A stretch of DNA of 48,187 nucleotides, taken from assembly GCA_027306585.1 (NCBI GenBank), contig DAHUZJ010000076.1, forward strand, positions 1 to 48,187. Direction: 5' to 3'. This document shows positions 1 to 48,187 of this stretch, in pieces; position 1 is the first letter of the stretch, and the number at the start of each line of letters is the position of its first letter. The translations under genes were made by a program, and so were the position numbers. A model generated the notes under the pieces. The model did no database searches. It worked only from the letters and a program-made list of their open reading frames with translations, and had not been told where the DNA came from. This DNA is from Acidimicrobiaceae bacterium (GTDB taxonomy: Bacteria > Actinomycetota > Acidimicrobiia > Acidimicrobiales > RAAP-2).

Positions 1-2
1 GG

Positions 3-120
3 TCCGAGGCGGCGGCCGCCGCCACTCGCCGGCGACGGGCGGCCCAGGCCGCCCAGGGGCGACGGGCCCGACGAGAGGCCCATGTGGCTCGCCGCAGCGA
101 CGCCCGGGCCGGTCCGTAGG
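3..120 (+). CDS. Possible C-terminal tail of an upstream gene (partial)
   Basis: This frame is open from the window edge to a TAG at 118-120 and reads as an Ala/Arg-rich tail (start SEAAAAATRRRR, end RRSDARAGP). Frame 1 is also open, to a TGA at 163-165 that overlaps an ATG at 162. The sequence does not decide which frame, if either, is coding. No function can be given. Confidence 0.2.
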
Positions 121-168
121 GGGAGCGCGCGAGGGCCGCCCGGGCGACGAAGGCCCGGACGATGACCG

Positions 169-3100
169 TTGCTGAGAGCCGCCCGAGCACGCGGATTCCC
201 AGCCAACTGCCCGTGTCATGCTGGGCCCGTGGTTCCCGGTCCACCGCCGGTCGGCGCCGGTGAGCCGGGACGGAAGGGGCGCCTTCGGCCGCATGAGGTG
301 GCCGAAGCGGCCGTCTTGGCCGACGTCGCCGCCGCCCTGTGCCTGTTGGGCTGGCTGCTGCCGCTGGGCGGCGTGTTCACCATCCTGTCCATCGTCCCGA
401 TGGCCGTCCTGGGTGCCCGCCACCGAGCGCGCGCCGTGATCGCCGGCGGGGTGGCCGGAGCAGTCACTTCGCTGCTCCTCGGAGGGACCGGCCTCGCCGG
501 CAACCTGGCGTCCACGGCGGTCGTCGGCATCATCGTCGGAGCCGGTATTCGACGCTCATGGGGACGCGGCCGGACCGTCGCTGTGGCCGTGTTCGGCGTG
601 TGGCCGCTCGTCGCCGGACTGGCGATCGGCATGCTCGCCCTGTTCACCGGCCTCCGGCGCCTCGCTCTCGCCCAAGTCCTCGTCCAATGGCGTGGCGCCA
701 GCCGCGCGCTGCGGCACTTCGGCTTCGCCTCCCTCGCCTCGGGCGGCAACCAGGTAGTGCCGTGGATCGTCGCCCATTGGCCCATCCCCCTCGCCGCCGG
801 GATCCTCGTCGGGCTCGCCGGTGCCGTGTGGCTGACCCACCACATCAGCCTGCCTGTCGTCCGCCACCTGGGCCGGGTAGTGCCACCGGGGCCACCCATC
901 CCCCTTGGTGGGGCAACGGCACCCGGACCCGCCACAACCGGCCCCGTTCCCGTCCGTCTGCTCTCGGTCGGGTTCCGCTATCCGGGCGCCCCACGCGACG
1001 CCTTCCGATCGGTGACAGCCGAGGTCCACCCCGGTGAGCTCGTCGCCGTGGTGGGCCCGAATGGGTCGGGGAAGTCCACGCTGGTGCGCTTGCTGGCCGG
1101 AGCAGCGCCCACCGCCGGCGCGGTCCTGCGGCCCGGCAGCCCGGCCCTCGGCCAGGCCGGCGGGACCGCGATCGTGGCGCAGCATCCCGAACGGCAGGTG
1201 CTCGGGGTACGCGCCCGCGACGACGTGGTGTGGGGCCTGCCGGGTGGGGTGGACATCGACATCGAGGGCCTGCTCGACCAAGTGGGGCTCGCCGGCTATG
1301 GCAATCGGGAGACCACGACCCTCTCCGGTGGCGAGCTGCAGCGCCTGGTGATCGCCGCTGCGCTCGCCCGGCGACCGGCGCTCCTCCTCAGCGACGAGTC
1401 GACGGCCATGATCGACCCGGAGGGCCGGCACCAGGTCATGGACCTGCTGGCCACGGCGGCGACCGGTGGAACTGCCGTCGTCCACGTGACCCACCGGCCG
1501 GAGGAAGCCGCTCGTGCCGACCGGGTGCTGACCATGGGGGGCGAGCTCCCGTCGCCGCCCACGCACCGGGGGCGGCGGGCTGGGACCGGGGGCACCTTGC
1601 GGCTGCGGGACGTCGGCCACCTCTACGGCCGTGGCACGCCGTGGGTGCACCGGGCGCTCGGGGGCGTCGACCTCGACGTCGGCCCTGGGGACGGTGTCCT
1701 CGTCGTCGGACGCAACGGGTCGGGCAAGTCCACGCTGGCGTGGATCTTGGCCGGACTCCTGACGCCGAGCGAGGGCGAGGCCTGGCTCGACGGGACGCCG
1801 CTCGACCAGGCCGTGGGGCGCGTCGGGCTCGCCTTCCAGCACGCCCGGCTCCAGCTCCTCCGCTCGGTCGTGCGGGACGACGTCCGCGCCGCAGCCGGCG
1901 TCGACCGGCAGCGGGCCGACGCCGCGCTGTCCCTAGTGGGCCTCGACCCGACGCAGATCGGCGATCGGCGCGTCGACGAGCTGAGCGGTGGCCAGCAGCG
2001 GCGGGCCGCACTGGCCGGCGTGCTGGCGGCACGCCCCCCGGTCCTGGTCCTCGACGAACCCTTCGCCGGCATGGATGCCACTGGGCGGGCGGAGCTCGTG
2101 GAGTTGCTCGCCCGCCTGCGCGCCGAGACAGGGACGGCGCTCCTGGTCGTGTCGCACGATCCGGAGGGTGCCGACCGCCTGGCCGATCGCATCGTCCGCC
2201 TGGACCGGGGCCAGGTGGTGGCAGAGGAGGCGGTGTGCCTCGGCACGGCCCCTGCACGTCGCGCCTGGACCGGCGGCGGGTCGAGTGAACCGCCGAGGGC
2301 GGCGGGGCCCACGGCCGTCGCCCCGCTCCGTGGGCTCACTGCATCGGACCTTGGCCGGACCGTCGGCAGCAGCGGTGGCGGCAGTGGCGGCAGTGGCGGC
2401 GGTGGCGGCAGTAGTGGCGGTAACGAAGGCCGGGGTGTGGCGGCACGGACCCGGGCCGGGGGTTCGAGCGGTGGCAGCAGGGGCGACCGCCCCCGGCAGC
2501 AGCAGCAACAAAAGCAGCAACACCAGCGCCAGCGCCAGCGCCAGCGCCAGCGCCAGCGCCAGCGAGAGGTGCTCCTCTTCCGCCCGCTCCCTCGCGAGAC
2601 CCCGCTCCACCGCCTCTGGGCAGGCACGAAGCTGGTCGGGCTCCTGGCCGTGGCACTGACCCTGTCGTTCCTGGCCGGCTGGTGGGCGATCGGCGTCATG
2701 GCTGCCCTCCTCGCCGTCGGGTTCGCACTTGCTCGCGTCCCCCTGGGAGCACGCCCGCGGCTGCCGGCGTGGTTCTGGATCGGCATCCTCCTCACCGCTG
2801 TGCTGCCACTCCTGGCCGGCGGCGCGCCAGTGGTCCATCTGGGCGGCCTCGCAGTGGGGCTGGGCGGGCTCGCCCGGTGGGCGAGGCTCATGGCGCTGGC
2901 GTTCGTGGTGCTCCTGGCCGCTGCCCTGGTGTCGTGGACGACGCCGCTCGGCGGCGTGGCCCCGGCCCTCTCCCGACTGGCGGCCCCTGCCCGGCGGCTG
3001 GGAGTGCCGGCCGACGAGTGGGCGGTGGCCGTGGGGCTCGGGCTGCGTTGTGTGCCCCTCCTGCTCGACGAGGTGCGGATCCTCGGCGCGGTGACCCGGC

Positions 3101-3360
3101 TGCGCGCCGCGCACCATCGCTCGCGCGACCGGTGGAGCGGCTGGGCCGTCCTCCCGGGCAACCTCCTGATGGCCGCTCTCGTGGTTGGCCTGCGGCGAGC
3201 CCGCGAGATGGGCACAGCGATCGAGGCGCGGGGCGGCCTGTGGGAAGGGCGTACGGGACGTCTCCGGCGGATCGCCGACGACGACCGCCGCCCGGGCTGG
3301 CGGGACGCCGTGGCCTTGGCCGTGGTGGCAGCGGCCGTGCTCGTTGCCGTGACTGGCTGA
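169..3360 (+). CDS. Single-chain ECF-type ABC transporter: S-like membrane domain, two ATPases and EcfT fused
   Basis: Energy-coupling factor importer for a vitamin or metal ion at the cytoplasmic membrane; the substrate is not evident. Residues about 40-240 form a multi-helix membrane region like the N-terminus of M. tuberculosis Rv2326c. The first ATPase has Walker A GPNGSGKST near 296 and signature LSGGELQR. The second has GRNGSGKST near 514, LSGGQQRR and VLVLDEP. A Gly/Ser then Gln/Arg linker (about 702-797) leads to an EcfT permease with the family-type AREMGTAIEARGG motif near its end. In mycobacteria the EcfT part is a separate gene (Rv2325c type), so this is a fusion. The start is uncertain: TTG 169 has no good ribosome site, GTG 298 is possible, and ATG 162 opens in another frame for 33 codons, which may mean an N-terminal frameshift. 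Confidence 0.85.
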   Translation: MLRAARARGFPANCPCHAGPVVPGPPPVGAGEPGRKGRLRPHEVAEAAVLADVAAALCLLGWLLPLGGVFTILSIVPMAVLGARHRARAVIAGGVAGAVTSLLLGGTGLAGNLASTAVVGIIVGAGIRRSWGRGRTVAVAVFGVWPLVAGLAIGMLALFTGLRRLALAQVLVQWRGASRALRHFGFASLASGGNQVVPWIVAHWPIPLAAGILVGLAGAVWLTHHISLPVVRHLGRVVPPGPPIPLGGATAPGPATTGPVPVRLLSVGFRYPGAPRDAFRSVTAEVHPGELVAVVGPNGSGKSTLVRLLAGAAPTAGAVLRPGSPALGQAGGTAIVAQHPERQVLGVRARDDVVWGLPGGVDIDIEGLLDQVGLAGYGNRETTTLSGGELQRLVIAAALARRPALLLSDESTAMIDPEGRHQVMDLLATAATGGTAVVHVTHRPEEAARADRVLTMGGELPSPPTHRGRRAGTGGTLRLRDVGHLYGRGTPWVHRALGGVDLDVGPGDGVLVVGRNGSGKSTLAWILAGLLTPSEGEAWLDGTPLDQAVGRVGLAFQHARLQLLRSVVRDDVRAAAGVDRQRADAALSLVGLDPTQIGDRRVDELSGGQQRRAALAGVLAARPPVLVLDEPFAGMDATGRAELVELLARLRAETGTALLVVSHDPEGADRLADRIVRLDRGQVVAEEAVCLGTAPARRAWTGGGSSEPPRAAGPTAVAPLRGLTASDLGRTVGSSGGGSGGSGGGGGSSGGNEGRGVAARTRAGGSSGGSRGDRPRQQQQQKQQHQRQRQRQRQRQRQREVLLFRPLPRETPLHRLWAGTKLVGLLAVALTLSFLAGWWAIGVMAALLAVGFALARVPLGARPRLPAWFWIGILLTAVLPLLAGGAPVVHLGGLAVGLGGLARWARLMALAFVVLLAAALVSWTTPLGGVAPALSRLAAPARRLGVPADEWAVAVGLGLRCVPLLLDEVRILGAVTRLRAAHHRSRDRWSGWAVLPGNLLMAALVVGLRRAREMGTAIEARGGLWEGRTGRLRRIADDDRRPGWRDAVALAVVAAAVLVAVTG
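2335..2562 (+). repeat. In-frame simple-sequence linker (Gly/Ser run and QR hexamer array)
   Basis: Inside the ECF fusion gene, a run of GGTGGC/GGCAGT units (about 2365-2420) encodes Gly-Ser. It is followed by CAG-rich codons (about 2497-2522) and six hexamers CAGCGC/CAGCGA (2524-2559) encoding Gln-Arg repeats. The whole tract stays in frame and joins the second ATPase to EcfT. Unit length 6 means copy-number changes would alter linker length without breaking the frame. Confidence 0.85.
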
Positions 3361-3382
3361 CCGGCCGCTACCGTGGTCCGGT

Positions 3383-4435
3383 ATGCCCGCACCGGCTCCC
3401 CGTTCCAGCGTCGACGTCCAGCCGGCGGACCCCACCGGCGACCGCCAGCCTGGCGGCGTGGCGATCGAGGTCGTCGACCTGGTGCGCAGGTTCGGCGACA
3501 TGGAGGCGGTGCGTGGGGTCAGCTTCTCGGTAGCCCAGGGAGAGACCTTCGGCTTCCTCGGGCCCAACGGGGCCGGCAAGTCGACGACGATCTCGATGCT
3601 GTGCACGCTGCTCAACCCGAGTGGGGGCACGGCCCGGGTGGCCGGCTACGACGTGCTCGCCGAGCGCGCTGAGGTGCGCAAGCGGATCGGCCTCGTGTTC
3701 CAGGACGCGACCCTCGACGACTACCTCACGGCGCAAGAGAACCTGCGCTTCCACGCCGAGCTGTACGGCGTCCCCCGTAGCCAGACGGCCGGGCGGCTCA
3801 GCGACGTGCTCCAGATGGTGGGCCTGTGGGACCGCCGCGACTCCCTCGTGCGCACCTTCTCCGGCGGCATGAAGCGGCGACTGGAGATCGCCAGGGGTCT
3901 GCTCCACTCCCCGCGGGTGCTGTTCCTCGACGAGCCCACCGTCGGCCTCGACCCGCAGACCCGGGCTCACATCTGGGACTACATCAACGACCTGCGCCGG
4001 CGTGAGGCGATCACCATGTTCCTCACCACGCACTACATGGACGAGGCCGAGAATTGCGACCGGATCGCCATCATCGACCAGGGCAAGATCGTCGTGCAGG
4101 ACACGCCCGAGGCCCTCAAGGCGAGCGTCGGACGCGACCGGGTGCAGATCCAGACGGCCGATGACGACACCGCGCTCGCCGTGCTGAGGGCTCGCTTCGA
4201 CCTCGACGGCGCCAAGAGCGAGGGCGGGATCACCATCTACGTCGCCCAAGGCGAAGCCTTCGTGCCCCGGCTGTTCGCCGAGCTGGGCGTGGCCATCCGG
4301 TCGGTGTCGATCGCCCGGCCGACGCTCGACGACGTCTTCATGAGCTACACCGGCCGCACCATCCGGGACGCCGAAGCGTCGGCGAGCGAGCGCATGAGCA
4401 ACACGCCCTGGATGCGGGCCGCACGGCGTCGATGA
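3383..4435 (+). CDS. ABC transporter ATP-binding protein, DrrA type
   Basis: ATPase subunit of a two-component exporter of the daunorubicin-resistance (DrrAB) type, on the cytoplasmic face of the membrane. It has Walker A GPNGAGKSTT near residue 56, signature FSGGMKRR, Walker B VLFLDEPTVGLDP, an H-loop (LTTHYMDEAE) and a C-terminal DrrA-like extension to 350 aa. The ATG at 3383 follows the upstream stop by 22 nt. Its end overlaps the next start (ATGA), so it forms a translationally coupled pair with the permease at 4432. The substrate cannot be told from the sequence; lipids or drugs are usual for the family. Confidence 0.92.
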   Translation: MPAPAPRSSVDVQPADPTGDRQPGGVAIEVVDLVRRFGDMEAVRGVSFSVAQGETFGFLGPNGAGKSTTISMLCTLLNPSGGTARVAGYDVLAERAEVRKRIGLVFQDATLDDYLTAQENLRFHAELYGVPRSQTAGRLSDVLQMVGLWDRRDSLVRTFSGGMKRRLEIARGLLHSPRVLFLDEPTVGLDPQTRAHIWDYINDLRRREAITMFLTTHYMDEAENCDRIAIIDQGKIVVQDTPEALKASVGRDRVQIQTADDDTALAVLRARFDLDGAKSEGGITIYVAQGEAFVPRLFAELGVAIRSVSIARPTLDDVFMSYTGRTIRDAEASASERMSNTPWMRAARRR

Positions 4436-5379
4436 GCGACGCAGCCACGCCTGCCGAGGTCGTCGGCGCCGCGGCCGCCGGGCCAGCGGCTCCTGCGGTC
4501 GGCGCGGCGGGCCCCCACCGTGCCGCCCCGGCCGCCGTGCGCGTCGCCGGCGGGCGGTGGCAGGACGACGTGCGGGCTGTCCACGTGGTCTGGCGACGCG
4601 AGCTGATCCGCTTCTCCCGCAACCGGCTCCGGATCATCACCGCGCTGGTCCAACCGGTGCTGTTCCTCTTCGTGCTGGGTACCGGCCTGTCGTCGCTCGT
4701 CGGCCGCGGCCTGCCCGGTGGGGGCGGCGGCGACTTCCGGACCTTCATGGTCCCCGGGGTGGTGGCGATGACCGTCCTGTTCACGGCCATCTTCTCGTCC
4801 GTCTCCATAGTGTGGGACCGCGAGTTCGGCTTCCTCCGCGAGATGCTCGTCGCCCCGGTGCGGCGAGGTGCCCTGGTGGTCGGCAAGTGCGCTGGCGGGG
4901 CGACGGTGGCGACCGTGCAAGCGCTGATCATGGTGGCCCTTGCCGGCGCCGTCGACGTGCCCTACAGCCCGGTGCTCATCTTCACCCTGATCGGCGAGAT
5001 GCTGCTCGCTGCGGTCACGATCACCGCCCTCGGCACCGCCCTGGCCTCGCGGATGGCGCAGGTGGAGTCGTTCCAGGTGGTCATGCAGTTCGTCGTGCTG
5101 CCGCTCTTCTTCCTGTCGGGCGCCCTCTTCCCGCTGCGCGCCCTGCCGGCGTGGCTGGCGGCGCTGACCAAGATCGACCCCTTGGCCTACATCGTCGACC
5201 CGATGCGGCGGGCCGTCTTCGCCCACGTCCACACGACGCCGGCGGTGGCACACCTCTTCGGGGCGACGATGACGTGGGACGGCTGGCCCGTCCCTGTCGG
5301 CCTCGAGCTCGGCATGACGGCGGCCTTTGGAGCGGTGCTCCTCGTGATCGCCATCCTGGCCTTCGGTCGAACCGACTGA
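4432..5379 (+). CDS. ABC-2 type permease, DrrB type
   Basis: Membrane partner of the ATPase just upstream (4-nt ATGA overlap). The N-terminal 40 residues are Ala/Pro-rich and probably cytoplasmic. About six hydrophobic segments follow, with the family-typical REFGFLREMLVAPVRRGALVVGK loop shown in part by REMLVAPVRR and a late LSGALFPLRALPAWL segment. The length, 315 aa, is usual for DrrB-like ABC-2 permeases. The gene stops 12 nt before the convergent ParA-like gene. Confidence 0.9.
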   Translation: MSDAATPAEVVGAAAAGPAAPAVGAAGPHRAAPAAVRVAGGRWQDDVRAVHVVWRRELIRFSRNRLRIITALVQPVLFLFVLGTGLSSLVGRGLPGGGGGDFRTFMVPGVVAMTVLFTAIFSSVSIVWDREFGFLREMLVAPVRRGALVVGKCAGGATVATVQALIMVALAGAVDVPYSPVLIFTLIGEMLLAAVTITALGTALASRMAQVESFQVVMQFVVLPLFFLSGALFPLRALPAWLAALTKIDPLAYIVDPMRRAVFAHVHTTPAVAHLFGATMTWDGWPVPVGLELGMTAAFGAVLLVIAILAFGRTD

Positions 5380-5391
5380 GGCGGCGGCCGA

Positions 5392-5976
5392 TCAACGAGG
5401 CCGGCGACGGGTGGCCTTCCGCAGCACCTCGTCGTAGGCCTCGAGCCCCTCGCGGGCCAGCCGGCTCTCCGGCCCCGAGGCGATGGCCACGCGCTCGGGG
5501 ATGATCCCCCACACGGGCACCTTCTCCCCTTCCCACCAGGCCACCGTCACGTCCAGGTCGTGGGTGCCCAGTCGGGCGGCGCAGACGACCACTCCGTGTG
5601 GCGTACCCTCGGGAACGAGCTCGAGCGTCGCCACCACCCGGCTGAACTCCACGCCGCCGGCCCGGGTCGGGATCACGACGGCGTCGGCCCGCTCGAGAGC
5701 CGCCCGCACGATGCGCTCGTCGCCCGGCGGGGTGTCCACGACGGCCAGACCCTCGTGGCGCTCCATGGCCCGTGCGACGGTGCGCTCCGACGGCGCCTCC
5801 TGGAGGTCGATGCCCTCAACGGGACGGGCTTCGAGCCACTCGGCCGACGACGCCTGGCGGTCGGCGTCCACCACCACCACGGGGCCAAAGCCTCGCTCGA
5901 GGGCGATCGCCGCCAGGTACACGGTGGTCGTGGTCTTGCCCACACCACCCTTCACGTTGCTCACGACGATGTTCAT
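5392..5976 (-). CDS. Orphan ParA/MinD-like ATPase
   Basis: P-loop ATPase of the ParA family, 194 aa. It begins MNIVVSNVKGGVGKTTTT, with the deviant Walker A KGGVGKTT at residues 9-16. Then come VVVVDADRQASSAEW (switch/Walker A' region) and AVVDTPPGDE (Walker B). Start ATG 5976 places the P-loop at the usual distance from the N-terminus; a longer open frame upstream has no coding character. It is short for a chromosome ParA and no ParB or parS-like partner lies next to it. It could instead serve a plasmid-like, cell-pole or cargo-positioning role. It runs convergent with the ABC permease gene. Confidence 0.85.
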   Translation of the reverse strand: MNIVVSNVKGGVGKTTTTVYLAAIALERGFGPVVVVDADRQASSAEWLEARPVEGIDLQEAPSERTVARAMERHEGLAVVDTPPGDERIVRAALERADAVVIPTRAGGVEFSRVVATLELVPEGTPHGVVVCAARLGTHDLDVTVAWWEGEKVPVWGIIPERVAIASGPESRLAREGLEAYDEVLRKATRRRPR

Positions 5977-6068
5977 CGTCGGACGGTGGGAACGGCCGGG
6001 CGCCCGCCGGCCATCGGATCGGCGGTCATGACGTGCGAGTGTTGCGCGCCCTCCGGCCTTTGTCCAGG

Positions 6069-6093
6069 CCAAACGGCGGCTACCGCCGTTTGG
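6069..6093. promoter_or_regulatory. Perfect inverted repeat between divergent ParA-like and DUF6458 genes
   Basis: Arms CCAAACGGCGG and CCGCCGTTTGG (11 bp each, perfect) flank a 3-nt CTA spacer. The element sits between two divergent start codons (5976 minus, 6157 plus), and neither side has a T tract. It therefore looks like an operator or RNA hairpin in a leader rather than an intrinsic terminator. Confidence 0.5.
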
Positions 6094-6156
6094 GGGCGGG
6101 CCGCCAGGGGTACTGCCCATGCCAAGCAAGCATTTTGTGATGGGAGGTGCAACAAC

Positions 6157-6411
6157 ATGATCCCCGGATTGATCGGCAGTCTCGTCATCCTGGCCGTCGG
6201 TGCCATCCTCGACTTCGCGGTGACGGTGAGCCCCTACCAGCACGGCTTCAACATCCGGACGGTCGGCCTGATCCTGATGATCGTGGGTGCCGTGGGTGCC
6301 GTGATCTCGGTGCTCGCCTTCGCCGGGTCGGCCGGCGGTTGGCGCAGGCACCGCACCGTGGTCGACGACGGACAGGGCAACGTCGCGCGCCGGGAGGACA
6401 CCTACCTGTAG
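6157..6411 (+). CDS. Small two-helix membrane protein, DUF6458-like
   Basis: 84 aa. Start ATG 6157 follows a GGGAGGTG ribosome site at 6141-6148. It has two membrane segments, IGSLVILAVGAILDFAV and VGLILMIVGAVGAVISVLAF, joined by a short loop (SPYQHGFNIRT). A charged tail follows (RRHRTVVDDGQGNVARREDTYL). The pattern of an N-terminal helix ending FAVTV, then GFNI-TVGLILMIVGAVG, is that of actinobacterial DUF6458 proteins, whose function is unknown. It is probably a monocistronic unit. Confidence 0.8.
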   Translation: MIPGLIGSLVILAVGAILDFAVTVSPYQHGFNIRTVGLILMIVGAVGAVISVLAFAGSAGGWRRHRTVVDDGQGNVARREDTYL

Positions 6412-6479
6412 CTTCTCGCACCCTCGTCGCAACTCGCGGCTACGCTGCGAGCTGGGAGTTTCGAGGAAGAGGGGGGACC

Positions 6480-7394
6480 GTGCTGCAGCGAACGTTGTCG
6501 GCGCTGGCCTGCGCCGCGGTGGCGATGGTTGCCGTCGTCGGCGTCGTCGGCCCGGGGCAGGCCGGCGCCAGCCCACTGGCAGCGACGGTGGCGACGGCCA
6601 CGGCCGGCACGTACACCGGCGGCTGACACGGTGCTGCCACAGCCAACGGCAGGACCTACCTCCAGGCAGCCAGCCAGACGGCGAGCGTCACAGGGAACGC
6701 CACCCTGGCGCTGGAGTTCTCGGGCACGGGCGGCACCCACACGGCGCGTTTCGCCGTACCGCCCGGACAGACGCTGGTGGCCAACCAGCCCGAGACCTCA
6801 CGGCACGGCGCCACCATCACGATCGACGGCGTGACGTGCACCGGCGTGTTCCAGCTCGATGACGTCGGCACCGTGTCCGGCACGGCCATCGACGCCTACG
6901 GCATCGAGTTCGCGGCCGACTGCAACACACGCCTGGAGATCGGCGAGCTGGCTCGCACAGTCCCCATCGACGCTGCGAGCGGCTATGCGATGGTGACCAC
7001 GAACGGCAGCGTCTACGCCCGTGGCAGCGACCGGGTGCTCAGCTACATGGGCACGCTCATCCTGGATCGACTGAATGCGCCCATCGTCGGGATGGCCCGC
7101 ACGACCGACGGCGGTGGCTACTGGCTGGCGGCGGCGGACGGCGGGATCTTCGCCTTCGGGGACGCCGCCTTCCACGGGTCGATGGGTGGGCACCCGCTCA
7201 ACCAGCCGATCGTCGGCATGGCCACCACGCCCGGCGGCGGGGGCTACTGGGAGGTCGCCAGCGATGGGGGCCTCTTCTCCTTCGGCGACGCGTCATTCCT
7301 CGGCTCGTGGGCCGCCACAACCACGACACGCACATTCAGCGTCGCCACAATCTTCACAACAAGCGTCTTCGTCAGCATGGTCAGCGGGAGCTGA
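6480..7394 (+). pseudogene. Secreted Acidimicrobiia-type repeat protein interrupted by an in-frame TGA
   Basis: GTG 6480 opens a signal peptide (MLQRTLSALACAAVAMVAVV, cleavage likely near GQAGA). The frame then meets TGA at 6624-6626 and continues in the same frame, without another stop, to 7394. After the TGA comes a beta-rich domain (about 115 aa). Two units of the repeat PIVGMA-T--GGGYW--A-DGG-F-FGDA-F-GS follow, then an unrelated low-complexity tail ([13 protein letters not shown]). In Acidimicrobiia such repeats usually continue in many copies, so the 3' end also looks truncated. No cysteine or other catalytic position coincides with the TGA, so nonsense decay is the simplest reading. 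Confidence 0.7.
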
Positions 7395-7488
7395 CCCGCC
7401 GAGTGGGGGCTGACGGGCCCCCGGCCCGGTACGCTCGCCGGGGGGTGTCCACTTCCGGGCGACGGCCTCCCCCGGGCGGGACTTCCGG

Positions 7489-8287
7489 GTGGCCGTCGTC
7501 GGGGCCGGGATGTCAGGCATCGCCGCCGCCCACCGCCTGGGTCAGGCCGGCATCGACTGCGGGGTCCTCGCGGCTCTGGCTCTTCTGGCGCAACGCCGAG
7601 GGCGTGCTCCCCCTGGTACGGGTGGAGCCGGAACCTGCTCGAGCGGGCCGTGCCCACCTACCCGCCGTCGGTCAAGCGGATCCTCCGGGACGACGGGGCG
7701 TGGGCGGCGGCGCTCCGCCGCCCGAACGTGTCCCTCGTCACCTCCCCGATCAGCGGATCGGGCCGCGTTCGGTGACCACGACCCACGGGCGCGAGCACCG
7801 GGCCGACGTCCTCGTCTGTGCCACGGGCTTCCGAACCAGCGAGCTCCTCGCGCCGATACGGGTGGTCGGCGTGGGCGGGCAGGAGCTCGACCACCTGTGG
7901 AACGGGGACGCCCGGGCCTACCTGGGGCCCACGGCACCGGCGTTCCCCAACCTCTTCTTCCTCTACGGCCCGAACACCAGCATCGTGGTGAACGAGAGCA
8001 TCGTCTACTTCGCCGAGTGCCAGGTGGCCTACGTGCTCGAAGCACTCCGGCACCTGCTCGCCACCGGCGCTCGGTCGCTCGACTGCCGGCCCGAGGTGCA
8101 CGACACTTACAACGTGGAGGTCGACGCCGCCAACGCCCGGATGGCGTGGGGCGCCCCGGAGGCCGCCGGCGTGCCGAGCTGGTACCGCGACGCCGCCGGC
8201 AGGGTGTCGCAGAACTGGCCGGGGACGCTGCTCGAGTACTGGGAGCGAACGACGGCGGTCGAGCCGTCCGCCTACGTGTCGAGCTGA
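7489..8287 (+). pseudogene. Remnant of a Baeyer-Villiger-type flavin monooxygenase
   Basis: Pieces of one protein occur in successive frames. VAVVGAGMSGIAAAHRLGQAG (FAD Rossmann motif, frame 1) is followed by LWLFWRNAEGVLPLVR (frame 2). Then comes WSRNLLERAVPTYPPSVKRI with ALRRPNVSLVTSPI (frame 3), and then frame 2 again with ADVLVCATGFRTSELLAPI and PAFPNLFFLYGPNTS to a stop at 8287. ATGF and FLYGPN are BVMO hallmarks. Intact enzymes are near 490-550 aa; here the middle, including the NADPH site, is missing, so a large deletion and several frameshifts are required. It lies just before the acyl-CoA dehydrogenase gene. Confidence 0.8.
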
Positions 8288-8295
8288 GGGAGCGC

Positions 8296-9420
8296 ATGAT
8301 GGACTTCGAGCTGCCGCCCGACGACGACCCGCGCCGGGTGGCGGTGCGGGCGTGGCTGGCGGAGCACCCGGCACCGAGCGGGCGCACGCTGGCCGAGGCG
8401 GGGTACGTGGCGCCGCACTGGCCGCCACCGTGGGGTCTCGGTGCCGACCCGGTCCACCAGCTGGTGATCGACGAGGAGCTGGCCCAGGCCGGTGTCCGGC
8501 GGCCGTTCAACCCCATCGGCATCGGGTGGGCCGGCCCGACGCTGCTGCACGCCGGCACGGCGGCCCAGCGCGACCGCTACCTCTTCCCGCTGCTGGCGGG
8601 CGAGGAGCTGTGGTGCCAGCTGTTCTCCGAGCCCGGCGCCGGCTCGGACCTGGCGTCGCTCACGACCCGGGCGGTGCGCGACGGCGACGAGTACGTCGTC
8701 AGCGGCCAGAAGGTGTGGACGTCGATCGCCCAGTGGGCACGCTTCGGCATCCTGCTCGCCCGCACCGACCCCGAGGCAACGCGGCACCGCGGCCTCTCGT
8801 ACTTCGTCTGCCCGATGGACGCCCCCGGCGTCGAGGTCCGGCCGATCGTCGACATGACCGGCGCGTCGCTGTTCAGCGAGGTGTTCCTCGCCGACGTCCG
8901 CCTCCCCGCCGACCACCTGGTGGGCGAGGAGCACGGCGGATGGGAGCTGGCCCGAGTCACCCTGGCCAACGAGCGGGTCTCGCTCTCCTCCGCCGGGGCC
9001 CTGTGGGGCAGGGGCCCGACGGCAGGCGACCTGCTCGACGTGGTCCGGAAGGCAGGCGGGGTGACCGACCCGCTGCTGCGCCAACAGCTCGTTCGGCTCT
9101 GGTCCGAGGCCGAGGTCCTGCGCCTGCTCCGCCTGCGGACCGTGACTGCCCACATCCTGGGTGAGCCACCAGGGCCGGAGGCCTCGGTGCGAAAGGCGCT
9201 GGCCGACGCGCACGGCCAGCACGTGATGGGCCTCGCCCGGGACCTGGCCGGGACGGCCGGTGTCCTGGCCGACGCCGGGCCCTGCGGGTCGCCGGGCGGC
9301 GAGTGGGCCGGCGGGTTCGTCTTCTCCCCGGCGCTCACCATCGGCGGGGGGACCGCCGAGGTGCAGCGCAACATCATCGCCGAGCGGGTGCTGGGCCTCC
9401 CGCGGGACCCCCTCGGATAG
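8296..9420 (+). CDS. Acyl-CoA dehydrogenase family protein
   Basis: FAD enzyme that makes a double bond in an acyl-CoA thioester; 374 aa, the usual size. Motifs visible are CQLFSEPGAGSDLASL (FAD/substrate loop), GQKVWTSIAQWA, a middle beta domain and the C-terminal TIGGGTAEVQRNIIAERVLGLPRDP that closes the FAD site. ATG 8296 and ATG 8299 are adjacent; GAGGG at 8286-8290 favours either. It directly follows the decayed monooxygenase, so it may have been part of a steroid- or ring-degrading cluster. Its own substrate is unknown. Confidence 0.92.
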   Translation: MMDFELPPDDDPRRVAVRAWLAEHPAPSGRTLAEAGYVAPHWPPPWGLGADPVHQLVIDEELAQAGVRRPFNPIGIGWAGPTLLHAGTAAQRDRYLFPLLAGEELWCQLFSEPGAGSDLASLTTRAVRDGDEYVVSGQKVWTSIAQWARFGILLARTDPEATRHRGLSYFVCPMDAPGVEVRPIVDMTGASLFSEVFLADVRLPADHLVGEEHGGWELARVTLANERVSLSSAGALWGRGPTAGDLLDVVRKAGGVTDPLLRQQLVRLWSEAEVLRLLRLRTVTAHILGEPPGPEASVRKALADAHGQHVMGLARDLAGTAGVLADAGPCGSPGGEWAGGFVFSPALTIGGGTAEVQRNIIAERVLGLPRDPLG

Positions 9421-9647
9421 CGTCGGCCCCGGGGCCCGGGCCCCGGCCGGCCGAAGGGCGTCAAGTGGCGCCAGGCGACAGGCCGGCCTCATCACGCTCC
9501 CCGCATGGGCGGGCTGCCCCCTCCTGCACGGCACGGCCGCCGTTACCGCCTTCAGTCAGCTCGACCAGGGCGGCGCCCAACGGGAAGGTCGACCACCGCC
9601 GGCTTCCGGCAGGAGCGGCCCGGCTCGCGGCGGGCCGGGCCGGGCCG

Positions 9648-10163
9648 CTAGCCGACCTTGGCCGATGTGGCCTGCAGCCCGGTGAAGACGGCCACTACCT
9701 CGTCGAAGTCGGGGATCACGGCTGCGTCGTCGGTCGACCAGCGGTAACGGACCACGCCGTCACCGCCGACGACGAAGAGCGAGCGCTTGGCCAGCCCGGT
9801 GTGTCCCTTCCAGGCGTCGTAGCGGACGCCGTAGGCCCCGCACACGTTGCGGTCCCAGTCCGAGAGGAGCGGGAAGTCGATGCCCAGCGCCCGCTCGAAG
9901 GCCTGCTGGGAGAACGTGGCGGTGACCGCGATGCCGAGCACTTGGCCACCCGACGCGCTGATCTCCGGGACGCGCTGCCCCAACTGGGACAGTTCGTTCG
10001 TTCATATGGAGCCGAAGTCGAAGACGTAGAAAGCGAGCAGCGCCGGTCCGGACGCCAGCGTCTCGCGCAAGTTCACCTCGTGGTCGAAGGTGTGGCGCAA
10101 GGTGAAGTCCGGCGCCGTCTCCCCCATGGCCGGCCCGGGCCCAGGCCCGTGTAACGTCCCCAT
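9648..10163 (-). CDS. AhpE-like peroxiredoxin, candidate selenoprotein (TGA at the peroxidatic position)
   Basis: One peroxiredoxin of 171 aa read through a TGA at 10004-10002 (residue 54). Before it: GETAPDFTLRHTFDHEV and LLAFYVFDFGSI. After it, in the same frame: TNELSQLGQRVPEIS, VLGIAVTATFSQQAF, FPLLSDWDRNVCGAYGV and KRSLFVVGGDGVVRYRW. The TGA falls exactly on the peroxidatic Cys of the family (TGIC-QGELDQL in AhpE, PVC-TNEL in relatives). The following UGA-proximal hairpin fits a bacterial SECIS. ATG 10163 is chosen for its GGGGAG site; ATG 10127 is the alternative. It would reduce peroxides in the cytosol. It lies 37 nt after the crotonase-like gene on the same strand. A pseudogene with a single Cys-to-stop change is the alternative. 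Confidence 0.75.
9975..9992 (-). promoter_or_regulatory. Putative bacterial SECIS hairpin after the in-frame TGA
   Basis: On the coding strand, nine nucleotides after the TGA, CTGTCCC-AGTT-GGGGCAG forms a 7-bp stem (one U-G pair) closed by the tetraloop AGUU. Counting the U of UGA as 1, the loop is at 20-23 with G at 21. Bacterial SECIS elements have a stem-loop at this distance and a G in the first two loop positions (GU at 23-24 in E. coli fdhF). The hairpin lies wholly within codons 58-63 of the peroxiredoxin. Confidence 0.65.
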
Positions 10164-10200
10164 TCTCGACTGCTCCCCTCTGGCTACTTTCTCTGGCGCC

Positions 10201-10938
10201 CTAATTCTCGATGGCGCGGCCCGCCAGCCGCAGCGAGCCCAACACCAGGCGCTCGACCGCCAACCGGTCGACACTCGCCTGGTCGAGCGCCGCGGTCTCG
10301 GCGAGGAACGCCCGGATCTCGAGGTGAGCGCGGTGGGGGTGGGCGAGGAGTGCCTCTATCTGGGACGCCACCTCCTCACCCAGGGAGACGACGCTGCCCG
10401 CCACCCTGGTCACCAGCCCCAGCAGGGCGGCCTCGGCGCCGTCGACCTTCGCTCCGGTGGCGGTGAGCCGAAATGCCTGTTGCCGGCCGACCAGGCCGGG
10501 GAGCCAGGCGAGCACGACCGCCGGGGCCAGCCCCGCCTCGATCTCGGGGAACCAGAACCGCGCCCCGGGTGCGGCCACGGAGACGTCGCTCAGCGCCGCC
10601 AGGCTCACACCGAACCCGGCAGCATCCCCCGCCACCTCGGCCACCGTCACGAGCTGGCCGTCGGCCAGGGCCCGGTTGAGCCCGACGAGGGTTGCCGCCT
10701 GGTGCCGCAGGACGTCGATGTCGGTGCCGCCGCGGTCCCGCCCGAGGCAGAACGACGGCCCGGACGCCTGCAGGTGGAGGATCTCGCAGCCTTCCGGCGG
10801 CCGGCGAAGGAGCGCGATGAGCGTCTCGCACATGGCCATGGACATGAGGTTGTCGTCGCCCCGGTCGATGGTGGCGCGCAGGACGCGGCCCCCGTGGTCC
10901 AGGGTGAGCTCGAGGCCGTCGACGGTCGGAAGGGCCAT
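10201..10938 (-). CDS. Crotonase-fold (enoyl-CoA hydratase/isomerase-like) protein
   Basis: 245 aa, crotonase superfamily. The oxyanion-hole region reads SFCLGRDRGGTD and the second half VAGDAAGFGVSLAALSDV, then FWFPEIEAGLAPAVV. The Glu in FPEIEAGL is kept, but the first catalytic Glu of hydratases (GGGxE) is replaced in GFGVSLA, so simple hydration is doubtful. ATG 10938 shares a base with the stop of the aldehyde dehydrogenase (TGATG), so the two are translationally coupled. The true reaction is unknown. Confidence 0.8.
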   Translation of the reverse strand: MALPTVDGLELTLDHGGRVLRATIDRGDDNLMSMAMCETLIALLRRPPEGCEILHLQASGPSFCLGRDRGGTDIDVLRHQAATLVGLNRALADGQLVTVAEVAGDAAGFGVSLAALSDVSVAAPGARFWFPEIEAGLAPAVVLAWLPGLVGRQQAFRLTATGAKVDGAEAALLGLVTRVAGSVVSLGEEVASQIEALLAHPHRAHLEIRAFLAETAALDQASVDRLAVERLVLGSLRLAGRAIEN

Positions 10939-12452
10939 CAGTTCAGCCGCTCGTTGTCGCCGCCGTACCAGTTGACCCCCTCCGCCGCCAGGCGGACGGT
11001 CACGGAGCGCACCTCGGTGAAGTCGTGGAACGACTCCCAGCCGCCCTCTCGTCCGAGCCCGCTGTCGCGCACCCCGCCCCACGGGGACGCCGGGTCGAGA
11101 CGATGGTGGTCGTTGACCCACACCATCCCGTGGGTGAGGCGCTGGGCCACCCGATGGGCCCGGGCCACGTCTCGCGTCCAGATCGCCGAACCGAGGCCGT
11201 AGGGCGAGTCGTTGGCCATGGCGATGGCTTCGTCCTCGGTGTCGAAGGGGACCACCACCAGGACCGGACCGAAGATCTCCTCCCGTGCCACCCGCATCTG
11301 GTTGGTCACGCCGACGAGCACCGTCGGCTCCACGAAAAAGCCACCCTCGAGCCCCTCGACGGCCGCGGCGTGGCCGCCGGTGGCGACGGTCGCCCCCTCC
11401 TCCTGTCCGATGCGGACATAGTCGAGGACACGGTCTCGGGCCCGGGCGGAGATCACTGGGCCGAGGTCGGTCTCGGGTGAGGCCGGATCCCCGATCCGGA
11501 GCGCCCTGGCTTGTTCGACCAGACCTTCGACGAAGTCGTCGTGGATGTCGCGGTGGACCAGGAACCGGGTCCCGGCGATGCACGTCTGCCCGGCGGCCAC
11601 GAAGCCAGCGAAGGCCGCCCCGCGCACGGCGTCGGTCAGGCCAGCGTCGGGGAAGACGAGCACGGGTGACTTGCCGCCCAGCTCAACGGTGGCCTTGGCA
11701 AAGTGGGCCGCCGCCGCCGTGGCCACCGCCCGCCCGGCTTCCGTACCGCCGGTGAACGTGACCTTCTTCACGTCGGGGTGCTCGGCCAGGGCGGCGCCGG
11801 CCACAGCCCCCGCCCCGACGATCACGTTGAGCACCCCCGGGGGGAACCCGGCCTCAGCAGCGACGTCGCCGAGCAGAAGCGTGGTGAGGGGGGTCTGCTC
11901 GGAGGGCTTGAGCACCACCGAGTTGCCGGTGGCCAGGGCCGGCGCCAGGCTCTTCGATCCGATCATCAGCGGGTGGTTGAAGGACGAGAGGATGGCCACC
12001 ACGCCCAGCGGGAACCTCGTCGTGTACGAGTGGTAGGGGCCGCCGAGGGGGATGACGTCGCTCCGGTCGGCCACGAGCAAGGCGGCGTTGTAGCGATACC
12101 ACTCGGGGACGCGCGAGACCTGGGCCCGGGTCTCGCGGATGGGCCGGCCGTTGTTGACACTCTCGAGGGCGTACAGGTCTTCCAGGCGACGTTCGATCCC
12201 GTCGGCGAAGCGGTGCAACACCTTGGCCCGCTCGCGCGGGGGCATCTCCCGCCACACGCCCTCCTCGAAAGCTTGGCGGGCGGCGGCCACCGCGGTGTCA
12301 ACGTCCTCCCGCTCGGCGCACGCCACCTCGGCGATGGCCTGGCCGGTGGCCGGGTTGAGGACAGGGAGGGTTCCACCGGCGGCGGCCGGCACCTCCCGTC
12401 CACCGATCAGCAAGCCGCGCCGCACCAGCGATCGGCTCTCCAACGTCGTCAC
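10938..12452 (-). CDS. Aldehyde dehydrogenase, NAD(P)-dependent
   Basis: Oxidises an aldehyde to the acid in the cytosol. 504 aa, the standard length, with VLKPSEQTPLTTL, FTGGTEAGRAVATAA (cofactor binding), the general base in VELGGKSPVLVF and the catalytic Cys in AGQTCIAGTRF. GTG 12452 is preferred because GGGGAGG lies 6 nt before it; an earlier GTG at 12482 extends the frame but has no such site. It is the first gene of a minus-strand run with the crotonase-like and peroxiredoxin genes. The substrate is not evident. Confidence 0.93.
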   Translation of the reverse strand: MTTLESRSLVRRGLLIGGREVPAAAGGTLPVLNPATGQAIAEVACAEREDVDTAVAAARQAFEEGVWREMPPRERAKVLHRFADGIERRLEDLYALESVNNGRPIRETRAQVSRVPEWYRYNAALLVADRSDVIPLGGPYHSYTTRFPLGVVAILSSFNHPLMIGSKSLAPALATGNSVVLKPSEQTPLTTLLLGDVAAEAGFPPGVLNVIVGAGAVAGAALAEHPDVKKVTFTGGTEAGRAVATAAAAHFAKATVELGGKSPVLVFPDAGLTDAVRGAAFAGFVAAGQTCIAGTRFLVHRDIHDDFVEGLVEQARALRIGDPASPETDLGPVISARARDRVLDYVRIGQEEGATVATGGHAAAVEGLEGGFFVEPTVLVGVTNQMRVAREEIFGPVLVVVPFDTEDEAIAMANDSPYGLGSAIWTRDVARAHRVAQRLTHGMVWVNDHHRLDPASPWGGVRDSGLGREGGWESFHDFTEVRSVTVRLAAEGVNWYGGDNERLN

Positions 12453-12663
12453 GTGCACCCTCCCCAGGGTTGTGGACGGCACCCGGCCGCGCCGTCGGGC
12501 CAGCGGCCAACGTGGCGAGCCGGCGGCGCGGGTCGTGCGGTGCCCCTTGCGGGATCGACCCTAGCCGGGTCACACCTCCCTCGTGAGGAGGAAGCACTCC
12601 CCTCCGGGGGCCCGGTGCGACAGTGCGCCAGCACCGGTGGCCGGGCCAGGGTAGAGATGGGGG

Positions 12664-13062
12664 ATGGACTTTGCCACCGAGGACCGCATGCAGGGTGACA
12701 TGCCGGAGAGCTTCGCCCCCCACTTCCAGGGGACGGCGCGCTTCCAGTTCTTCGAGAGCCCGTTCGCACCGGAAGGGCCCGGAGTCGGCGCCGTGCACTT
12801 CGAGGCGGGCGCCCGCACCCGACCCCACGTCCACCACGGCGGCCAGGTGCTCTACGTGACGCATGGCGAAGGCATCGTGGCGGACCGTTCCGGGCGGCGG
12901 ATCGTCCGGCCTGGCGACGTCATCACGGTGGCGCGCGACGAATGGCACTGGCACGGCGCCACGCCCCACTCGCCGATGTCCCACGTGATCGTCCAGCTGC
13001 GTGAGTCGGACGACGTCTCATGGGACGTCGACCAGGGGGACTGGTCCCAGGACTACGACTGA
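12664..13062 (+). CDS. Cupin-domain protein
   Basis: 132 aa single-domain cupin with motif 1 HFEAGARTRPHVHHGGQVLYVTHGEG shown by RTRPHVHHGGQ and motif 2 GDVITVARDEWHWHGATP. The two His of motif 1 and the later Glu/His could bind a metal. These proteins often act as small isomerases, dioxygenases or sensors. It resembles the AraC-free, carboxymuconolactone-linked cupins, but no substrate is indicated. It is divergent from the aldehyde dehydrogenase gene. Confidence 0.85.
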   Translation: MDFATEDRMQGDMPESFAPHFQGTARFQFFESPFAPEGPGVGAVHFEAGARTRPHVHHGGQVLYVTHGEGIVADRSGRRIVRPGDVITVARDEWHWHGATPHSPMSHVIVQLRESDDVSWDVDQGDWSQDYD

Positions 13063-13105
13063 CGACTGGCAGGATCCGCCCCGGCCCACCGGCGGGGCGG
13101 CGCCG

Positions 13106-13609
13106 TCAGGAGAGCGTTGCCGGGTCGAGCGGCAGGCCCGGGGCGGGCCCCATGCACCACGGGCCACCCCGCTTCCGCCAGTTGGCGACCGTGAGGAACC
13201 AGCGCGGGTCGGCTCGGAGGGCGAGTAGGAGGTTGGTCCAGACATCGTCCTCGGGCAGGTCGTCCAGCTGGGTGGGCACGACGCACAACTCGAACTCGCC
13301 GGGCACCGTCTTGGGCCAGTAGGGCATCGCGTGGAGCCGGCCGAGCTCGATCGTGCCGTACTCGGTCTCGACCCGGAACCGGCGGCGCTCCTGCCAGTCG
13401 GCGCGCTGCTCCTCGCCGAGGAGCGAGGTCAACAGCTCCCCCGCCCGCTCGCCGGCCTGGCCGACGGTTTGGCGCCGGCGGGCGAGCGCCGAGCGGGTTC
13501 GGGGGCGGCGCGCCACGTGGAAGACGACCGTCCGCCCCGCCAACGGCCCGTCGACGTAGCGGACCCGCCGGCGTCCGTCGGTCAGCTCTTCGAGCACCTC
13601 GTACCGCAT
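13106..13609 (-). CDS. Unrecognised conserved-looking protein (167 aa)
   Basis: Not recognised. It starts MRYEVLEELTDGRRRVRYVDGPLAGRTVVF, with a basic middle (RRPRTRSALARRRQTV). It ends with Trp-rich segments (MPYWPKTVPGEFELCVV, WFLTVANWRKRGGPWCMGP). There is no signal peptide or membrane segment. ATG 13609 is used; GTG 13621 is possible. It follows the 76-aa gene at 13856 by 16 nt on the same strand, so the two are probably cotranscribed and may act together. Confidence 0.65.
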   Translation of the reverse strand: MRYEVLEELTDGRRRVRYVDGPLAGRTVVFHVARRPRTRSALARRRQTVGQAGERAGELLTSLLGEEQRADWQERRRFRVETEYGTIELGRLHAMPYWPKTVPGEFELCVVPTQLDDLPEDDVWTNLLLALRADPRWFLTVANWRKRGGPWCMGPAPGLPLDPATLS

Positions 13610-13625
13610 GCGGGAGCGCACGACC

Positions 13626-13856
13626 TCACCCCCCGGCGACGGGTCGGACCCAGAGGATCTCCTCGGCCGACGGGTCGAAGGCCCAGATCCGCTCCGCCGC
13701 GGAAGCGGGCCCCGCTGCCGGACGAGCGAAGGCCAACTGCCGCCCGGCGAGGAGGCGGTCGAAGATGGCCTGCGCCCGGTCGACGCTCGCGGCGTCCCCG
13801 GACTTCCATGCGACCCTGCTGTCGCCGGTCCGATCGATCACCCGCATGACGCCCAC
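13626..13856 (-). CDS. Unrecognised small protein (76 aa)
   Basis: Not recognised. GTG 13856 lies 7 nt after a strong GGAGGAGG site; ATG 13847 is an alternative. The sequence MRVIDRTGDSRVAWKSGD, then an amphipathic stretch (VDRAQAIFDRLLAGRQLAFA) and IWAFDPSAEEILWVRPVAGG, suggests a small alpha/beta fold. First gene of a two-gene unit with the 167-aa protein downstream. Confidence 0.6.
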   Translation of the reverse strand: MGVMRVIDRTGDSRVAWKSGDAASVDRAQAIFDRLLAGRQLAFARPAAGPASAAERIWAFDPSAEEILWVRPVAGG

Positions 13857-14020
13857 GACGGCACCTCCTCCTCGCTCCTCGGGCCCGGCGGGCCCGCTCT
13901 GCGCTGACGGCCGCAGCGTACGGAGGGGGTGTCACATGTCCCGCGAGGGACGGCGACCGAGGGGAGGGGGACCGGCGGAGGGGGTCTGACGGTCCGGCCC
14001 CTCCCCTCGGTCGGCGACCC

Positions 14021-14359
14021 TCAGATCAGCTCGAGCTCCCTTGCGTACTCGGTCATGAAGCGCTGCGCCCCGTTGCCGGTCTCGGCCAGGTTCCACTGCC
14101 AGTCCTGTAGCAGCAGCATGCCCTTCTCGAGCAACCGCCTCGACTCGTCGCCCTCGATGAGATCTTCGAGCACGCGTCGCTGGCCCTTCACGACCCACAT
14201 CCCGGTGCCCGTCGGGAAGAAGTACCACTCGGGTGCACTGCACTTTCCCTCAGCCGCCAGCTTGCCCCAATAGCCGTCGGCTTCGGCCGCCAATTGGAGG
14301 GCGTGCTTCTCCCGACCCGGGAACGGCACTTTCCACGTGATGATGAAGGCACAATCCAC
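14021..14359 (-). CDS. Unrecognised small cytosolic protein (112 aa)
   Basis: Not recognised. GTG 14359 follows GGGGAGG at good spacing. The product begins VDCAFIITWKVPFPGREKHALQLAAEAD, has a central WYFFPTGTGMWVVKG strand pair and a helical end (LLEKGMLLLQDWQWNLAETGNG). The layout suggests a dimeric alpha/beta barrel-like (ABM/EthD-type) or similar small fold, but this is only an impression. It is isolated, with no operon partner. Confidence 0.6.
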   Translation of the reverse strand: MDCAFIITWKVPFPGREKHALQLAAEADGYWGKLAAEGKCSAPEWYFFPTGTGMWVVKGQRRVLEDLIEGDESRRLLEKGMLLLQDWQWNLAETGNGAQRFMTEYARELELI

Positions 14360-14693
14360 GCTGAGGACCTCCCCGCATGAAGAGGGCGAGCCACCCAACG
14401 AGGCGGGCGACGCCCTGTGGCTCCTGTGCGCGCCAGCGCAGCCCCGCCGACGCACCGGGTCGCTCGGCCCGGCAATTGGGCAGCGTGCGCTCTCCGCCGT
14501 CCGACGGGAAGGGCCGAAGGTCGATTACCCACCGGTAGGGACGAGACCCCAAGTGGGCAGCCGTCGCCGGAGCAGCACACCGGAGCGGCCCGCCGGGGTG
14601 GCTGCGCGGTCCCCGTCGTCGTCACACCCCGGGGGTAGGGTCGGTCGGAGTTCGGGTTCGACGGGAGGACGGCGTGCCGAGGAACGACAACCG
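14360..14693. other. Intergenic region between divergent genes
   Basis: 334 nt between the 112-aa gene (minus) and the DNA methyltransferase gene (plus). No open frame here looks coding. It should hold both promoters, but no box is clear enough to name. No repeat or terminator is seen. Confidence 0.5.
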
Positions 14694-16205
14694 ATGACCC
14701 CCGCCCAGCCTCTCCGCCGGCGGGTCCGCCGGCCAACCACCACCTCGGCCTTCGGCGTGGGACGGCGGGAGGGCCACGACGCCAGCGACTTCTACCGCCG
14801 TTTCGCCGCCCCGGTGGTCAGCGACGACGACGGGGTCTGCCACCCAGCCGACCGCCGCGGTGTCGACCAGATCTTCCTCGGGGACATCCGGAACCGGCCG
14901 GACTCGCCGGCACCCTCATCGGTGGCCCTGGTCGTGACCTCGCCGCCCTACTACTCGGGCAAGGAGTACGAGACCGCCATCGGTGAAGGCCACGTCCCCG
15001 CCAGCTACACGGACTACTTGGCCATGTTGACGGGGGTGTTCGGCGCCTGCGTCGACGCCCTGGAGCCAGGCGGCCGTATCGCCGTCAACGTGGCCAACCT
15101 CGGCCGCAAGCCCTATCGCAGCCTGTCGGCCGACGTCATCCGGATCCTGGAAGAGGACCTGGGGCTCTTGCTCCGGGGCGAGGTCGTCTGGCGGAAGGCC
15201 AAGGGGGCGGCCGGCAATTGCGCTTGGGGCACCTACCAGCGGCCCGGCGACCCGGTCCTGCGCGACCTGACCGAGCGAGTGGTGATCGCCTCGAAGGGCC
15301 GGTTCGACCGGGCGCTCCCACCCGCCGTACGCGCTGCGAAGGGCTACCCGTCGGAGGCCACCATCTTCCGGGACGAGTTCCTCGAGGCGACGGTCGACGT
15401 GTGGGAGCTGCCACCCGAGAGCGCCACCCGTGTGGGCCATCCGGCGCCCTTCCCCGTCGAGCTCCCCCAGCGCCTGATCGACCTCTACACGTACCGAGGG
15501 GACCTGGTGCTCGACCCGTTCATGGGCTCCGGGACGACCGCCGTTGCGGCCGTGCGAACCGAGCGGCACTTCGTCGGCTACGAGACCGACGCCCAGTACC
15601 TCGAGAAGGCGACGACCCGTATCGCAGGAGAACGCCAGCGCCTCGCGGACGACGCCAGCCGCGGCACCGGCGCCGTCCGCCCGGGGCTGGCGGCCGTCCG
15701 CACCCCGGCGGACCCCGACGAGCACTTCCACTCCCGCGGGCTGCGCGAGGGGCGTCGGGCCCGGGAGCTCGCCAAATGGGCGGTCGACGACGCCGGGTTC
15801 ACCGTCACGGCGGAGAACGTGCGCCTCGAGGCCGGGGCCGAGGTCAGCATGGTCGCCGTCGACGCCGGCGGCCGGGAGTGGCTCTTCGACGTGTGCGGCA
15901 GCTTCTCCTCCGCGCCGTCCGGTCTCCACCGCAGCGACACCCTGTGGCGAGCGGTGGGGAAGGCGACCGTCGTGGCGCAGCTTCGCCCCGGGGCTCGCTT
16001 CGTGCTGCTGGCCACTGACGTGCCGGCGGCGAACAGCACCGGCGGCCGGGCGCTGCGGGCCGTGACGGGGCGCTCGAAAGGCAAGCCCGTCTATGCAGTC
16101 GTCGACCTACGGGACCCCGATGGCCTCGTGCGCCTCGGGCGCCTTGCACGGCTCGGGGTGCGCGGCAAGTCCAGCGGCGCCGCGCCGGGCCGGCGGGTGC
16201 GCTGA
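14694..16205 (+). CDS. Orphan DNA methyltransferase (beta class) with extra C-terminal domain
   Basis: SAM-dependent methylation of DNA at adenine-N6 or cytosine-N4. Catalytic motif IV TSPPYY is near residue 83. The SAM-binding motif I LDPFMGSGTTAVAA is near 273, in the beta-class order (IV before I). TSPPY favours N4-cytosine. Residues about 340-503 form an added domain (EDEHF-like start HFHSRGLREG, EVSMVAVDAGGREWLFDVC, PVYAVVDLRD) that could be a degenerate PD-(D/E)xK nuclease fold or a target-recognition part. ATG 14694 is chosen because AFGVGRREGHDASDFYRRF looks like a true N-terminus. No restriction or specificity gene is adjacent. Confidence 0.85.
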   Translation: MTPAQPLRRRVRRPTTTSAFGVGRREGHDASDFYRRFAAPVVSDDDGVCHPADRRGVDQIFLGDIRNRPDSPAPSSVALVVTSPPYYSGKEYETAIGEGHVPASYTDYLAMLTGVFGACVDALEPGGRIAVNVANLGRKPYRSLSADVIRILEEDLGLLLRGEVVWRKAKGAAGNCAWGTYQRPGDPVLRDLTERVVIASKGRFDRALPPAVRAAKGYPSEATIFRDEFLEATVDVWELPPESATRVGHPAPFPVELPQRLIDLYTYRGDLVLDPFMGSGTTAVAAVRTERHFVGYETDAQYLEKATTRIAGERQRLADDASRGTGAVRPGLAAVRTPADPDEHFHSRGLREGRRARELAKWAVDDAGFTVTAENVRLEAGAEVSMVAVDAGGREWLFDVCGSFSSAPSGLHRSDTLWRAVGKATVVAQLRPGARFVLLATDVPAANSTGGRALRAVTGRSKGKPVYAVVDLRDPDGLVRLGRLARLGVRGKSSGAAPGRRVR

Positions 16206-16343
16206 GCCGGCCTTCACCGGGTCCTGGCGCTCAGGCCGGGCGCACCGCCTCGGCCCGGAGGCCGGCACGGGCGCCCGCGAGGCCGCCGAGCCCGATCTCG
16301 TTCCAGCCGTCGGTCCTGGTGGCACCACCGCGTGCCTCCACCG

Positions 16344-18059
16344 TCAGCGAGACAAGCGCTGCCCGTTCCTCGGCTTTCGCCGGTGCCCACCCGAGGCGAC
16401 CCGTGCCGCCCCTCGCTCGACCGACCCGTTCGGGACACCGGCCGACCGGCCATCAACGAGGCCGGCTGTCGAACCAGGGGGCCTGGCTTCGGCGCCCGTC
16501 GCGGCGGCGGTCGTGGCATCGGCGTCATCGTGGGAGCTCGACCCCTCGGGGAGCCGGCTCCGCAGGAAGAGCGACAGGAGAAAGGCGAGGGCCGTAGCGA
16601 TGGTGGCCGTGCGAATGCCCATCTTGTAGCCGTGCACGGTTGCCGCCGTGGCGAGCGCATGCAGCCGGTCCAGAGGAACGGCGTGGCCGGCGTAGGTCGC
16701 GTGGGCAGCCGCCGATGCCCGGCGAAGCTGGTCCCGGGTGGCGGTGGCTGCCACCGTCACGAGCGCCGCGAGCCCGAGCGACCCGCCGACTTGCTGGCTG
16801 GTGTTGAGGAGGGCCGATGCCAGCCCCGATTGGTCCCGCCGCACCGAGGCGACCGCGTTCAGCGTGAGCGGCATGAACGACAGGCCCATCCCGATGCCGA
16901 ACAGCAGAAGTGGACCGAAGACATCGGCGTAGCTGGCCGACGCCGTGACCAGCGATGCCCAGAAGAGGCCGCCGGTGACGAAGACGGGACCGATCCTGAG
17001 GAACACGCGAAGTGGAACGCGTCGGAGGAGGCGAGAGACGACGGCGCTCGTGGACGCGACGCTGATCGGTATCGGCAGGTAGGCGGCCCCGGCTAGGACC
17101 GGGTTGTAGTGGAGGATGTTCTGGAGGAACTGGGTGAGGAAGAAGAGCAGCGACAGCATCGCCACACCGAGCAAGAGCATCATCCCGTAGCCGGTCGCAC
17201 GGTTGCGGTCGCGGAGGAATCGGAGCGGCACGAGGGGGTTCGGGCTCACTCGTTCGATGGCCACGAACGCGCCGAGCAGGGTGGCTGCTGCCGCGAACGA
17301 GCCGGCCGTCGCCGCGTTGGACCAGCCGGCCTGGGGAGCGCGCACGAGGCCATAGACGAGGAGTGCCATCCCCGCCGAGGCGGTCAGGGCGCCCGGCACG
17401 TCGAGGCGGCCGCGAGCGCCGGTCCGGGGCTCGCCGCCCGGCAGCGCAACGGGCGTGAGGGCGAGCACGACGGCGCCGACCGGAACGTTCACGAACAGCA
17501 CCCACCGCCAGGATGCGGCGTCGACCAGTGCTCCGCCGAGGAGGAGGCCGAGCGCGCCGCCGGCGGCCGCCATCGCCGCATAGGCGGCCATCGCCCGGTT
17601 GCGTTCGGCACCCTCCTCGAAGGTCGTGGCGACCAGGGCGAGCGCGGCCGGCGAGGCGACGGCAGCACCAACCCCTTGGACGGCACGGGCGGTGATCAAC
17701 CAGGCCTGGTCGGTCGCCAGGCCACCCGCCAACGAGGCGACGACGAACAGGCCGATCCCGAACGCGAACATCCTGCGCCGTCCGAAGAGATCGCCGGCTC
17801 GCCCCCCGAGGAGCAGCAGTCCGCCGAAGGCCAGCACGTAGGCGTCGATCACCCACATGAGGTTGGTGGTCGAGAAGTGCAGTTCCCTCTGCATCGAGGG
17901 CAAGGCGATATTGACGATCGTGAGGTCGAGCATCACCATCAGCTGGGCCGCCGCGATCACCACCAGCGCGAGCGGATGATGTCGGCGGCTCGTGCGGTTC
18001 GCGGACACCGACGGCGGCCCGGGCACGGAAGGGGGATCCTCGGTGGCCGGCACGATCAT
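16344..18059 (-). CDS. MFS multidrug exporter, DHA2 (14-helix) type
   Basis: Proton-driven exporter in the cytoplasmic membrane, 571 aa. It begins with a soluble stretch then LALVVIAAAQLMVMLDLTIVNIALPSM (helix 1, motif D1 of the DHA2 family). GGRAGDLFGRRRMF is motif A. ARAVQGVGAAVASPAALALV lies in the motif B/C region. The C-terminal 70 residues are hydrophilic and Ala/Ser/Thr-rich. ATG 18059. It follows the shortened methyltransferase and MarR genes on the same strand with a 29-nt gap, so MarR control of efflux is likely. Confidence 0.9.
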   Translation of the reverse strand: MIVPATEDPPSVPGPPSVSANRTSRRHHPLALVVIAAAQLMVMLDLTIVNIALPSMQRELHFSTTNLMWVIDAYVLAFGGLLLLGGRAGDLFGRRRMFAFGIGLFVVASLAGGLATDQAWLITARAVQGVGAAVASPAALALVATTFEEGAERNRAMAAYAAMAAAGGALGLLLGGALVDAASWRWVLFVNVPVGAVVLALTPVALPGGEPRTGARGRLDVPGALTASAGMALLVYGLVRAPQAGWSNAATAGSFAAAATLLGAFVAIERVSPNPLVPLRFLRDRNRATGYGMMLLLGVAMLSLLFFLTQFLQNILHYNPVLAGAAYLPIPISVASTSAVVSRLLRRVPLRVFLRIGPVFVTGGLFWASLVTASASYADVFGPLLLFGIGMGLSFMPLTLNAVASVRRDQSGLASALLNTSQQVGGSLGLAALVTVAATATRDQLRRASAAAHATYAGHAVPLDRLHALATAATVHGYKMGIRTATIATALAFLLSLFLRSRLPEGSSSHDDADATTAAATGAEARPPGSTAGLVDGRSAGVPNGSVERGAARVASGGHRRKPRNGQRLSR

Positions 18060-18088
18060 GGACCGTCCTCTTCGCCCGAAGGCGCTCC

Positions 18089-18541
18089 TCACGCGACGAC
18101 CTCGACCACCGGTCCCTCGGCACCGTTGGGCGCCCTCTCGCAGCGCCAGACCCGCGCCGCGACTGCCGGCGGCACGTACGTGAGCCCATCGACTTGGCCG
18201 AGCTCGAGCGAACCACCGGCGTCGCGGGCCCGTAAGGCAGCCTCCGCAAGGGCCACGGCCGAGGTGTCGACACCGGTCACGGTCCACCCCTGGTGAGCCA
18301 GCCAGACGGCGTTGCGCCCCGGACCGCAGCCGAGGTCGAGCGCCCGCCCCGGGATCCGCTCGGGGATCCGTCCCGAGGTGAGCCGGCCTACCAACTCGAC
18401 AAGGGCCGCACCGCGCTCCCGTGACCACTCCACCTCCCTGTGCCGTCGGCCCCACACCGCGCCGGGGGCGACGTCCGCCGCGCCGGGCTGCGGGTCGCGA
18501 CGGCTGGTGACGTGTCGAAGCGTCCCCTCGGTGGGCTTCAC
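18089..18541 (-). CDS. Shortened class I SAM-dependent methyltransferase
   Basis: 150 aa with the SAM motif RALDLGCGPGRNAVWLAHQG and VTGVDTSAVALAEA. After LGQVDGL it jumps straight to a C-terminal type segment (VPPAVAARVWRCERAP). The middle strands that normally complete the fold (about 50-70 residues) are absent. This looks like an in-frame internal deletion, so activity is doubtful. GTG 18541 overlaps the MarR stop (GTGA), so it is translationally coupled to that regulator. Confidence 0.7.
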   Translation of the reverse strand: MKPTEGTLRHVTSRRDPQPGAADVAPGAVWGRRHREVEWSRERGAALVELVGRLTSGRIPERIPGRALDLGCGPGRNAVWLAHQGWTVTGVDTSAVALAEAALRARDAGGSLELGQVDGLTYVPPAVAARVWRCERAPNGAEGPVVEVVA

Positions 18542-19071
18542 CGTTCCGCCTCCTCGTCGTCGGGCACCTGGGGGAGACCGAGATCTGCCTCGAGTGCAGC
18601 GAGCGCCTCCTCGAGCCCACCCCGCCCCTCGGGGCCGAGGACCGCGTCAAGCCGCTCCTCCTGCCGTCGCACGAGCCGGTCGATGCGCTTGGCCAACGTC
18701 TGACCGGCCGCCGACAGCTCGAGACCACGCGGCCGCCGGTCGCCTCCTCGATGCGCGCTCTCGAGTAGCCCTCGGCCCTCGAGCTCGTCGACGCAACGCT
18801 TCACCCGCATCGGATCGGCCCCGAGGAGCCTGGCCAGTGCCCGGAGCGAGCACCCCGGACGTCCACCGAGACCTCGCAGCACGGCCGCCTGCGGCGCGGT
18901 GAGGTCGAGCGCTGCCAGCTGCCGGTCCCAGTCGGCCCGCAGCATCCTGGTGAGCCGACCGAGCCGGAACCCGAGCCCGGACTCGAGCGGGAGCGACGCG
19001 TGCGCCCGCGGCGGCCGCGCCGTCGCAGGAAGGCTCGCCGTCGCCAGCGGTCGCGGACGATCGATGCTCAT
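18538..19071 (-). CDS. MarR-family transcriptional regulator
   Basis: 177 aa. The winged-helix region reads DLTAPQAAVLRGLGGRPGCSLRALARLLGADPMRVKRCVDELEGRGLL, shown in part by RALARLLGAD, with the wing SAHRGGDRRPRGLELSAAG. It is flanked by dimerisation helices (LESGLGFRLGRLTRML; QTLAKRIDRLVRRQEE). ATG 19071. It heads an operon with the methyltransferase and MFS exporter and is divergent from an ABC exporter. The 18-bp palindrome upstream is its likely operator. It probably represses both sides until a ligand binds. Confidence 0.88.
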   Translation of the reverse strand: MSIDRPRPLATASLPATARPPRAHASLPLESGLGFRLGRLTRMLRADWDRQLAALDLTAPQAAVLRGLGGRPGCSLRALARLLGADPMRVKRCVDELEGRGLLESAHRGGDRRPRGLELSAAGQTLAKRIDRLVRRQEERLDAVLGPEGRGGLEEALAALEADLGLPQVPDDEEAER

Positions 19072-19147
19072 GCCGGGTCTCCTCGTGGGCCACCGTCGTA
19101 CCCCGTCGCCGTGCCCACCGCTGGCACCGTCAACATGCATCCTTTCA

Positions 19148-19165
19148 CTGTAGCAATTGCTACAG
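19148..19165. promoter_or_regulatory. Perfect 18-bp palindrome, likely MarR operator
   Basis: CTGTAGCAATTGCTACAG is a perfect palindrome, AT-rich against its surroundings. It lies 77 nt before the MarR start and 187 nt before the divergent ABC ATPase start. The TAGCAATTGCTA core is typical of MarR-family sites. It is placed to control both directions. Confidence 0.75.
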
Positions 19166-19351
19166 CCGGCCCGCCGCGTCCTGGCCCGCCGGCCAGTGCG
19201 CCCACCGGACGACAGCCGGTCGGCAGGTGACCTTGGTCCCTGGCCGGTCCGGCGAGTCGGCGCGAGCATCGAGCCCTGGCACGATCCGACGGGCTGCGTC
19301 GCATCCCGCGGCCCACCGCTGGGCGAGCTGCCTACCGGAGGCGGAACCGGC

Positions 19352-20257
19352 ATGCGTGACGTCATCGAGGTCCACGAGCTCGTCAAGCGGTACGGCTCGA
19401 TGACGGCCGTCGACGGCGTCAGCTTCTCGGTGGCCGAGGGCGAGGTCGTCGGCATGCTGGGGCCCAACGGTGCCGGCAAGACCACGACGATCGAGGTCCT
19501 CGAGGGGATCCGTGCGCCAACCGGGGGTCAAGTGCGAGTGCTGGGCCACGATCCGGCTCGCGGCGGGCGGCACCTCAAGACCCAGGTCGGGGTGGTGCTG
19601 CAGAGCGCGGGCATCGACGGCGCGCTGACCGTCGCCGAGACGATCGCCCTGTATGCCGGCTTCTACCGCCACCGCCGCCCCGTGGCCGAGGCGCTCGCGG
19701 AAGTGGACCTGGAGGAGTGCGCCGGCCGGCGGGTGGCCGCGCTCTCCGGCGGACAGCGCCGCCGGGTGGACCTTGCGCTGGCGCTGGCAGCCCGGCCCCG
19801 TGTCCTGTTCCTCGACGAGCCGACGACCGGCCTCGACCCTGCGGCACGCCGGCGGACCTGGGACGTCATCGCCGGATTGCGCGGCCAGGGCGTCGCCGTC
19901 CTCCTCACGTCGCACTATCTCGAGGAGGTCCAGCGATTGGCCGACCGGGTGGTCGTCATGCACCTCGGCCGGCTGGTCGCCGAAGGGCCGCCCGACCGCC
20001 TCGGGGGGGGATCGGAGCTGGCGTCGAGGATCACGTTCCGACGCACCTTCACCGACGAGCTGCCGCCGGGACCGTGGGAGCGTCTGGCGGCCGCAGGCAC
20101 CACGGTCGTCCTTGCAACCGAGGACGCGACGGAGGCGATGCACGCGCTGACCAGCTGGGCGGTCGACCGGGGCGTCGAACTGGAGGGCCTCGAGCTGCGG
20201 CGCCCCTCGCTCGAAGATCGCTACCTCGAGCTGACGGAAGGCGGGCACGACCGGTGA
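19352..20257 (+). CDS. ABC transporter ATP-binding protein, DrrA-like
   Basis: 301 aa ATPase of an ABC-2 exporter. Walker A GPNGAGKTTT is near residue 38, signature LSGGQRRRVDLALALAARP, Walker B VLFLDEPTTGLDPAARR and H-loop TSHYLEE. The C-terminal extension matches the DrrA/CcmA-like group. ATG 19352 is used because the long frame before it has no coding character. GTGA overlap with the permease at 20254. Divergent from MarR across the palindrome. Confidence 0.92.
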   Translation: MRDVIEVHELVKRYGSMTAVDGVSFSVAEGEVVGMLGPNGAGKTTTIEVLEGIRAPTGGQVRVLGHDPARGGRHLKTQVGVVLQSAGIDGALTVAETIALYAGFYRHRRPVAEALAEVDLEECAGRRVAALSGGQRRRVDLALALAARPRVLFLDEPTTGLDPAARRRTWDVIAGLRGQGVAVLLTSHYLEEVQRLADRVVVMHLGRLVAEGPPDRLGGGSELASRITFRRTFTDELPPGPWERLAAAGTTVVLATEDATEAMHALTSWAVDRGVELEGLELRRPSLEDRYLELTEGGHDR

Positions 20258-21138
20258 CGAGCCCCCCTGCGGACGCCGACTCGATGCGAGCTGCCCCCGG
20301 TGCCCCGCCCGCCTCCGGCACATCGGAGCGCCCGAGGCTGGGGCTCGCCCTCGCACCCGGGCAGGTCCGCTACCAGCTCCTGCTCCTCGTCCGCAACCCG
20401 CTCGGGAGCTTCATCACCGTGGTCGTCCCGCTCATGCTGCTCATCGCACTCGACCTCGTGACGCCGGAGATGACCCTCCAGTCACTCGGCGGGGTCCCGG
20501 TCGTCCAGTTCCTCACCCCGGCGATGGCGTCGTTCGCCGTGCTGAACGCCGGGTTCGTGGACGTGGTCGTCGGCACGACGGTGGCGCGCGACCAGGGGGT
20601 CCTGCGACGCCTCCACGCCACGCCGCTCCCCACGTGGGCGCTCCTGATCGGGCGTCTCGGTGCCTCGGCCATCGTCGCTGCCGGCTCGGTGCTGGTCGTG
20701 CTCGGCGTCGGCATCATCTTCCTCCACGCACATCTGGCGTCCTCCGCCATTCCGGGCTTGGTCTTGTCGACCACCGTCGGGCTGCTCGTCTCCTTTGCCC
20801 TGGGCGTCGTGTGCTCGACGCTCGTGCCGTCGACCGAAGCCGCGCTGCCCGTGGCCTACGGGCTCATGCTCCCCGTGGCGTTCATCTCGGAGGTCTTCTT
20901 CCCGGCACCGGGCGAGGCAGCATGGCTCCGGAGCGTCGCGGCCGCATTGCCGGTCGCACCGTTCGCCCACGCCATGGAGTCGGCCTTCGCGGTGCCACCG
21001 CACGGCATGACGGGCGGCCAGCTCGGCGTGCTCCTCGCGTGGGGCGTCGGCGCCGCGGTCGTGGCGATCTTCACGTTCCGGTGGGAGCCGGGCGGCCTGC
21101 GGCGCCAGCGGGCCCGGGCTCGGTCGTCACTTCGGTGA
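20254..21138 (+). CDS. ABC-2 type permease
   Basis: 294 aa membrane partner of the preceding ATPase. GTG 20254 overlaps its stop by four bases. After a 30-residue soluble start come about six helices: SFITVVVPLMLLIALDLV, FLTPAMASFAVLNAGFV, then the loop VARDQGVLRRLHATPLPTW typical of ABC-2 permeases. Later helices include GLLVSFALGVVCSTL and GVGAAVVAIFTF. With the ATPase it forms a complete exporter, probably under MarR control. Confidence 0.9.
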   Translation: MTSPPADADSMRAAPGAPPASGTSERPRLGLALAPGQVRYQLLLLVRNPLGSFITVVVPLMLLIALDLVTPEMTLQSLGGVPVVQFLTPAMASFAVLNAGFVDVVVGTTVARDQGVLRRLHATPLPTWALLIGRLGASAIVAAGSVLVVLGVGIIFLHAHLASSAIPGLVLSTTVGLLVSFALGVVCSTLVPSTEAALPVAYGLMLPVAFISEVFFPAPGEAAWLRSVAAALPVAPFAHAMESAFAVPPHGMTGGQLGVLLAWGVGAAVVAIFTFRWEPGGLRRQRARARSSLR

Positions 21139-21327
21139 GCGCCAAGTGACCATCGGGCCCAGACAGGTCGTCACCAACAAACGGGGCTCGCAGCCAGTGA
21201 CCTCGCCAATGGGCACGATCACGTCGGCGCGGTCTTCATCAGCGGAGGTGCAGTCATGGATGTACGCGAAGAGCGCACGAAGAGCTTCGCCCGCTCGTGA
21301 CGGAGGACGTCGTCTGGCCGGTGCCAT
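21127..21327 (-). CDS. Possible small protein (66 aa), weak
   Basis: ATG 21327 opens a 66-aa frame ending IGEVTGCEPRLLVTTCLGPM. Its end overlaps the permease 3' end by 12 nt (convergent). The composition (ALFAYIHDCTSADEDRADVIV) is more protein-like than the opposite frame, but no family is recognised. Otherwise the 361-nt stretch from 21139 to 21499 shows nothing. Confidence 0.3.
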   Translation of the reverse strand: MAPARRRPPSRAGEALRALFAYIHDCTSADEDRADVIVPIGEVTGCEPRLLVTTCLGPMVTWRSPK

Positions 21328-21499
21328 CACACGGCCGCCGGTTCGACGCCGAGCTCGGCGTGCAGATGGAGATCGAGTCAGCGGACTCCTTCGGTGACGA
21401 GCACCAGGTCGTGGCCCACGAGCACCTCCGGCTCGCCGCAACCCGCAGGGAGCGGCCGCCCTGCTGCGATGATCGTCCGCGCAGTCCCCTCTGCCCTCG

Positions 21500-21572
21500 T
21501 GGAGACGATGGGGCTCGAACCCACGACCTCCTGCGTGCAAAGCAGGCGCTCTTCCAACTGAGCTACGTCCCC
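21500..21572 (-). tRNA. tRNA-Ala (TGC anticodon)
   Basis: 73 nt read on the minus strand: acceptor GGGGACG/CGTCTCC, D arm GCTC-AGTTGGAA-GAGC, anticodon arm CCTGC-TTTGCAC-GCAGG with anticodon TGC, and T arm GTGGG-TTCGAGC-CCCAT. Discriminator A; CCA is not encoded. No integrase or direct repeat lies at its 3' end. Confidence 0.96.
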
Positions 21573-21707
21573 CGGTCGGGTCAACATCGTAGGCGGTGAG
21601 GCGTCCCCTTCGGTGCCGGATGCACCGTGACCGGCGTCGACGGTGTGCCACAATCGACCAGCGCCGTCCGGCCGTTCCGGGCCACCCGAGCGCTCTGACC
21701 TGCACCG

Positions 21708-22496
21708 ATGACCGACGCCTCCCGCCCCACGCCGAGCGTCCCTCCACGGAGCCGGCTGCGCTGGGGCAGGCGACTGGCCATGGGGGCCGCAGTGGTCGGC
21801 TTCGGGGTCGGCGCGGCGGCCTGCGGCTCGTCCCCTGGGACGTCGGCGACGGCCAACCGTCATCAGGTCCGGTCGGCGTTCGACCTCCCGCCCGAGGGTG
21901 CGAACGCGACGACAACGGCAGCACCCACGACCACCACGACCGGTGCCGCCGCGCCGACGCAGGTGGCACCGAGCGCGGTCCAGGGTCCCCTCACGTCCCC
22001 CCCGCTGCCGGCCCCCGGCCCCGGCTTCGTGGCCGGGCACGTCACCGCCGTGGGCGACTCGGTGATGATCGACTACGAGGGCCTGCTCGAGCAGGACGTG
22101 CCGGGGATCACCGTCACAGCCGCCGTCAGCCGCGGGTGGACAGCAGGCGAGACAGTGCTGCGCCAGCTCAAGGCCTCGGGTCAGCTCGGCGCCGTCGTCG
22201 TGGTCGGGTTGGCCACCAACGGTCCCGTCACCGCCACACAGTTCAACTCGATGATGACACTGCTCTCGGGCGCCTCCCGGGTGGTGCTGGTCAACACGCG
22301 TGTCGACCGGACATGGCAGACAGCCAACAACGCGGTGCTCGCTGCCGGCGTGGCCCGCACCACCCGAACGGTGCTCGCCGACTGGTACTCGCTCGCCCTG
22401 GCCCATCCCCAGTGGCTCTACACAACACAGACCCACCTCCCCATCGACGGGACAGGGGCGGCGGCGCTGGCTGCCCTGGTGGCGAGCAAGGTCTGA
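21708..22496 (+). CDS. SGNH/OatA-C-like lipoprotein
   Basis: 262 aa. The N-terminal RLRWGRRLAMGAAVVGFGVGAAACGSS looks like a lipoprotein signal with Cys in the AAAC box. A Thr/Ala/Pro-rich spacer (TTTAAPTTTTTGAAAPTQ) would cross the cell wall. Then comes an SGNH-type domain: GHVTAVGDSVMIDYEG (block I GDS), VVVVGLATNGPVT (block III) and THLPIDGTGAAALA (His in block V-like position). Such domains usually end membrane acyltransferases (OatA type); here it is free-standing. It may modify or cleave acyl groups at the cell surface. Confidence 0.8.
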   Translation: MTDASRPTPSVPPRSRLRWGRRLAMGAAVVGFGVGAAACGSSPGTSATANRHQVRSAFDLPPEGANATTTAAPTTTTTGAAAPTQVAPSAVQGPLTSPPLPAPGPGFVAGHVTAVGDSVMIDYEGLLEQDVPGITVTAAVSRGWTAGETVLRQLKASGQLGAVVVVGLATNGPVTATQFNSMMTLLSGASRVVLVNTRVDRTWQTANNAVLAAGVARTTRTVLADWYSLALAHPQWLYTTQTHLPIDGTGAAALAALVASKV

Positions 22497-22554
22497 CGGC
22501 ACTGTCCACCTCGGCCGTGGCGCCGGCCGCCGTGGGCCGACCGACGGAAGGCGA

Positions 22555-23016
22555 TCAGGTCCAGGTGGCCTCGCCGGCGGGCTGCCGGGTCGCCACGTTG
22601 ATGCGGTTGAAGAGGTTGCTGGTCCCGATCCACAGCACCAGACCGGCGAGCTGACGCTCGTCGAAGTGCCGGGCCGCCTCCTCCCACACCTCGTCGGGCA
22701 CGGGATCGGACCGATCGGCGAGGCGGGTCATCGCCTCGGCCAGCGCCAGGGCAGACCGCTCGGCGTCGTCGAACCAGGGTGCCTCCCGCCAGGCGGCGAT
22801 GGCGAAGAGCCGCTCGTCGGACGCGCCGGCCTTCTTTGCCGCCAGCGCCCCCGAGGTGACGCAGAAGCTGCAGCCGTTGAGCTGGCTGGTGCGCAGGTGG
22901 ACCAGCTCCATCGTCGTGCGCGGCACCCCTGCCGAGAACGCCGACTTCACCAGGCCCTGCACCGCTTCGGTCGCCGCCGGGAGCACCTTGCCGGGGTTGG
23001 TCATGCGTGGGTTCAT
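22555..23016 (-). CDS. AhpD-like carboxymuconolactone decarboxylase family protein
   Basis: 153 aa CMD/AhpD fold. The redox-type motif is LNGCSFCVTSGALAAKKAG (CxxC followed by S-G rather than H). LVHLRTSQ precedes it, and DDAERSALALAEAMTRLAD and LVLWIGTSNLFNRINVATRQ follow. It probably acts as a thiol peroxidase or disulfide partner. It is divergent from an ECF41 sigma factor gene, a known association for this sigma group, and carries an ECF41-type promoter. ATG 23016 has a GAGGAGG site. Confidence 0.9.
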   Translation of the reverse strand: MNPRMTNPGKVLPAATEAVQGLVKSAFSAGVPRTTMELVHLRTSQLNGCSFCVTSGALAAKKAGASDERLFAIAAWREAPWFDDAERSALALAEAMTRLADRSDPVPDEVWEEAARHFDERQLAGLVLWIGTSNLFNRINVATRQPAGEATWT

Positions 23017-23048
23017 CGGTTCCTCCTCGTCATGCGGTCTGGTCGCCC

Positions 23049-23075
23049 GGTCACATCGGCGCGGGCTGCTCCGTC
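23049..23075 (+). promoter_or_regulatory. ECF41-type promoter of the sigma factor gene
   Basis: GGTCACA (23049-23055), 16 nt, then CGTC (23072-23075), matching the ECF41 motif TGTCACA...CGTC at six of seven -35 bases. It points to the sigma gene start at 23111, so it implies autoregulation. Confidence 0.7.
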
Positions 23076-23083
23076 AACTCCAT

Positions 23084-23110
23084 GACGCACCAGAGCGAGA
23101 GGATGTGACC
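23084..23110 (-). promoter_or_regulatory. ECF41-type promoter of the AhpD-like gene
   Basis: On the minus strand GGTCACA (23110-23104), 16 nt, then CGTC (23087-23084). The boxes and spacing are identical to those of the divergent sigma-gene promoter. The AhpD-like start lies 68 nt downstream. Confidence 0.7.
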
Positions 23111-24034
23111 GTGACCGGTTGGACGGGTGAGCGACCGGCCTCCCAGGACTGGGTGACCGAGGCCTTCGAGCAGAGCCGCCCGCGCCTCCGCGCCGTCGCC
23201 TACCGCATGCTCGGCTCGACAGCCGACGCGGACGACGCCGTGCAGGAGACGTGGCTGCGCCTGCACCGGGCCGACCCGGCCGCCATCGAGAACTTCCAGG
23301 GGTGGCTGACGACGGTGGTCGCCCGCATCTGCCTCGACGCCCTCCGAGGGCGGCGGGCTCAGCCGGAACCGGACCTCGAGGACGGAACCGACGAGAGCGC
23401 CGACCAGGACGTGCTGCTCGCCGACTCGATCGGGCCGGCGCTCATGGTGCTGCTCGACCGGCTGGCGCCGGCGGAGCGGCTGGCCTTCGTGCTGCACGAC
23501 TTGTTCGCCGTGCCCTTCGACGAGATCGCCCCGGTGGTCGGGCGCTCCCCGGCGGCGACCCGCCAGCTCGCCAGCCGGGCCCGGCGGCGCGTACAGGGCG
23601 GCGGCGGCGGCGAGGCGCTGCCCGGCCCGGGGACGCGCCAGCGCCAGCAACAAGTGGTCGACGCCTTCTTCGCCGCCGCGCGGGGGGGCGACTTCGCGAG
23701 CCTGCTCGCCGTGCTGGACCCCGACGTGGTGGTGCGGGCAGATCGTGTTGCCGTCGACCTGGCAGCGCGACGGGCAGCGGGCGCCGGCGCAGCCGGCGGG
23801 GGTCCCCGCCGGCTGGAGGGAGAGGTCCACGGGGCGGAGGCCGCGGCGCAGCTCTTCGCCGGGTGGGCGCGGGGTGCCCAGTCGGCGGTGGTCGACGGCC
23901 GGGCGGGCGCGGTGTGGGCTCCCGGCGGCCACGTCCGGTCGGTCTTCGTCCTCCACGTCGTGGGCGACCGGATCGTGACCATCGACGTCATCGCCGACCC
24001 CGACCGCATCGGGCGCATGGCGCTCACCTTCTGA
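23111..24034 (+). CDS. ECF41 / SigJ-like sigma factor with SnoaL-like C-terminal domain
   Basis: 307 aa alternative sigma factor. Sigma-2 reads LRAVAYRMLGSTADADDAVQETWLRL, shown in part by DADDAVQETWLRL. Sigma-4 reads LAPAERLAFVLHDLFAVPFDEIAPVV. A C-terminal domain of about 130 aa (VVDAFFAAARGGDFASLLAVLDPDVVV to ADPDRIGRMALTF) is SnoaL-like and replaces a separate anti-sigma factor; DPDRI sits where ECF41 proteins have NPDKL. GTG 23111 fits the GAGAGG site; GTG 23105 is possible. It is divergent from its expected AhpD-like target. Confidence 0.92.
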   Translation: MTGWTGERPASQDWVTEAFEQSRPRLRAVAYRMLGSTADADDAVQETWLRLHRADPAAIENFQGWLTTVVARICLDALRGRRAQPEPDLEDGTDESADQDVLLADSIGPALMVLLDRLAPAERLAFVLHDLFAVPFDEIAPVVGRSPAATRQLASRARRRVQGGGGGEALPGPGTRQRQQQVVDAFFAAARGGDFASLLAVLDPDVVVRADRVAVDLAARRAAGAGAAGGGPRRLEGEVHGAEAAAQLFAGWARGAQSAVVDGRAGAVWAPGGHVRSVFVLHVVGDRIVTIDVIADPDRIGRMALTF

Positions 24035-24067
24035 CCGGCGCGGGACCGCCGGGTAGCCTCCCCGGCG

Positions 24068-24904
24068 ATGGACGCCCGCACCTTCCTCGGGATGGACCCG
24101 GTGGGCGACGACCTGCACTGGCGCATGGAGGTCACGCCCGAGCTCGCCACCCCGGGCGACTTCCTCTTCGGGGGCTGCGGGCTCGGGGCCGGCCTGGTGG
24201 CCCTGGAGGCCGCGGCCGGACGCCCGACCGTGTGGGCCACCGCGCAGTACCTGTCCTACGCGCCCACCGGCAGCGTGGTGGACGTCGAGGTGACCCTTCC
24301 CGCCGTCGGCGGCGCCGTCACCCAGGGACGAGCCGTGGCCCGGTGCGACGGTCGCGAGGTGCTCACCGTCAACGCCGCCCTCGGCATCCACCGCATGGAG
24401 ATCCGGGAGGTGTGGGAGACGCCGCCGGAGGTCCCACCTCCTGCCGACTGCGGTCCCCGGCGCGCGCCACCAGCGGGCGAGCGGTCGATCATGACGTCGG
24501 TGGACGTGCGCCTGGCGAAGGGCCGGGCGTTCGACGACCTCGAGCCGGGGGGCGGCTCGGCCGAGGTGGCCCTGTGGGCCCGCGTACCGGGGCACGTCGA
24601 CCCCTCGGCCGCCATGCTGGCGGTGTTCGGCGACTACGTCTCGGGGAGCGCGTCGCAGCCGCTCGGACGGCTGGTGTGGGGCCGCAGCCTGGACAATACG
24701 CTGCGGATGGTCCAGGCGGCACCGACCGAGTGGGTGCTCTGCGACATCCGGATCCACGCCGTGGTCGGCGGCTACGGACAGGGCACGGCGTTGCTGTGGT
24801 CCGAGGACGGCACGCTGCTCGCCACCGCCAGCCAGTCGATGCGGCTGCGGCTCATGGACGGCGACGCCACCCGCCCGACGACGGAGGGCGCGCCTCCCGG
24901 CTGA
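24068..24904 (+). CDS. TesB-like double-hotdog acyl-CoA thioesterase
   Basis: 278 aa with two hotdog halves. The first is FLFGGCGLGAGLVALEAAAG, then TAQYLSYAPTGSVVDVEV and GRAVARCDGREVLTVNAALG. The second is ASQPLGRLVWGRSLDNTLRMVQ, then LCDIRIHAVVGGYGQGTALLWSEDGTLLATASQSMRLR, shown in part by GTALLWSEDGTLLATASQS. It would hydrolyse acyl-CoA thioesters in the cytosol. It follows the sigma gene by 33 nt and could share its transcript. Confidence 0.85.
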   Translation: MDARTFLGMDPVGDDLHWRMEVTPELATPGDFLFGGCGLGAGLVALEAAAGRPTVWATAQYLSYAPTGSVVDVEVTLPAVGGAVTQGRAVARCDGREVLTVNAALGIHRMEIREVWETPPEVPPPADCGPRRAPPAGERSIMTSVDVRLAKGRAFDDLEPGGGSAEVALWARVPGHVDPSAAMLAVFGDYVSGSASQPLGRLVWGRSLDNTLRMVQAAPTEWVLCDIRIHAVVGGYGQGTALLWSEDGTLLATASQSMRLRLMDGDATRPTTEGAPPG

Positions 24905-24932
24905 GCGACGCTGCCGCTGCGGGCCGGCGTGG

Positions 24933-26213
24933 CTACGTGGCCATGTCGGGGTCGGCCGGGGCCCCGCCGTCGAGCGGCGCCCCGGCGGTGCTCGCGGCCG
25001 GCACGCCGGGCGACCGCAGGAGGAGGCGCCGGCCGACCAGGACGGCCGCCGCACTGCACAGCGCGGCCGCCACGGCCACCATCCAGCCGTCGGTGTAGGA
25101 CCCATGGGCGATCGCCACGCCGACGACCACGGGGCCGACCACCCCGCCGAGGCGGGCACCGACCTGGGTGATACCGGTGGCAGCCGCGGGAGCCTCGGGG
25201 TGGGTGCGGACGACGGCGAAATTGAGCAGGCCGTTCCACCCCCAGCCCGCGCCCAACGCGACCACCGCACCCACGGCGAACAGTCCCCGGCTGCCGATGG
25301 CGGACGCCTCGGCCAGGGTGGCGTAGCCGGCGACCCCCACCGCCAGCAGCAGCGCCACCACGGGGAGGTGACGCCCACCGCGCCGGTCGGCCTGGAAGCC
25401 CGTTCCGACGCGGGCCGCCACGGCGGCGAGGGCGGCGACGGCAGCCAGCAGCCCGGCCGACCCCTTGGCGTAGCCGATGTGCACGGCGGCGCTCACGAGG
25501 AAGGTGATGCAGCCGCTCGACGCCACCAGCCCGAGGCCGAACGCGGCCCCGAGGACGGCCAGCGGCAGCATGCGGACCTTCGGCCGCGGCTGTTCCCGCT
25601 GCTGGCGGCGCCGGTCGGCGAGCGAGACGCGAGAGGCCGGGATCAGCGCCGCCGCCCCCAGCGTCAGCAGGCCGCCGGCAGCGAACGCCCACCGCCACCC
25701 GACGCTCAGCGCGATGGCCGGGACCGCCAGCCCGCCGAGCAGGGACGCCAGCGGCACGGCCGACTGCTTCAGCCCGAAGACGAACCCCTGGTGACGCTGT
25801 GCGCTCCGGCGCGCCAGGAAGAGGTTGGTCCCCGGGCTCATGGCGCCGCTGAGCGCCCCGGCCACGACCAGCAAGGTGCACAGCACGGCCCACGACGAGG
25901 CCCCGGCGGCGATCCCGAATTGCACAGCGACGCTGGCGAGCAGCATGAGCCGCATGACCCGCCCGCCGCCGATCGCCTCGGCCAGGCGGGAGCCGGGCAC
26001 CGACGCCACCGCCGCGCCGAGGTAGTAGCCCCCGACCGCCAGGCCCAGGCCGGCGGCGCCGAAATGGAGGGACTCCCGGACCTGCACGGCCATCGTGCCG
26101 ACCAGGAACATCGGCAACGCCATCGACGCCGTGCCGGCCAGCGCCGCGCCCAGGTCCCGTCCCCAGGGGCTCGCAGGATCCGGTCGGCCGAGACGCCTGG
26201 ACGACCGGCTCAC
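24933..26213 (-). CDS. MFS transporter (12-helix)
   Basis: 426 aa membrane carrier with evenly spaced hydrophobic helices. These include GTASMALPMFLVGTMAV, GGYYLGAAVASVPGSRLAEA (helix 2 with a motif-A-like loop), GALSGAMSPGTNLFLARRS and GFVFGLKQSAVPLASLLGG. A basic mid-loop (DRRRQQREQPRPK) separates the halves. GTG 26213. It is divergent from the Rrf2-type regulator gene, which may control it. The substrate is unknown. Confidence 0.88.
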   Translation of the reverse strand: MSRSSRRLGRPDPASPWGRDLGAALAGTASMALPMFLVGTMAVQVRESLHFGAAGLGLAVGGYYLGAAVASVPGSRLAEAIGGGRVMRLMLLASVAVQFGIAAGASSWAVLCTLLVVAGALSGAMSPGTNLFLARRSAQRHQGFVFGLKQSAVPLASLLGGLAVPAIALSVGWRWAFAAGGLLTLGAAALIPASRVSLADRRRQQREQPRPKVRMLPLAVLGAAFGLGLVASSGCITFLVSAAVHIGYAKGSAGLLAAVAALAAVAARVGTGFQADRRGGRHLPVVALLLAVGVAGYATLAEASAIGSRGLFAVGAVVALGAGWGWNGLLNFAVVRTHPEAPAAATGITQVGARLGGVVGPVVVGVAIAHGSYTDGWMVAVAAALCSAAAVLVGRRLLLRSPGVPAASTAGAPLDGGAPADPDMAT

Positions 26214-26287
26214 GGTGCGGCCGGCATCGTTCGCGGCTCCCTGTTCACGTCCGCATCGGAGGCGGTGCGCCGGTCCTGCACGTGGTC

Positions 26288-26315
26288 ATTGTCACTTCCA
26301 TCGAGAACCTACCAA
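26288..26315 (-). promoter_or_regulatory. Possible promoter of the MFS transporter gene
   Basis: On the minus strand TTGGTA (26315-26310), 16 nt, then GACAAT (26293-26288), a fair sigma-70-type match in an AT-richer patch. It lies about 75 nt before the MFS start. Spacing and position are reasonable but unsupported by anything else. Confidence 0.35.
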
Positions 26316-26495
26316 GTACGAGCAGCGCACCTGCCCCCGTGCACGGGGGGCCGCGCCGAGCCCGGCCAGCTGGCGGGCGCTGCGCCCACCGGACCACTGG
26401 TCGCAGGCCACAGGTAGAGTGAGATGCTGTACGTCCCCTGGCCGACCTCCGGACCGAGCCTCGGGGCGCACCGCCGACCGAGGAGCGCGGCTGCC

Positions 26496-27569
26496 ATGAA
26501 CATGACGCTGTCGAAGCGGGGCGACTACGTGATGCGCTCCGCGATCTCGCTGGCACGGGCCTTCGACTCCGGCCGCCCACGCAAGATCCGGGAGGTCGTC
26601 GCCGACACCGAGCTGCCGCGGACCTTCGCCTCGCAGATCCTCGCCGACCTCGTGCGGGCTGGCTTGGCGGTGTCGAAGGCGGGCCGGGACGGCGGGTACC
26701 GGCTTGCCCGCCCCCCCGAGAAGATCAGCGTCCTGGAGGTGGTGGAGGCGGCCGAGGGGCCACTCCGGGCCGAGCGGTGCGCCCTCGGCGACGGGCCGTG
26801 CCGGTGGGAGTCGGTCTGCCCTCTGCACGAGACGTGGGTGGCCGCCACGGCCCGATTGAACAGCCTCCTGGCCGAGACCAAGCTCGCCGAGATCGCGGCA
26901 CGCGACGCCGCCATCGAGGCGGGGCTCTACGAGCCGCCGGCGGACTCCCACCGCTCGCCCGCCGTCACCCTGGCCGTCGACGATGCCGTCCACGTCGAGC
27001 TGGGGGCCCGCGCCGTGGCCGGCGCGCTGACTCGCTCGGCGATCGACGAGGCATGGCTGGTGGCCGCGGCAGTCGAGACCGCCGTCCTCACCGGCGGCGC
27101 CCACGCGAACCCGCTCGACCGGTCGGACCAGGCCCCCGAGGTGACGGAATGGACGCTCGACCGCCTCGGCCGCGCGGCGGCAGACGGGGCCGCGCGGTAC
27201 GCGCTCGGGTGGCGGCTCGACGGGACGGGCGGGACCTGTCGGTGCGAGGGGGAGCTATCGGTGCACGCCGTGGACGACGAACGGTGCGAGATCCGGCTGG
27301 CCGGCAGCTGGCACCAGCACGTACCCGGTGGGGCCAGCCGGGCCGGGGTCCTCGAGGAAGCGGCCCAGCGGACGGTGCGCCGCTTCCTCCGCCAGGTTGC
27401 ACGGCACCTCGAAGAACGGCCGGTCGAGGCGGCAGTCGCCGCTGAACCGGCCGGCGCGGCAGGGGCGGGGGCCGGCGCGGCGACGGTAGCGGCACCTGGG
27501 GCGGCGACCCCAAGGCGGCGGTCGACGGCACCCACCCGACAGCCGCGCCGGACCAGCCGGCTGGCGTAG
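26496..27569 (+). CDS. Rrf2-family regulator with Fe-S type Cys set and long C-terminal extension
   Basis: 357 aa, against about 150 for ordinary Rrf2 proteins. Residues 1-85 are the winged helix (MTLSKRGDYVMRSAISLARA, TFASQILADLVRAGLAVSKAG). Cys 95, 102 and 108 with His 111 (C-X6-C-X5-C-PLH) resemble the [2Fe-2S] ligands of IscR (C92, C98, C104, H107). The last ~200 residues hold an extra domain with CRCEGELSVHAVDDERCEIRLAG, then a low-complexity Ala/Arg tail. ATG 26496. A redox or Fe-S status sensor is likely. It is divergent from the MFS gene. Confidence 0.85.
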   Translation: MNMTLSKRGDYVMRSAISLARAFDSGRPRKIREVVADTELPRTFASQILADLVRAGLAVSKAGRDGGYRLARPPEKISVLEVVEAAEGPLRAERCALGDGPCRWESVCPLHETWVAATARLNSLLAETKLAEIAARDAAIEAGLYEPPADSHRSPAVTLAVDDAVHVELGARAVAGALTRSAIDEAWLVAAAVETAVLTGGAHANPLDRSDQAPEVTEWTLDRLGRAAADGAARYALGWRLDGTGGTCRCEGELSVHAVDDERCEIRLAGSWHQHVPGGASRAGVLEEAAQRTVRRFLRQVARHLEERPVEAAVAAEPAGAAGAGAGAATVAAPGAATPRRRSTAPTRQPRRTSRLA

Positions 27570-27657
27570 GCACCGGCGGGCGGGCTCGCGCCGAGCACAC
27601 CCGCCGCCGGGCGGACGCAGCGACGCCGGGCCCGGGGCGACCACGACCGGACAGGGC

Positions 27658-28923
27658 GTGCTGCCTAGCATTGCGCGGGGCGCAGGCCGACGGCGGACGG
27701 GGGACGTGGGCGAGACACGGCTGCTCAGGGCGGGTACCGGGGCACGGCGGTGGGTCGTTCGTCACCGCCGGCAAGCCGCTGCGGTTCGGCTGGTGCTGGC
27801 CGCGGCGGCCGTCGCCACCGCCCTCTTCCCTGCGCTCCCCGCAGCCGCCGGCGTTCGCCCCCGCGCGACGGCCAGCCCGTCACCGTCGGGGACACAGGTG
27901 AAGTGGCTCTGCCGTCCCGGCTTGGCGAACGATCCGTGCGCCGGCGACCTGTCCGCCACGGCGGTGTGGCCGAACGGGGCCACGACGCCGGAGCCGGGGA
28001 CGCCCGCCAAGCACCCGGCGATCGACTGCTTCTACGTGTACCCGACGGTGAGCGAAGAGCCGACGATCAACGCCAACCTCGCCGTCCAGCCGGCCGAGCA
28101 GGCCGTCGCCGTCGCGCAGGCGGCGCAATTCTCCCGTGAGTGCCGCGTCTACGCGCCGGTCTACCGGCAGCTCACGTTGTACGCCCTGGCGCACGCCACA
28201 GAGGTGACCGCGGCCGAGGGGCGGATCGCCTACGACGGCGTGCTGGCGGCGTGGAAGTCCTACCTCGCCCACGACAACCACGGACGGGGCGTCGTCCTCA
28301 TCGGGCACTCGCAGGGCGCCACCATCCTCATCAACCTGATCAAACGGGAGATCGACGACCACCCGGCCATCCGCCGCCGCATCGTGTCGGCGATCATGCC
28401 CGGGGGCAACGTCACCGTGCCGATCGGCAAGAACGTGGGCGGGAGCTTCCACCACGTCCCGGCGTGCCGGTCGGCCACCGAGCTCCATTGCGTCGTGGCG
28501 TACTCGAGCTTCCTCCAGCCTCCCCCGCGCAACACGCTCTTCGGCGTACCGGGCCAGGGCGTCAGCAAGCTGGCCGGGGGGACATCCGGGAAGGGGCTCC
28601 AGGTCCTCTGCACCAACCCGGCGGCGCTGGGGGGCGGCCCGGGTGCCCTCTCGCCCTACTTCCCGGCGGCCACGTACGCCCCGGGCTCCGTCTCGACGCC
28701 GTGGGTCACGTACCCCGACATGTACCGGAGCACCTGCGAGCACCGCCACGGGATCAGCTGGCTCCAAGTGGACGACGTCGCCTCGCCGGGCGACCACAAT
28801 CCGGCGCTCCGCCAGTTCGACGGGCCCCAGTGGGGGCTCCACGTGTACGACGTCAACCTCGCGTTGGGCAATCTGGTGTCGCTGGTGCACACCGAGGCCG
28901 CAGCGTACCGCCGGTCGACCTGA
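27658..28923 (+). CDS. Secreted DUF3089 alpha/beta-hydrolase-like protein
   Basis: 421 aa. A basic N-terminus then AAVRLVLAAAAVATALFPA forms a signal peptide, with export likely. The mature part starts with VKWLCRPGLANDPCAGDLSAT, typical of DUF3089. It has the nucleophile elbow VVLIGHSQGATILINLI (Ser of GHSQG), HPAIDCFYVYPTVSE and several Cys that could form disulfides. The start is uncertain (GTG 27658 as drawn, or later). Probably an esterase or lipase-like enzyme; no substrate is known. It is flanked by the Rrf2 gene and convergent with the LysR gene. Confidence 0.88.
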   Translation: MLPSIARGAGRRRTGDVGETRLLRAGTGARRWVVRHRRQAAAVRLVLAAAAVATALFPALPAAAGVRPRATASPSPSGTQVKWLCRPGLANDPCAGDLSATAVWPNGATTPEPGTPAKHPAIDCFYVYPTVSEEPTINANLAVQPAEQAVAVAQAAQFSRECRVYAPVYRQLTLYALAHATEVTAAEGRIAYDGVLAAWKSYLAHDNHGRGVVLIGHSQGATILINLIKREIDDHPAIRRRIVSAIMPGGNVTVPIGKNVGGSFHHVPACRSATELHCVVAYSSFLQPPPRNTLFGVPGQGVSKLAGGTSGKGLQVLCTNPAALGGGPGALSPYFPAATYAPGSVSTPWVTYPDMYRSTCEHRHGISWLQVDDVASPGDHNPALRQFDGPQWGLHVYDVNLALGNLVSLVHTEAAAYRRST

Positions 28924-28945
28924 CCGAGCCCGCCCCGGCGCGACG

Positions 28946-29860
28946 TCATCGTCCGGGCGTGCGCTCGTCCTCGAGGCGGCCGAGGACGGACTCGAGCACG
29001 CCTCGAGCCGTGTCCGTGGCAGCGCCCGACATCTCCGGGACGTGGCCGTAGCCGATGCGGAACGGCGGCACGGGCGCCTCGAGGAGGACCTCGGCCACGT
29101 CGACGCTGCGACCGACCGACGCGCCGCGCATCGGCACCATGGCGATGCCGATCCCGGCCTCGACGAAGATCCGCTGCTGGGTCGCCGTCTCCACCTCCGC
29201 GGCGATCCGGGGAAGGAACCCGGCGGTGGCACAGGCCGCCTCGAGCCACAGCCGCCCGGGGTTGTGGGGCGGGTAGGTCACCCAACCGTGGCCGGCGAGG
29301 GCGGCCAGCGACACGGAGGCGCGCCGGCTCAGCTCGGCGTCGCCGGCGACGATCACGCACAGGGGTCGCTCCCCCACCTCCACGAACTCGACGCCCGGGG
29401 TCTCTTCGGCCGGGAAGAAGATCACGGCCAGGTCGAGGCGGCCGTCGCGCACCTGTGCCAGCAACGGTGGCGCCAGCGCCTCCGTCACCCGCACCGACGG
29501 CGGTGCCGGGCAGGCCCGCAGGCCGGCCAGGAAGCGCGGGAGGACGAGCGGGGTGATGGTGTGGAGGAAGCCGACCCGTACCGTCGCGGCCGCGGCGCCG
29601 CCGGTGGTGCGGACCTCCTCGAGCGCCCGGTCCGCCGAGCTGAGCAGCCGGCGCGCCCAGCGCAGGAGCACCTCGCCCTGGGGGGTCAGCCGGCTGCCGC
29701 CCCGCCCGCCGCGGTCGAAGAGCCGGGTACCGGTCTCGCGCTCCAGCCGGGCGACAGCGTCGGAGATGCCCGACTGTGCCAGGTGCAGCCGCCGCGCCGC
29801 CGCGGTGAAGCTGCCTTCGTCGGCGATGCAGGCGAAGATCCGCAGGTCCCGGTTTTCCAT
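28946..29860 (-). CDS. LysR-family transcriptional regulator
   Basis: 304 aa. The helix-turn-helix reads LRIFACIADEGSFTAAARRLHLAQSGISDAVARLERETGTRLFDRGG, shown in part by GSFTAAARRLHLAQSG. The effector domain is of the periplasmic-binding type (VRVGFLHTITPLVLPRFLAG, IFVEAGIGIAMVPMRGASVG). ATG 29860. It is divergent from the hydantoinase operon, with three copies of its likely half-site between. It probably autoregulates and activates hyuAB in response to a metabolite. Confidence 0.92.
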   Translation of the reverse strand: MENRDLRIFACIADEGSFTAAARRLHLAQSGISDAVARLERETGTRLFDRGGRGGSRLTPQGEVLLRWARRLLSSADRALEEVRTTGGAAAATVRVGFLHTITPLVLPRFLAGLRACPAPPSVRVTEALAPPLLAQVRDGRLDLAVIFFPAEETPGVEFVEVGERPLCVIVAGDAELSRRASVSLAALAGHGWVTYPPHNPGRLWLEAACATAGFLPRIAAEVETATQQRIFVEAGIGIAMVPMRGASVGRSVDVAEVLLEAPVPPFRIGYGHVPEMSGAATDTARGVLESVLGRLEDERTPGR

Positions 29861-29867
29861 CGACTTT

Positions 29868-29898
29868 CCCGATTGGACAATCGGGAATTACCCGATTG
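29868..29898. promoter_or_regulatory. LysR binding region: inverted repeat plus third half-site
   Basis: CCCGATTG-GA-CAATCGGG (29868-29885) is a perfect 8-bp inverted repeat, and CCCGATTG recurs at 29891-29898. It lies 8 nt upstream of the LysR start and 33 nt before the hydantoinase A start. A strong dyad plus a weaker extra site is the usual LysR arrangement (recognition and activation sites). Confidence 0.75.
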
Positions 29899-29930
29899 TT
29901 GCGATATCGACCCGAGCGTACCGTTCCACC

Positions 29931-31961
29931 ATGGGTACGAGCGTGGGTGCCGACGTCGGGGGGACGTTCACCGACTTCGTGGTGTTCGACGAGGCCGACG
30001 GCTCGTTGCGGGAGATGAAGGTGCCCTCGACCCCGGGCGCGCCGGCCGACGCGGTGGCGGAGGGGTTCCGCAGGCTCCTGGCCGACGGGCTGGCGCCCGG
30101 CGAGATCGCCCGGTTCGCCCACGGCACCACGGTGGCGCTCAACACCCTGCTGCAGCGGAGCGGCGCCCGGGTGGGACTGCTCGTGACGCAGGGCTTCCGC
30201 GACGTGCTCGTGCTGCGGCGGCTCCGCCTCGACGGCGCCCCGGGCTTCCACGTGCGCCAGGCGCCGCCGCTCGTCGCCCGCCGCGACGTACGCGAGGTCG
30301 GCGGCCGCCTGCTCGCCGACGGGACCGAGGTGCGACCGCTGGCCCTGGACGAGGCGATCGCCGCGGCCGAGGAGCTCGTGGCCGACGGCTGTGAGGCCCT
30401 GGCGGTGTGCTTCCTCCACGCCTACCGGGACCCGGTCCACGAGCAGCGGGTGGGCGACGCCCTCCGGCGCCGGTTCCCCGAGCTGCACGTCAGCGTCTCC
30501 TCGGACATCTGGCCCCAGCAGCGGGAGTACGAGCGGACGCAGGTCACGGTCATCAACGCCCACGTGGCACCGATCATGGAGCGCTACTTCTCGGACCTCG
30601 AGAAGGCCCTCCGGCACATGGGCATGGTCACGGGCGTCCTCTCGACGAAGTCGAGCGGCGGGGTGATGAGCGCCGCTCGAGCCGCTCGCCGGCCGGTCGA
30701 GACCCTCCTCTCCGGGCCCGCCTCCGGCGTGGTGGCAGCGGCTGCGCTCGGACGCGCGGCCGGCTTCGACGCCGTCGTCGCCTTCGACATGGGCGGCACC
30801 AGCGCCGACATCGGTCTCGTCGACCCCGCCGGGGCCCGCGTCTCGACCGAAGCGGCGGTCGGCGACTTCCCGGTCCTGCTGCCGGCGGTCGACGTGGCCA
30901 GCGTGGGGGCCGGCGGGGGGTCGGTGGCCACCCTGGACGCCGCCGGCGTCCTGAAGGTCGGCCCGCGCAGCGCCGGAGCCGTGCCCGGACCCGCGTGCTA
31001 CGGCCGCGGCGGCACCGAGCCGACCGTCACGGACGCCTACGCCACCCTCGGCGTGCTGACCGACCTGCTCGGGGGCCAGCTCCCGCTCGACCTCGACGCC
31101 GCACGCCGCGCGTGCGGGAAGCTGGGCGAGGGGCTGGGCATGGACGCCGTCGGCGCGGCGGAAGCCGTCCTCGAGGTGGCCACGGCCAACATGTACGCCC
31201 GCATCCTGCCGTTCCTCGCCCAGCGAGGCGTGGAGCCGCGTGGGCTGGCGCTCCTGGCGTATGGCGGCGCGGGACCCACGCAGGCCTTCCTGGTCGCCCG
31301 CGAGGTGGGGTTCGGGACCGTGGTCGTCCCACCTTCCCCCGGGACGTTCTGCGCGCTCGGGTGCCTCCTCGCCGACCTGCGGTCCGATTTCGTGGCCACC
31401 GTCTACACCGACCTCGGCGCCATGGGGGACGAGGACCTGGTGGACGCGCTGCGAGAGCTGCACGGCCAGGCGACCGAATGGGCGCGGGAGGAGGGCGCGC
31501 CCGGGGCGACCGTCACCTTCGGCGCCGACATGCGCTACCGCGGCCAGAGCTACGAGCTGGCCGTCCCGCTGTCGTCGGACCTGGCCCCCGGGGCGTGCCG
31601 CCGGGCGGCGGAGGCCTTCGCCGCCACCCACCGGCGCGTGTACGGCTATGCGGACCCCGACGGTGCGATCGAGGTCGTGAACATCCGGGCCCACCTCCTG
31701 GCGCCGGTCGCCAAGCCCTCGCTCCGCCACGCCGGCGACACTGGCCGTCGCCCCCGGCCCGAACCCGGGCGACGCATCGTGCACACCGCGGGCGCCGCCG
31801 TGACCGCCGTCGTCGTCGACCGCGCCTCGCTGTCGCCGGGCGAGCGTCTCGAAGGGCCCGCCGTCCTCACGCAGTACGACACCACGACCTTCGTCCCGCC
31901 GGGGGCCGTGGTCGAGGCGGACCCCGTGGGCAACCTGATCGGGAGGTTCACCGATGGCTGA
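29931..31961 (+). CDS. Hydantoinase/oxoprolinase family subunit A
   Basis: 676 aa ATP-dependent subunit of a hydantoinase, 5-oxoprolinase or acetone-carboxylase-like enzyme. Motifs: GADVGGTFTDFVVFD (phosphate-binding, actin-like fold), FAHGTTVALNTLLQRSGARVGLL, FDMGGTSADIGLVD and GAVPGPACYGRGGTEPTVTDA. ATG 29931 has no Shine-Dalgarno sequence upstream, so a leaderless or very short-leader transcript is possible. It overlaps subunit B by 8 nt. The substrate cannot be assigned. Confidence 0.93.
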   Translation: MGTSVGADVGGTFTDFVVFDEADGSLREMKVPSTPGAPADAVAEGFRRLLADGLAPGEIARFAHGTTVALNTLLQRSGARVGLLVTQGFRDVLVLRRLRLDGAPGFHVRQAPPLVARRDVREVGGRLLADGTEVRPLALDEAIAAAEELVADGCEALAVCFLHAYRDPVHEQRVGDALRRRFPELHVSVSSDIWPQQREYERTQVTVINAHVAPIMERYFSDLEKALRHMGMVTGVLSTKSSGGVMSAARAARRPVETLLSGPASGVVAAAALGRAAGFDAVVAFDMGGTSADIGLVDPAGARVSTEAAVGDFPVLLPAVDVASVGAGGGSVATLDAAGVLKVGPRSAGAVPGPACYGRGGTEPTVTDAYATLGVLTDLLGGQLPLDLDAARRACGKLGEGLGMDAVGAAEAVLEVATANMYARILPFLAQRGVEPRGLALLAYGGAGPTQAFLVAREVGFGTVVVPPSPGTFCALGCLLADLRSDFVATVYTDLGAMGDEDLVDALRELHGQATEWAREEGAPGATVTFGADMRYRGQSYELAVPLSSDLAPGACRRAAEAFAATHRRVYGYADPDGAIEVVNIRAHLLAPVAKPSLRHAGDTGRRPRPEPGRRIVHTAGAAVTAVVVDRASLSPGERLEGPAVLTQYDTTTFVPPGAVVEADPVGNLIGRFTDG

Positions 31962-33975
31962 CGCCACGACCCGGTCGACCGCGGGCGTGATGGTGGAGGT
32001 CCTGCGCAACCAGTTCATGGGGGTGGTCCGCGAGCTCGGCCAGACCATCCGCAACGCCGGCCACACCGTCTTCGTGAAGGAGACCTCCGACTTCGGCGCC
32101 TACCTCGTCAGCCCGGACGGCGAGGTCTTCATGACGCCCGACGACATGGGGATCTTCATCACCATCGGCACCCCGATGGGCACGGCCATCGGGGCGATCG
32201 AGGACTACCGCGACGGCGACATCTGCGTCACCAACGACCCGGAGACGTCGGGCGGCATGGTGACGCACCTTCCCGACTTCTTCATGTGGACGCCGATCTT
32301 CGCGCCGGGCCAGGAACGCCCTCTGTGCTTCGCCTTCTGCTTCATCCACGCGACCGACATCGGGGGCCTCGTACCGGGCAGCGTGAGCCCCAGCGCCACG
32401 GACATGTTCCAGGAGGGCTTCGTCCTCCCGCCCAGCAAGCTCGTCACCAGAGGGGTGCTCAACGCCGAGCTGGCCGCGATCCTCCGGGCCAACTCGCGGG
32501 TGCCCGACCTCAACTGGGGCGACTTCCGTGCCGAGATCTCCGCCCTCGAGCTCAGCCGTCGCCGGATGGGCGAGCTCGTCGCCCGTTACGGGGCGGACAC
32601 CATCGCCGCCGGGATCGAAGGCGTCCTGGCGTACTCCGAGCGACAGGCCCGTACCATCATCGAGCAGATCCCCGACGGGACCTATTCGTTCGCCGACTAC
32701 CTGGAGGCCGACTTCACCGCACCCCGGCCCCCGATCCGGATCAAGCTCGATCTCACCGTCCGCGGCAGCGACCTGGTGCTCGACTTCTCCGGCACGGACC
32801 CCCAAGTGCCCTTGGCCCTCAACCTCCCCACCCACGGGAAGGACGGCCACAACATGCTCGTCCCCGGCCTCGTGAACTACTTCCGCAGCCGGATGCCCGA
32901 CATCACCTACAACTCCGGCATGATGCGGCCCGTCGGCGTGGTGGCGCCTCGGGGAAGCCTCCTCAACCCGGAACCGCGCGCTCCCGTGGGCGCGCGGCAA
33001 GCCACGATGTTCCGGGTGCCCGACGTGATCCTGGGCGCCCTCTCGCAGGCGGTACCCGACGAGGTCCCGGCGTGCGGGGGCGGCCAGGGGGCCGTCATGC
33101 TCGTCGCCGCGCCCGAGCTCGAGAGCGGCGACGAGCGGGTGAGCATCCTCCAGCCCCTCATCGGCGGCTCGGGCGGCGGACCGGCCGGCGACGGCATCGA
33201 CGGCGTCGACTTCGTCGCCGGCTTCTATCGCAACATCCCGACCGAGGTCCTCGAGAGCGACGTCCCCGTGCTCGTCGAGCACTACGGCCTCCGCCCGAGC
33301 GGCGGCGGCGCCGGCCGCGCCAGGGGCGGGCTCGGTCTCGCCTTCGCCATCCGGGTGCTCGCACCCCGGGCCACGCTCACGTGCCGCGGGATGGAGCGCA
33401 CCCGCTTCCAGCCGTGGGGGCGTTCGGGCGGCCATCCCGGCCAGCCCGGTACGGCGACCCTGCACGTCGCCGACGGCACGGTCCGGTCCCTCGGCAAGAT
33501 CGACGTGCTCGAGGTCGGGCCGGGGGACGTCCTCGAGATCTGCACCCCGGGCGGCGCCGGGTACGGCGATCCGCTCCGGCGCCCGGTGGGGGCGGTCGTC
33601 GCCGACGTGGCCGACGGGTTCGTCGACGTCGAGACAGCGACGGACCGCTACGGCGTGGTCTTCGACGGCGGGACCGTCGACGGTGCCGCCACCGCCTCCC
33701 TGCGGGCGCGGCGGCGAGCCCGGCAGACGAGCCCGCCCCCGCCGTTCGACCTCGGCCCCGAGCGCGACGGGTTCGAGGCCTGCTGGACGCCGGAGCTCCA
33801 GGACGCCCTCAACGACGCCCTGTGGTGCCGTCCGGCCGGGCTGCGGTCGCTCCTGCGGGACCTCGCCCACCAGCAGCTGGACGACCGGGTGCGGAGAGGG
33901 GTCGCCGGCCCGGCGGACGTCGCCCCCGTCGTCGACGCCGTCGTGGACGACCTGCGGACCCGGCTGTACCGGTGA
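31954..33975 (+). CDS. Hydantoinase/oxoprolinase family subunit B
   Basis: 673 aa partner of subunit A (start ATG 31954 inside the end of A). Family signatures: DFGAYLVSPDGEVFMTPDDMGIFI, CVTNDPETSGGMVTHLPDFF, DFSGTDPQVPLALNLPTHGK and RGGLGLAFAIRVLAPRATLT. It stops at 33975 with a GTGA overlap to the hydrolase gene, so the three genes are one transcript. It works with A on a cyclic amide, oxoproline or ketone-type substrate. Confidence 0.93.
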   Translation: MADATTRSTAGVMVEVLRNQFMGVVRELGQTIRNAGHTVFVKETSDFGAYLVSPDGEVFMTPDDMGIFITIGTPMGTAIGAIEDYRDGDICVTNDPETSGGMVTHLPDFFMWTPIFAPGQERPLCFAFCFIHATDIGGLVPGSVSPSATDMFQEGFVLPPSKLVTRGVLNAELAAILRANSRVPDLNWGDFRAEISALELSRRRMGELVARYGADTIAAGIEGVLAYSERQARTIIEQIPDGTYSFADYLEADFTAPRPPIRIKLDLTVRGSDLVLDFSGTDPQVPLALNLPTHGKDGHNMLVPGLVNYFRSRMPDITYNSGMMRPVGVVAPRGSLLNPEPRAPVGARQATMFRVPDVILGALSQAVPDEVPACGGGQGAVMLVAAPELESGDERVSILQPLIGGSGGGPAGDGIDGVDFVAGFYRNIPTEVLESDVPVLVEHYGLRPSGGGAGRARGGLGLAFAIRVLAPRATLTCRGMERTRFQPWGRSGGHPGQPGTATLHVADGTVRSLGKIDVLEVGPGDVLEICTPGGAGYGDPLRRPVGAVVADVADGFVDVETATDRYGVVFDGGTVDGAATASLRARRRARQTSPPPPFDLGPERDGFEACWTPELQDALNDALWCRPAGLRSLLRDLAHQQLDDRVRRGVAGPADVAPVVDAVVDDLRTRLYR

Positions 33976-34742
33976 TCCTCGAGCTCGGCCCCGTGGCCCT
34001 TCACTACGAGGTGGCCGGCTCGGCGGTCGGCGCGCTGCCCGTGGTGCTCTCGCACGGGGTGATCGAGAGCTCGGTGTCGTGGGAGCGTGTCGTCCCCGTG
34101 CTCTGCCGGCAGCACCGGGTCGTCGTCCACGACGCCCGGGGACGCGGGCGGTCGACCGGGCCGGACCGGCCGTTCGGTTACGCGGAGCTCGTGGCCGACG
34201 TGGAGGCGCTCGCGACGCACGCCGGCATCGACCGCCTCTACCACGCCGGCCATTCGATGGGCGCCCGGGTGGCGCTCGAGCACGCCCTCGCCCACCCTGC
34301 CCGCGTCGCCGGCATCGCCCTCGTCTCCGGCCGGGCCACCGCGCCGGGCGAAGCCGGTGGTCAGCGCCTGGCAAACCTCGCCCAGCGTGTCGACCGGGAG
34401 GGCCCGTCCTGGGGGGTGACACTCTGGGCTCGCCCCGGCCAGCCGGCGTACGCCCAAGCACGTGCGATCTCGGCGGCCAACCCGCGGTCCGGCACCGTGC
34501 GGGCGCTCGAGGCACTGGTGGCCATGGACGACCTCCTGCCGGAGCTCGGCAAGATCCACCTCCCCGTCCTCATCGTGGTCGGCGACGGGGACGCGTCCTA
34601 CGTCGCCTCCGCTCGGGAGATGGCCGAAGCGCTGCCCGACGCCACCCTGCGCGTCCTCGAAGGGGTGGGGCACTTCCCGAACCTCGAGTGCCCGGAGCTC
34701 CTCGGCGAGCTCCTGGTCGCGCACGCTGCGGAGTGCCGTTGA
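33972..34742 (+). CDS. Alpha/beta hydrolase
   Basis: 256 aa. Oxyanion region VVLSHGVIESSVSWERVV, nucleophile elbow HAGHSMGARVALEHAL (Ser in GHSMG), acid LIVVGDGDASYV and His in LEGVGHFPNLECPE. GTG 33972 overlaps the hydantoinase B stop (GTGA). It probably hydrolyses an ester or lactone made or used by the same pathway. The next gene starts 53 nt later with its own ribosome site. Confidence 0.9.
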   Translation: MILELGPVALHYEVAGSAVGALPVVLSHGVIESSVSWERVVPVLCRQHRVVVHDARGRGRSTGPDRPFGYAELVADVEALATHAGIDRLYHAGHSMGARVALEHALAHPARVAGIALVSGRATAPGEAGGQRLANLAQRVDREGPSWGVTLWARPGQPAYAQARAISAANPRSGTVRALEALVAMDDLLPELGKIHLPVLIVVGDGDASYVASAREMAEALPDATLRVLEGVGHFPNLECPELLGELLVAHAAECR

Positions 34743-34795
34743 CTCGGGGCGGGGCGTCGCGCCACAGTCGGTCAGGAACCGAGGGGAGGTCCGGC

Positions 34796-35227
34796 ATGCC
34801 CGAGCTCATGGGATCGCAGACGGAGGCCAACTTGCAGCGGGCGCTGCTCGGGGAGAGCCAAGCCAACCGCCGCTACCTGTACTTCGCCCAGCGGGCCGAC
34901 GTGGAGGGCTACGCCGACATCGCCGCCCTCTTCCGGTCGGTCGCCGAGGGCGAGACCGGCCACGCGTTCGGCCACTTCGCCTTCTTGGAGCAGTGTGGCG
35001 ACCCGATCACGGGCATCCCCGTGGGCTCGACCCTCGACAACGTGCGCGGCGCCGTGAAGGGCGAGCTCTACTCGGCCAACGAGGCGTACCCGGGCCTGGC
35101 GAAGACGGCGCGTGAGGAGGGGTTCGACGAGATCGCCGACTGGTTCGAGACGCTGGCACGAGCCGAGAAATCCCACGCCGACCGCTTCACCAGGGCGCTC
35201 GACACACTGCCCCCAGCCACACCCTGA
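34796..35227 (+). CDS. Rubrerythrin-type diiron protein without rubredoxin domain
   Basis: 143 aa ferritin-like four-helix protein. Diiron ligands are expected in LLGESQANRRYLYFAQRAD, FRSVAEGETGHAFGHF, KGELYSANEAYPG and LARAEKSHADRFTRAL, all with the E..H spacing of rubrerythrins. There is no C-terminal CxxC pair, so the rubredoxin domain is missing and another electron donor is needed. GAGGGGAGG precedes ATG 34796. Peroxide reduction is the likely role. It sits before the oxygen-sensitive 2-oxoacid oxidoreductase genes. Confidence 0.92.
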   Translation: MPELMGSQTEANLQRALLGESQANRRYLYFAQRADVEGYADIAALFRSVAEGETGHAFGHFAFLEQCGDPITGIPVGSTLDNVRGAVKGELYSANEAYPGLAKTAREEGFDEIADWFETLARAEKSHADRFTRALDTLPPATP

Positions 35228-35313
35228 CGGTCGGCTCTGGGTGCGCTCGGAGCACGGAGCCGGGACCTTCGGCCCTGTTCGGTCGCGGTGCCGTTCCTTA
35301 GCGTCGGCAATTG

Positions 35314-37104
35314 ATGGAGCCGACGGGGGTCCCCGATGCCGCGTACTACCAGCGCGTGGTCGACTGCCAGTGGGCCTGCCCGGCCCACACCGACGTGCCC
35401 GAGTACGTCCGCCTGGTCGGTCAAGGGCGGTACGGCGAGGCCTACTTGGTCAATCGGGCGACCAACGTGTTCCCCGGGATCCTCGGGCGCACGTGCGACC
35501 GTCCGTGCGAGCCGGCCTGCCGGCGGGGCCGGGTGGACGAGGAGCCGGTCGCCATCTGCCGCCTGAAGCGGGTTGCGGCCGACCTGCGCGGCGACGTGTC
35601 CGACCGGCTGCCGAAGGCGCCCCGGGTGCCCAACGGCAAGCGGGTGGCGGCCGTCGGCTGCGGTCCCGCCTCCTTGGCCGTCGCCAACGACCTGCTGCCC
35701 CTCGGCTACGCGGTCACGATCTTCGAGGGTGCGACCGAGCCCGGCGGCCTCATGCGATCGAGCATTCCGGCATTCCGGCTCCCGCTGGAGGTGCTCGACG
35801 CCGAGACCGCGGCCGTCGTGGACATGGGGGCCGAGGTCCGCTACGGCCAGCCGGTGGCGAGCTTGGCGCGCCTCCTCGAGGCGGGGTACGACGCCGTGTT
35901 CGTCGGCAGCGGGGCCCCGAGGGGCAAGGACCTCGACGTGCCGGGCCGCCACGAAGGTGACGCCGACGCCCACGTCCACGTGAGCCTGGACTGGCTGGCG
36001 TCCGTCGCCTTCCGCCACACCACGGCGATCGGGCGACGCGTGCTCGTGATCGGCGTGGGCAACACCGCCATGGACTGCTGCCGCACGGCGCGCCGCATCG
36101 GCGGGACCGAGGTCACCGTGGTCGCCCGCCGGCCGCGCGCCTTCTTCCGCGCCTCCCCGTGGGAGCTCCAGGATGCGATGGAAGAGGGCATCGGGCTCCT
36201 CACCGAGCGGGCGCCGCGCCGGTTCGTGGTGGAGCACGGCCACCTGGTGGGCGTCGAGCTCGACGAGCTCGAGTGGGACGAGCGGGCCGAGCACTCCCGG
36301 GTCGTCGGCTCGACGTTCCTCCCGGCCGACGACGTCGTGCTGGCGATCGGGCAGGAGAACGCCTTCCCGTGGATCGAGCGGGACCTCGGCATCGACTTCG
36401 GAGGGGCCGACCTGCCGGTCGTGGACGCCGTCACGATGTCGTCCACGAGACCCGGCGTCTTCTTCGGCGGCGACGCCGCGTTCGGCCCCCAGAACATCGT
36501 GTGGGCCGTGGCCCACGGTCACGAGGCGGCGATCTCCATCGACCTGCACTGCCGGGACCTGCCGGTGACGACACGCCCATCCCTCCAGGGGTCGCTCGTC
36601 AGCCAACGGCTGAGCCTCAGCCAATGGAGCTACGCCAACGACTTCAACCCGGTCGGCCGCCAGGAGACCCCGCGGGTGGCGCTCGAACGCCGCTTTGCCG
36701 AGCTGGGCGTGGAGGTGGAGCTCGACCTCACCGCCGAGCAGGTGGCCCGTGAGATCCAGCGCTGCCTGAACTGCGACGTCCAGACCCAGTTCCGCGCCAG
36801 CCGGTGCGTCGAGTGCGACGCCTGCGTCGACATCTGCCCCGTCGGGGGGCTCACCATCACCGAGGACGGCCCCGAGGCGGCGGTGCGGGCCCGTCTCACC
36901 GTCCCGCCGGCCGGAGGTGCCGAGCCGTTCTACGTGTCGGAGCCCCTTCCCCAGACCCGCCGGATCATGGTGAAGGACGAGGACCTGTGCGTGCACTGCG
37001 GGCTGTGCGCCGAGCGGTGCCCGACGGCGGCGTGGGACATGGCGAAGCTCGTGCTCGTCCAGCCCCGGGCCGGTGCGATCGGGAGGGCGGTGACCGTCGG
37101 ATGA
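35314..37104 (+). CDS. GltD-like NAD(P)H/FAD oxidoreductase with two 4Fe-4S ferredoxin domains
   Basis: 596 aa electron-transfer subunit. The N-terminus has Cys 18, 22, 61, 65 and 69 (CQWACP, TCDRPCEPAC), the Fe-S binding set of GltD-like proteins. Then come FAD fold VAAVGCGPASLAVANDLL, NAD(P) fold VLVIGVGNTAMDCC and GDAAFGPQNIVWAVAHGHEA. The C-terminus has CVECDACVDICPVGG (near 499) and CVHCGLCAERCP (near 559). ATG 35314 preferred to TTG 35311. ATGA overlap with the alpha subunit. It likely moves electrons between the 2-oxoacid enzyme and NAD(P)H. Confidence 0.92.
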   Translation: MEPTGVPDAAYYQRVVDCQWACPAHTDVPEYVRLVGQGRYGEAYLVNRATNVFPGILGRTCDRPCEPACRRGRVDEEPVAICRLKRVAADLRGDVSDRLPKAPRVPNGKRVAAVGCGPASLAVANDLLPLGYAVTIFEGATEPGGLMRSSIPAFRLPLEVLDAETAAVVDMGAEVRYGQPVASLARLLEAGYDAVFVGSGAPRGKDLDVPGRHEGDADAHVHVSLDWLASVAFRHTTAIGRRVLVIGVGNTAMDCCRTARRIGGTEVTVVARRPRAFFRASPWELQDAMEEGIGLLTERAPRRFVVEHGHLVGVELDELEWDERAEHSRVVGSTFLPADDVVLAIGQENAFPWIERDLGIDFGGADLPVVDAVTMSSTRPGVFFGGDAAFGPQNIVWAVAHGHEAAISIDLHCRDLPVTTRPSLQGSLVSQRLSLSQWSYANDFNPVGRQETPRVALERRFAELGVEVELDLTAEQVAREIQRCLNCDVQTQFRASRCVECDACVDICPVGGLTITEDGPEAAVRARLTVPPAGGAEPFYVSEPLPQTRRIMVKDEDLCVHCGLCAERCPTAAWDMAKLVLVQPRAGAIGRAVTVG

Positions 37105-39032
37105 GCTCCCTGACCGCCACGCCCTGGGAGGCGGCCGGCCGGCCGGCGCGGGCCGCCGTCAACGACTTCACGCTGTCGATCGCCACGGTCAACGGCACCG
37201 GGTCGGCGAGCGCCAACGCCCTCTTCGTGCGGGCCGTCTTCCGCATGGGAGTGCCGGTGTCGGGCAAGAACCTCCTGCCCTCGAACATCCAGGGCATGCC
37301 GACGTGGTACGAGGTCCGGATCAGCGGCACCGGCCACACGGCCCGCACGGCCGAACGCCATGTCGTGGCGGCCATGAACGCCCAGACCCTGGCCCAGGAC
37401 GTCGCGGCGGTGGCGCCCGGCGGCTACGTGCTCTACGACTCGACGGCGCCCCTGCCCTCGATGCCGCTGCGGGACGACGTGACCTTCCTCGGCGTCCCGC
37501 TCGGCCATCTGGTGGCCGAGACGTTCGAGGACCCACGCCAGCGGGTGTTGCTGCGCAACGTCGGCTACGTGGGCGCGCTCGCCGCCCTGCTCGAGGTGGA
37601 CCCGGAGACCGTGGCCGCCCTGCTCGAGGAACGGTTCGACGGCCGCCCCGCGCTGCGCCAGGCGAACGAGCGGGCCTTCGAGCTGGGCTACGACCACGCC
37701 GAGGCGCTCTTCGACTGTCCGCTGCCGTTCCACGTCGCCCCCCTGCACGCCACCACGGGAAAGGTGCTCCTCGACGGCAACACGGCCGTCGCCCTCGGAT
37801 GCCTGTACGCCGGGGCGACGGTCGCCGCCTGGTACCCGATCACCCCGGCGACGTCGGTGATGGACCACTTCACCGAGCTGTGCACCCGCTACCGCCGGGC
37901 CGCCGAGCCCGAGCCCGATGCCGCTGCAGCGGCCGCGCCGACGACGGCGGCCGCGCCGACGACGGTGGCCGCGCCGACCGGCGGCACCGACGAGCCATCG
38001 GCGCCGCGGGGCAACTACCTCATCCTCCAGGCGGAGGACGAGCTGGCCGCCATCGGCATGGCCGTGGGGGCGGGATGGAACGGGGCTCGGGCCTTCACCG
38101 CCACCTCGGGCCCGGGACTCTCGCTCATGGGCGAGATGCTGGGGCTCGCCTACTACGCCGAGATCCCCGTGGTCGTCGTGGACGTCCAGCGCAGCGGACC
38201 CTCGACGGGCATGCCCACCCGGACGCAGCAGGCCGACCTCGTCGAAGCGGCCTATGCCTCCCACGGCGACACCAAGCACCTGCTGCTGTTCCCGGCCGAC
38301 CCCCACGAGTGCTTCGACTTCGCCGTGACCGCCTTCGACTGCGCCGAGCGGTGCCAGACGCCAGTCCTCCTGCTGACCGACTTCGACATCGGCATGAACG
38401 ACTGGCTCGTGCCCGAGCTTGCCTGGGACGACGCCTACCGTCCCGATCGCGGCCGGGTGCTCTCGGCCGCCGACCTGGCCGGCATGGAGCAGTACCTCCG
38501 CTACAGCGACCGCGACGCCGACGGCGTCGCGGCCCGCACCCTGCCCGGCGCCGACTCCAAGGGCGCCTACTTCACCCGCGGCTCGGGCCACGACCGCCTC
38601 GGCGCCTACACGGAGGACCCGGACCGGTACCGAGAGGTGGTCGACCATCTGGCGGCCAAGCACACCGCGGCGGCGGGCCGCCTGCCGCCCCCGATCGTCG
38701 AGCACCGGGCCGGCGCCCGTGCCGGCGTGATCGCGTTCGGGAGCACCGACGCGGCGGCGCGCGAGGCGGTCGAGCGGATGGCCGCCCGAGGGATGCCGAT
38801 GGACTACCTCCGGGTGCGCAGCTTCCCCTTCCAGCCGGCCGTCCGCGAGTTCCTCGACGGCCACGACCGCTGCGTCGTCGTCGAGCAGAACCGGGACGGC
38901 CAGCTCCGGGCGCTGCTGTCGACGGAGACCGGGGCGGCGATCGATCGACTGGGGTCCGTCCGGTGCTACGGGGGCTTGCCGCCGACGGTGGAAGAGATCG
39001 TGGACGGCATCACCGCGGAGCTCGGGAGCTGA
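37101..39032 (+). CDS. 2-oxoacid:acceptor oxidoreductase, fused gamma/alpha subunit
   Basis: 643 aa. The N-terminal gamma-type domain (TVNGTGSASANALFVRAVFRMGVPVSGKNLLPSNIQG, shown in part by TVNGTGSASANALF) precedes the alpha/pyrimidine domain (NTAVALGCLYAGATVAAWYPITPATSVMDH). Then EDELAAIGMAVGAGWNGARAFTATSGPG and VVDVQRSGPSTGMPTRTQQADL follow, the hallmark PSTGxPT stretch. Residues about 270-305 hold an Ala/Pro/Thr repeat insertion. It oxidises a 2-oxoacid to acyl-CoA and CO2 with ferredoxin-type acceptors, together with the beta subunit 9 nt downstream. Which 2-oxoacid (pyruvate, 2-oxoglutarate, other) is not clear. Confidence 0.93.
   Translation: MSSLTATPWEAAGRPARAAVNDFTLSIATVNGTGSASANALFVRAVFRMGVPVSGKNLLPSNIQGMPTWYEVRISGTGHTARTAERHVVAAMNAQTLAQDVAAVAPGGYVLYDSTAPLPSMPLRDDVTFLGVPLGHLVAETFEDPRQRVLLRNVGYVGALAALLEVDPETVAALLEERFDGRPALRQANERAFELGYDHAEALFDCPLPFHVAPLHATTGKVLLDGNTAVALGCLYAGATVAAWYPITPATSVMDHFTELCTRYRRAAEPEPDAAAAAAPTTAAAPTTVAAPTGGTDEPSAPRGNYLILQAEDELAAIGMAVGAGWNGARAFTATSGPGLSLMGEMLGLAYYAEIPVVVVDVQRSGPSTGMPTRTQQADLVEAAYASHGDTKHLLLFPADPHECFDFAVTAFDCAERCQTPVLLLTDFDIGMNDWLVPELAWDDAYRPDRGRVLSAADLAGMEQYLRYSDRDADGVAARTLPGADSKGAYFTRGSGHDRLGAYTEDPDRYREVVDHLAAKHTAAAGRLPPPIVEHRAGARAGVIAFGSTDAAAREAVERMAARGMPMDYLRVRSFPFQPAVREFLDGHDRCVVVEQNRDGQLRALLSTETGAAIDRLGSVRCYGGLPPTVEEIVDGITAELGS
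37915..37984 (+). repeat. GC-rich tandem repeat inside the alpha subunit gene
   Basis: About three imperfect copies of an 18-nt unit GGCCGCGCCGACGACGGC encode AAPTT(A/V) steps. The tract is in frame and absent from the conserved family core, so it is an expanded surface loop. Confidence 0.7.
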
Positions 39033-39041
39033 GGAGGCGCC

Positions 39042-40106
39042 GTGCCCTCGATCGCCAAGCCGCTCGTCCCCCGAGCCCCACTGCCCCGCAATGCCCTCGG
39101 ACTGACGGTGCGGGACTACGAGGGCCCCATGTCCACGCTGTGCGCCGGCTGCGGCCACGACTCGACCACGGCCGCCCTGGTCCAGGCGCTGTGGCAGTCG
39201 TCGATCGAGCCGCACCGGGTCGTCAAGCTCTCGGGGATCGGCTGCTCGTCGAAGACCCCGACCTACTTCCTGCGGGGCGCCCACGGCTTCAACTCGGTCC
39301 ACGGCCGGATGGTGCCCATCGCCACGGGCGCCAACGCCGCCAACCGCGACCTTCTCTACCTCGGGATCTCCGGCGACGGCGATGCCCTGTCGATCGGGCT
39401 CGGCCACCTGTGCCACGGGATCCGCCGCAACGTCCGTCTCGTCCACCTCATCGAGAACAACGGCGTCTACGGCTTGACGAAGGGCCAGTTCTCCCCGGGC
39501 GCCGATCGCGGGTCGGCGTCGCCTCGGGGCGAGCGCAACGACCTCTCCCCCATCGACCCGATGCTCCTCGGGCTCTCCCTGGGGGCCACCTTCCTCGCTC
39601 GGGGCTTCTCGGCCGACAAGGTCCACCTGGTGCCGCTGCTCGAAGCGGCCTTCGCCCACCGCGGCTTCGCCCTCATCGACGTGATCTCACCCTGCGTCCA
39701 GTTCAACAACCACGTCGGGTCGACGAAGAGCTACGCCGCCACCCGGGCGCGCGAGGTGCAGGTGACCGACCTGCTGGCACCCATCGCCCCCGCCGCCGGC
39801 CCACCTCTCGCCGGGACCGTCCCTGACGGGGGCGTGCTCGACGTGCCGATGGCGGGGGGCGGGGAGCTCCGCTTCCGCTCGGTGCCGCCGGGCTACGACC
39901 CGACCGACCGCACGTCCGTCGCCGTGCACCTCGCCGAGCACGCGGGGCGCGGCGAGGTGCCGACCGGGCTCCTGTTCGTGGACGAGTCGGTGCCCGACGT
40001 CCACGAGCGTCATCGCTCGACGCAGCAGCCGCTCAACGACGTGCCCTTCGAGCAGCTCTGCCCGGGTGCCGGCACCCTCGACGCCATCCAGGCCGCCTAC
40101 CGCTGA
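39042..40106 (+). CDS. 2-oxoacid:acceptor oxidoreductase, beta (TPP-binding) subunit
   Basis: 354 aa. TPP/metal-binding features: TLCAGCGHDSTTAALVQAL, KLSGIGCSSKTPTYFL, GISGDGDALSIGLGHLCHGIRR and LIENNGVYGLTKGQFSPGAD. GTG 39042 follows GAGGAGG. It completes the enzyme with the upstream subunit and gives a three-gene module with the GltD-like protein. It ends 5 nt before a convergent gene. Confidence 0.94.
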   Translation: MPSIAKPLVPRAPLPRNALGLTVRDYEGPMSTLCAGCGHDSTTAALVQALWQSSIEPHRVVKLSGIGCSSKTPTYFLRGAHGFNSVHGRMVPIATGANAANRDLLYLGISGDGDALSIGLGHLCHGIRRNVRLVHLIENNGVYGLTKGQFSPGADRGSASPRGERNDLSPIDPMLLGLSLGATFLARGFSADKVHLVPLLEAAFAHRGFALIDVISPCVQFNNHVGSTKSYAATRAREVQVTDLLAPIAPAAGPPLAGTVPDGGVLDVPMAGGGELRFRSVPPGYDPTDRTSVAVHLAEHAGRGEVPTGLLFVDESVPDVHERHRSTQQPLNDVPFEQLCPGAGTLDAIQAAYR

Positions 40107-40111
40107 CCTCG

Positions 40112-40432
40112 CTACTCCCAGTCGAAGAGGTGTCCGCGCGTGAGCTTGTCCATCCTCCGACCGCTCTGCTCGGGAAGGGCTTCCGGCCACTCGTCGACGA
40201 GCCAGGCAAGCAGCTCGTCGACCGTGGCGAGGGTCACATCGACGTCGGTCCGGGTCACGTAGACGCAGATCGACCCTGCCTGCACCGTCACCGTGAGGAC
40301 GGGATCGACCTCGGGCCCGAAGCACCAGCGGGGGGGAGCCCCGGGGGTCGCCAGCGCCCGAAAGCGCCAGCCGGGTCGTCGCCGGAGGAGCCGGTCGACG
40401 TCCTTCCACAGGTCGCCATCGTCCGCTCCCAC
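40112..40432 (-). CDS. Unrecognised small protein (106 aa)
   Basis: Not recognised. GTG 40432 is favoured by a GGAGG six nt upstream; the frame is open further, to 40609, but the added part looks non-coding. Segments DLWKDVDRLLRRRPGWRFRALATPG, shown in part by DLWKDVDRLLRRRPGW, then DPVLTVTVQAGSICVYVTRTDVDV and LLAWLVDEWPEALPE suggest a small alpha/beta cytosolic protein. It may be the last gene of the glycolate operon or independent. Confidence 0.6.
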   Translation of the reverse strand: MGADDGDLWKDVDRLLRRRPGWRFRALATPGAPPRWCFGPEVDPVLTVTVQAGSICVYVTRTDVDVTLATVDELLAWLVDEWPEALPEQSGRRMDKLTRGHLFDWE

Positions 40433-40545
40433 CTGCACCTCCGGGTTCGCCGATCGCCCCGACCAGCACGAGGCTATCGGCTGCCCGACCGCCTCGACGA
40501 GGCCGGCCCGGGCGAGGCTCGGCCCCGGCGCCCCTCCCCCCGGGC

Positions 40546-41121
40546 TCACCCGTAGGGCGAGCCCGGGGAGTCGCGGTCGAGGACGAGCCCCATCTGGAGC
40601 GCGTCCCACAGCTCACCGTTGCGGCGCCGGTAGTGGCGGTGGAGCCGTCCCTCTTCCACGAAGCCGTACTTGCGGTAGAGGGCGACGGCTGCCGCGTTGT
40701 GCGGCCAGACCTCGAGGAAGACCTTGTGGGCATGCTCGCCGGCGGCCCACGCGAGGGCGGCCTCCATCAGCGATGACCCCACCCCTCGGCCGCGCCAGGC
40801 CTCGGCGACGAGCATCCCCAGGCCCGCGACGCCACGGCGAAGCCGGAGACCCAGGACACCGGCGAGTTGGCCCTCGACCTCGGCCAGAGAGGACGCGGCG
40901 TCCGCCGCGGCCAGGTCCCGCTCGAAGGCCTCCCGCCGTGCGGCGCGGTCGAGCGGTGCCTCGGCCCCGAGCCAGCGGCCTTCTGCCGCCACGGATGTGA
41001 ACAGCGCGAACCACGCGTCGAAGTCCTCCGGCGACGCAGCGCGGACGGTGACGACCTGCCGGTCGTGCAGGTCACCGGTGCGGCGCCGCTGGGTCGGGCG
41101 CCGCTGGGCCGGGACGGGCAT
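40546..41121 (-). CDS. GNAT-family N-acetyltransferase
   Basis: 191 aa. Acetyl-CoA motif A VAEAWRGRGVGSSLMEAALAWA (RGRGVG) and motif B NAAAVALYRKYGFVEEGRLHRHYRR. ATG 41121 lies 4 nt after the GlcF stop; GTG 41055 (VTVRAASPEDF) may be the true start, since the first 22 residues are basic and unlike the family. It acetylates a small molecule or an N-terminus; its link to glycolate use is only by position. Confidence 0.88.
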   Translation of the reverse strand: MPVPAQRRPTQRRRTGDLHDRQVVTVRAASPEDFDAWFALFTSVAAEGRWLGAEAPLDRAARREAFERDLAAADAASSLAEVEGQLAGVLGLRLRRGVAGLGMLVAEAWRGRGVGSSLMEAALAWAAGEHAHKVFLEVWPHNAAAVALYRKYGFVEEGRLHRHYRRRNGELWDALQMGLVLDRDSPGSPYG

Positions 41122-41124
41122 CCG

Positions 41125-42291
41125 TCAGGCCCGGCCCAGCGCCCTCGCCACCAGCGTCATGGGATGCACCGTCGGGACGCCCCCCGCGCCGAGGTGCATG
41201 CCACAGCCGGGGTTGGCACTCGCCACCACGTCGGCCTTGGCCCGCTCGATGTAGCCGATCTTGCGCTCGCGGATGCGTCGGGCCAGCTCGGGCTGGACGA
41301 CGAAGTAGGCGCCGCCGGCGCCGCAGCACAGGCCGTCGTCGTCGAGCTCCACCAGCTCCCGGACGAACGGGGCCAGCACCTGGCGCACCGGCAGATGCGC
41401 TCGCTGGACGTGGCGCAGGTGGCAAGGGTCCTGCACGGCCACCCGGAGGTCGAGGGGCTTCGGCTGCGCGTCGGGCAGCGACCCGACCAGGCGGTCCATG
41501 CGCCCGGCCACCCACTCGGTGATGTCGAAGACCCGGGCCGAGAAGGCGCGGGCTTCGGGGGTGCCGAGGAGGTGCCCGTAGTCCTTGAGGGCGGCGCCGC
41601 AGCCGGCCGAGTCCACGAGGATCGGCCGGTCACCGGGGAGCTCGGCGATCGCCCGTCGGGCCAGCGCCCGGGCGCGATCGCCGAGCCCGGCGTGGGAGTG
41701 GAGCGCACCGCAACACGGCACCCGGTCGCCCGTCGGGGTCACCCCTGCGCCCGCTGCCTCGAGGACTGCCTGGCCGTGGCGGTGCACGTCGCGCTGCCAG
41801 GCGTCCATGACGCACCCGGTGAACAGGTAGACGTCGTCCCCCGACGCCTGCAGCGGCGCCGAGCGCAAGGGGATGCGCGGGAGGCCCAGGCGGCGGGGCA
41901 CGAGCCCGAACCGCTGCGCGCCCGCCAGCACGGCGCTGCCGGCACGGAGCAGCCGGGGGTGGGCCAGCGCCTCGAGGCCGGCGCGCTCCCACCACGGCGT
42001 CGTGCGGTGGGCGTCCGCCAACGCCTCACGGGTGCGCTCGATGAGGTGCCCGTAGTGGACGCCGCTCGGGCAGGCCGTCTCGCACCCCCGGCACACCACG
42101 CACCCGTCGAGGGCCTCGACGATCTCGGGAGTGAGGGGGGCGCCGTCATTGTCCACGGCTCGCATCAGCGCGATGCGACCACGCGGCGACTGGCTCTCGT
42201 CGCCCGTCACGCGGAACGTCGGGCAGTGGGTGAGGCACAGGCCGCACTGCACGCAAGCGGCGAGCTCGTCTGGGTCGATGCCGAGCGTCAT
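41125..42291 (-). CDS. glcF: Glycolate oxidase iron-sulfur subunit
   Basis: 388 aa electron-transfer subunit of glycolate dehydrogenase. Two N-terminal 4Fe-4S motifs: CVQCGLCLTHCPTF and CVVCRGCETACPSG. Later CCG-type motifs PCCGALHSHAG and GLCCGAGGAYFVVQPE bind further cofactor or heterodisulfide-type cluster. ATG 42291 overlaps the GlcE stop (ATGA). It passes electrons from the GlcD/GlcE flavoproteins to the membrane quinone pool. Confidence 0.92.
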   Translation of the reverse strand: MTLGIDPDELAACVQCGLCLTHCPTFRVTGDESQSPRGRIALMRAVDNDGAPLTPEIVEALDGCVVCRGCETACPSGVHYGHLIERTREALADAHRTTPWWERAGLEALAHPRLLRAGSAVLAGAQRFGLVPRRLGLPRIPLRSAPLQASGDDVYLFTGCVMDAWQRDVHRHGQAVLEAAGAGVTPTGDRVPCCGALHSHAGLGDRARALARRAIAELPGDRPILVDSAGCGAALKDYGHLLGTPEARAFSARVFDITEWVAGRMDRLVGSLPDAQPKPLDLRVAVQDPCHLRHVQRAHLPVRQVLAPFVRELVELDDDGLCCGAGGAYFVVQPELARRIRERKIGYIERAKADVVASANPGCGMHLGAGGVPTVHPMTLVARALGRA

Positions 42292-43220
42292 GCCGCCCTC
42301 CTCCACACGCTGCGGCCCGGCGCCAGCCGCCCCGTCGGGTCGAACCCGTCCTTCACCCGCTGGGCGAGCGCGGCCAGCGGTGCCGGGACCTCGGCCGGCG
42401 GCTGGGGCCGGCTGGCCCACACGGTGCCGACCCCGATGCTCGCCACCCAGTCGCCGAGCGCCTCGCGGTCGAGCGTGCGCAGCCCGGCGGGCGGCATCGA
42501 CCAACGGTGCGGCGGGAGCGGCGGTGGTCCGGAGGCTTCACCCCACTCCCCCACCCGCTCGAGGGCTCGCAGGTTGGCGTCGACGTCGGCCCCGTGCCCT
42601 TCGAGCTCGACGAGGGTCCGGGTCCCGTCCCACAGGACGCACGACGCGCCGCGCACGAGGTCGAGGACGGCGAAGGGGTCGACGGACGCCGACGTCACCC
42701 AGCGCGAGCTCGCCGGGATCGGGTTCGTCCGCAGGATGACCTCACCGAGGATCCCGAGCGTCCCGAGCGAGCCGACGATGAGGCGAGGGAGGTCGAACCC
42801 CGTGACGTTCTTCACGGTCGGCCCCCCGCCTTGCACGACAGCCCCGTCGGCAGCCACGTAGCGCACCTGGAGCAGCGTGTCGCGCACCCGGCCACGGCCG
42901 AGGACCGCCACGTCGCTCTCCCCGACGGCCAGGGCACCGCCGACCGTGCCGCCCCGGCGGGGCAGCCCGGTCCGCTGACCGCGGGCGCCGAGCTCGGCGT
43001 GCAGCTCGTCGACAGGCGTCCCCGCCAGCACGCGGACGGTCATCTCCTCGGGCTTGTGCTCGAGGATACCCGACGGGGCGCGCACGAGGCGGGTGCCGTC
43101 GGCGAGCGCGCCGCCGACGTCCCAGCGGGTCCGGCGCCCCTCCGCCGCCACCGGCCCTTCGGCGCCGACCTCGGCAGCCAGGGCAGCCAGGGCGGCGGGG
43201 GCGGCGGGCGGCCCGCTCAT
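42288..43220 (-). CDS. glcE: Glycolate oxidase FAD-binding subunit
   Basis: 310 aa. The PCMH-type FAD fold is shown by VRAPSGILEHKPEEMTVRVLAGTPV, RRGGTVGGALAVGESD and GGPTVKNVTGFDLPRLIVGSLGTLGIL. The C-terminus ends with the family-like FDPTGRLAPGRSVW. ATG 43220 overlaps the GlcD stop (ATGA). Together with GlcD and GlcF it forms glycolate dehydrogenase. Confidence 0.92.
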   Translation of the reverse strand: MSGPPAAPAALAALAAEVGAEGPVAAEGRRTRWDVGGALADGTRLVRAPSGILEHKPEEMTVRVLAGTPVDELHAELGARGQRTGLPRRGGTVGGALAVGESDVAVLGRGRVRDTLLQVRYVAADGAVVQGGGPTVKNVTGFDLPRLIVGSLGTLGILGEVILRTNPIPASSRWVTSASVDPFAVLDLVRGASCVLWDGTRTLVELEGHGADVDANLRALERVGEWGEASGPPPLPPHRWSMPPAGLRTLDREALGDWVASIGVGTVWASRPQPPAEVPAPLAALAQRVKDGFDPTGRLAPGRSVWRRAA

Positions 43221-44701
43221 GCCCACACCCCGGTGGGGACCTGCCGCAGCGCCTGGATGTCGGCGCAACTGTGCGAGGCCGGGAGGACCTTGCCCGGGTT
43301 GGCCCGGCAGGCAGGGTCGAACGCCCGTCGCAGCCGGTTCTGGTGCTCGAGGTCGACGTCCGAGAACATCATGCTCATGTAGTCCCGCTTCTCGACGCCG
43401 ATGCCGTGCTCGCCCGAGAGCGTCCCGCCGGCCGCCAGGGACACCTCGACGATGTCCTTTCCGGCCTCGTGCACCCGCTCCATGATCCCTGGCTCGCGGG
43501 GGTCGAAGAGGAGCAACGGGTGGAGGTTGCCGTCGCCGGCGTGGAAGACGTTGACGACCGGCAGGTCGTGACGTGCCCCGATCTCGTACACGGCGCGCAA
43601 GACGTCGGCCAGCGCGGCGCGGGGCACGACCGTGTCGTGGAGGTAGTAGGCGGGGGCGATCTGGGCCACCGCCCCGAAGGCGCCTTTGCGCCCCTTCCAC
43701 AGGAGCGCCCGCTCCTCCTCGTCGGCGGCCAGCCGGCAGCTGCGCGCCCCGTCGGCGTGGGCGATCTCGGTGATCCGCTCCATGTCGAGGCGGGTGCCTT
43801 CGTCCTGGCCGTCCACCTCGACCAGGAGCACGGCGCCGGCGTCCAGCGGGTACCCGGCATGGACGAAGTTCTCGACGGCCCTCGTGATCTCCCGGTCCAT
43901 CATCTCCATCGCCGCCGGGACGATCCCCGCGGCGATGACGTCGCCCACCATGCTGGCCGCCACCTCTGCCGAGTCGAACGACACCAGCATCGTCCGGACG
44001 ACGGGCGGGTTGGGCGTGATCCGGACGCCGATGCGCGTGGCGATCCCGAGCGTGCCCTCTCCCCCCACGAAGGCCCCGCGGAGGTCGTAGCCGTCGGGCT
44101 CGGCGTCCACACCACCGAGGGTGACCAGCTCCCCGCTCGGGAGCACCACGTCGATGGCGACCACGTGGTTGCTCGTCACCCCGTAGGCGAGGCAGTGCGG
44201 ACCGCCCGAGTTGTTGGCGACGTTCCCTCCGATGGTGCACGCCTGCTGGCTGGAGGGGTCGGGGGCGAAGTGGTACCCGAGCGGGCGAAGGTACCTGGTG
44301 AGGTCCAGGTTCACGACGCCCGGCTCGACCCACGCCACCCGGTCGACGGTGTCGACCTCGAGGACCCGGTTCATCTTGATGGTCGACACCACGATCGGCG
44401 CACCGAGGGGGATCGCCCCGCCAGCCAGCCCGGTGCCGGCTCCCCGAGGCACGATCGCCCGATCGTGGCGGATGGCGATCCGCATGACGGCCTGCACCTC
44501 GGCCGCGCTCGTCACGAAGCAGACCGGGCCGCTCACCCCCCCTGTGAAGACGGAGGCGTCGTGGGCGAAGAGCGCCCGCTCGGCACTGTCCATCCGGACC
44601 CGGTCGGGCGCCAGGGCGTCCACCAGCTCGGCGACCACCGGGTCCTGCGGCAGCACCGGCTGGCTGCGCCGGCGGCCGAAGGCCCCCCGCAGCACGCCCA
44701 C
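43217..44701 (-). CDS. glcD: Glycolate oxidase FAD-linked catalytic subunit
   Basis: 494 aa FAD-linked oxidase. It has VPRGAGTGLAGGAIPLGAPIVV, GNVANNSGGPHCLAYGVTSNH, the VNVFHAGDGNLHPLLLFDP substrate region and GEHGIGVEKRDYM near the C-terminus, all standard for GlcD. It oxidises glycolate to glyoxylate. GTG 44701; it starts 7 nt after the GlcG-like stop. D-lactate is a possible alternative substrate for the family, but the malate synthase next to it favours glycolate. Confidence 0.93.
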   Translation of the reverse strand: MGVLRGAFGRRRSQPVLPQDPVVAELVDALAPDRVRMDSAERALFAHDASVFTGGVSGPVCFVTSAAEVQAVMRIAIRHDRAIVPRGAGTGLAGGAIPLGAPIVVSTIKMNRVLEVDTVDRVAWVEPGVVNLDLTRYLRPLGYHFAPDPSSQQACTIGGNVANNSGGPHCLAYGVTSNHVVAIDVVLPSGELVTLGGVDAEPDGYDLRGAFVGGEGTLGIATRIGVRITPNPPVVRTMLVSFDSAEVAASMVGDVIAAGIVPAAMEMMDREITRAVENFVHAGYPLDAGAVLLVEVDGQDEGTRLDMERITEIAHADGARSCRLAADEEERALLWKGRKGAFGAVAQIAPAYYLHDTVVPRAALADVLRAVYEIGARHDLPVVNVFHAGDGNLHPLLLFDPREPGIMERVHEAGKDIVEVSLAAGGTLSGEHGIGVEKRDYMSMMFSDVDLEHQNRLRRAFDPACRANPGKVLPASHSCADIQALRQVPTGVWA

Positions 44702-44708
44702 CGCCGGC

Positions 44709-45140
44709 TCAGCCCGTCTCGGCCACGAGGCCGGCCTTCTCGATGCCGGCCACGGCGGCGGCCTCGTCGTTGTCCGAGGTGTCGCCGGTGACGCCCACGG
44801 CCCCCACCAGCTCGCCCGAGGCGGACTTCACCAGGACGCCACCAGGGACGGGGATGAGGGCGCCGCCGAAGGCCGCCGTCACCGCGGCGACGAAGGTCGG
44901 CTGCTGCTCGGCCCTGGCCATGATCGCCCGCGACCCCATGCCGAGGCCGAGGGCGCCGTGGGCCTTGCCGTGGGCGACCTCGAAGCGGAGGTTCGACGCC
45001 CCGTCCTCCCGCTCGAACGCCTTCACGTGCCCCCCGGCGTCGAGCACGATCACCGACAGCGGGTTGAGGCCCCGCTCCCGGCCGGCCGAAAGCGTCCCGG
45101 CCACGATCGTGCGGGCCTGGTCCAAGGTGATGGTGCTCAT
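44709..45140 (-). CDS. glcG: GlcG/HbpS-like protein (DUF336)
   Basis: 143 aa. [35 protein letters not shown], shown in part by [18 protein letters not shown], and [36 protein letters not shown] ([13 protein letters not shown]) are typical. Relatives bind haem or cobalamin or accompany glycolate use. It starts at ATG 45140, inside the end of malate synthase (ATGA). The role in the pathway is unknown. Confidence 0.9.
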
Positions 45141-47335
45141 CGTCCCTCCCCGCTCGTCGTGCTTCGCTGCGCCTCGCCGGCGTCGAGGGCCTTGCGCTCG
45201 CGCCGGCGGGCGTGCAGGACCGGCTCGGTGTAGCCGCCCGGCTGCTCGACGCCGGTGAACACGAGGTCGCACGCCCCCTGGAATGCCGGGCCGTCGTAGT
45301 CGGGGGCCATCGGACGGTAGGCAGGGTCGCCGGCGTTCTGCCGGTCGACCACCACGGCCATGCGCCGCAAGGTCTCGAGCACCGTGCCGTGATCGACCAC
45401 CCCGTGGTGCAGCCAGTTGGCGAGGTGCTGGGAGGAGATCCGGCACGTCGCCCGGTCCTCCATCTGGGCCACGTCGTGGATGTCGGGCACCTTCGAGCAC
45501 CCGACGCCCTGGTCGATCCACCGGACGGCGTAGCCGAGGATGCCCTGGCAGTTGTTGTCCAGCTCCTGGCGGATCTCGTCGGCGCCCCAGGGGCGGTCGA
45601 GGGCGAGCGGGAGCACGACGAGGTCGTCGACGGTGGCGCGGGTCTCGCCGGCGAGCGCCGCCTGCCGCTCGGCGACGTCCACGCGGTGGTAATGGGTGGC
45701 GTGCAACGTGGCCGCCGTCGGCGAGGGCACCCAGGCGCAGCTCGCCCCCGCCTGGGGGTGGACGATCTTCTGCTCGAGCATGTCGCCCATGAGGTCCGCC
45801 GCCGTCCACATGCCCTTGCCGATCTGCGCCCGGCCCCGGAGCCCGCAGGCCAGGCCGACGTCGACGTTGTCGTCCTCGTAGGACTGGAACCAGCGCTCCT
45901 TGCGCATGTCGGCCTTGCGGACCACGGGGCCGGCCCGCATCGAGGTGTGGATCTCGTCCCCGGTGCGGTCCAGGAAGCCGGTGTTGATGAAGGCGATCCG
46001 CGCCTGGGCGGCCCGGATGCACTCGGCCAGGTTGACCGTCGTGCGCCGCTCCTCGTCCATGAGGCCGATCTTCACCGTGTGCTGGGGGAGGCCCAGCAGC
46101 GACTCGACGAGGGAGAAGGTCTCGTCCACGTAGGCGACCTCGGCCGGGCCGTGGAGCTTGGGCTTCACCACGTAGACCGAGCCGTGGCGGGAGTTCCGGG
46201 CCGTGGCGCGCCCCACGTCGTGGAGGGCGCAGAGCACCGTCACCATGGCGTCCACGAGGCCCTCGGGCACCGGGCGGCCGGCGGCGTCGACCACGGCGTC
46301 GGTCATCATGTGGATCCCGACGTTGCGCACCAGCATGAGGGAGCGGCCGGGCAGGACCTGCTCGGTGCCGTCGGGGGTCGTGATCGTGCGGTCGTCGTGG
46401 AGGCGCCGGGTGAACGCCCCCTCGCCCTTGTCGACCTCGGCGGTGAGGTCGCCCTTCATGAGGCCGAGCCAGTTGCGGTAGGCGGTGACCTTGTCGTCGG
46501 CGTCGACGCAGGCCACCGAGTCCTCGAGGTCGATGATCGTCGTGATCGCCGCCTCGAGCACCACGTCGGCGACGCCGGCGCGGTCGTCCCGCCCGACCGG
46601 GTGCTCCCGGTCGACCACGAGCTCCACGTGCAGGCCGTGGTGACGCAGGAACACCGCCGAGGGCCGGTCCGCCTTCCCCTGGAACCCGGCGAACGCCGAG
46701 GGATCGGCGAGGTGGGTCGGCCCGTCGGGGCCGTCGGCGACCAGGGCGCCGTCGGTGATGCGGTACTCGGTGACGTCGGCGTGCGACCCGCGCTGGAGCG
46801 GCAGCACGTCGTCGAGGAAGGCGCGGCACCAGGCGATGACCGCCGACCCCCGCTCGGCGTCGTAGGGCCCGGCCGGCGGCCGGGACCCGAGGGCGTCCGT
46901 GCCGTAGAGGGCGTCGTAGAGGGAGCCCCAGCGCGCGTTCGCCGCATTCAGGGCGTAGCGGCCGTTGGTCACCGGGACGACCAGCTGGGGCCCGCTCAGC
47001 TCGGCGATCTCGGGGTCGACGTCGGAGGTCGTGATGGCGAAGGGGTCGCCCGGCGGCACCAGGTAGCCGATCTCCTCGAGCAACGTGCGGTAGTCCCCGG
47101 GGTCCGGCGTCTGCCCGGCGTGGTCCTGGTGCCACCCGTCGATCGCCGCCTGGAGACGGTCGCGCTCCGCCAGCAGCTCGGCGTTGCGCGGGCTCATCTC
47201 GGTCAGGACCCGAACGAACCCGTGCCAGAATTCGCTCTCCTCGACACCCGTTCCGGGCAGGGCCTCCTCACGAAGAAAGCGATGCAGGATGGGCTCGACC
47301 GAAAGACCGCCCCCGACGTCCACTGGACCCGTCAT
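45137..47335 (-). CDS. glcB: Malate synthase G
   Basis: 732 aa, full length. It condenses glyoxylate with acetyl-CoA to malate. Features: [19 protein letters not shown] (Mg/acid residues), [35 protein letters not shown] and [20 protein letters not shown] (catalytic Asp region). ATG 47335 has GGAGGTAGC directly before it. First gene of the operon glcB-glcG-glcD-glcE-glcF (then GNAT), all coupled by overlaps or gaps of 7 nt or less. It removes the glyoxylate made by GlcDEF. Confidence 0.95.
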
Positions 47336-47381
47336 GCTACCTCCTACCGTCTTGCTCGCGACCCTGTGCGCGACATTGGGA

Positions 47382-47399
47382 ATGCCCTCAACAGGGCAT
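47382..47399. promoter_or_regulatory. Inverted repeat near the glc operon promoter
   Basis: ATGCCCT-CAAC-AGGGCAT (7-bp arms, 4-nt spacer) lies between a -10-like TATTGT on the minus strand (47423-47418) and the malate synthase start (47335). A repressor bound here would block the operon. No regulator gene is next to it. Confidence 0.5.
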
Positions 47400-47497
47400 C
47401 GCGCCGTGCACGAGGACACAATAGGGACTGCTCGGGACCCGAACCGGATGCACCGCACCGACCGCCCCGGCGGCCGGCGGCCGGCGACCGGCGGCGA

Positions 47498-48139
47498 TCA
47501 GAGGGAGATGGTCTCGCCCTGCGGGACCGCCGTGAGCGCCACGCTGGTGAGGTTCCCGGGGCTCATGTAGCGGGCCGTCGCCTGCTGGCCGAGCTCGCTC
47601 AGCATCATCTCGTGGATCTGCACCAGGTTCGCCGGGGCGACGGCGCGGACGTAGTCCACCGCCTCGGCCATCTTCGTCCACGGGCCGCTCGTCGGCAGCA
47701 GCAGGGTGCGCACGGGCGCCGAGGGCACGTGGTAGGCGTCGCCGGGGTGGTAGACGTCGCCGTCGACCAGGTAGCCGACGTTGGCCACCCCCGGGATGTC
47801 GGGGTGGATGGTGGCGTGGTCGCGGCCGTGGACGGTGACGTCGAAGCCGGCGAGCTCGAGGCGGTCGCCCTCGCTCACCGCCACGCACTGGCCGTCGCGC
47901 GACGCCCACCGGCCGACGACTGCGGCGGGGCCGTAGACGCGCAGCTCCGGCCGCTCGTCGAGGGCCTCAGCCAGCAGCTCCTCGTCGAAGTGGTCGTAGT
48001 GCTCGTGGGTGATGAGCACCGTGTCCGTGCTGGCGACGAGCTCGGCGGCGTTCGACTCGAACGCGCCGGGGTCGAACACCAGCCGGCCGTAGCCCTTGTC
48101 GAGGACCACACAGGCGTGTGCGTGCTTGGTGAGCTCCAC
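47498..48139 (-). CDS. UlaG-like MBL-fold metallo-hydrolase
   Basis: 213 aa with the metal motif TVLITHEHYDHFDEELL (HxHxDH), GAFESNAAELV and GRDHATIHPDIPGVANVGYLVDGDVYHPGDAYHVP (later His/Asp ligands, GD in YHPGDA). It resembles UlaG/YflA lactonase-like proteins. GTG 48139 follows GAGGAGG. The gene is separated from malate synthase by a 162-nt promoter region and is probably independent. The substrate is unknown. Confidence 0.9.
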   Translation of the reverse strand: MELTKHAHACVVLDKGYGRLVFDPGAFESNAAELVASTDTVLITHEHYDHFDEELLAEALDERPELRVYGPAAVVGRWASRDGQCVAVSEGDRLELAGFDVTVHGRDHATIHPDIPGVANVGYLVDGDVYHPGDAYHVPSAPVRTLLLPTSGPWTKMAEAVDYVRAVAPANLVQIHEMMLSELGQQATARYMSPGNLTSVALTAVPQGETISL

Positions 48140-48187
48140 GGGACCTCCTCTTGCTCTCGGTCGGCCCCACGCTACGCGTGCACCGTC

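Follow-up and report, generated by a model that had tools for sequence, protein, structure and literature searches.

A Predicted Selenocysteine Peroxiredoxin of an Acidimicrobiaceae Bacterium with an In-Frame TGA at the Catalytic Position and an Altered Active-Site Motif

Results

The stretch of DNA analysed here (48,187 nucleotides of an Acidimicrobiaceae genome, referred to as the window) carries on its minus strand a gene that most probably, with a probability that we put at roughly 0.95, encodes a selenocysteine (Sec) peroxiredoxin of the AhpE/PrxQ-like branch, in which UGA would be read as Sec at the peroxidatic position by means of SelB, a hairpin in the message and a Sec-tRNA with the anticodon UCA. 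At the level of sequence, the analysis demonstrates a conserved stop in the catalytic column, a hairpin with covarying pairs, a complete set of Sec genes and an agreement of codon and anticodon across genomes. The source assembly is a draft of 138 contigs with a completeness of 92%. The features of the gene are as follows:

9648-10163, minus strand: predicted selenocysteine peroxiredoxin gene, ATG 10163-10161, TAG 9650-9648, 171 residues with Sec54 (read-through translation)
10002-10004, minus strand: in-frame TGA, the putative codon for Sec54, the peroxidatic residue (translation and homologue column)
10011-10025, minus strand: codons of VFDFG, the active-site segment before Sec, where PxxxT is located in canonical peroxiredoxins (alignment)
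9840-9842, minus strand: codon of Cys108, candidate resolving cysteine, present in 14 of the 16 members of the clade
10173-10180, minus strand: GAGGGGAG, purine-rich sequence ahead of the ATG, probably the ribosome-binding site (direct reading)

The frame from 10163 to 9648 contains a single in-frame TGA (10004-10002) across 171 residues, and neither a second stop nor a frameshift was seen in it. The Pfam AhpC-TSA domain was matched with 90 bits (cut-off 26) over residues 14-140, a range which spans the TGA, and in alignments with Cys homologues the column of the peroxidatic Cys is the column of the TGA. The original prediction, which described a peroxiredoxin frame interrupted only by a TGA at the catalytic Cys, is borne out by the read-through translation, the domain match and the alignments. 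A scan for promoters and terminators gave no result.

Conservation of the stop codon was followed at several levels. A comparison with 100 related genomes gave five close homologues at 66-77% identity, which belong to a single other genus of the same bacterial family; each has exactly one TGA, at the same codon. The homologues that rank next, with at most 39% identity, have no TGA at the Sec site. In a profile search of named genomes, 29 homologous loci were found with TGA (24), TAG (4) or a Cys codon (1) in the Sec column, where the TAG forms belong to three Geodermatophilus and one Blastococcus, and the sole Cys form is a TGC in a Halobacteriales archaeon. The same-codon TGA of the five homologues, taken together with 24 TGA and 4 TAG forms among 29 loci, is therefore far beyond chance. 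Additional TGA forms were obtained from a phylum-wide search. Six family genomes, and dozens of others from Actinomycetota, Chloroflexota, Acidobacteriota and Bacillota, carry a stop at this same codon within an intact frame. On either side of the stop codon, dN/dS is lower than 1. It had been proposed that homologues from related genomes be aligned at this position; close relatives keep the stop and not Cys, and these comparisons, together with the Sec genes, the matching anticodons, the hairpin and the further selenoprotein genes described below, identify 10163-9648 as a predicted selenoprotein gene and not a pseudogene.

In the phylogenetic tree, the bacterial Cys forms are separated from the stop-codon forms, with which the single archaeal Cys form groups. 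The gene of the window is sister to a gene from an Acidimicrobiaceae metagenome-assembled genome, both inside an actinobacterial clade of 16 members (support 100/99), while the deeper branching among the Sec groups is poorly resolved, with long branches. The Halobacteriales Cys form (locus L099, 5001-5504) carries an FYVFDF segment, which in this set is otherwise found only in Sec forms; horizontal transfer with a change from Sec to Cys is possibly the origin of this form.

Downstream of the TGA, a hairpin of the bacterial SECIS type is predicted:

9970-9997, minus strand: SECIS-like hairpin, CUGUCCC (9992-9986), AGUU loop (9985-9982), GGGGCAG (9981-9975)
9997-9995 with 9972-9970, minus strand: short outer helix below the upper stem (a prediction from the window sequence only)

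The hairpin folds with -15.6 kcal/mol (z of -2.4), and its stem begins after a gap of 9 nt from the UGA. It agrees with the published rules for bacterial SECIS elements (PMC13188914), having a stem of 7 bp, an AGUU loop whose second position is G and a spacing of 16 nt between the UGA and the loop. The AGUU loop is identical, and six core pairs are formed, in all 16 clade members; three stem pairs covary, with both sides changed. In one member (L094), two of the covarying pairs alter the protein (Ser to Leu and Gly to Glu) and the stem is preserved. The covariation score exceeded that of every slid register and was equalled by none of 500 shuffles, a count which is optimistic since the sequences are related. 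Codon choice within the hairpin is also particular, as its Leu codon is TTG in 16/16 members, whereas in the rest of these genes TTG accounts for 10 of the 210 Leu codons.

The original prediction had further proposed searching the genome for selA, selB, selD and tRNA-Sec. All are present in the same genome, clustered in some 5 kb on a single contig: selA (392 bits), selB (239 bits), selD (374 bits) and a tRNA-Sec with the anticodon UCA (69.8 bits). The SelB score is slightly lower than the curated cut-off of 242 bits, and the protein has the SelB-specific winged-helix and beta-barrel domains; the SelD of this genome is the Cys form. Long SelB-like frames were found in 8 of 61 genomes of the window's family, and the Sec peroxiredoxin occurs in six of these eight and in none of the remaining family genomes, although five of the six are from one genus, so they do not represent six independent events.

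The Sec codon matches the tRNA-Sec anticodon in all 20 genomes in which both were found, 16 being TGA with UCA and 4 being TAG with CUA. The latter are four Geodermatophilaceae (L158-L161, with L087, L089, L090 and L092), whose CUA tRNAs are labelled tRNA-Pyl by ARAGORN on the basis of the anticodon, yet score 64-67 bits on the tRNA-Sec model. A tRNA-Sec was not found in three genomes with the TGA form (G192 with L132, G486 with L093 and G489 with L097), possibly because of incomplete assembly, an unusual tRNA-Sec or decay.

Besides the peroxiredoxin, targeted family searches revealed at least two selenoprotein genes in this genome. One encodes the alpha subunit of formate dehydrogenase, FdhA (L187, G000:C122), in which an in-frame TGA occupies the canonical Sec position (SCNRT-U-HAPSV). 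The other, a candidate selenoprotein with a WUGPC motif (L077, G000:C97, 2-1504, minus strand), combines a YNCE/NHL-like beta-propeller with a TlpA-type domain and adjoins the sel genes; its TGA is conserved in seven genomes, and the L077 copy is truncated by the end of the contig. Near the sel genes there is also a streptavidin-like protein (L077, 6988-7665, plus strand), with 59 bits, which is under the curated cut-off.

Two genes lie directly upstream of the peroxiredoxin on the same strand:

10201-10938, minus strand: crotonase-fold (enoyl-CoA hydratase-like) gene, directly upstream (Pfam ECH_1; 67-71% identity, syntenic in two other genomes)
10938-12482, minus strand: aldehyde dehydrogenase gene, second upstream (Pfam Aldedh, E 1.9e-170; 81-83% identity, same order in two genomes)

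The suggestion that neighbouring genes are decayed does not apply to these two, which are intact. The crotonase-fold gene is separated from the peroxiredoxin start by 37 nt, and the two are likely on one transcript. The aldehyde dehydrogenase gene terminates at an ordinary TGA, overlapping the start of the next gene. The pair is thus found upstream of the peroxiredoxin in three genomes (10201-12482, minus strand, in the window), and in a third other genome the tail of an aldehyde dehydrogenase lies just upstream of it; this hints at a role of the peroxiredoxin linked to aldehyde or acyl-CoA metabolism.

The AlphaFold2 model of the protein has a mean pLDDT of 94.2. Its top fold matches are all peroxiredoxins, the nearest being archaeal PrxQ/Bcp and AhpE of M. 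tuberculosis. The PxxxT/SxxC(U) motif was not found in the window protein, which reads VFDFGSIU. Pro is replaced by Val and Thr/Ser by Gly in all 16 members of the actinobacterial clade; Sec relatives outside this clade keep Ser/Thr and have Val, Thr or Leu in place of Pro, and the bacterial Cys forms retain Pro. Across the Sec forms examined and the bacterial Cys forms, loss of Pro appears to track the use of Sec. In an alignment of 50 sequences, Arg127, Asp49 and the Sec/Cys position are invariant. Cys108, frequent in the clade, is not universal across the wider family. The original description of the protein as AhpE-like holds as a statement of similarity (32% identity and a fold match) but not beyond it; the missing PxxxT had been overlooked in that description.

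Discussion

An internal stop in a gene from a draft genome may have simpler explanations than recoding. A single substitution is enough to turn an ancestral TGC or TGT into TGA, and errors do occur in draft metagenome assemblies, so the gene could in principle be a pseudogene. This is very improbable, since six family genomes and dozens of others across four phyla share the position of the stop and have intact frames, dN/dS stays below 1 downstream of it, and the codon is TAG exactly where the tRNA-Sec is CUA. A genome-wide reassignment of TGA to an ordinary amino acid, e.g., Trp, would also be compatible with an open frame running through a TGA. However, the aldehyde dehydrogenase of the same cluster ends in TGA, which is evidence against such a reassignment; among the AhpC-TSA matches of the genome, an internal TGA is confined to the peroxiredoxin and the WUGPC protein, and the internal TGAs examined sit at catalytic Cys/Sec positions, which leaves this explanation with a negligible probability. 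Hardly any weight can be given either to the idea that the gene is split into a short N-terminal peptide and a separate C-terminal protein restarting at the in-frame TTG at 9983, because the conserved hairpin has that TTG in its loop, neither half alone would be a peroxiredoxin, and the halves are conserved as a single protein. The pseudogene, the reassigned code and the split gene were all rejected.

A different matter is what the Sec protein does. Because the canonical PxxxT motif, which has been linked to hydrogen bonding with peroxide (PMC13188914), is absent, peroxidase activity cannot be assumed. The replacement of both Pro and Thr in the 16-member clade would suit a selenoprotein whose main role is thiol-disulfide oxidoreduction or redox sensing, but the invariance of Arg127 and of the Sec/Cys position in 50 sequences, the absence of a UxxC or CxxU redox motif and the peroxiredoxin fold speak against it, and we consider such a main function unlikely. 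A Sec peroxiredoxin remains the preferred reading, and it is plausible, as was predicted, that Sec in the attacking position makes a faster peroxidase. To hypothesize further, a distinct clade of Sec peroxiredoxins may have lost the Pro and Thr of PxxxT, with selenium chemistry substituting for part of the machinery that binds and activates peroxide; we offer this tentatively, at somewhat less than even odds.

For the Sec peroxiredoxin, the following sequence of events can be proposed. SelB would bind the hairpin, whose loop lies 16 nt past the UGA, and bring Sec-tRNA(Sec, UCA), so that the UGA would be decoded as selenocysteine 54. The selenolate of Sec54, aided by the conserved Arg127, would attack hydroperoxides and form a selenenic acid, which may then be reduced by Cys108, or by a small thiol or a thioredoxin-type partner.

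Because standard gene calling splits or omits the gene, it is easy to overlook a selenoenzyme that is widespread among actinobacteria and in other phyla. The altered active site also makes it testable what selenium contributes in a peroxiredoxin without the conserved Thr and Pro.

Among proteins with known structure, the closest in sequence and fold are PrxQ/Bcp of Aeropyrum pernix (2cx3, 4gqf), Bcp4 of Sulfolobus (3hjp) and AhpE of M. tuberculosis (1xxu, 4x0x), with 32-36% identity, all of which are Cys enzymes or their mutants, whereas the window protein would have Sec. AhpE is described as a 1-Cys peroxiredoxin, a type defined by a catalytic Cys without a resolving one; the window protein, 32% identical to it, has a conserved second cysteine, Cys108, which may or may not act as a resolving residue.

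Sec peroxiredoxins are themselves an established family, described by the motif T/SxxU (PMC1794560, PMC1088965, PMC13188914). PrxU (NCBIfam NF040737, TxxU type, PF00578) is likewise an AhpC-TSA protein with a peroxidatic Sec and a bSECIS, but it has PxxxTxxU where the window protein has VxxxGxxU, and the latter scores 42.4 bits where the cut-off for PrxU is 270; no NCBIfam model matches the window protein at its cut-off. A GxxU peroxiredoxin is absent from an inventory of 2026 that covers 119 families and subfamilies of prokaryotic selenoproteins. No paper naming the GxxU clade was found in the open-access literature searched, although such an absence is weak evidence. Judged from the alignments, it is the active site that departs from the textbook family, with PxxxT/SxxC becoming VFDFGxxU, and not the use of Sec, which is already known in peroxiredoxins.

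A close published case is the AhpC selenoprotein of Blastococcus saxobsidens DD2, with Sec encoded by TAG (Santesmasses et al. 2017, PMC5330540), and the use of UAG for Sec in Geodermatophilaceae was published there as well (PMC5330540). In the four Blastococcus and Geodermatophilus genomes with the TAG form, no strong AhpC-TSA match other than the clade peroxiredoxin has a TAG, and it is likely that the published Blastococcus AhpC belongs to exactly this clade. Together, these genes form a natural codon experiment, in which one protein and its hairpin use UGA or UAG depending on lineage, with the tRNA anticodon following. The AhpC of B. saxobsidens and the window gene have in common a selenoprotein of the peroxiredoxin superfamily, a stop at the catalytic residue, a downstream bSECIS and a matching tRNA-Sec, while the window gene differs in its UGA with a UCA tRNA-Sec and in coming from another lineage of Actinomycetota.

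Follow-up and report, generated by a model that had tools for sequence, protein, structure and literature searches.

A 62-bp mirror-symmetric element between a CMD/AhpD-like gene and the divergently oriented gene of a SigJ-like ECF sigma factor probably constitutes, judging from its sequence, a single sigma-dependent bidirectional promoter, to which polymerase would bind in one orientation or the other but not both, and which would be read by the sigma factor of the adjacent gene. The element lies in the window, by which we mean the whole stretch of 48,187 nt that was analysed, a contig of the draft genome of an Acidimicrobiaceae bacterium. The original prediction had placed the motif GGTCACA-N16-CGTC once in each direction between the AhpD-like and sigma genes, and this proved exact: GGTCACA-TCGGCGCGGGCTGCTC-CGTC matches at 23049-23075 (+) and GGTCACA-TCCTCTCGCTCTGGTG-CGTC at 23110-23084 (-). 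These are the only two matches in the window, against a chance expectation of 0.10, and two matches together occurred in 0 of 100 shuffles of the window. The published ECF41 promoter, TGTCACA-N16-CGTC (PMC3426412), is thus found on both strands, with one -35 base differing (G-initial). The features of the locus, in order of position, are as follows.

22555..23016, minus strand: CMD/AhpD-like protein, 153 aa, with a CxxC motif (CSFC), the putative divergent target gene (PF02627, E 7.7e-16; TIGR00778)
23022..23028, minus strand: Shine-Dalgarno GAGGAGG of the CMD gene (from the sequence)
23049..23110, no strand: predicted mirror-symmetric (face-to-face) bidirectional promoter element, 62 bp (from the sequence; geometry kept in relatives)
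23049..23055, plus strand: -35 GGTCACA of the sigma-ward promoter, P_sig (ECF41 -35 TGTCACA, PMC3426412, except base 1)
23072..23075, plus strand: -10 CGTC of P_sig (spacer 16 bp, as published)
23075, minus strand: predicted start (G) of the CMD mRNA; coincides with the final base of the P_sig -10 (same basis as the sigma mRNA start)
23076..23083, no strand: 8-bp gap between both -10 elements, presumed shared melted region (gap 8 in 37 of 53 mirror loci)
23084, plus strand: predicted start (G) of the sigma mRNA; coincides with the final base of the P_cmd -10 (8-nt distance in sigma-H, start G in PMC3426412, conserved G in single promoters)
23084..23087, minus strand: -10 CGTC of the CMD-ward promoter, P_cmd (from the sequence)
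23097..23102, plus strand: Shine-Dalgarno GAGAGG of the sigma gene, 8 nt before GTG 23111 (from the sequence)
23104..23110, minus strand: -35 GGTCACA of P_cmd (from the sequence; relatives place the -35 likewise)
23111..24034, plus strand: SigJ-like ECF sigma factor, 307 aa, with sigma2, sigma4 and a C-terminal NTF2/SnoaL fold (profile, structure and fold searches)

P_sig and P_cmd face each other and interleave, and since their -10 elements are 8 bp apart, each promoter lies inside the region transcribed by the other. The -35 of P_cmd sits not in free intergenic DNA but between the Shine-Dalgarno sequence and the likely start codon of the sigma gene, GTG 23111; GTG 23105 is also possible as a start, yet it is 2 nt from the Shine-Dalgarno. 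Such placement is common: of 33 strict mirror elements, nearly all have the sigma start codon 0-5 nt beyond the -35 of the partner promoter. ECF41 genes neighbour a CMD gene with CxxC, an oxidoreductase or an epimerase (collectively COE), and the CMD gene of the window is such a neighbour, which bears out the companion expected from the original prediction.

To establish how far the arrangement recurs, we scanned 102 related loci, found through similarity to the sigma factor, similarity to the CMD protein or the element itself, allowing up to 3 mismatches over 20 fixed positions and any gap from 0 to 30. The mirror was present in 53 of them, with a gap of 8 in 37, 9 in 9, 10 in 1 and 11 in 4, together with 2 outliers, while the control scan found it in 1 of 2040 letter-shuffled regions. 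These relatives were sampled by likeness to the window's sigma factor, itself from one draft genome, and 7 of the 53 mirror loci entered via the element, the remaining ones via sigma or CMD similarity. They are spread over Actinomycetota, Chloroflexota/Thermomicrobia, Dormibacterota and Rhizobiales, and divergent CMD-sigma loci with the 8-bp gap occur in Thermomicrobiales, Microlunatus, Rhodococcus, Bradyrhizobium, other Rhizobiales and Chloroflexia. Unbiased scans with the pattern GTCACA-N16-CGTC-N{0,30}-GACG-N16-TGTGAC, covering 396 genomes from the phylum and 150 from a single family, returned 16 elements, with gaps of 8 (10 elements), 9 (2) and 11 (4), and zero control matches. Back-to-back pairs were found in 5 of the same 396 genomes, all of one family, with gaps of 10, 12, 13, 18 and 26. 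The face-to-face gap, at 8, 9 or 11, is thus constrained, whereas the back-to-back gap, spread over 10-26, is not. A strictly invariant gap is nevertheless rejected by the gaps of 9-11 bp. The exactly matched pair had been taken as neat evidence of the regulon; what holds of this is the constrained mirror geometry, the core and the gap being the conserved properties, while the identity of the two -35 7-mers is no special feature, as 10 of the 33 strict mirrors share it.

One alternative is that the short intergenic region holds two independent ECF41-type promoters in chance proximity, whose overlap results from compaction without any functional coupling. PMC3426412 does handle the two promoters as separate, and relatives with back-to-back pairs or single promoters imply that the two can be uncoupled. 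Compaction alone, however, predicts no fixed gap, and the face-to-face gap stays at 8-11 in independent families and phyla although 0-30 was allowed, while that of back-to-back pairs drifts; we therefore consider this explanation unlikely. The full mirror is missing from roughly half of the related loci, the sigma-ward promoter standing alone in 20 and the divergent one alone in 10. The latter 10 would suit a reading in which the CMD direction alone is a working sigma target and the sigma-ward half a remnant, the sigma gene being expressed otherwise, and the CMD gene was indeed the only target detected in the tested species (PMC3426412). That twice as many relatives retain the sigma-ward promoter alone, and that both halves are intact in mirror loci across phyla, makes this reading very improbable.

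Divergent gene pairs often share an operator, and one could also speculate that GTCACA...TGTGAC, which forms a long inverted repeat, is the binding site of a separate dimeric repressor or activator rather than a promoter pair. Yet each half is a full bipartite -35/-10 with a 16-bp spacer, relatives have single, sense-oriented halves ahead of sigma or CMD genes, and no separate regulator gene was seen adjoining the element in the window, so that we regard an operator as very improbable. A CRP-like operator in particular was rejected on the inverted order of its half-sites (TCACA...TGTGA) and the wrong spacing. The reading of the element as one bidirectional promoter is thus preferred, and with it the earlier claim that the sigma factor drives both directions, which remains the best reading of the sequence.

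The predominance of a gap of 8 can be related to where transcription would start. Structures of sigma-H show G-11, T-10 and T-9 as the -10 bases, with a preference for G or C at -5 (PMC6411747), a numbering that leaves 8 bases between the -10 and +1, and ECF41 transcription starts have been mapped to G (PMC3426412). As the gap of 8 has the same length as this stretch from -10 to start in ECF promoters, either promoter would start transcription on the last -10 base of its partner. In CGTC-N8-GACG the -10 and start positions would accordingly overlap reciprocally on opposite strands, the divergent starts predicted from the -10 positions, 23075 and 23084, lying 9 bp apart; in sigma-H numbering, and as judged from the sequence and a related sigma factor, the +1 base pair of one promoter would be the -9 base pair of the other. 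The bidirectional reading thus predicts start sites to the single base, although gaps of 9-11 require a shifted start, which counts against this reading. Among 42 promoters of the family that stand singly outside a mirror, some of which may be eroded mirrors, A is found at -8 in 64%, G at -5 in 60%, G at -2 in 83% and G at +1 in 62%; in the 8-bp mirrors A at -8 reaches 100%, T at -1 97% and G at +1 100%, and the commonest centre is GC. The palindromic positions of the mirror are those already favoured in single promoters (A at -8, G at -5, G at +1), and we infer that an ordinary promoter of this family, in its start region, already goes halfway towards matching the complement of its -10.

As a potential mechanism, RNA polymerase carrying the sigma factor would bind in either orientation, with GTCACA outside and CGTC inside, and both orientations would melt one central bubble with the consensus CGTCA-NN-GC-NN-TGACG. 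RNA would begin at the G pairing with the final -10 base of the partner promoter. The rightward RNA would yield the sigma factor, giving positive autoregulation, and the leftward RNA the CMD/AhpD-like enzyme. There would be room for one polymerase at a time and the same holoenzyme would serve both directions; the DNA should therefore dictate how much of each mRNA is made relative to the other, this ratio should remain constant as sigma activity rises, and transcription of the enzyme gene would limit the self-amplification of sigma. The fused SnoaL-type domain presumably gates sigma activity, and the inducer may be peroxide or electrophile stress, to judge from the CxxC of the enzyme and from the pattern known for COE loci. 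In E. coli, bidirectional promoters compete little at basal activity, competition appearing only when one direction is strongly active (PMC12825309); by analogy, exclusion may matter mainly in the induced, strongly active sigma state. The description of the circuit as a switch finds no support in the analysis. If the reading is right, a short symmetric DNA couples sigma expression to its sole target via one shared open complex, and the mirror would offer a natural test case for polymerase competition with one dedicated sigma factor, as well as a compact circuit part where an output ratio must stay fixed.

The loci described for ECF41 in PMC3426412 (Wecke et al. 2012) are the closest precedent. 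Its Table 4 lists 55 divergent ECF41-COE loci, where the motif precedes 36 of the ECF and 41 of the COE genes, and the paper names the CMD gene as target and describes factors that control a single locus. Loci of the class <ECF< >COE> share with the window GTCACA, the 16-bp spacer, CGTC, the CMD target, the fused C-terminal domain and the single-locus regulon; the window differs in its interleaved promoters at a fixed 8 bp, its G-initial -35 and a sigma factor without WLPEP. The spacing or overlap of the pair is not described in the covered parts of that paper. Relative to those parts, the frequent presence of the motif before both divergent genes is already published, and what is new is the tight face-to-face geometry, which the original prediction had not noted, the link to the start sites, the -35 in the spacer between Shine-Dalgarno and start codon, and glyoxalase/VOC partners. 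Bidirectional promoters of housekeeping sigma factors (Warman/Grainger), with divergent starts 7-25 bp apart and 10 bp common (PMC12825309, PMC10268837), resemble the window in their pseudo-symmetric DNA, the reciprocal overlap of -10 and start, and mutually exclusive binding, which in the window is predicted. They rest, however, on a near-symmetric sigma70 -10, often with weak -35s, whereas the window has a stringent ECF -35 and -10 on each side, a sigma factor that is itself the product of one of the divergent genes, and conservation across phyla. No mirror element is reported for SigJ or SigG1 in the literature covered, and no mirror or face-to-face ECF41 promoters are described in the open-access full texts searched, a set outside which most subscription papers fall. 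From the sequences, the mirror looks like a real, hitherto undescribed form of two-way promoter that recurs in distant bacteria, and if so, the remark that both genes have the motif would become a defined regulatory device.

A wider proposition is that these elements form a dedicated class of ECF bidirectional promoters, quasi-palindromic from -12 to +1, in which the initiating G of either promoter comes from the -10 of the other and the gap is held at 8-11 bp by selection, locking the sigma:target mRNA ratio and limiting feedback, in at least 3-4 phyla and with several target enzymes; for this proposition as a whole we see the chances as evenly balanced. The divergent partners do differ, comprising CMD, glyoxalase/VOC and NAD-binding epimerase genes, so that the promoter, not one enzyme, is the conserved part. 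Glyoxalase/VOC genes, a partner type outside the published COE list, stand at mirror promoters at L039:1573-1917, L011:1059-1415, L054:1379-1717 and L078:2982-3326. At L105:1016-1130, a second mirror-like half element adjoins the first, and a single CMD gene is preceded by two divergent promoters in succession, which may reflect local duplication.

The motif had also been expected to recur upstream of other sigma targets. In the 2.98-Mb draft genome there is one more exact GGTCACA-N16-CGTC beyond the pair, and with the first base free (GTCACA-N16-CGTC) there are 4 sites, 2 of them the pair; the reversed control pattern has 2 matches in the same genome. Of the two further sites, that on contig C26 lies close to the upstream end of the oppositely oriented ftsH, and that on C56 lies just beyond, and antisense to, a ribonucleotide-reductase-like gene. 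Neither shows the start-region consensus and their number equals that of the reversed control; both are therefore taken as chance and a wider regulon was rejected. The C26 site, though probably chance, is nonetheless the sole further candidate that this genome offers as a target; this GGTCACA-N16-CGTC (C26:14395; L126:1500-1526) stands, in its own direction, ~230 nt upstream of a small ORF (L126:1756-2001) that looks WhiB-like by eye. Judged by motif alone, the regulon is confined to its own locus. Recurrence at other targets, which was thus not found above chance level, is an ill-posed test, because published ECF41 factors control one locus (PMC3426412).

The sigma factor matches PF04542 and PF08281, and SnoaL_2 weakly by sequence (Pfam E 0.78). 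Its best solved structure is M. tuberculosis SigJ (PDB 5xe7, E 8e-34), and Foldseek with the AlphaFold model (mean pLDDT 86.5, pTM 0.54) gave full-length matches to SigJ and SigG1 as well as matches to ketosteroid isomerases and designed NTF2 folds. These fold matches suggest that the C-terminal SnoaL-type domain is real despite the weak Pfam score, upholding the fused domain of the original prediction; given the pTM and low whole-chain TM-scores, the placement of the domains relative to each other is tentative. SigJ and S. tsukubaensis SigG1 (ECF56, PDB 7qh5), the best fold matches, have the same order of sigma2, sigma4 and SnoaL_2. SigJ is also the best sequence match, with ~34% identity over the fold alignment, the window factor differing in a linker that has PEP without WL. 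The assignment to ECF41 fits the type of promoter motif but less well the protein: its sigma2-sigma4 linker reads RRAQPEP, WLPEP, the motif that marks ECF41 in this linker, is absent, and the best NCBIfam match, SigJ (PRK09636), scores 214.4 bits, below the curated cut-off of 271 bits. The WLPEP regular expression matches 2 of the 102 relatives. A DGGG-type motif, taken here as one of three conserved motifs of the ECF41 C-terminal extension, is absent from the window sigma factor and most of the 102 relatives. With WLPEP missing and the SigJ cut-off not reached, the sequence places the factor in a SigJ-related, WLPEP-less sister clade, and the mirror would point to this clade as one with glyoxalase-type targets.

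In a bootstrap-free FastTree tree of 119 sigma proteins with many weak forks, a 100-row group that includes the window lacks WLPEP in all but one row, and a 19-row group holds nearly all WLPEP. The mirror is scattered across the 100-row group, early branches included, and a strict pattern scan found no mirror at the loci of the WLPEP-rich group; with so many weak forks, ancestry of the mirror within the 100-row group is likely rather than certain. The nearest relatives of the window sigma factor, from the same family (L009, and L010, identical in sequence to L052), have a back-to-back pair instead, and thus the arrangement changed within the family and the mirror is not indispensable. In L009, L010 and L052 a -10 element lies ~11-13 nt ahead of the sigma ATG, which suggests near-leaderless sigma mRNAs. 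Five loci of one actinobacterial family (L130-L134, family f53) carry ECF41-type sigma genes, mostly with WLPEP, and back-to-back pairs of variable spacing. Elsewhere in the window, the N-terminal part of an ORF at 26424-27569 (+) resembles, by eye, an Rrf2-type regulator, and the sole tRNA detected, tRNA-Ala (TGC) at 21499-21572 (-), lies ~1 kb from the CMD gene.
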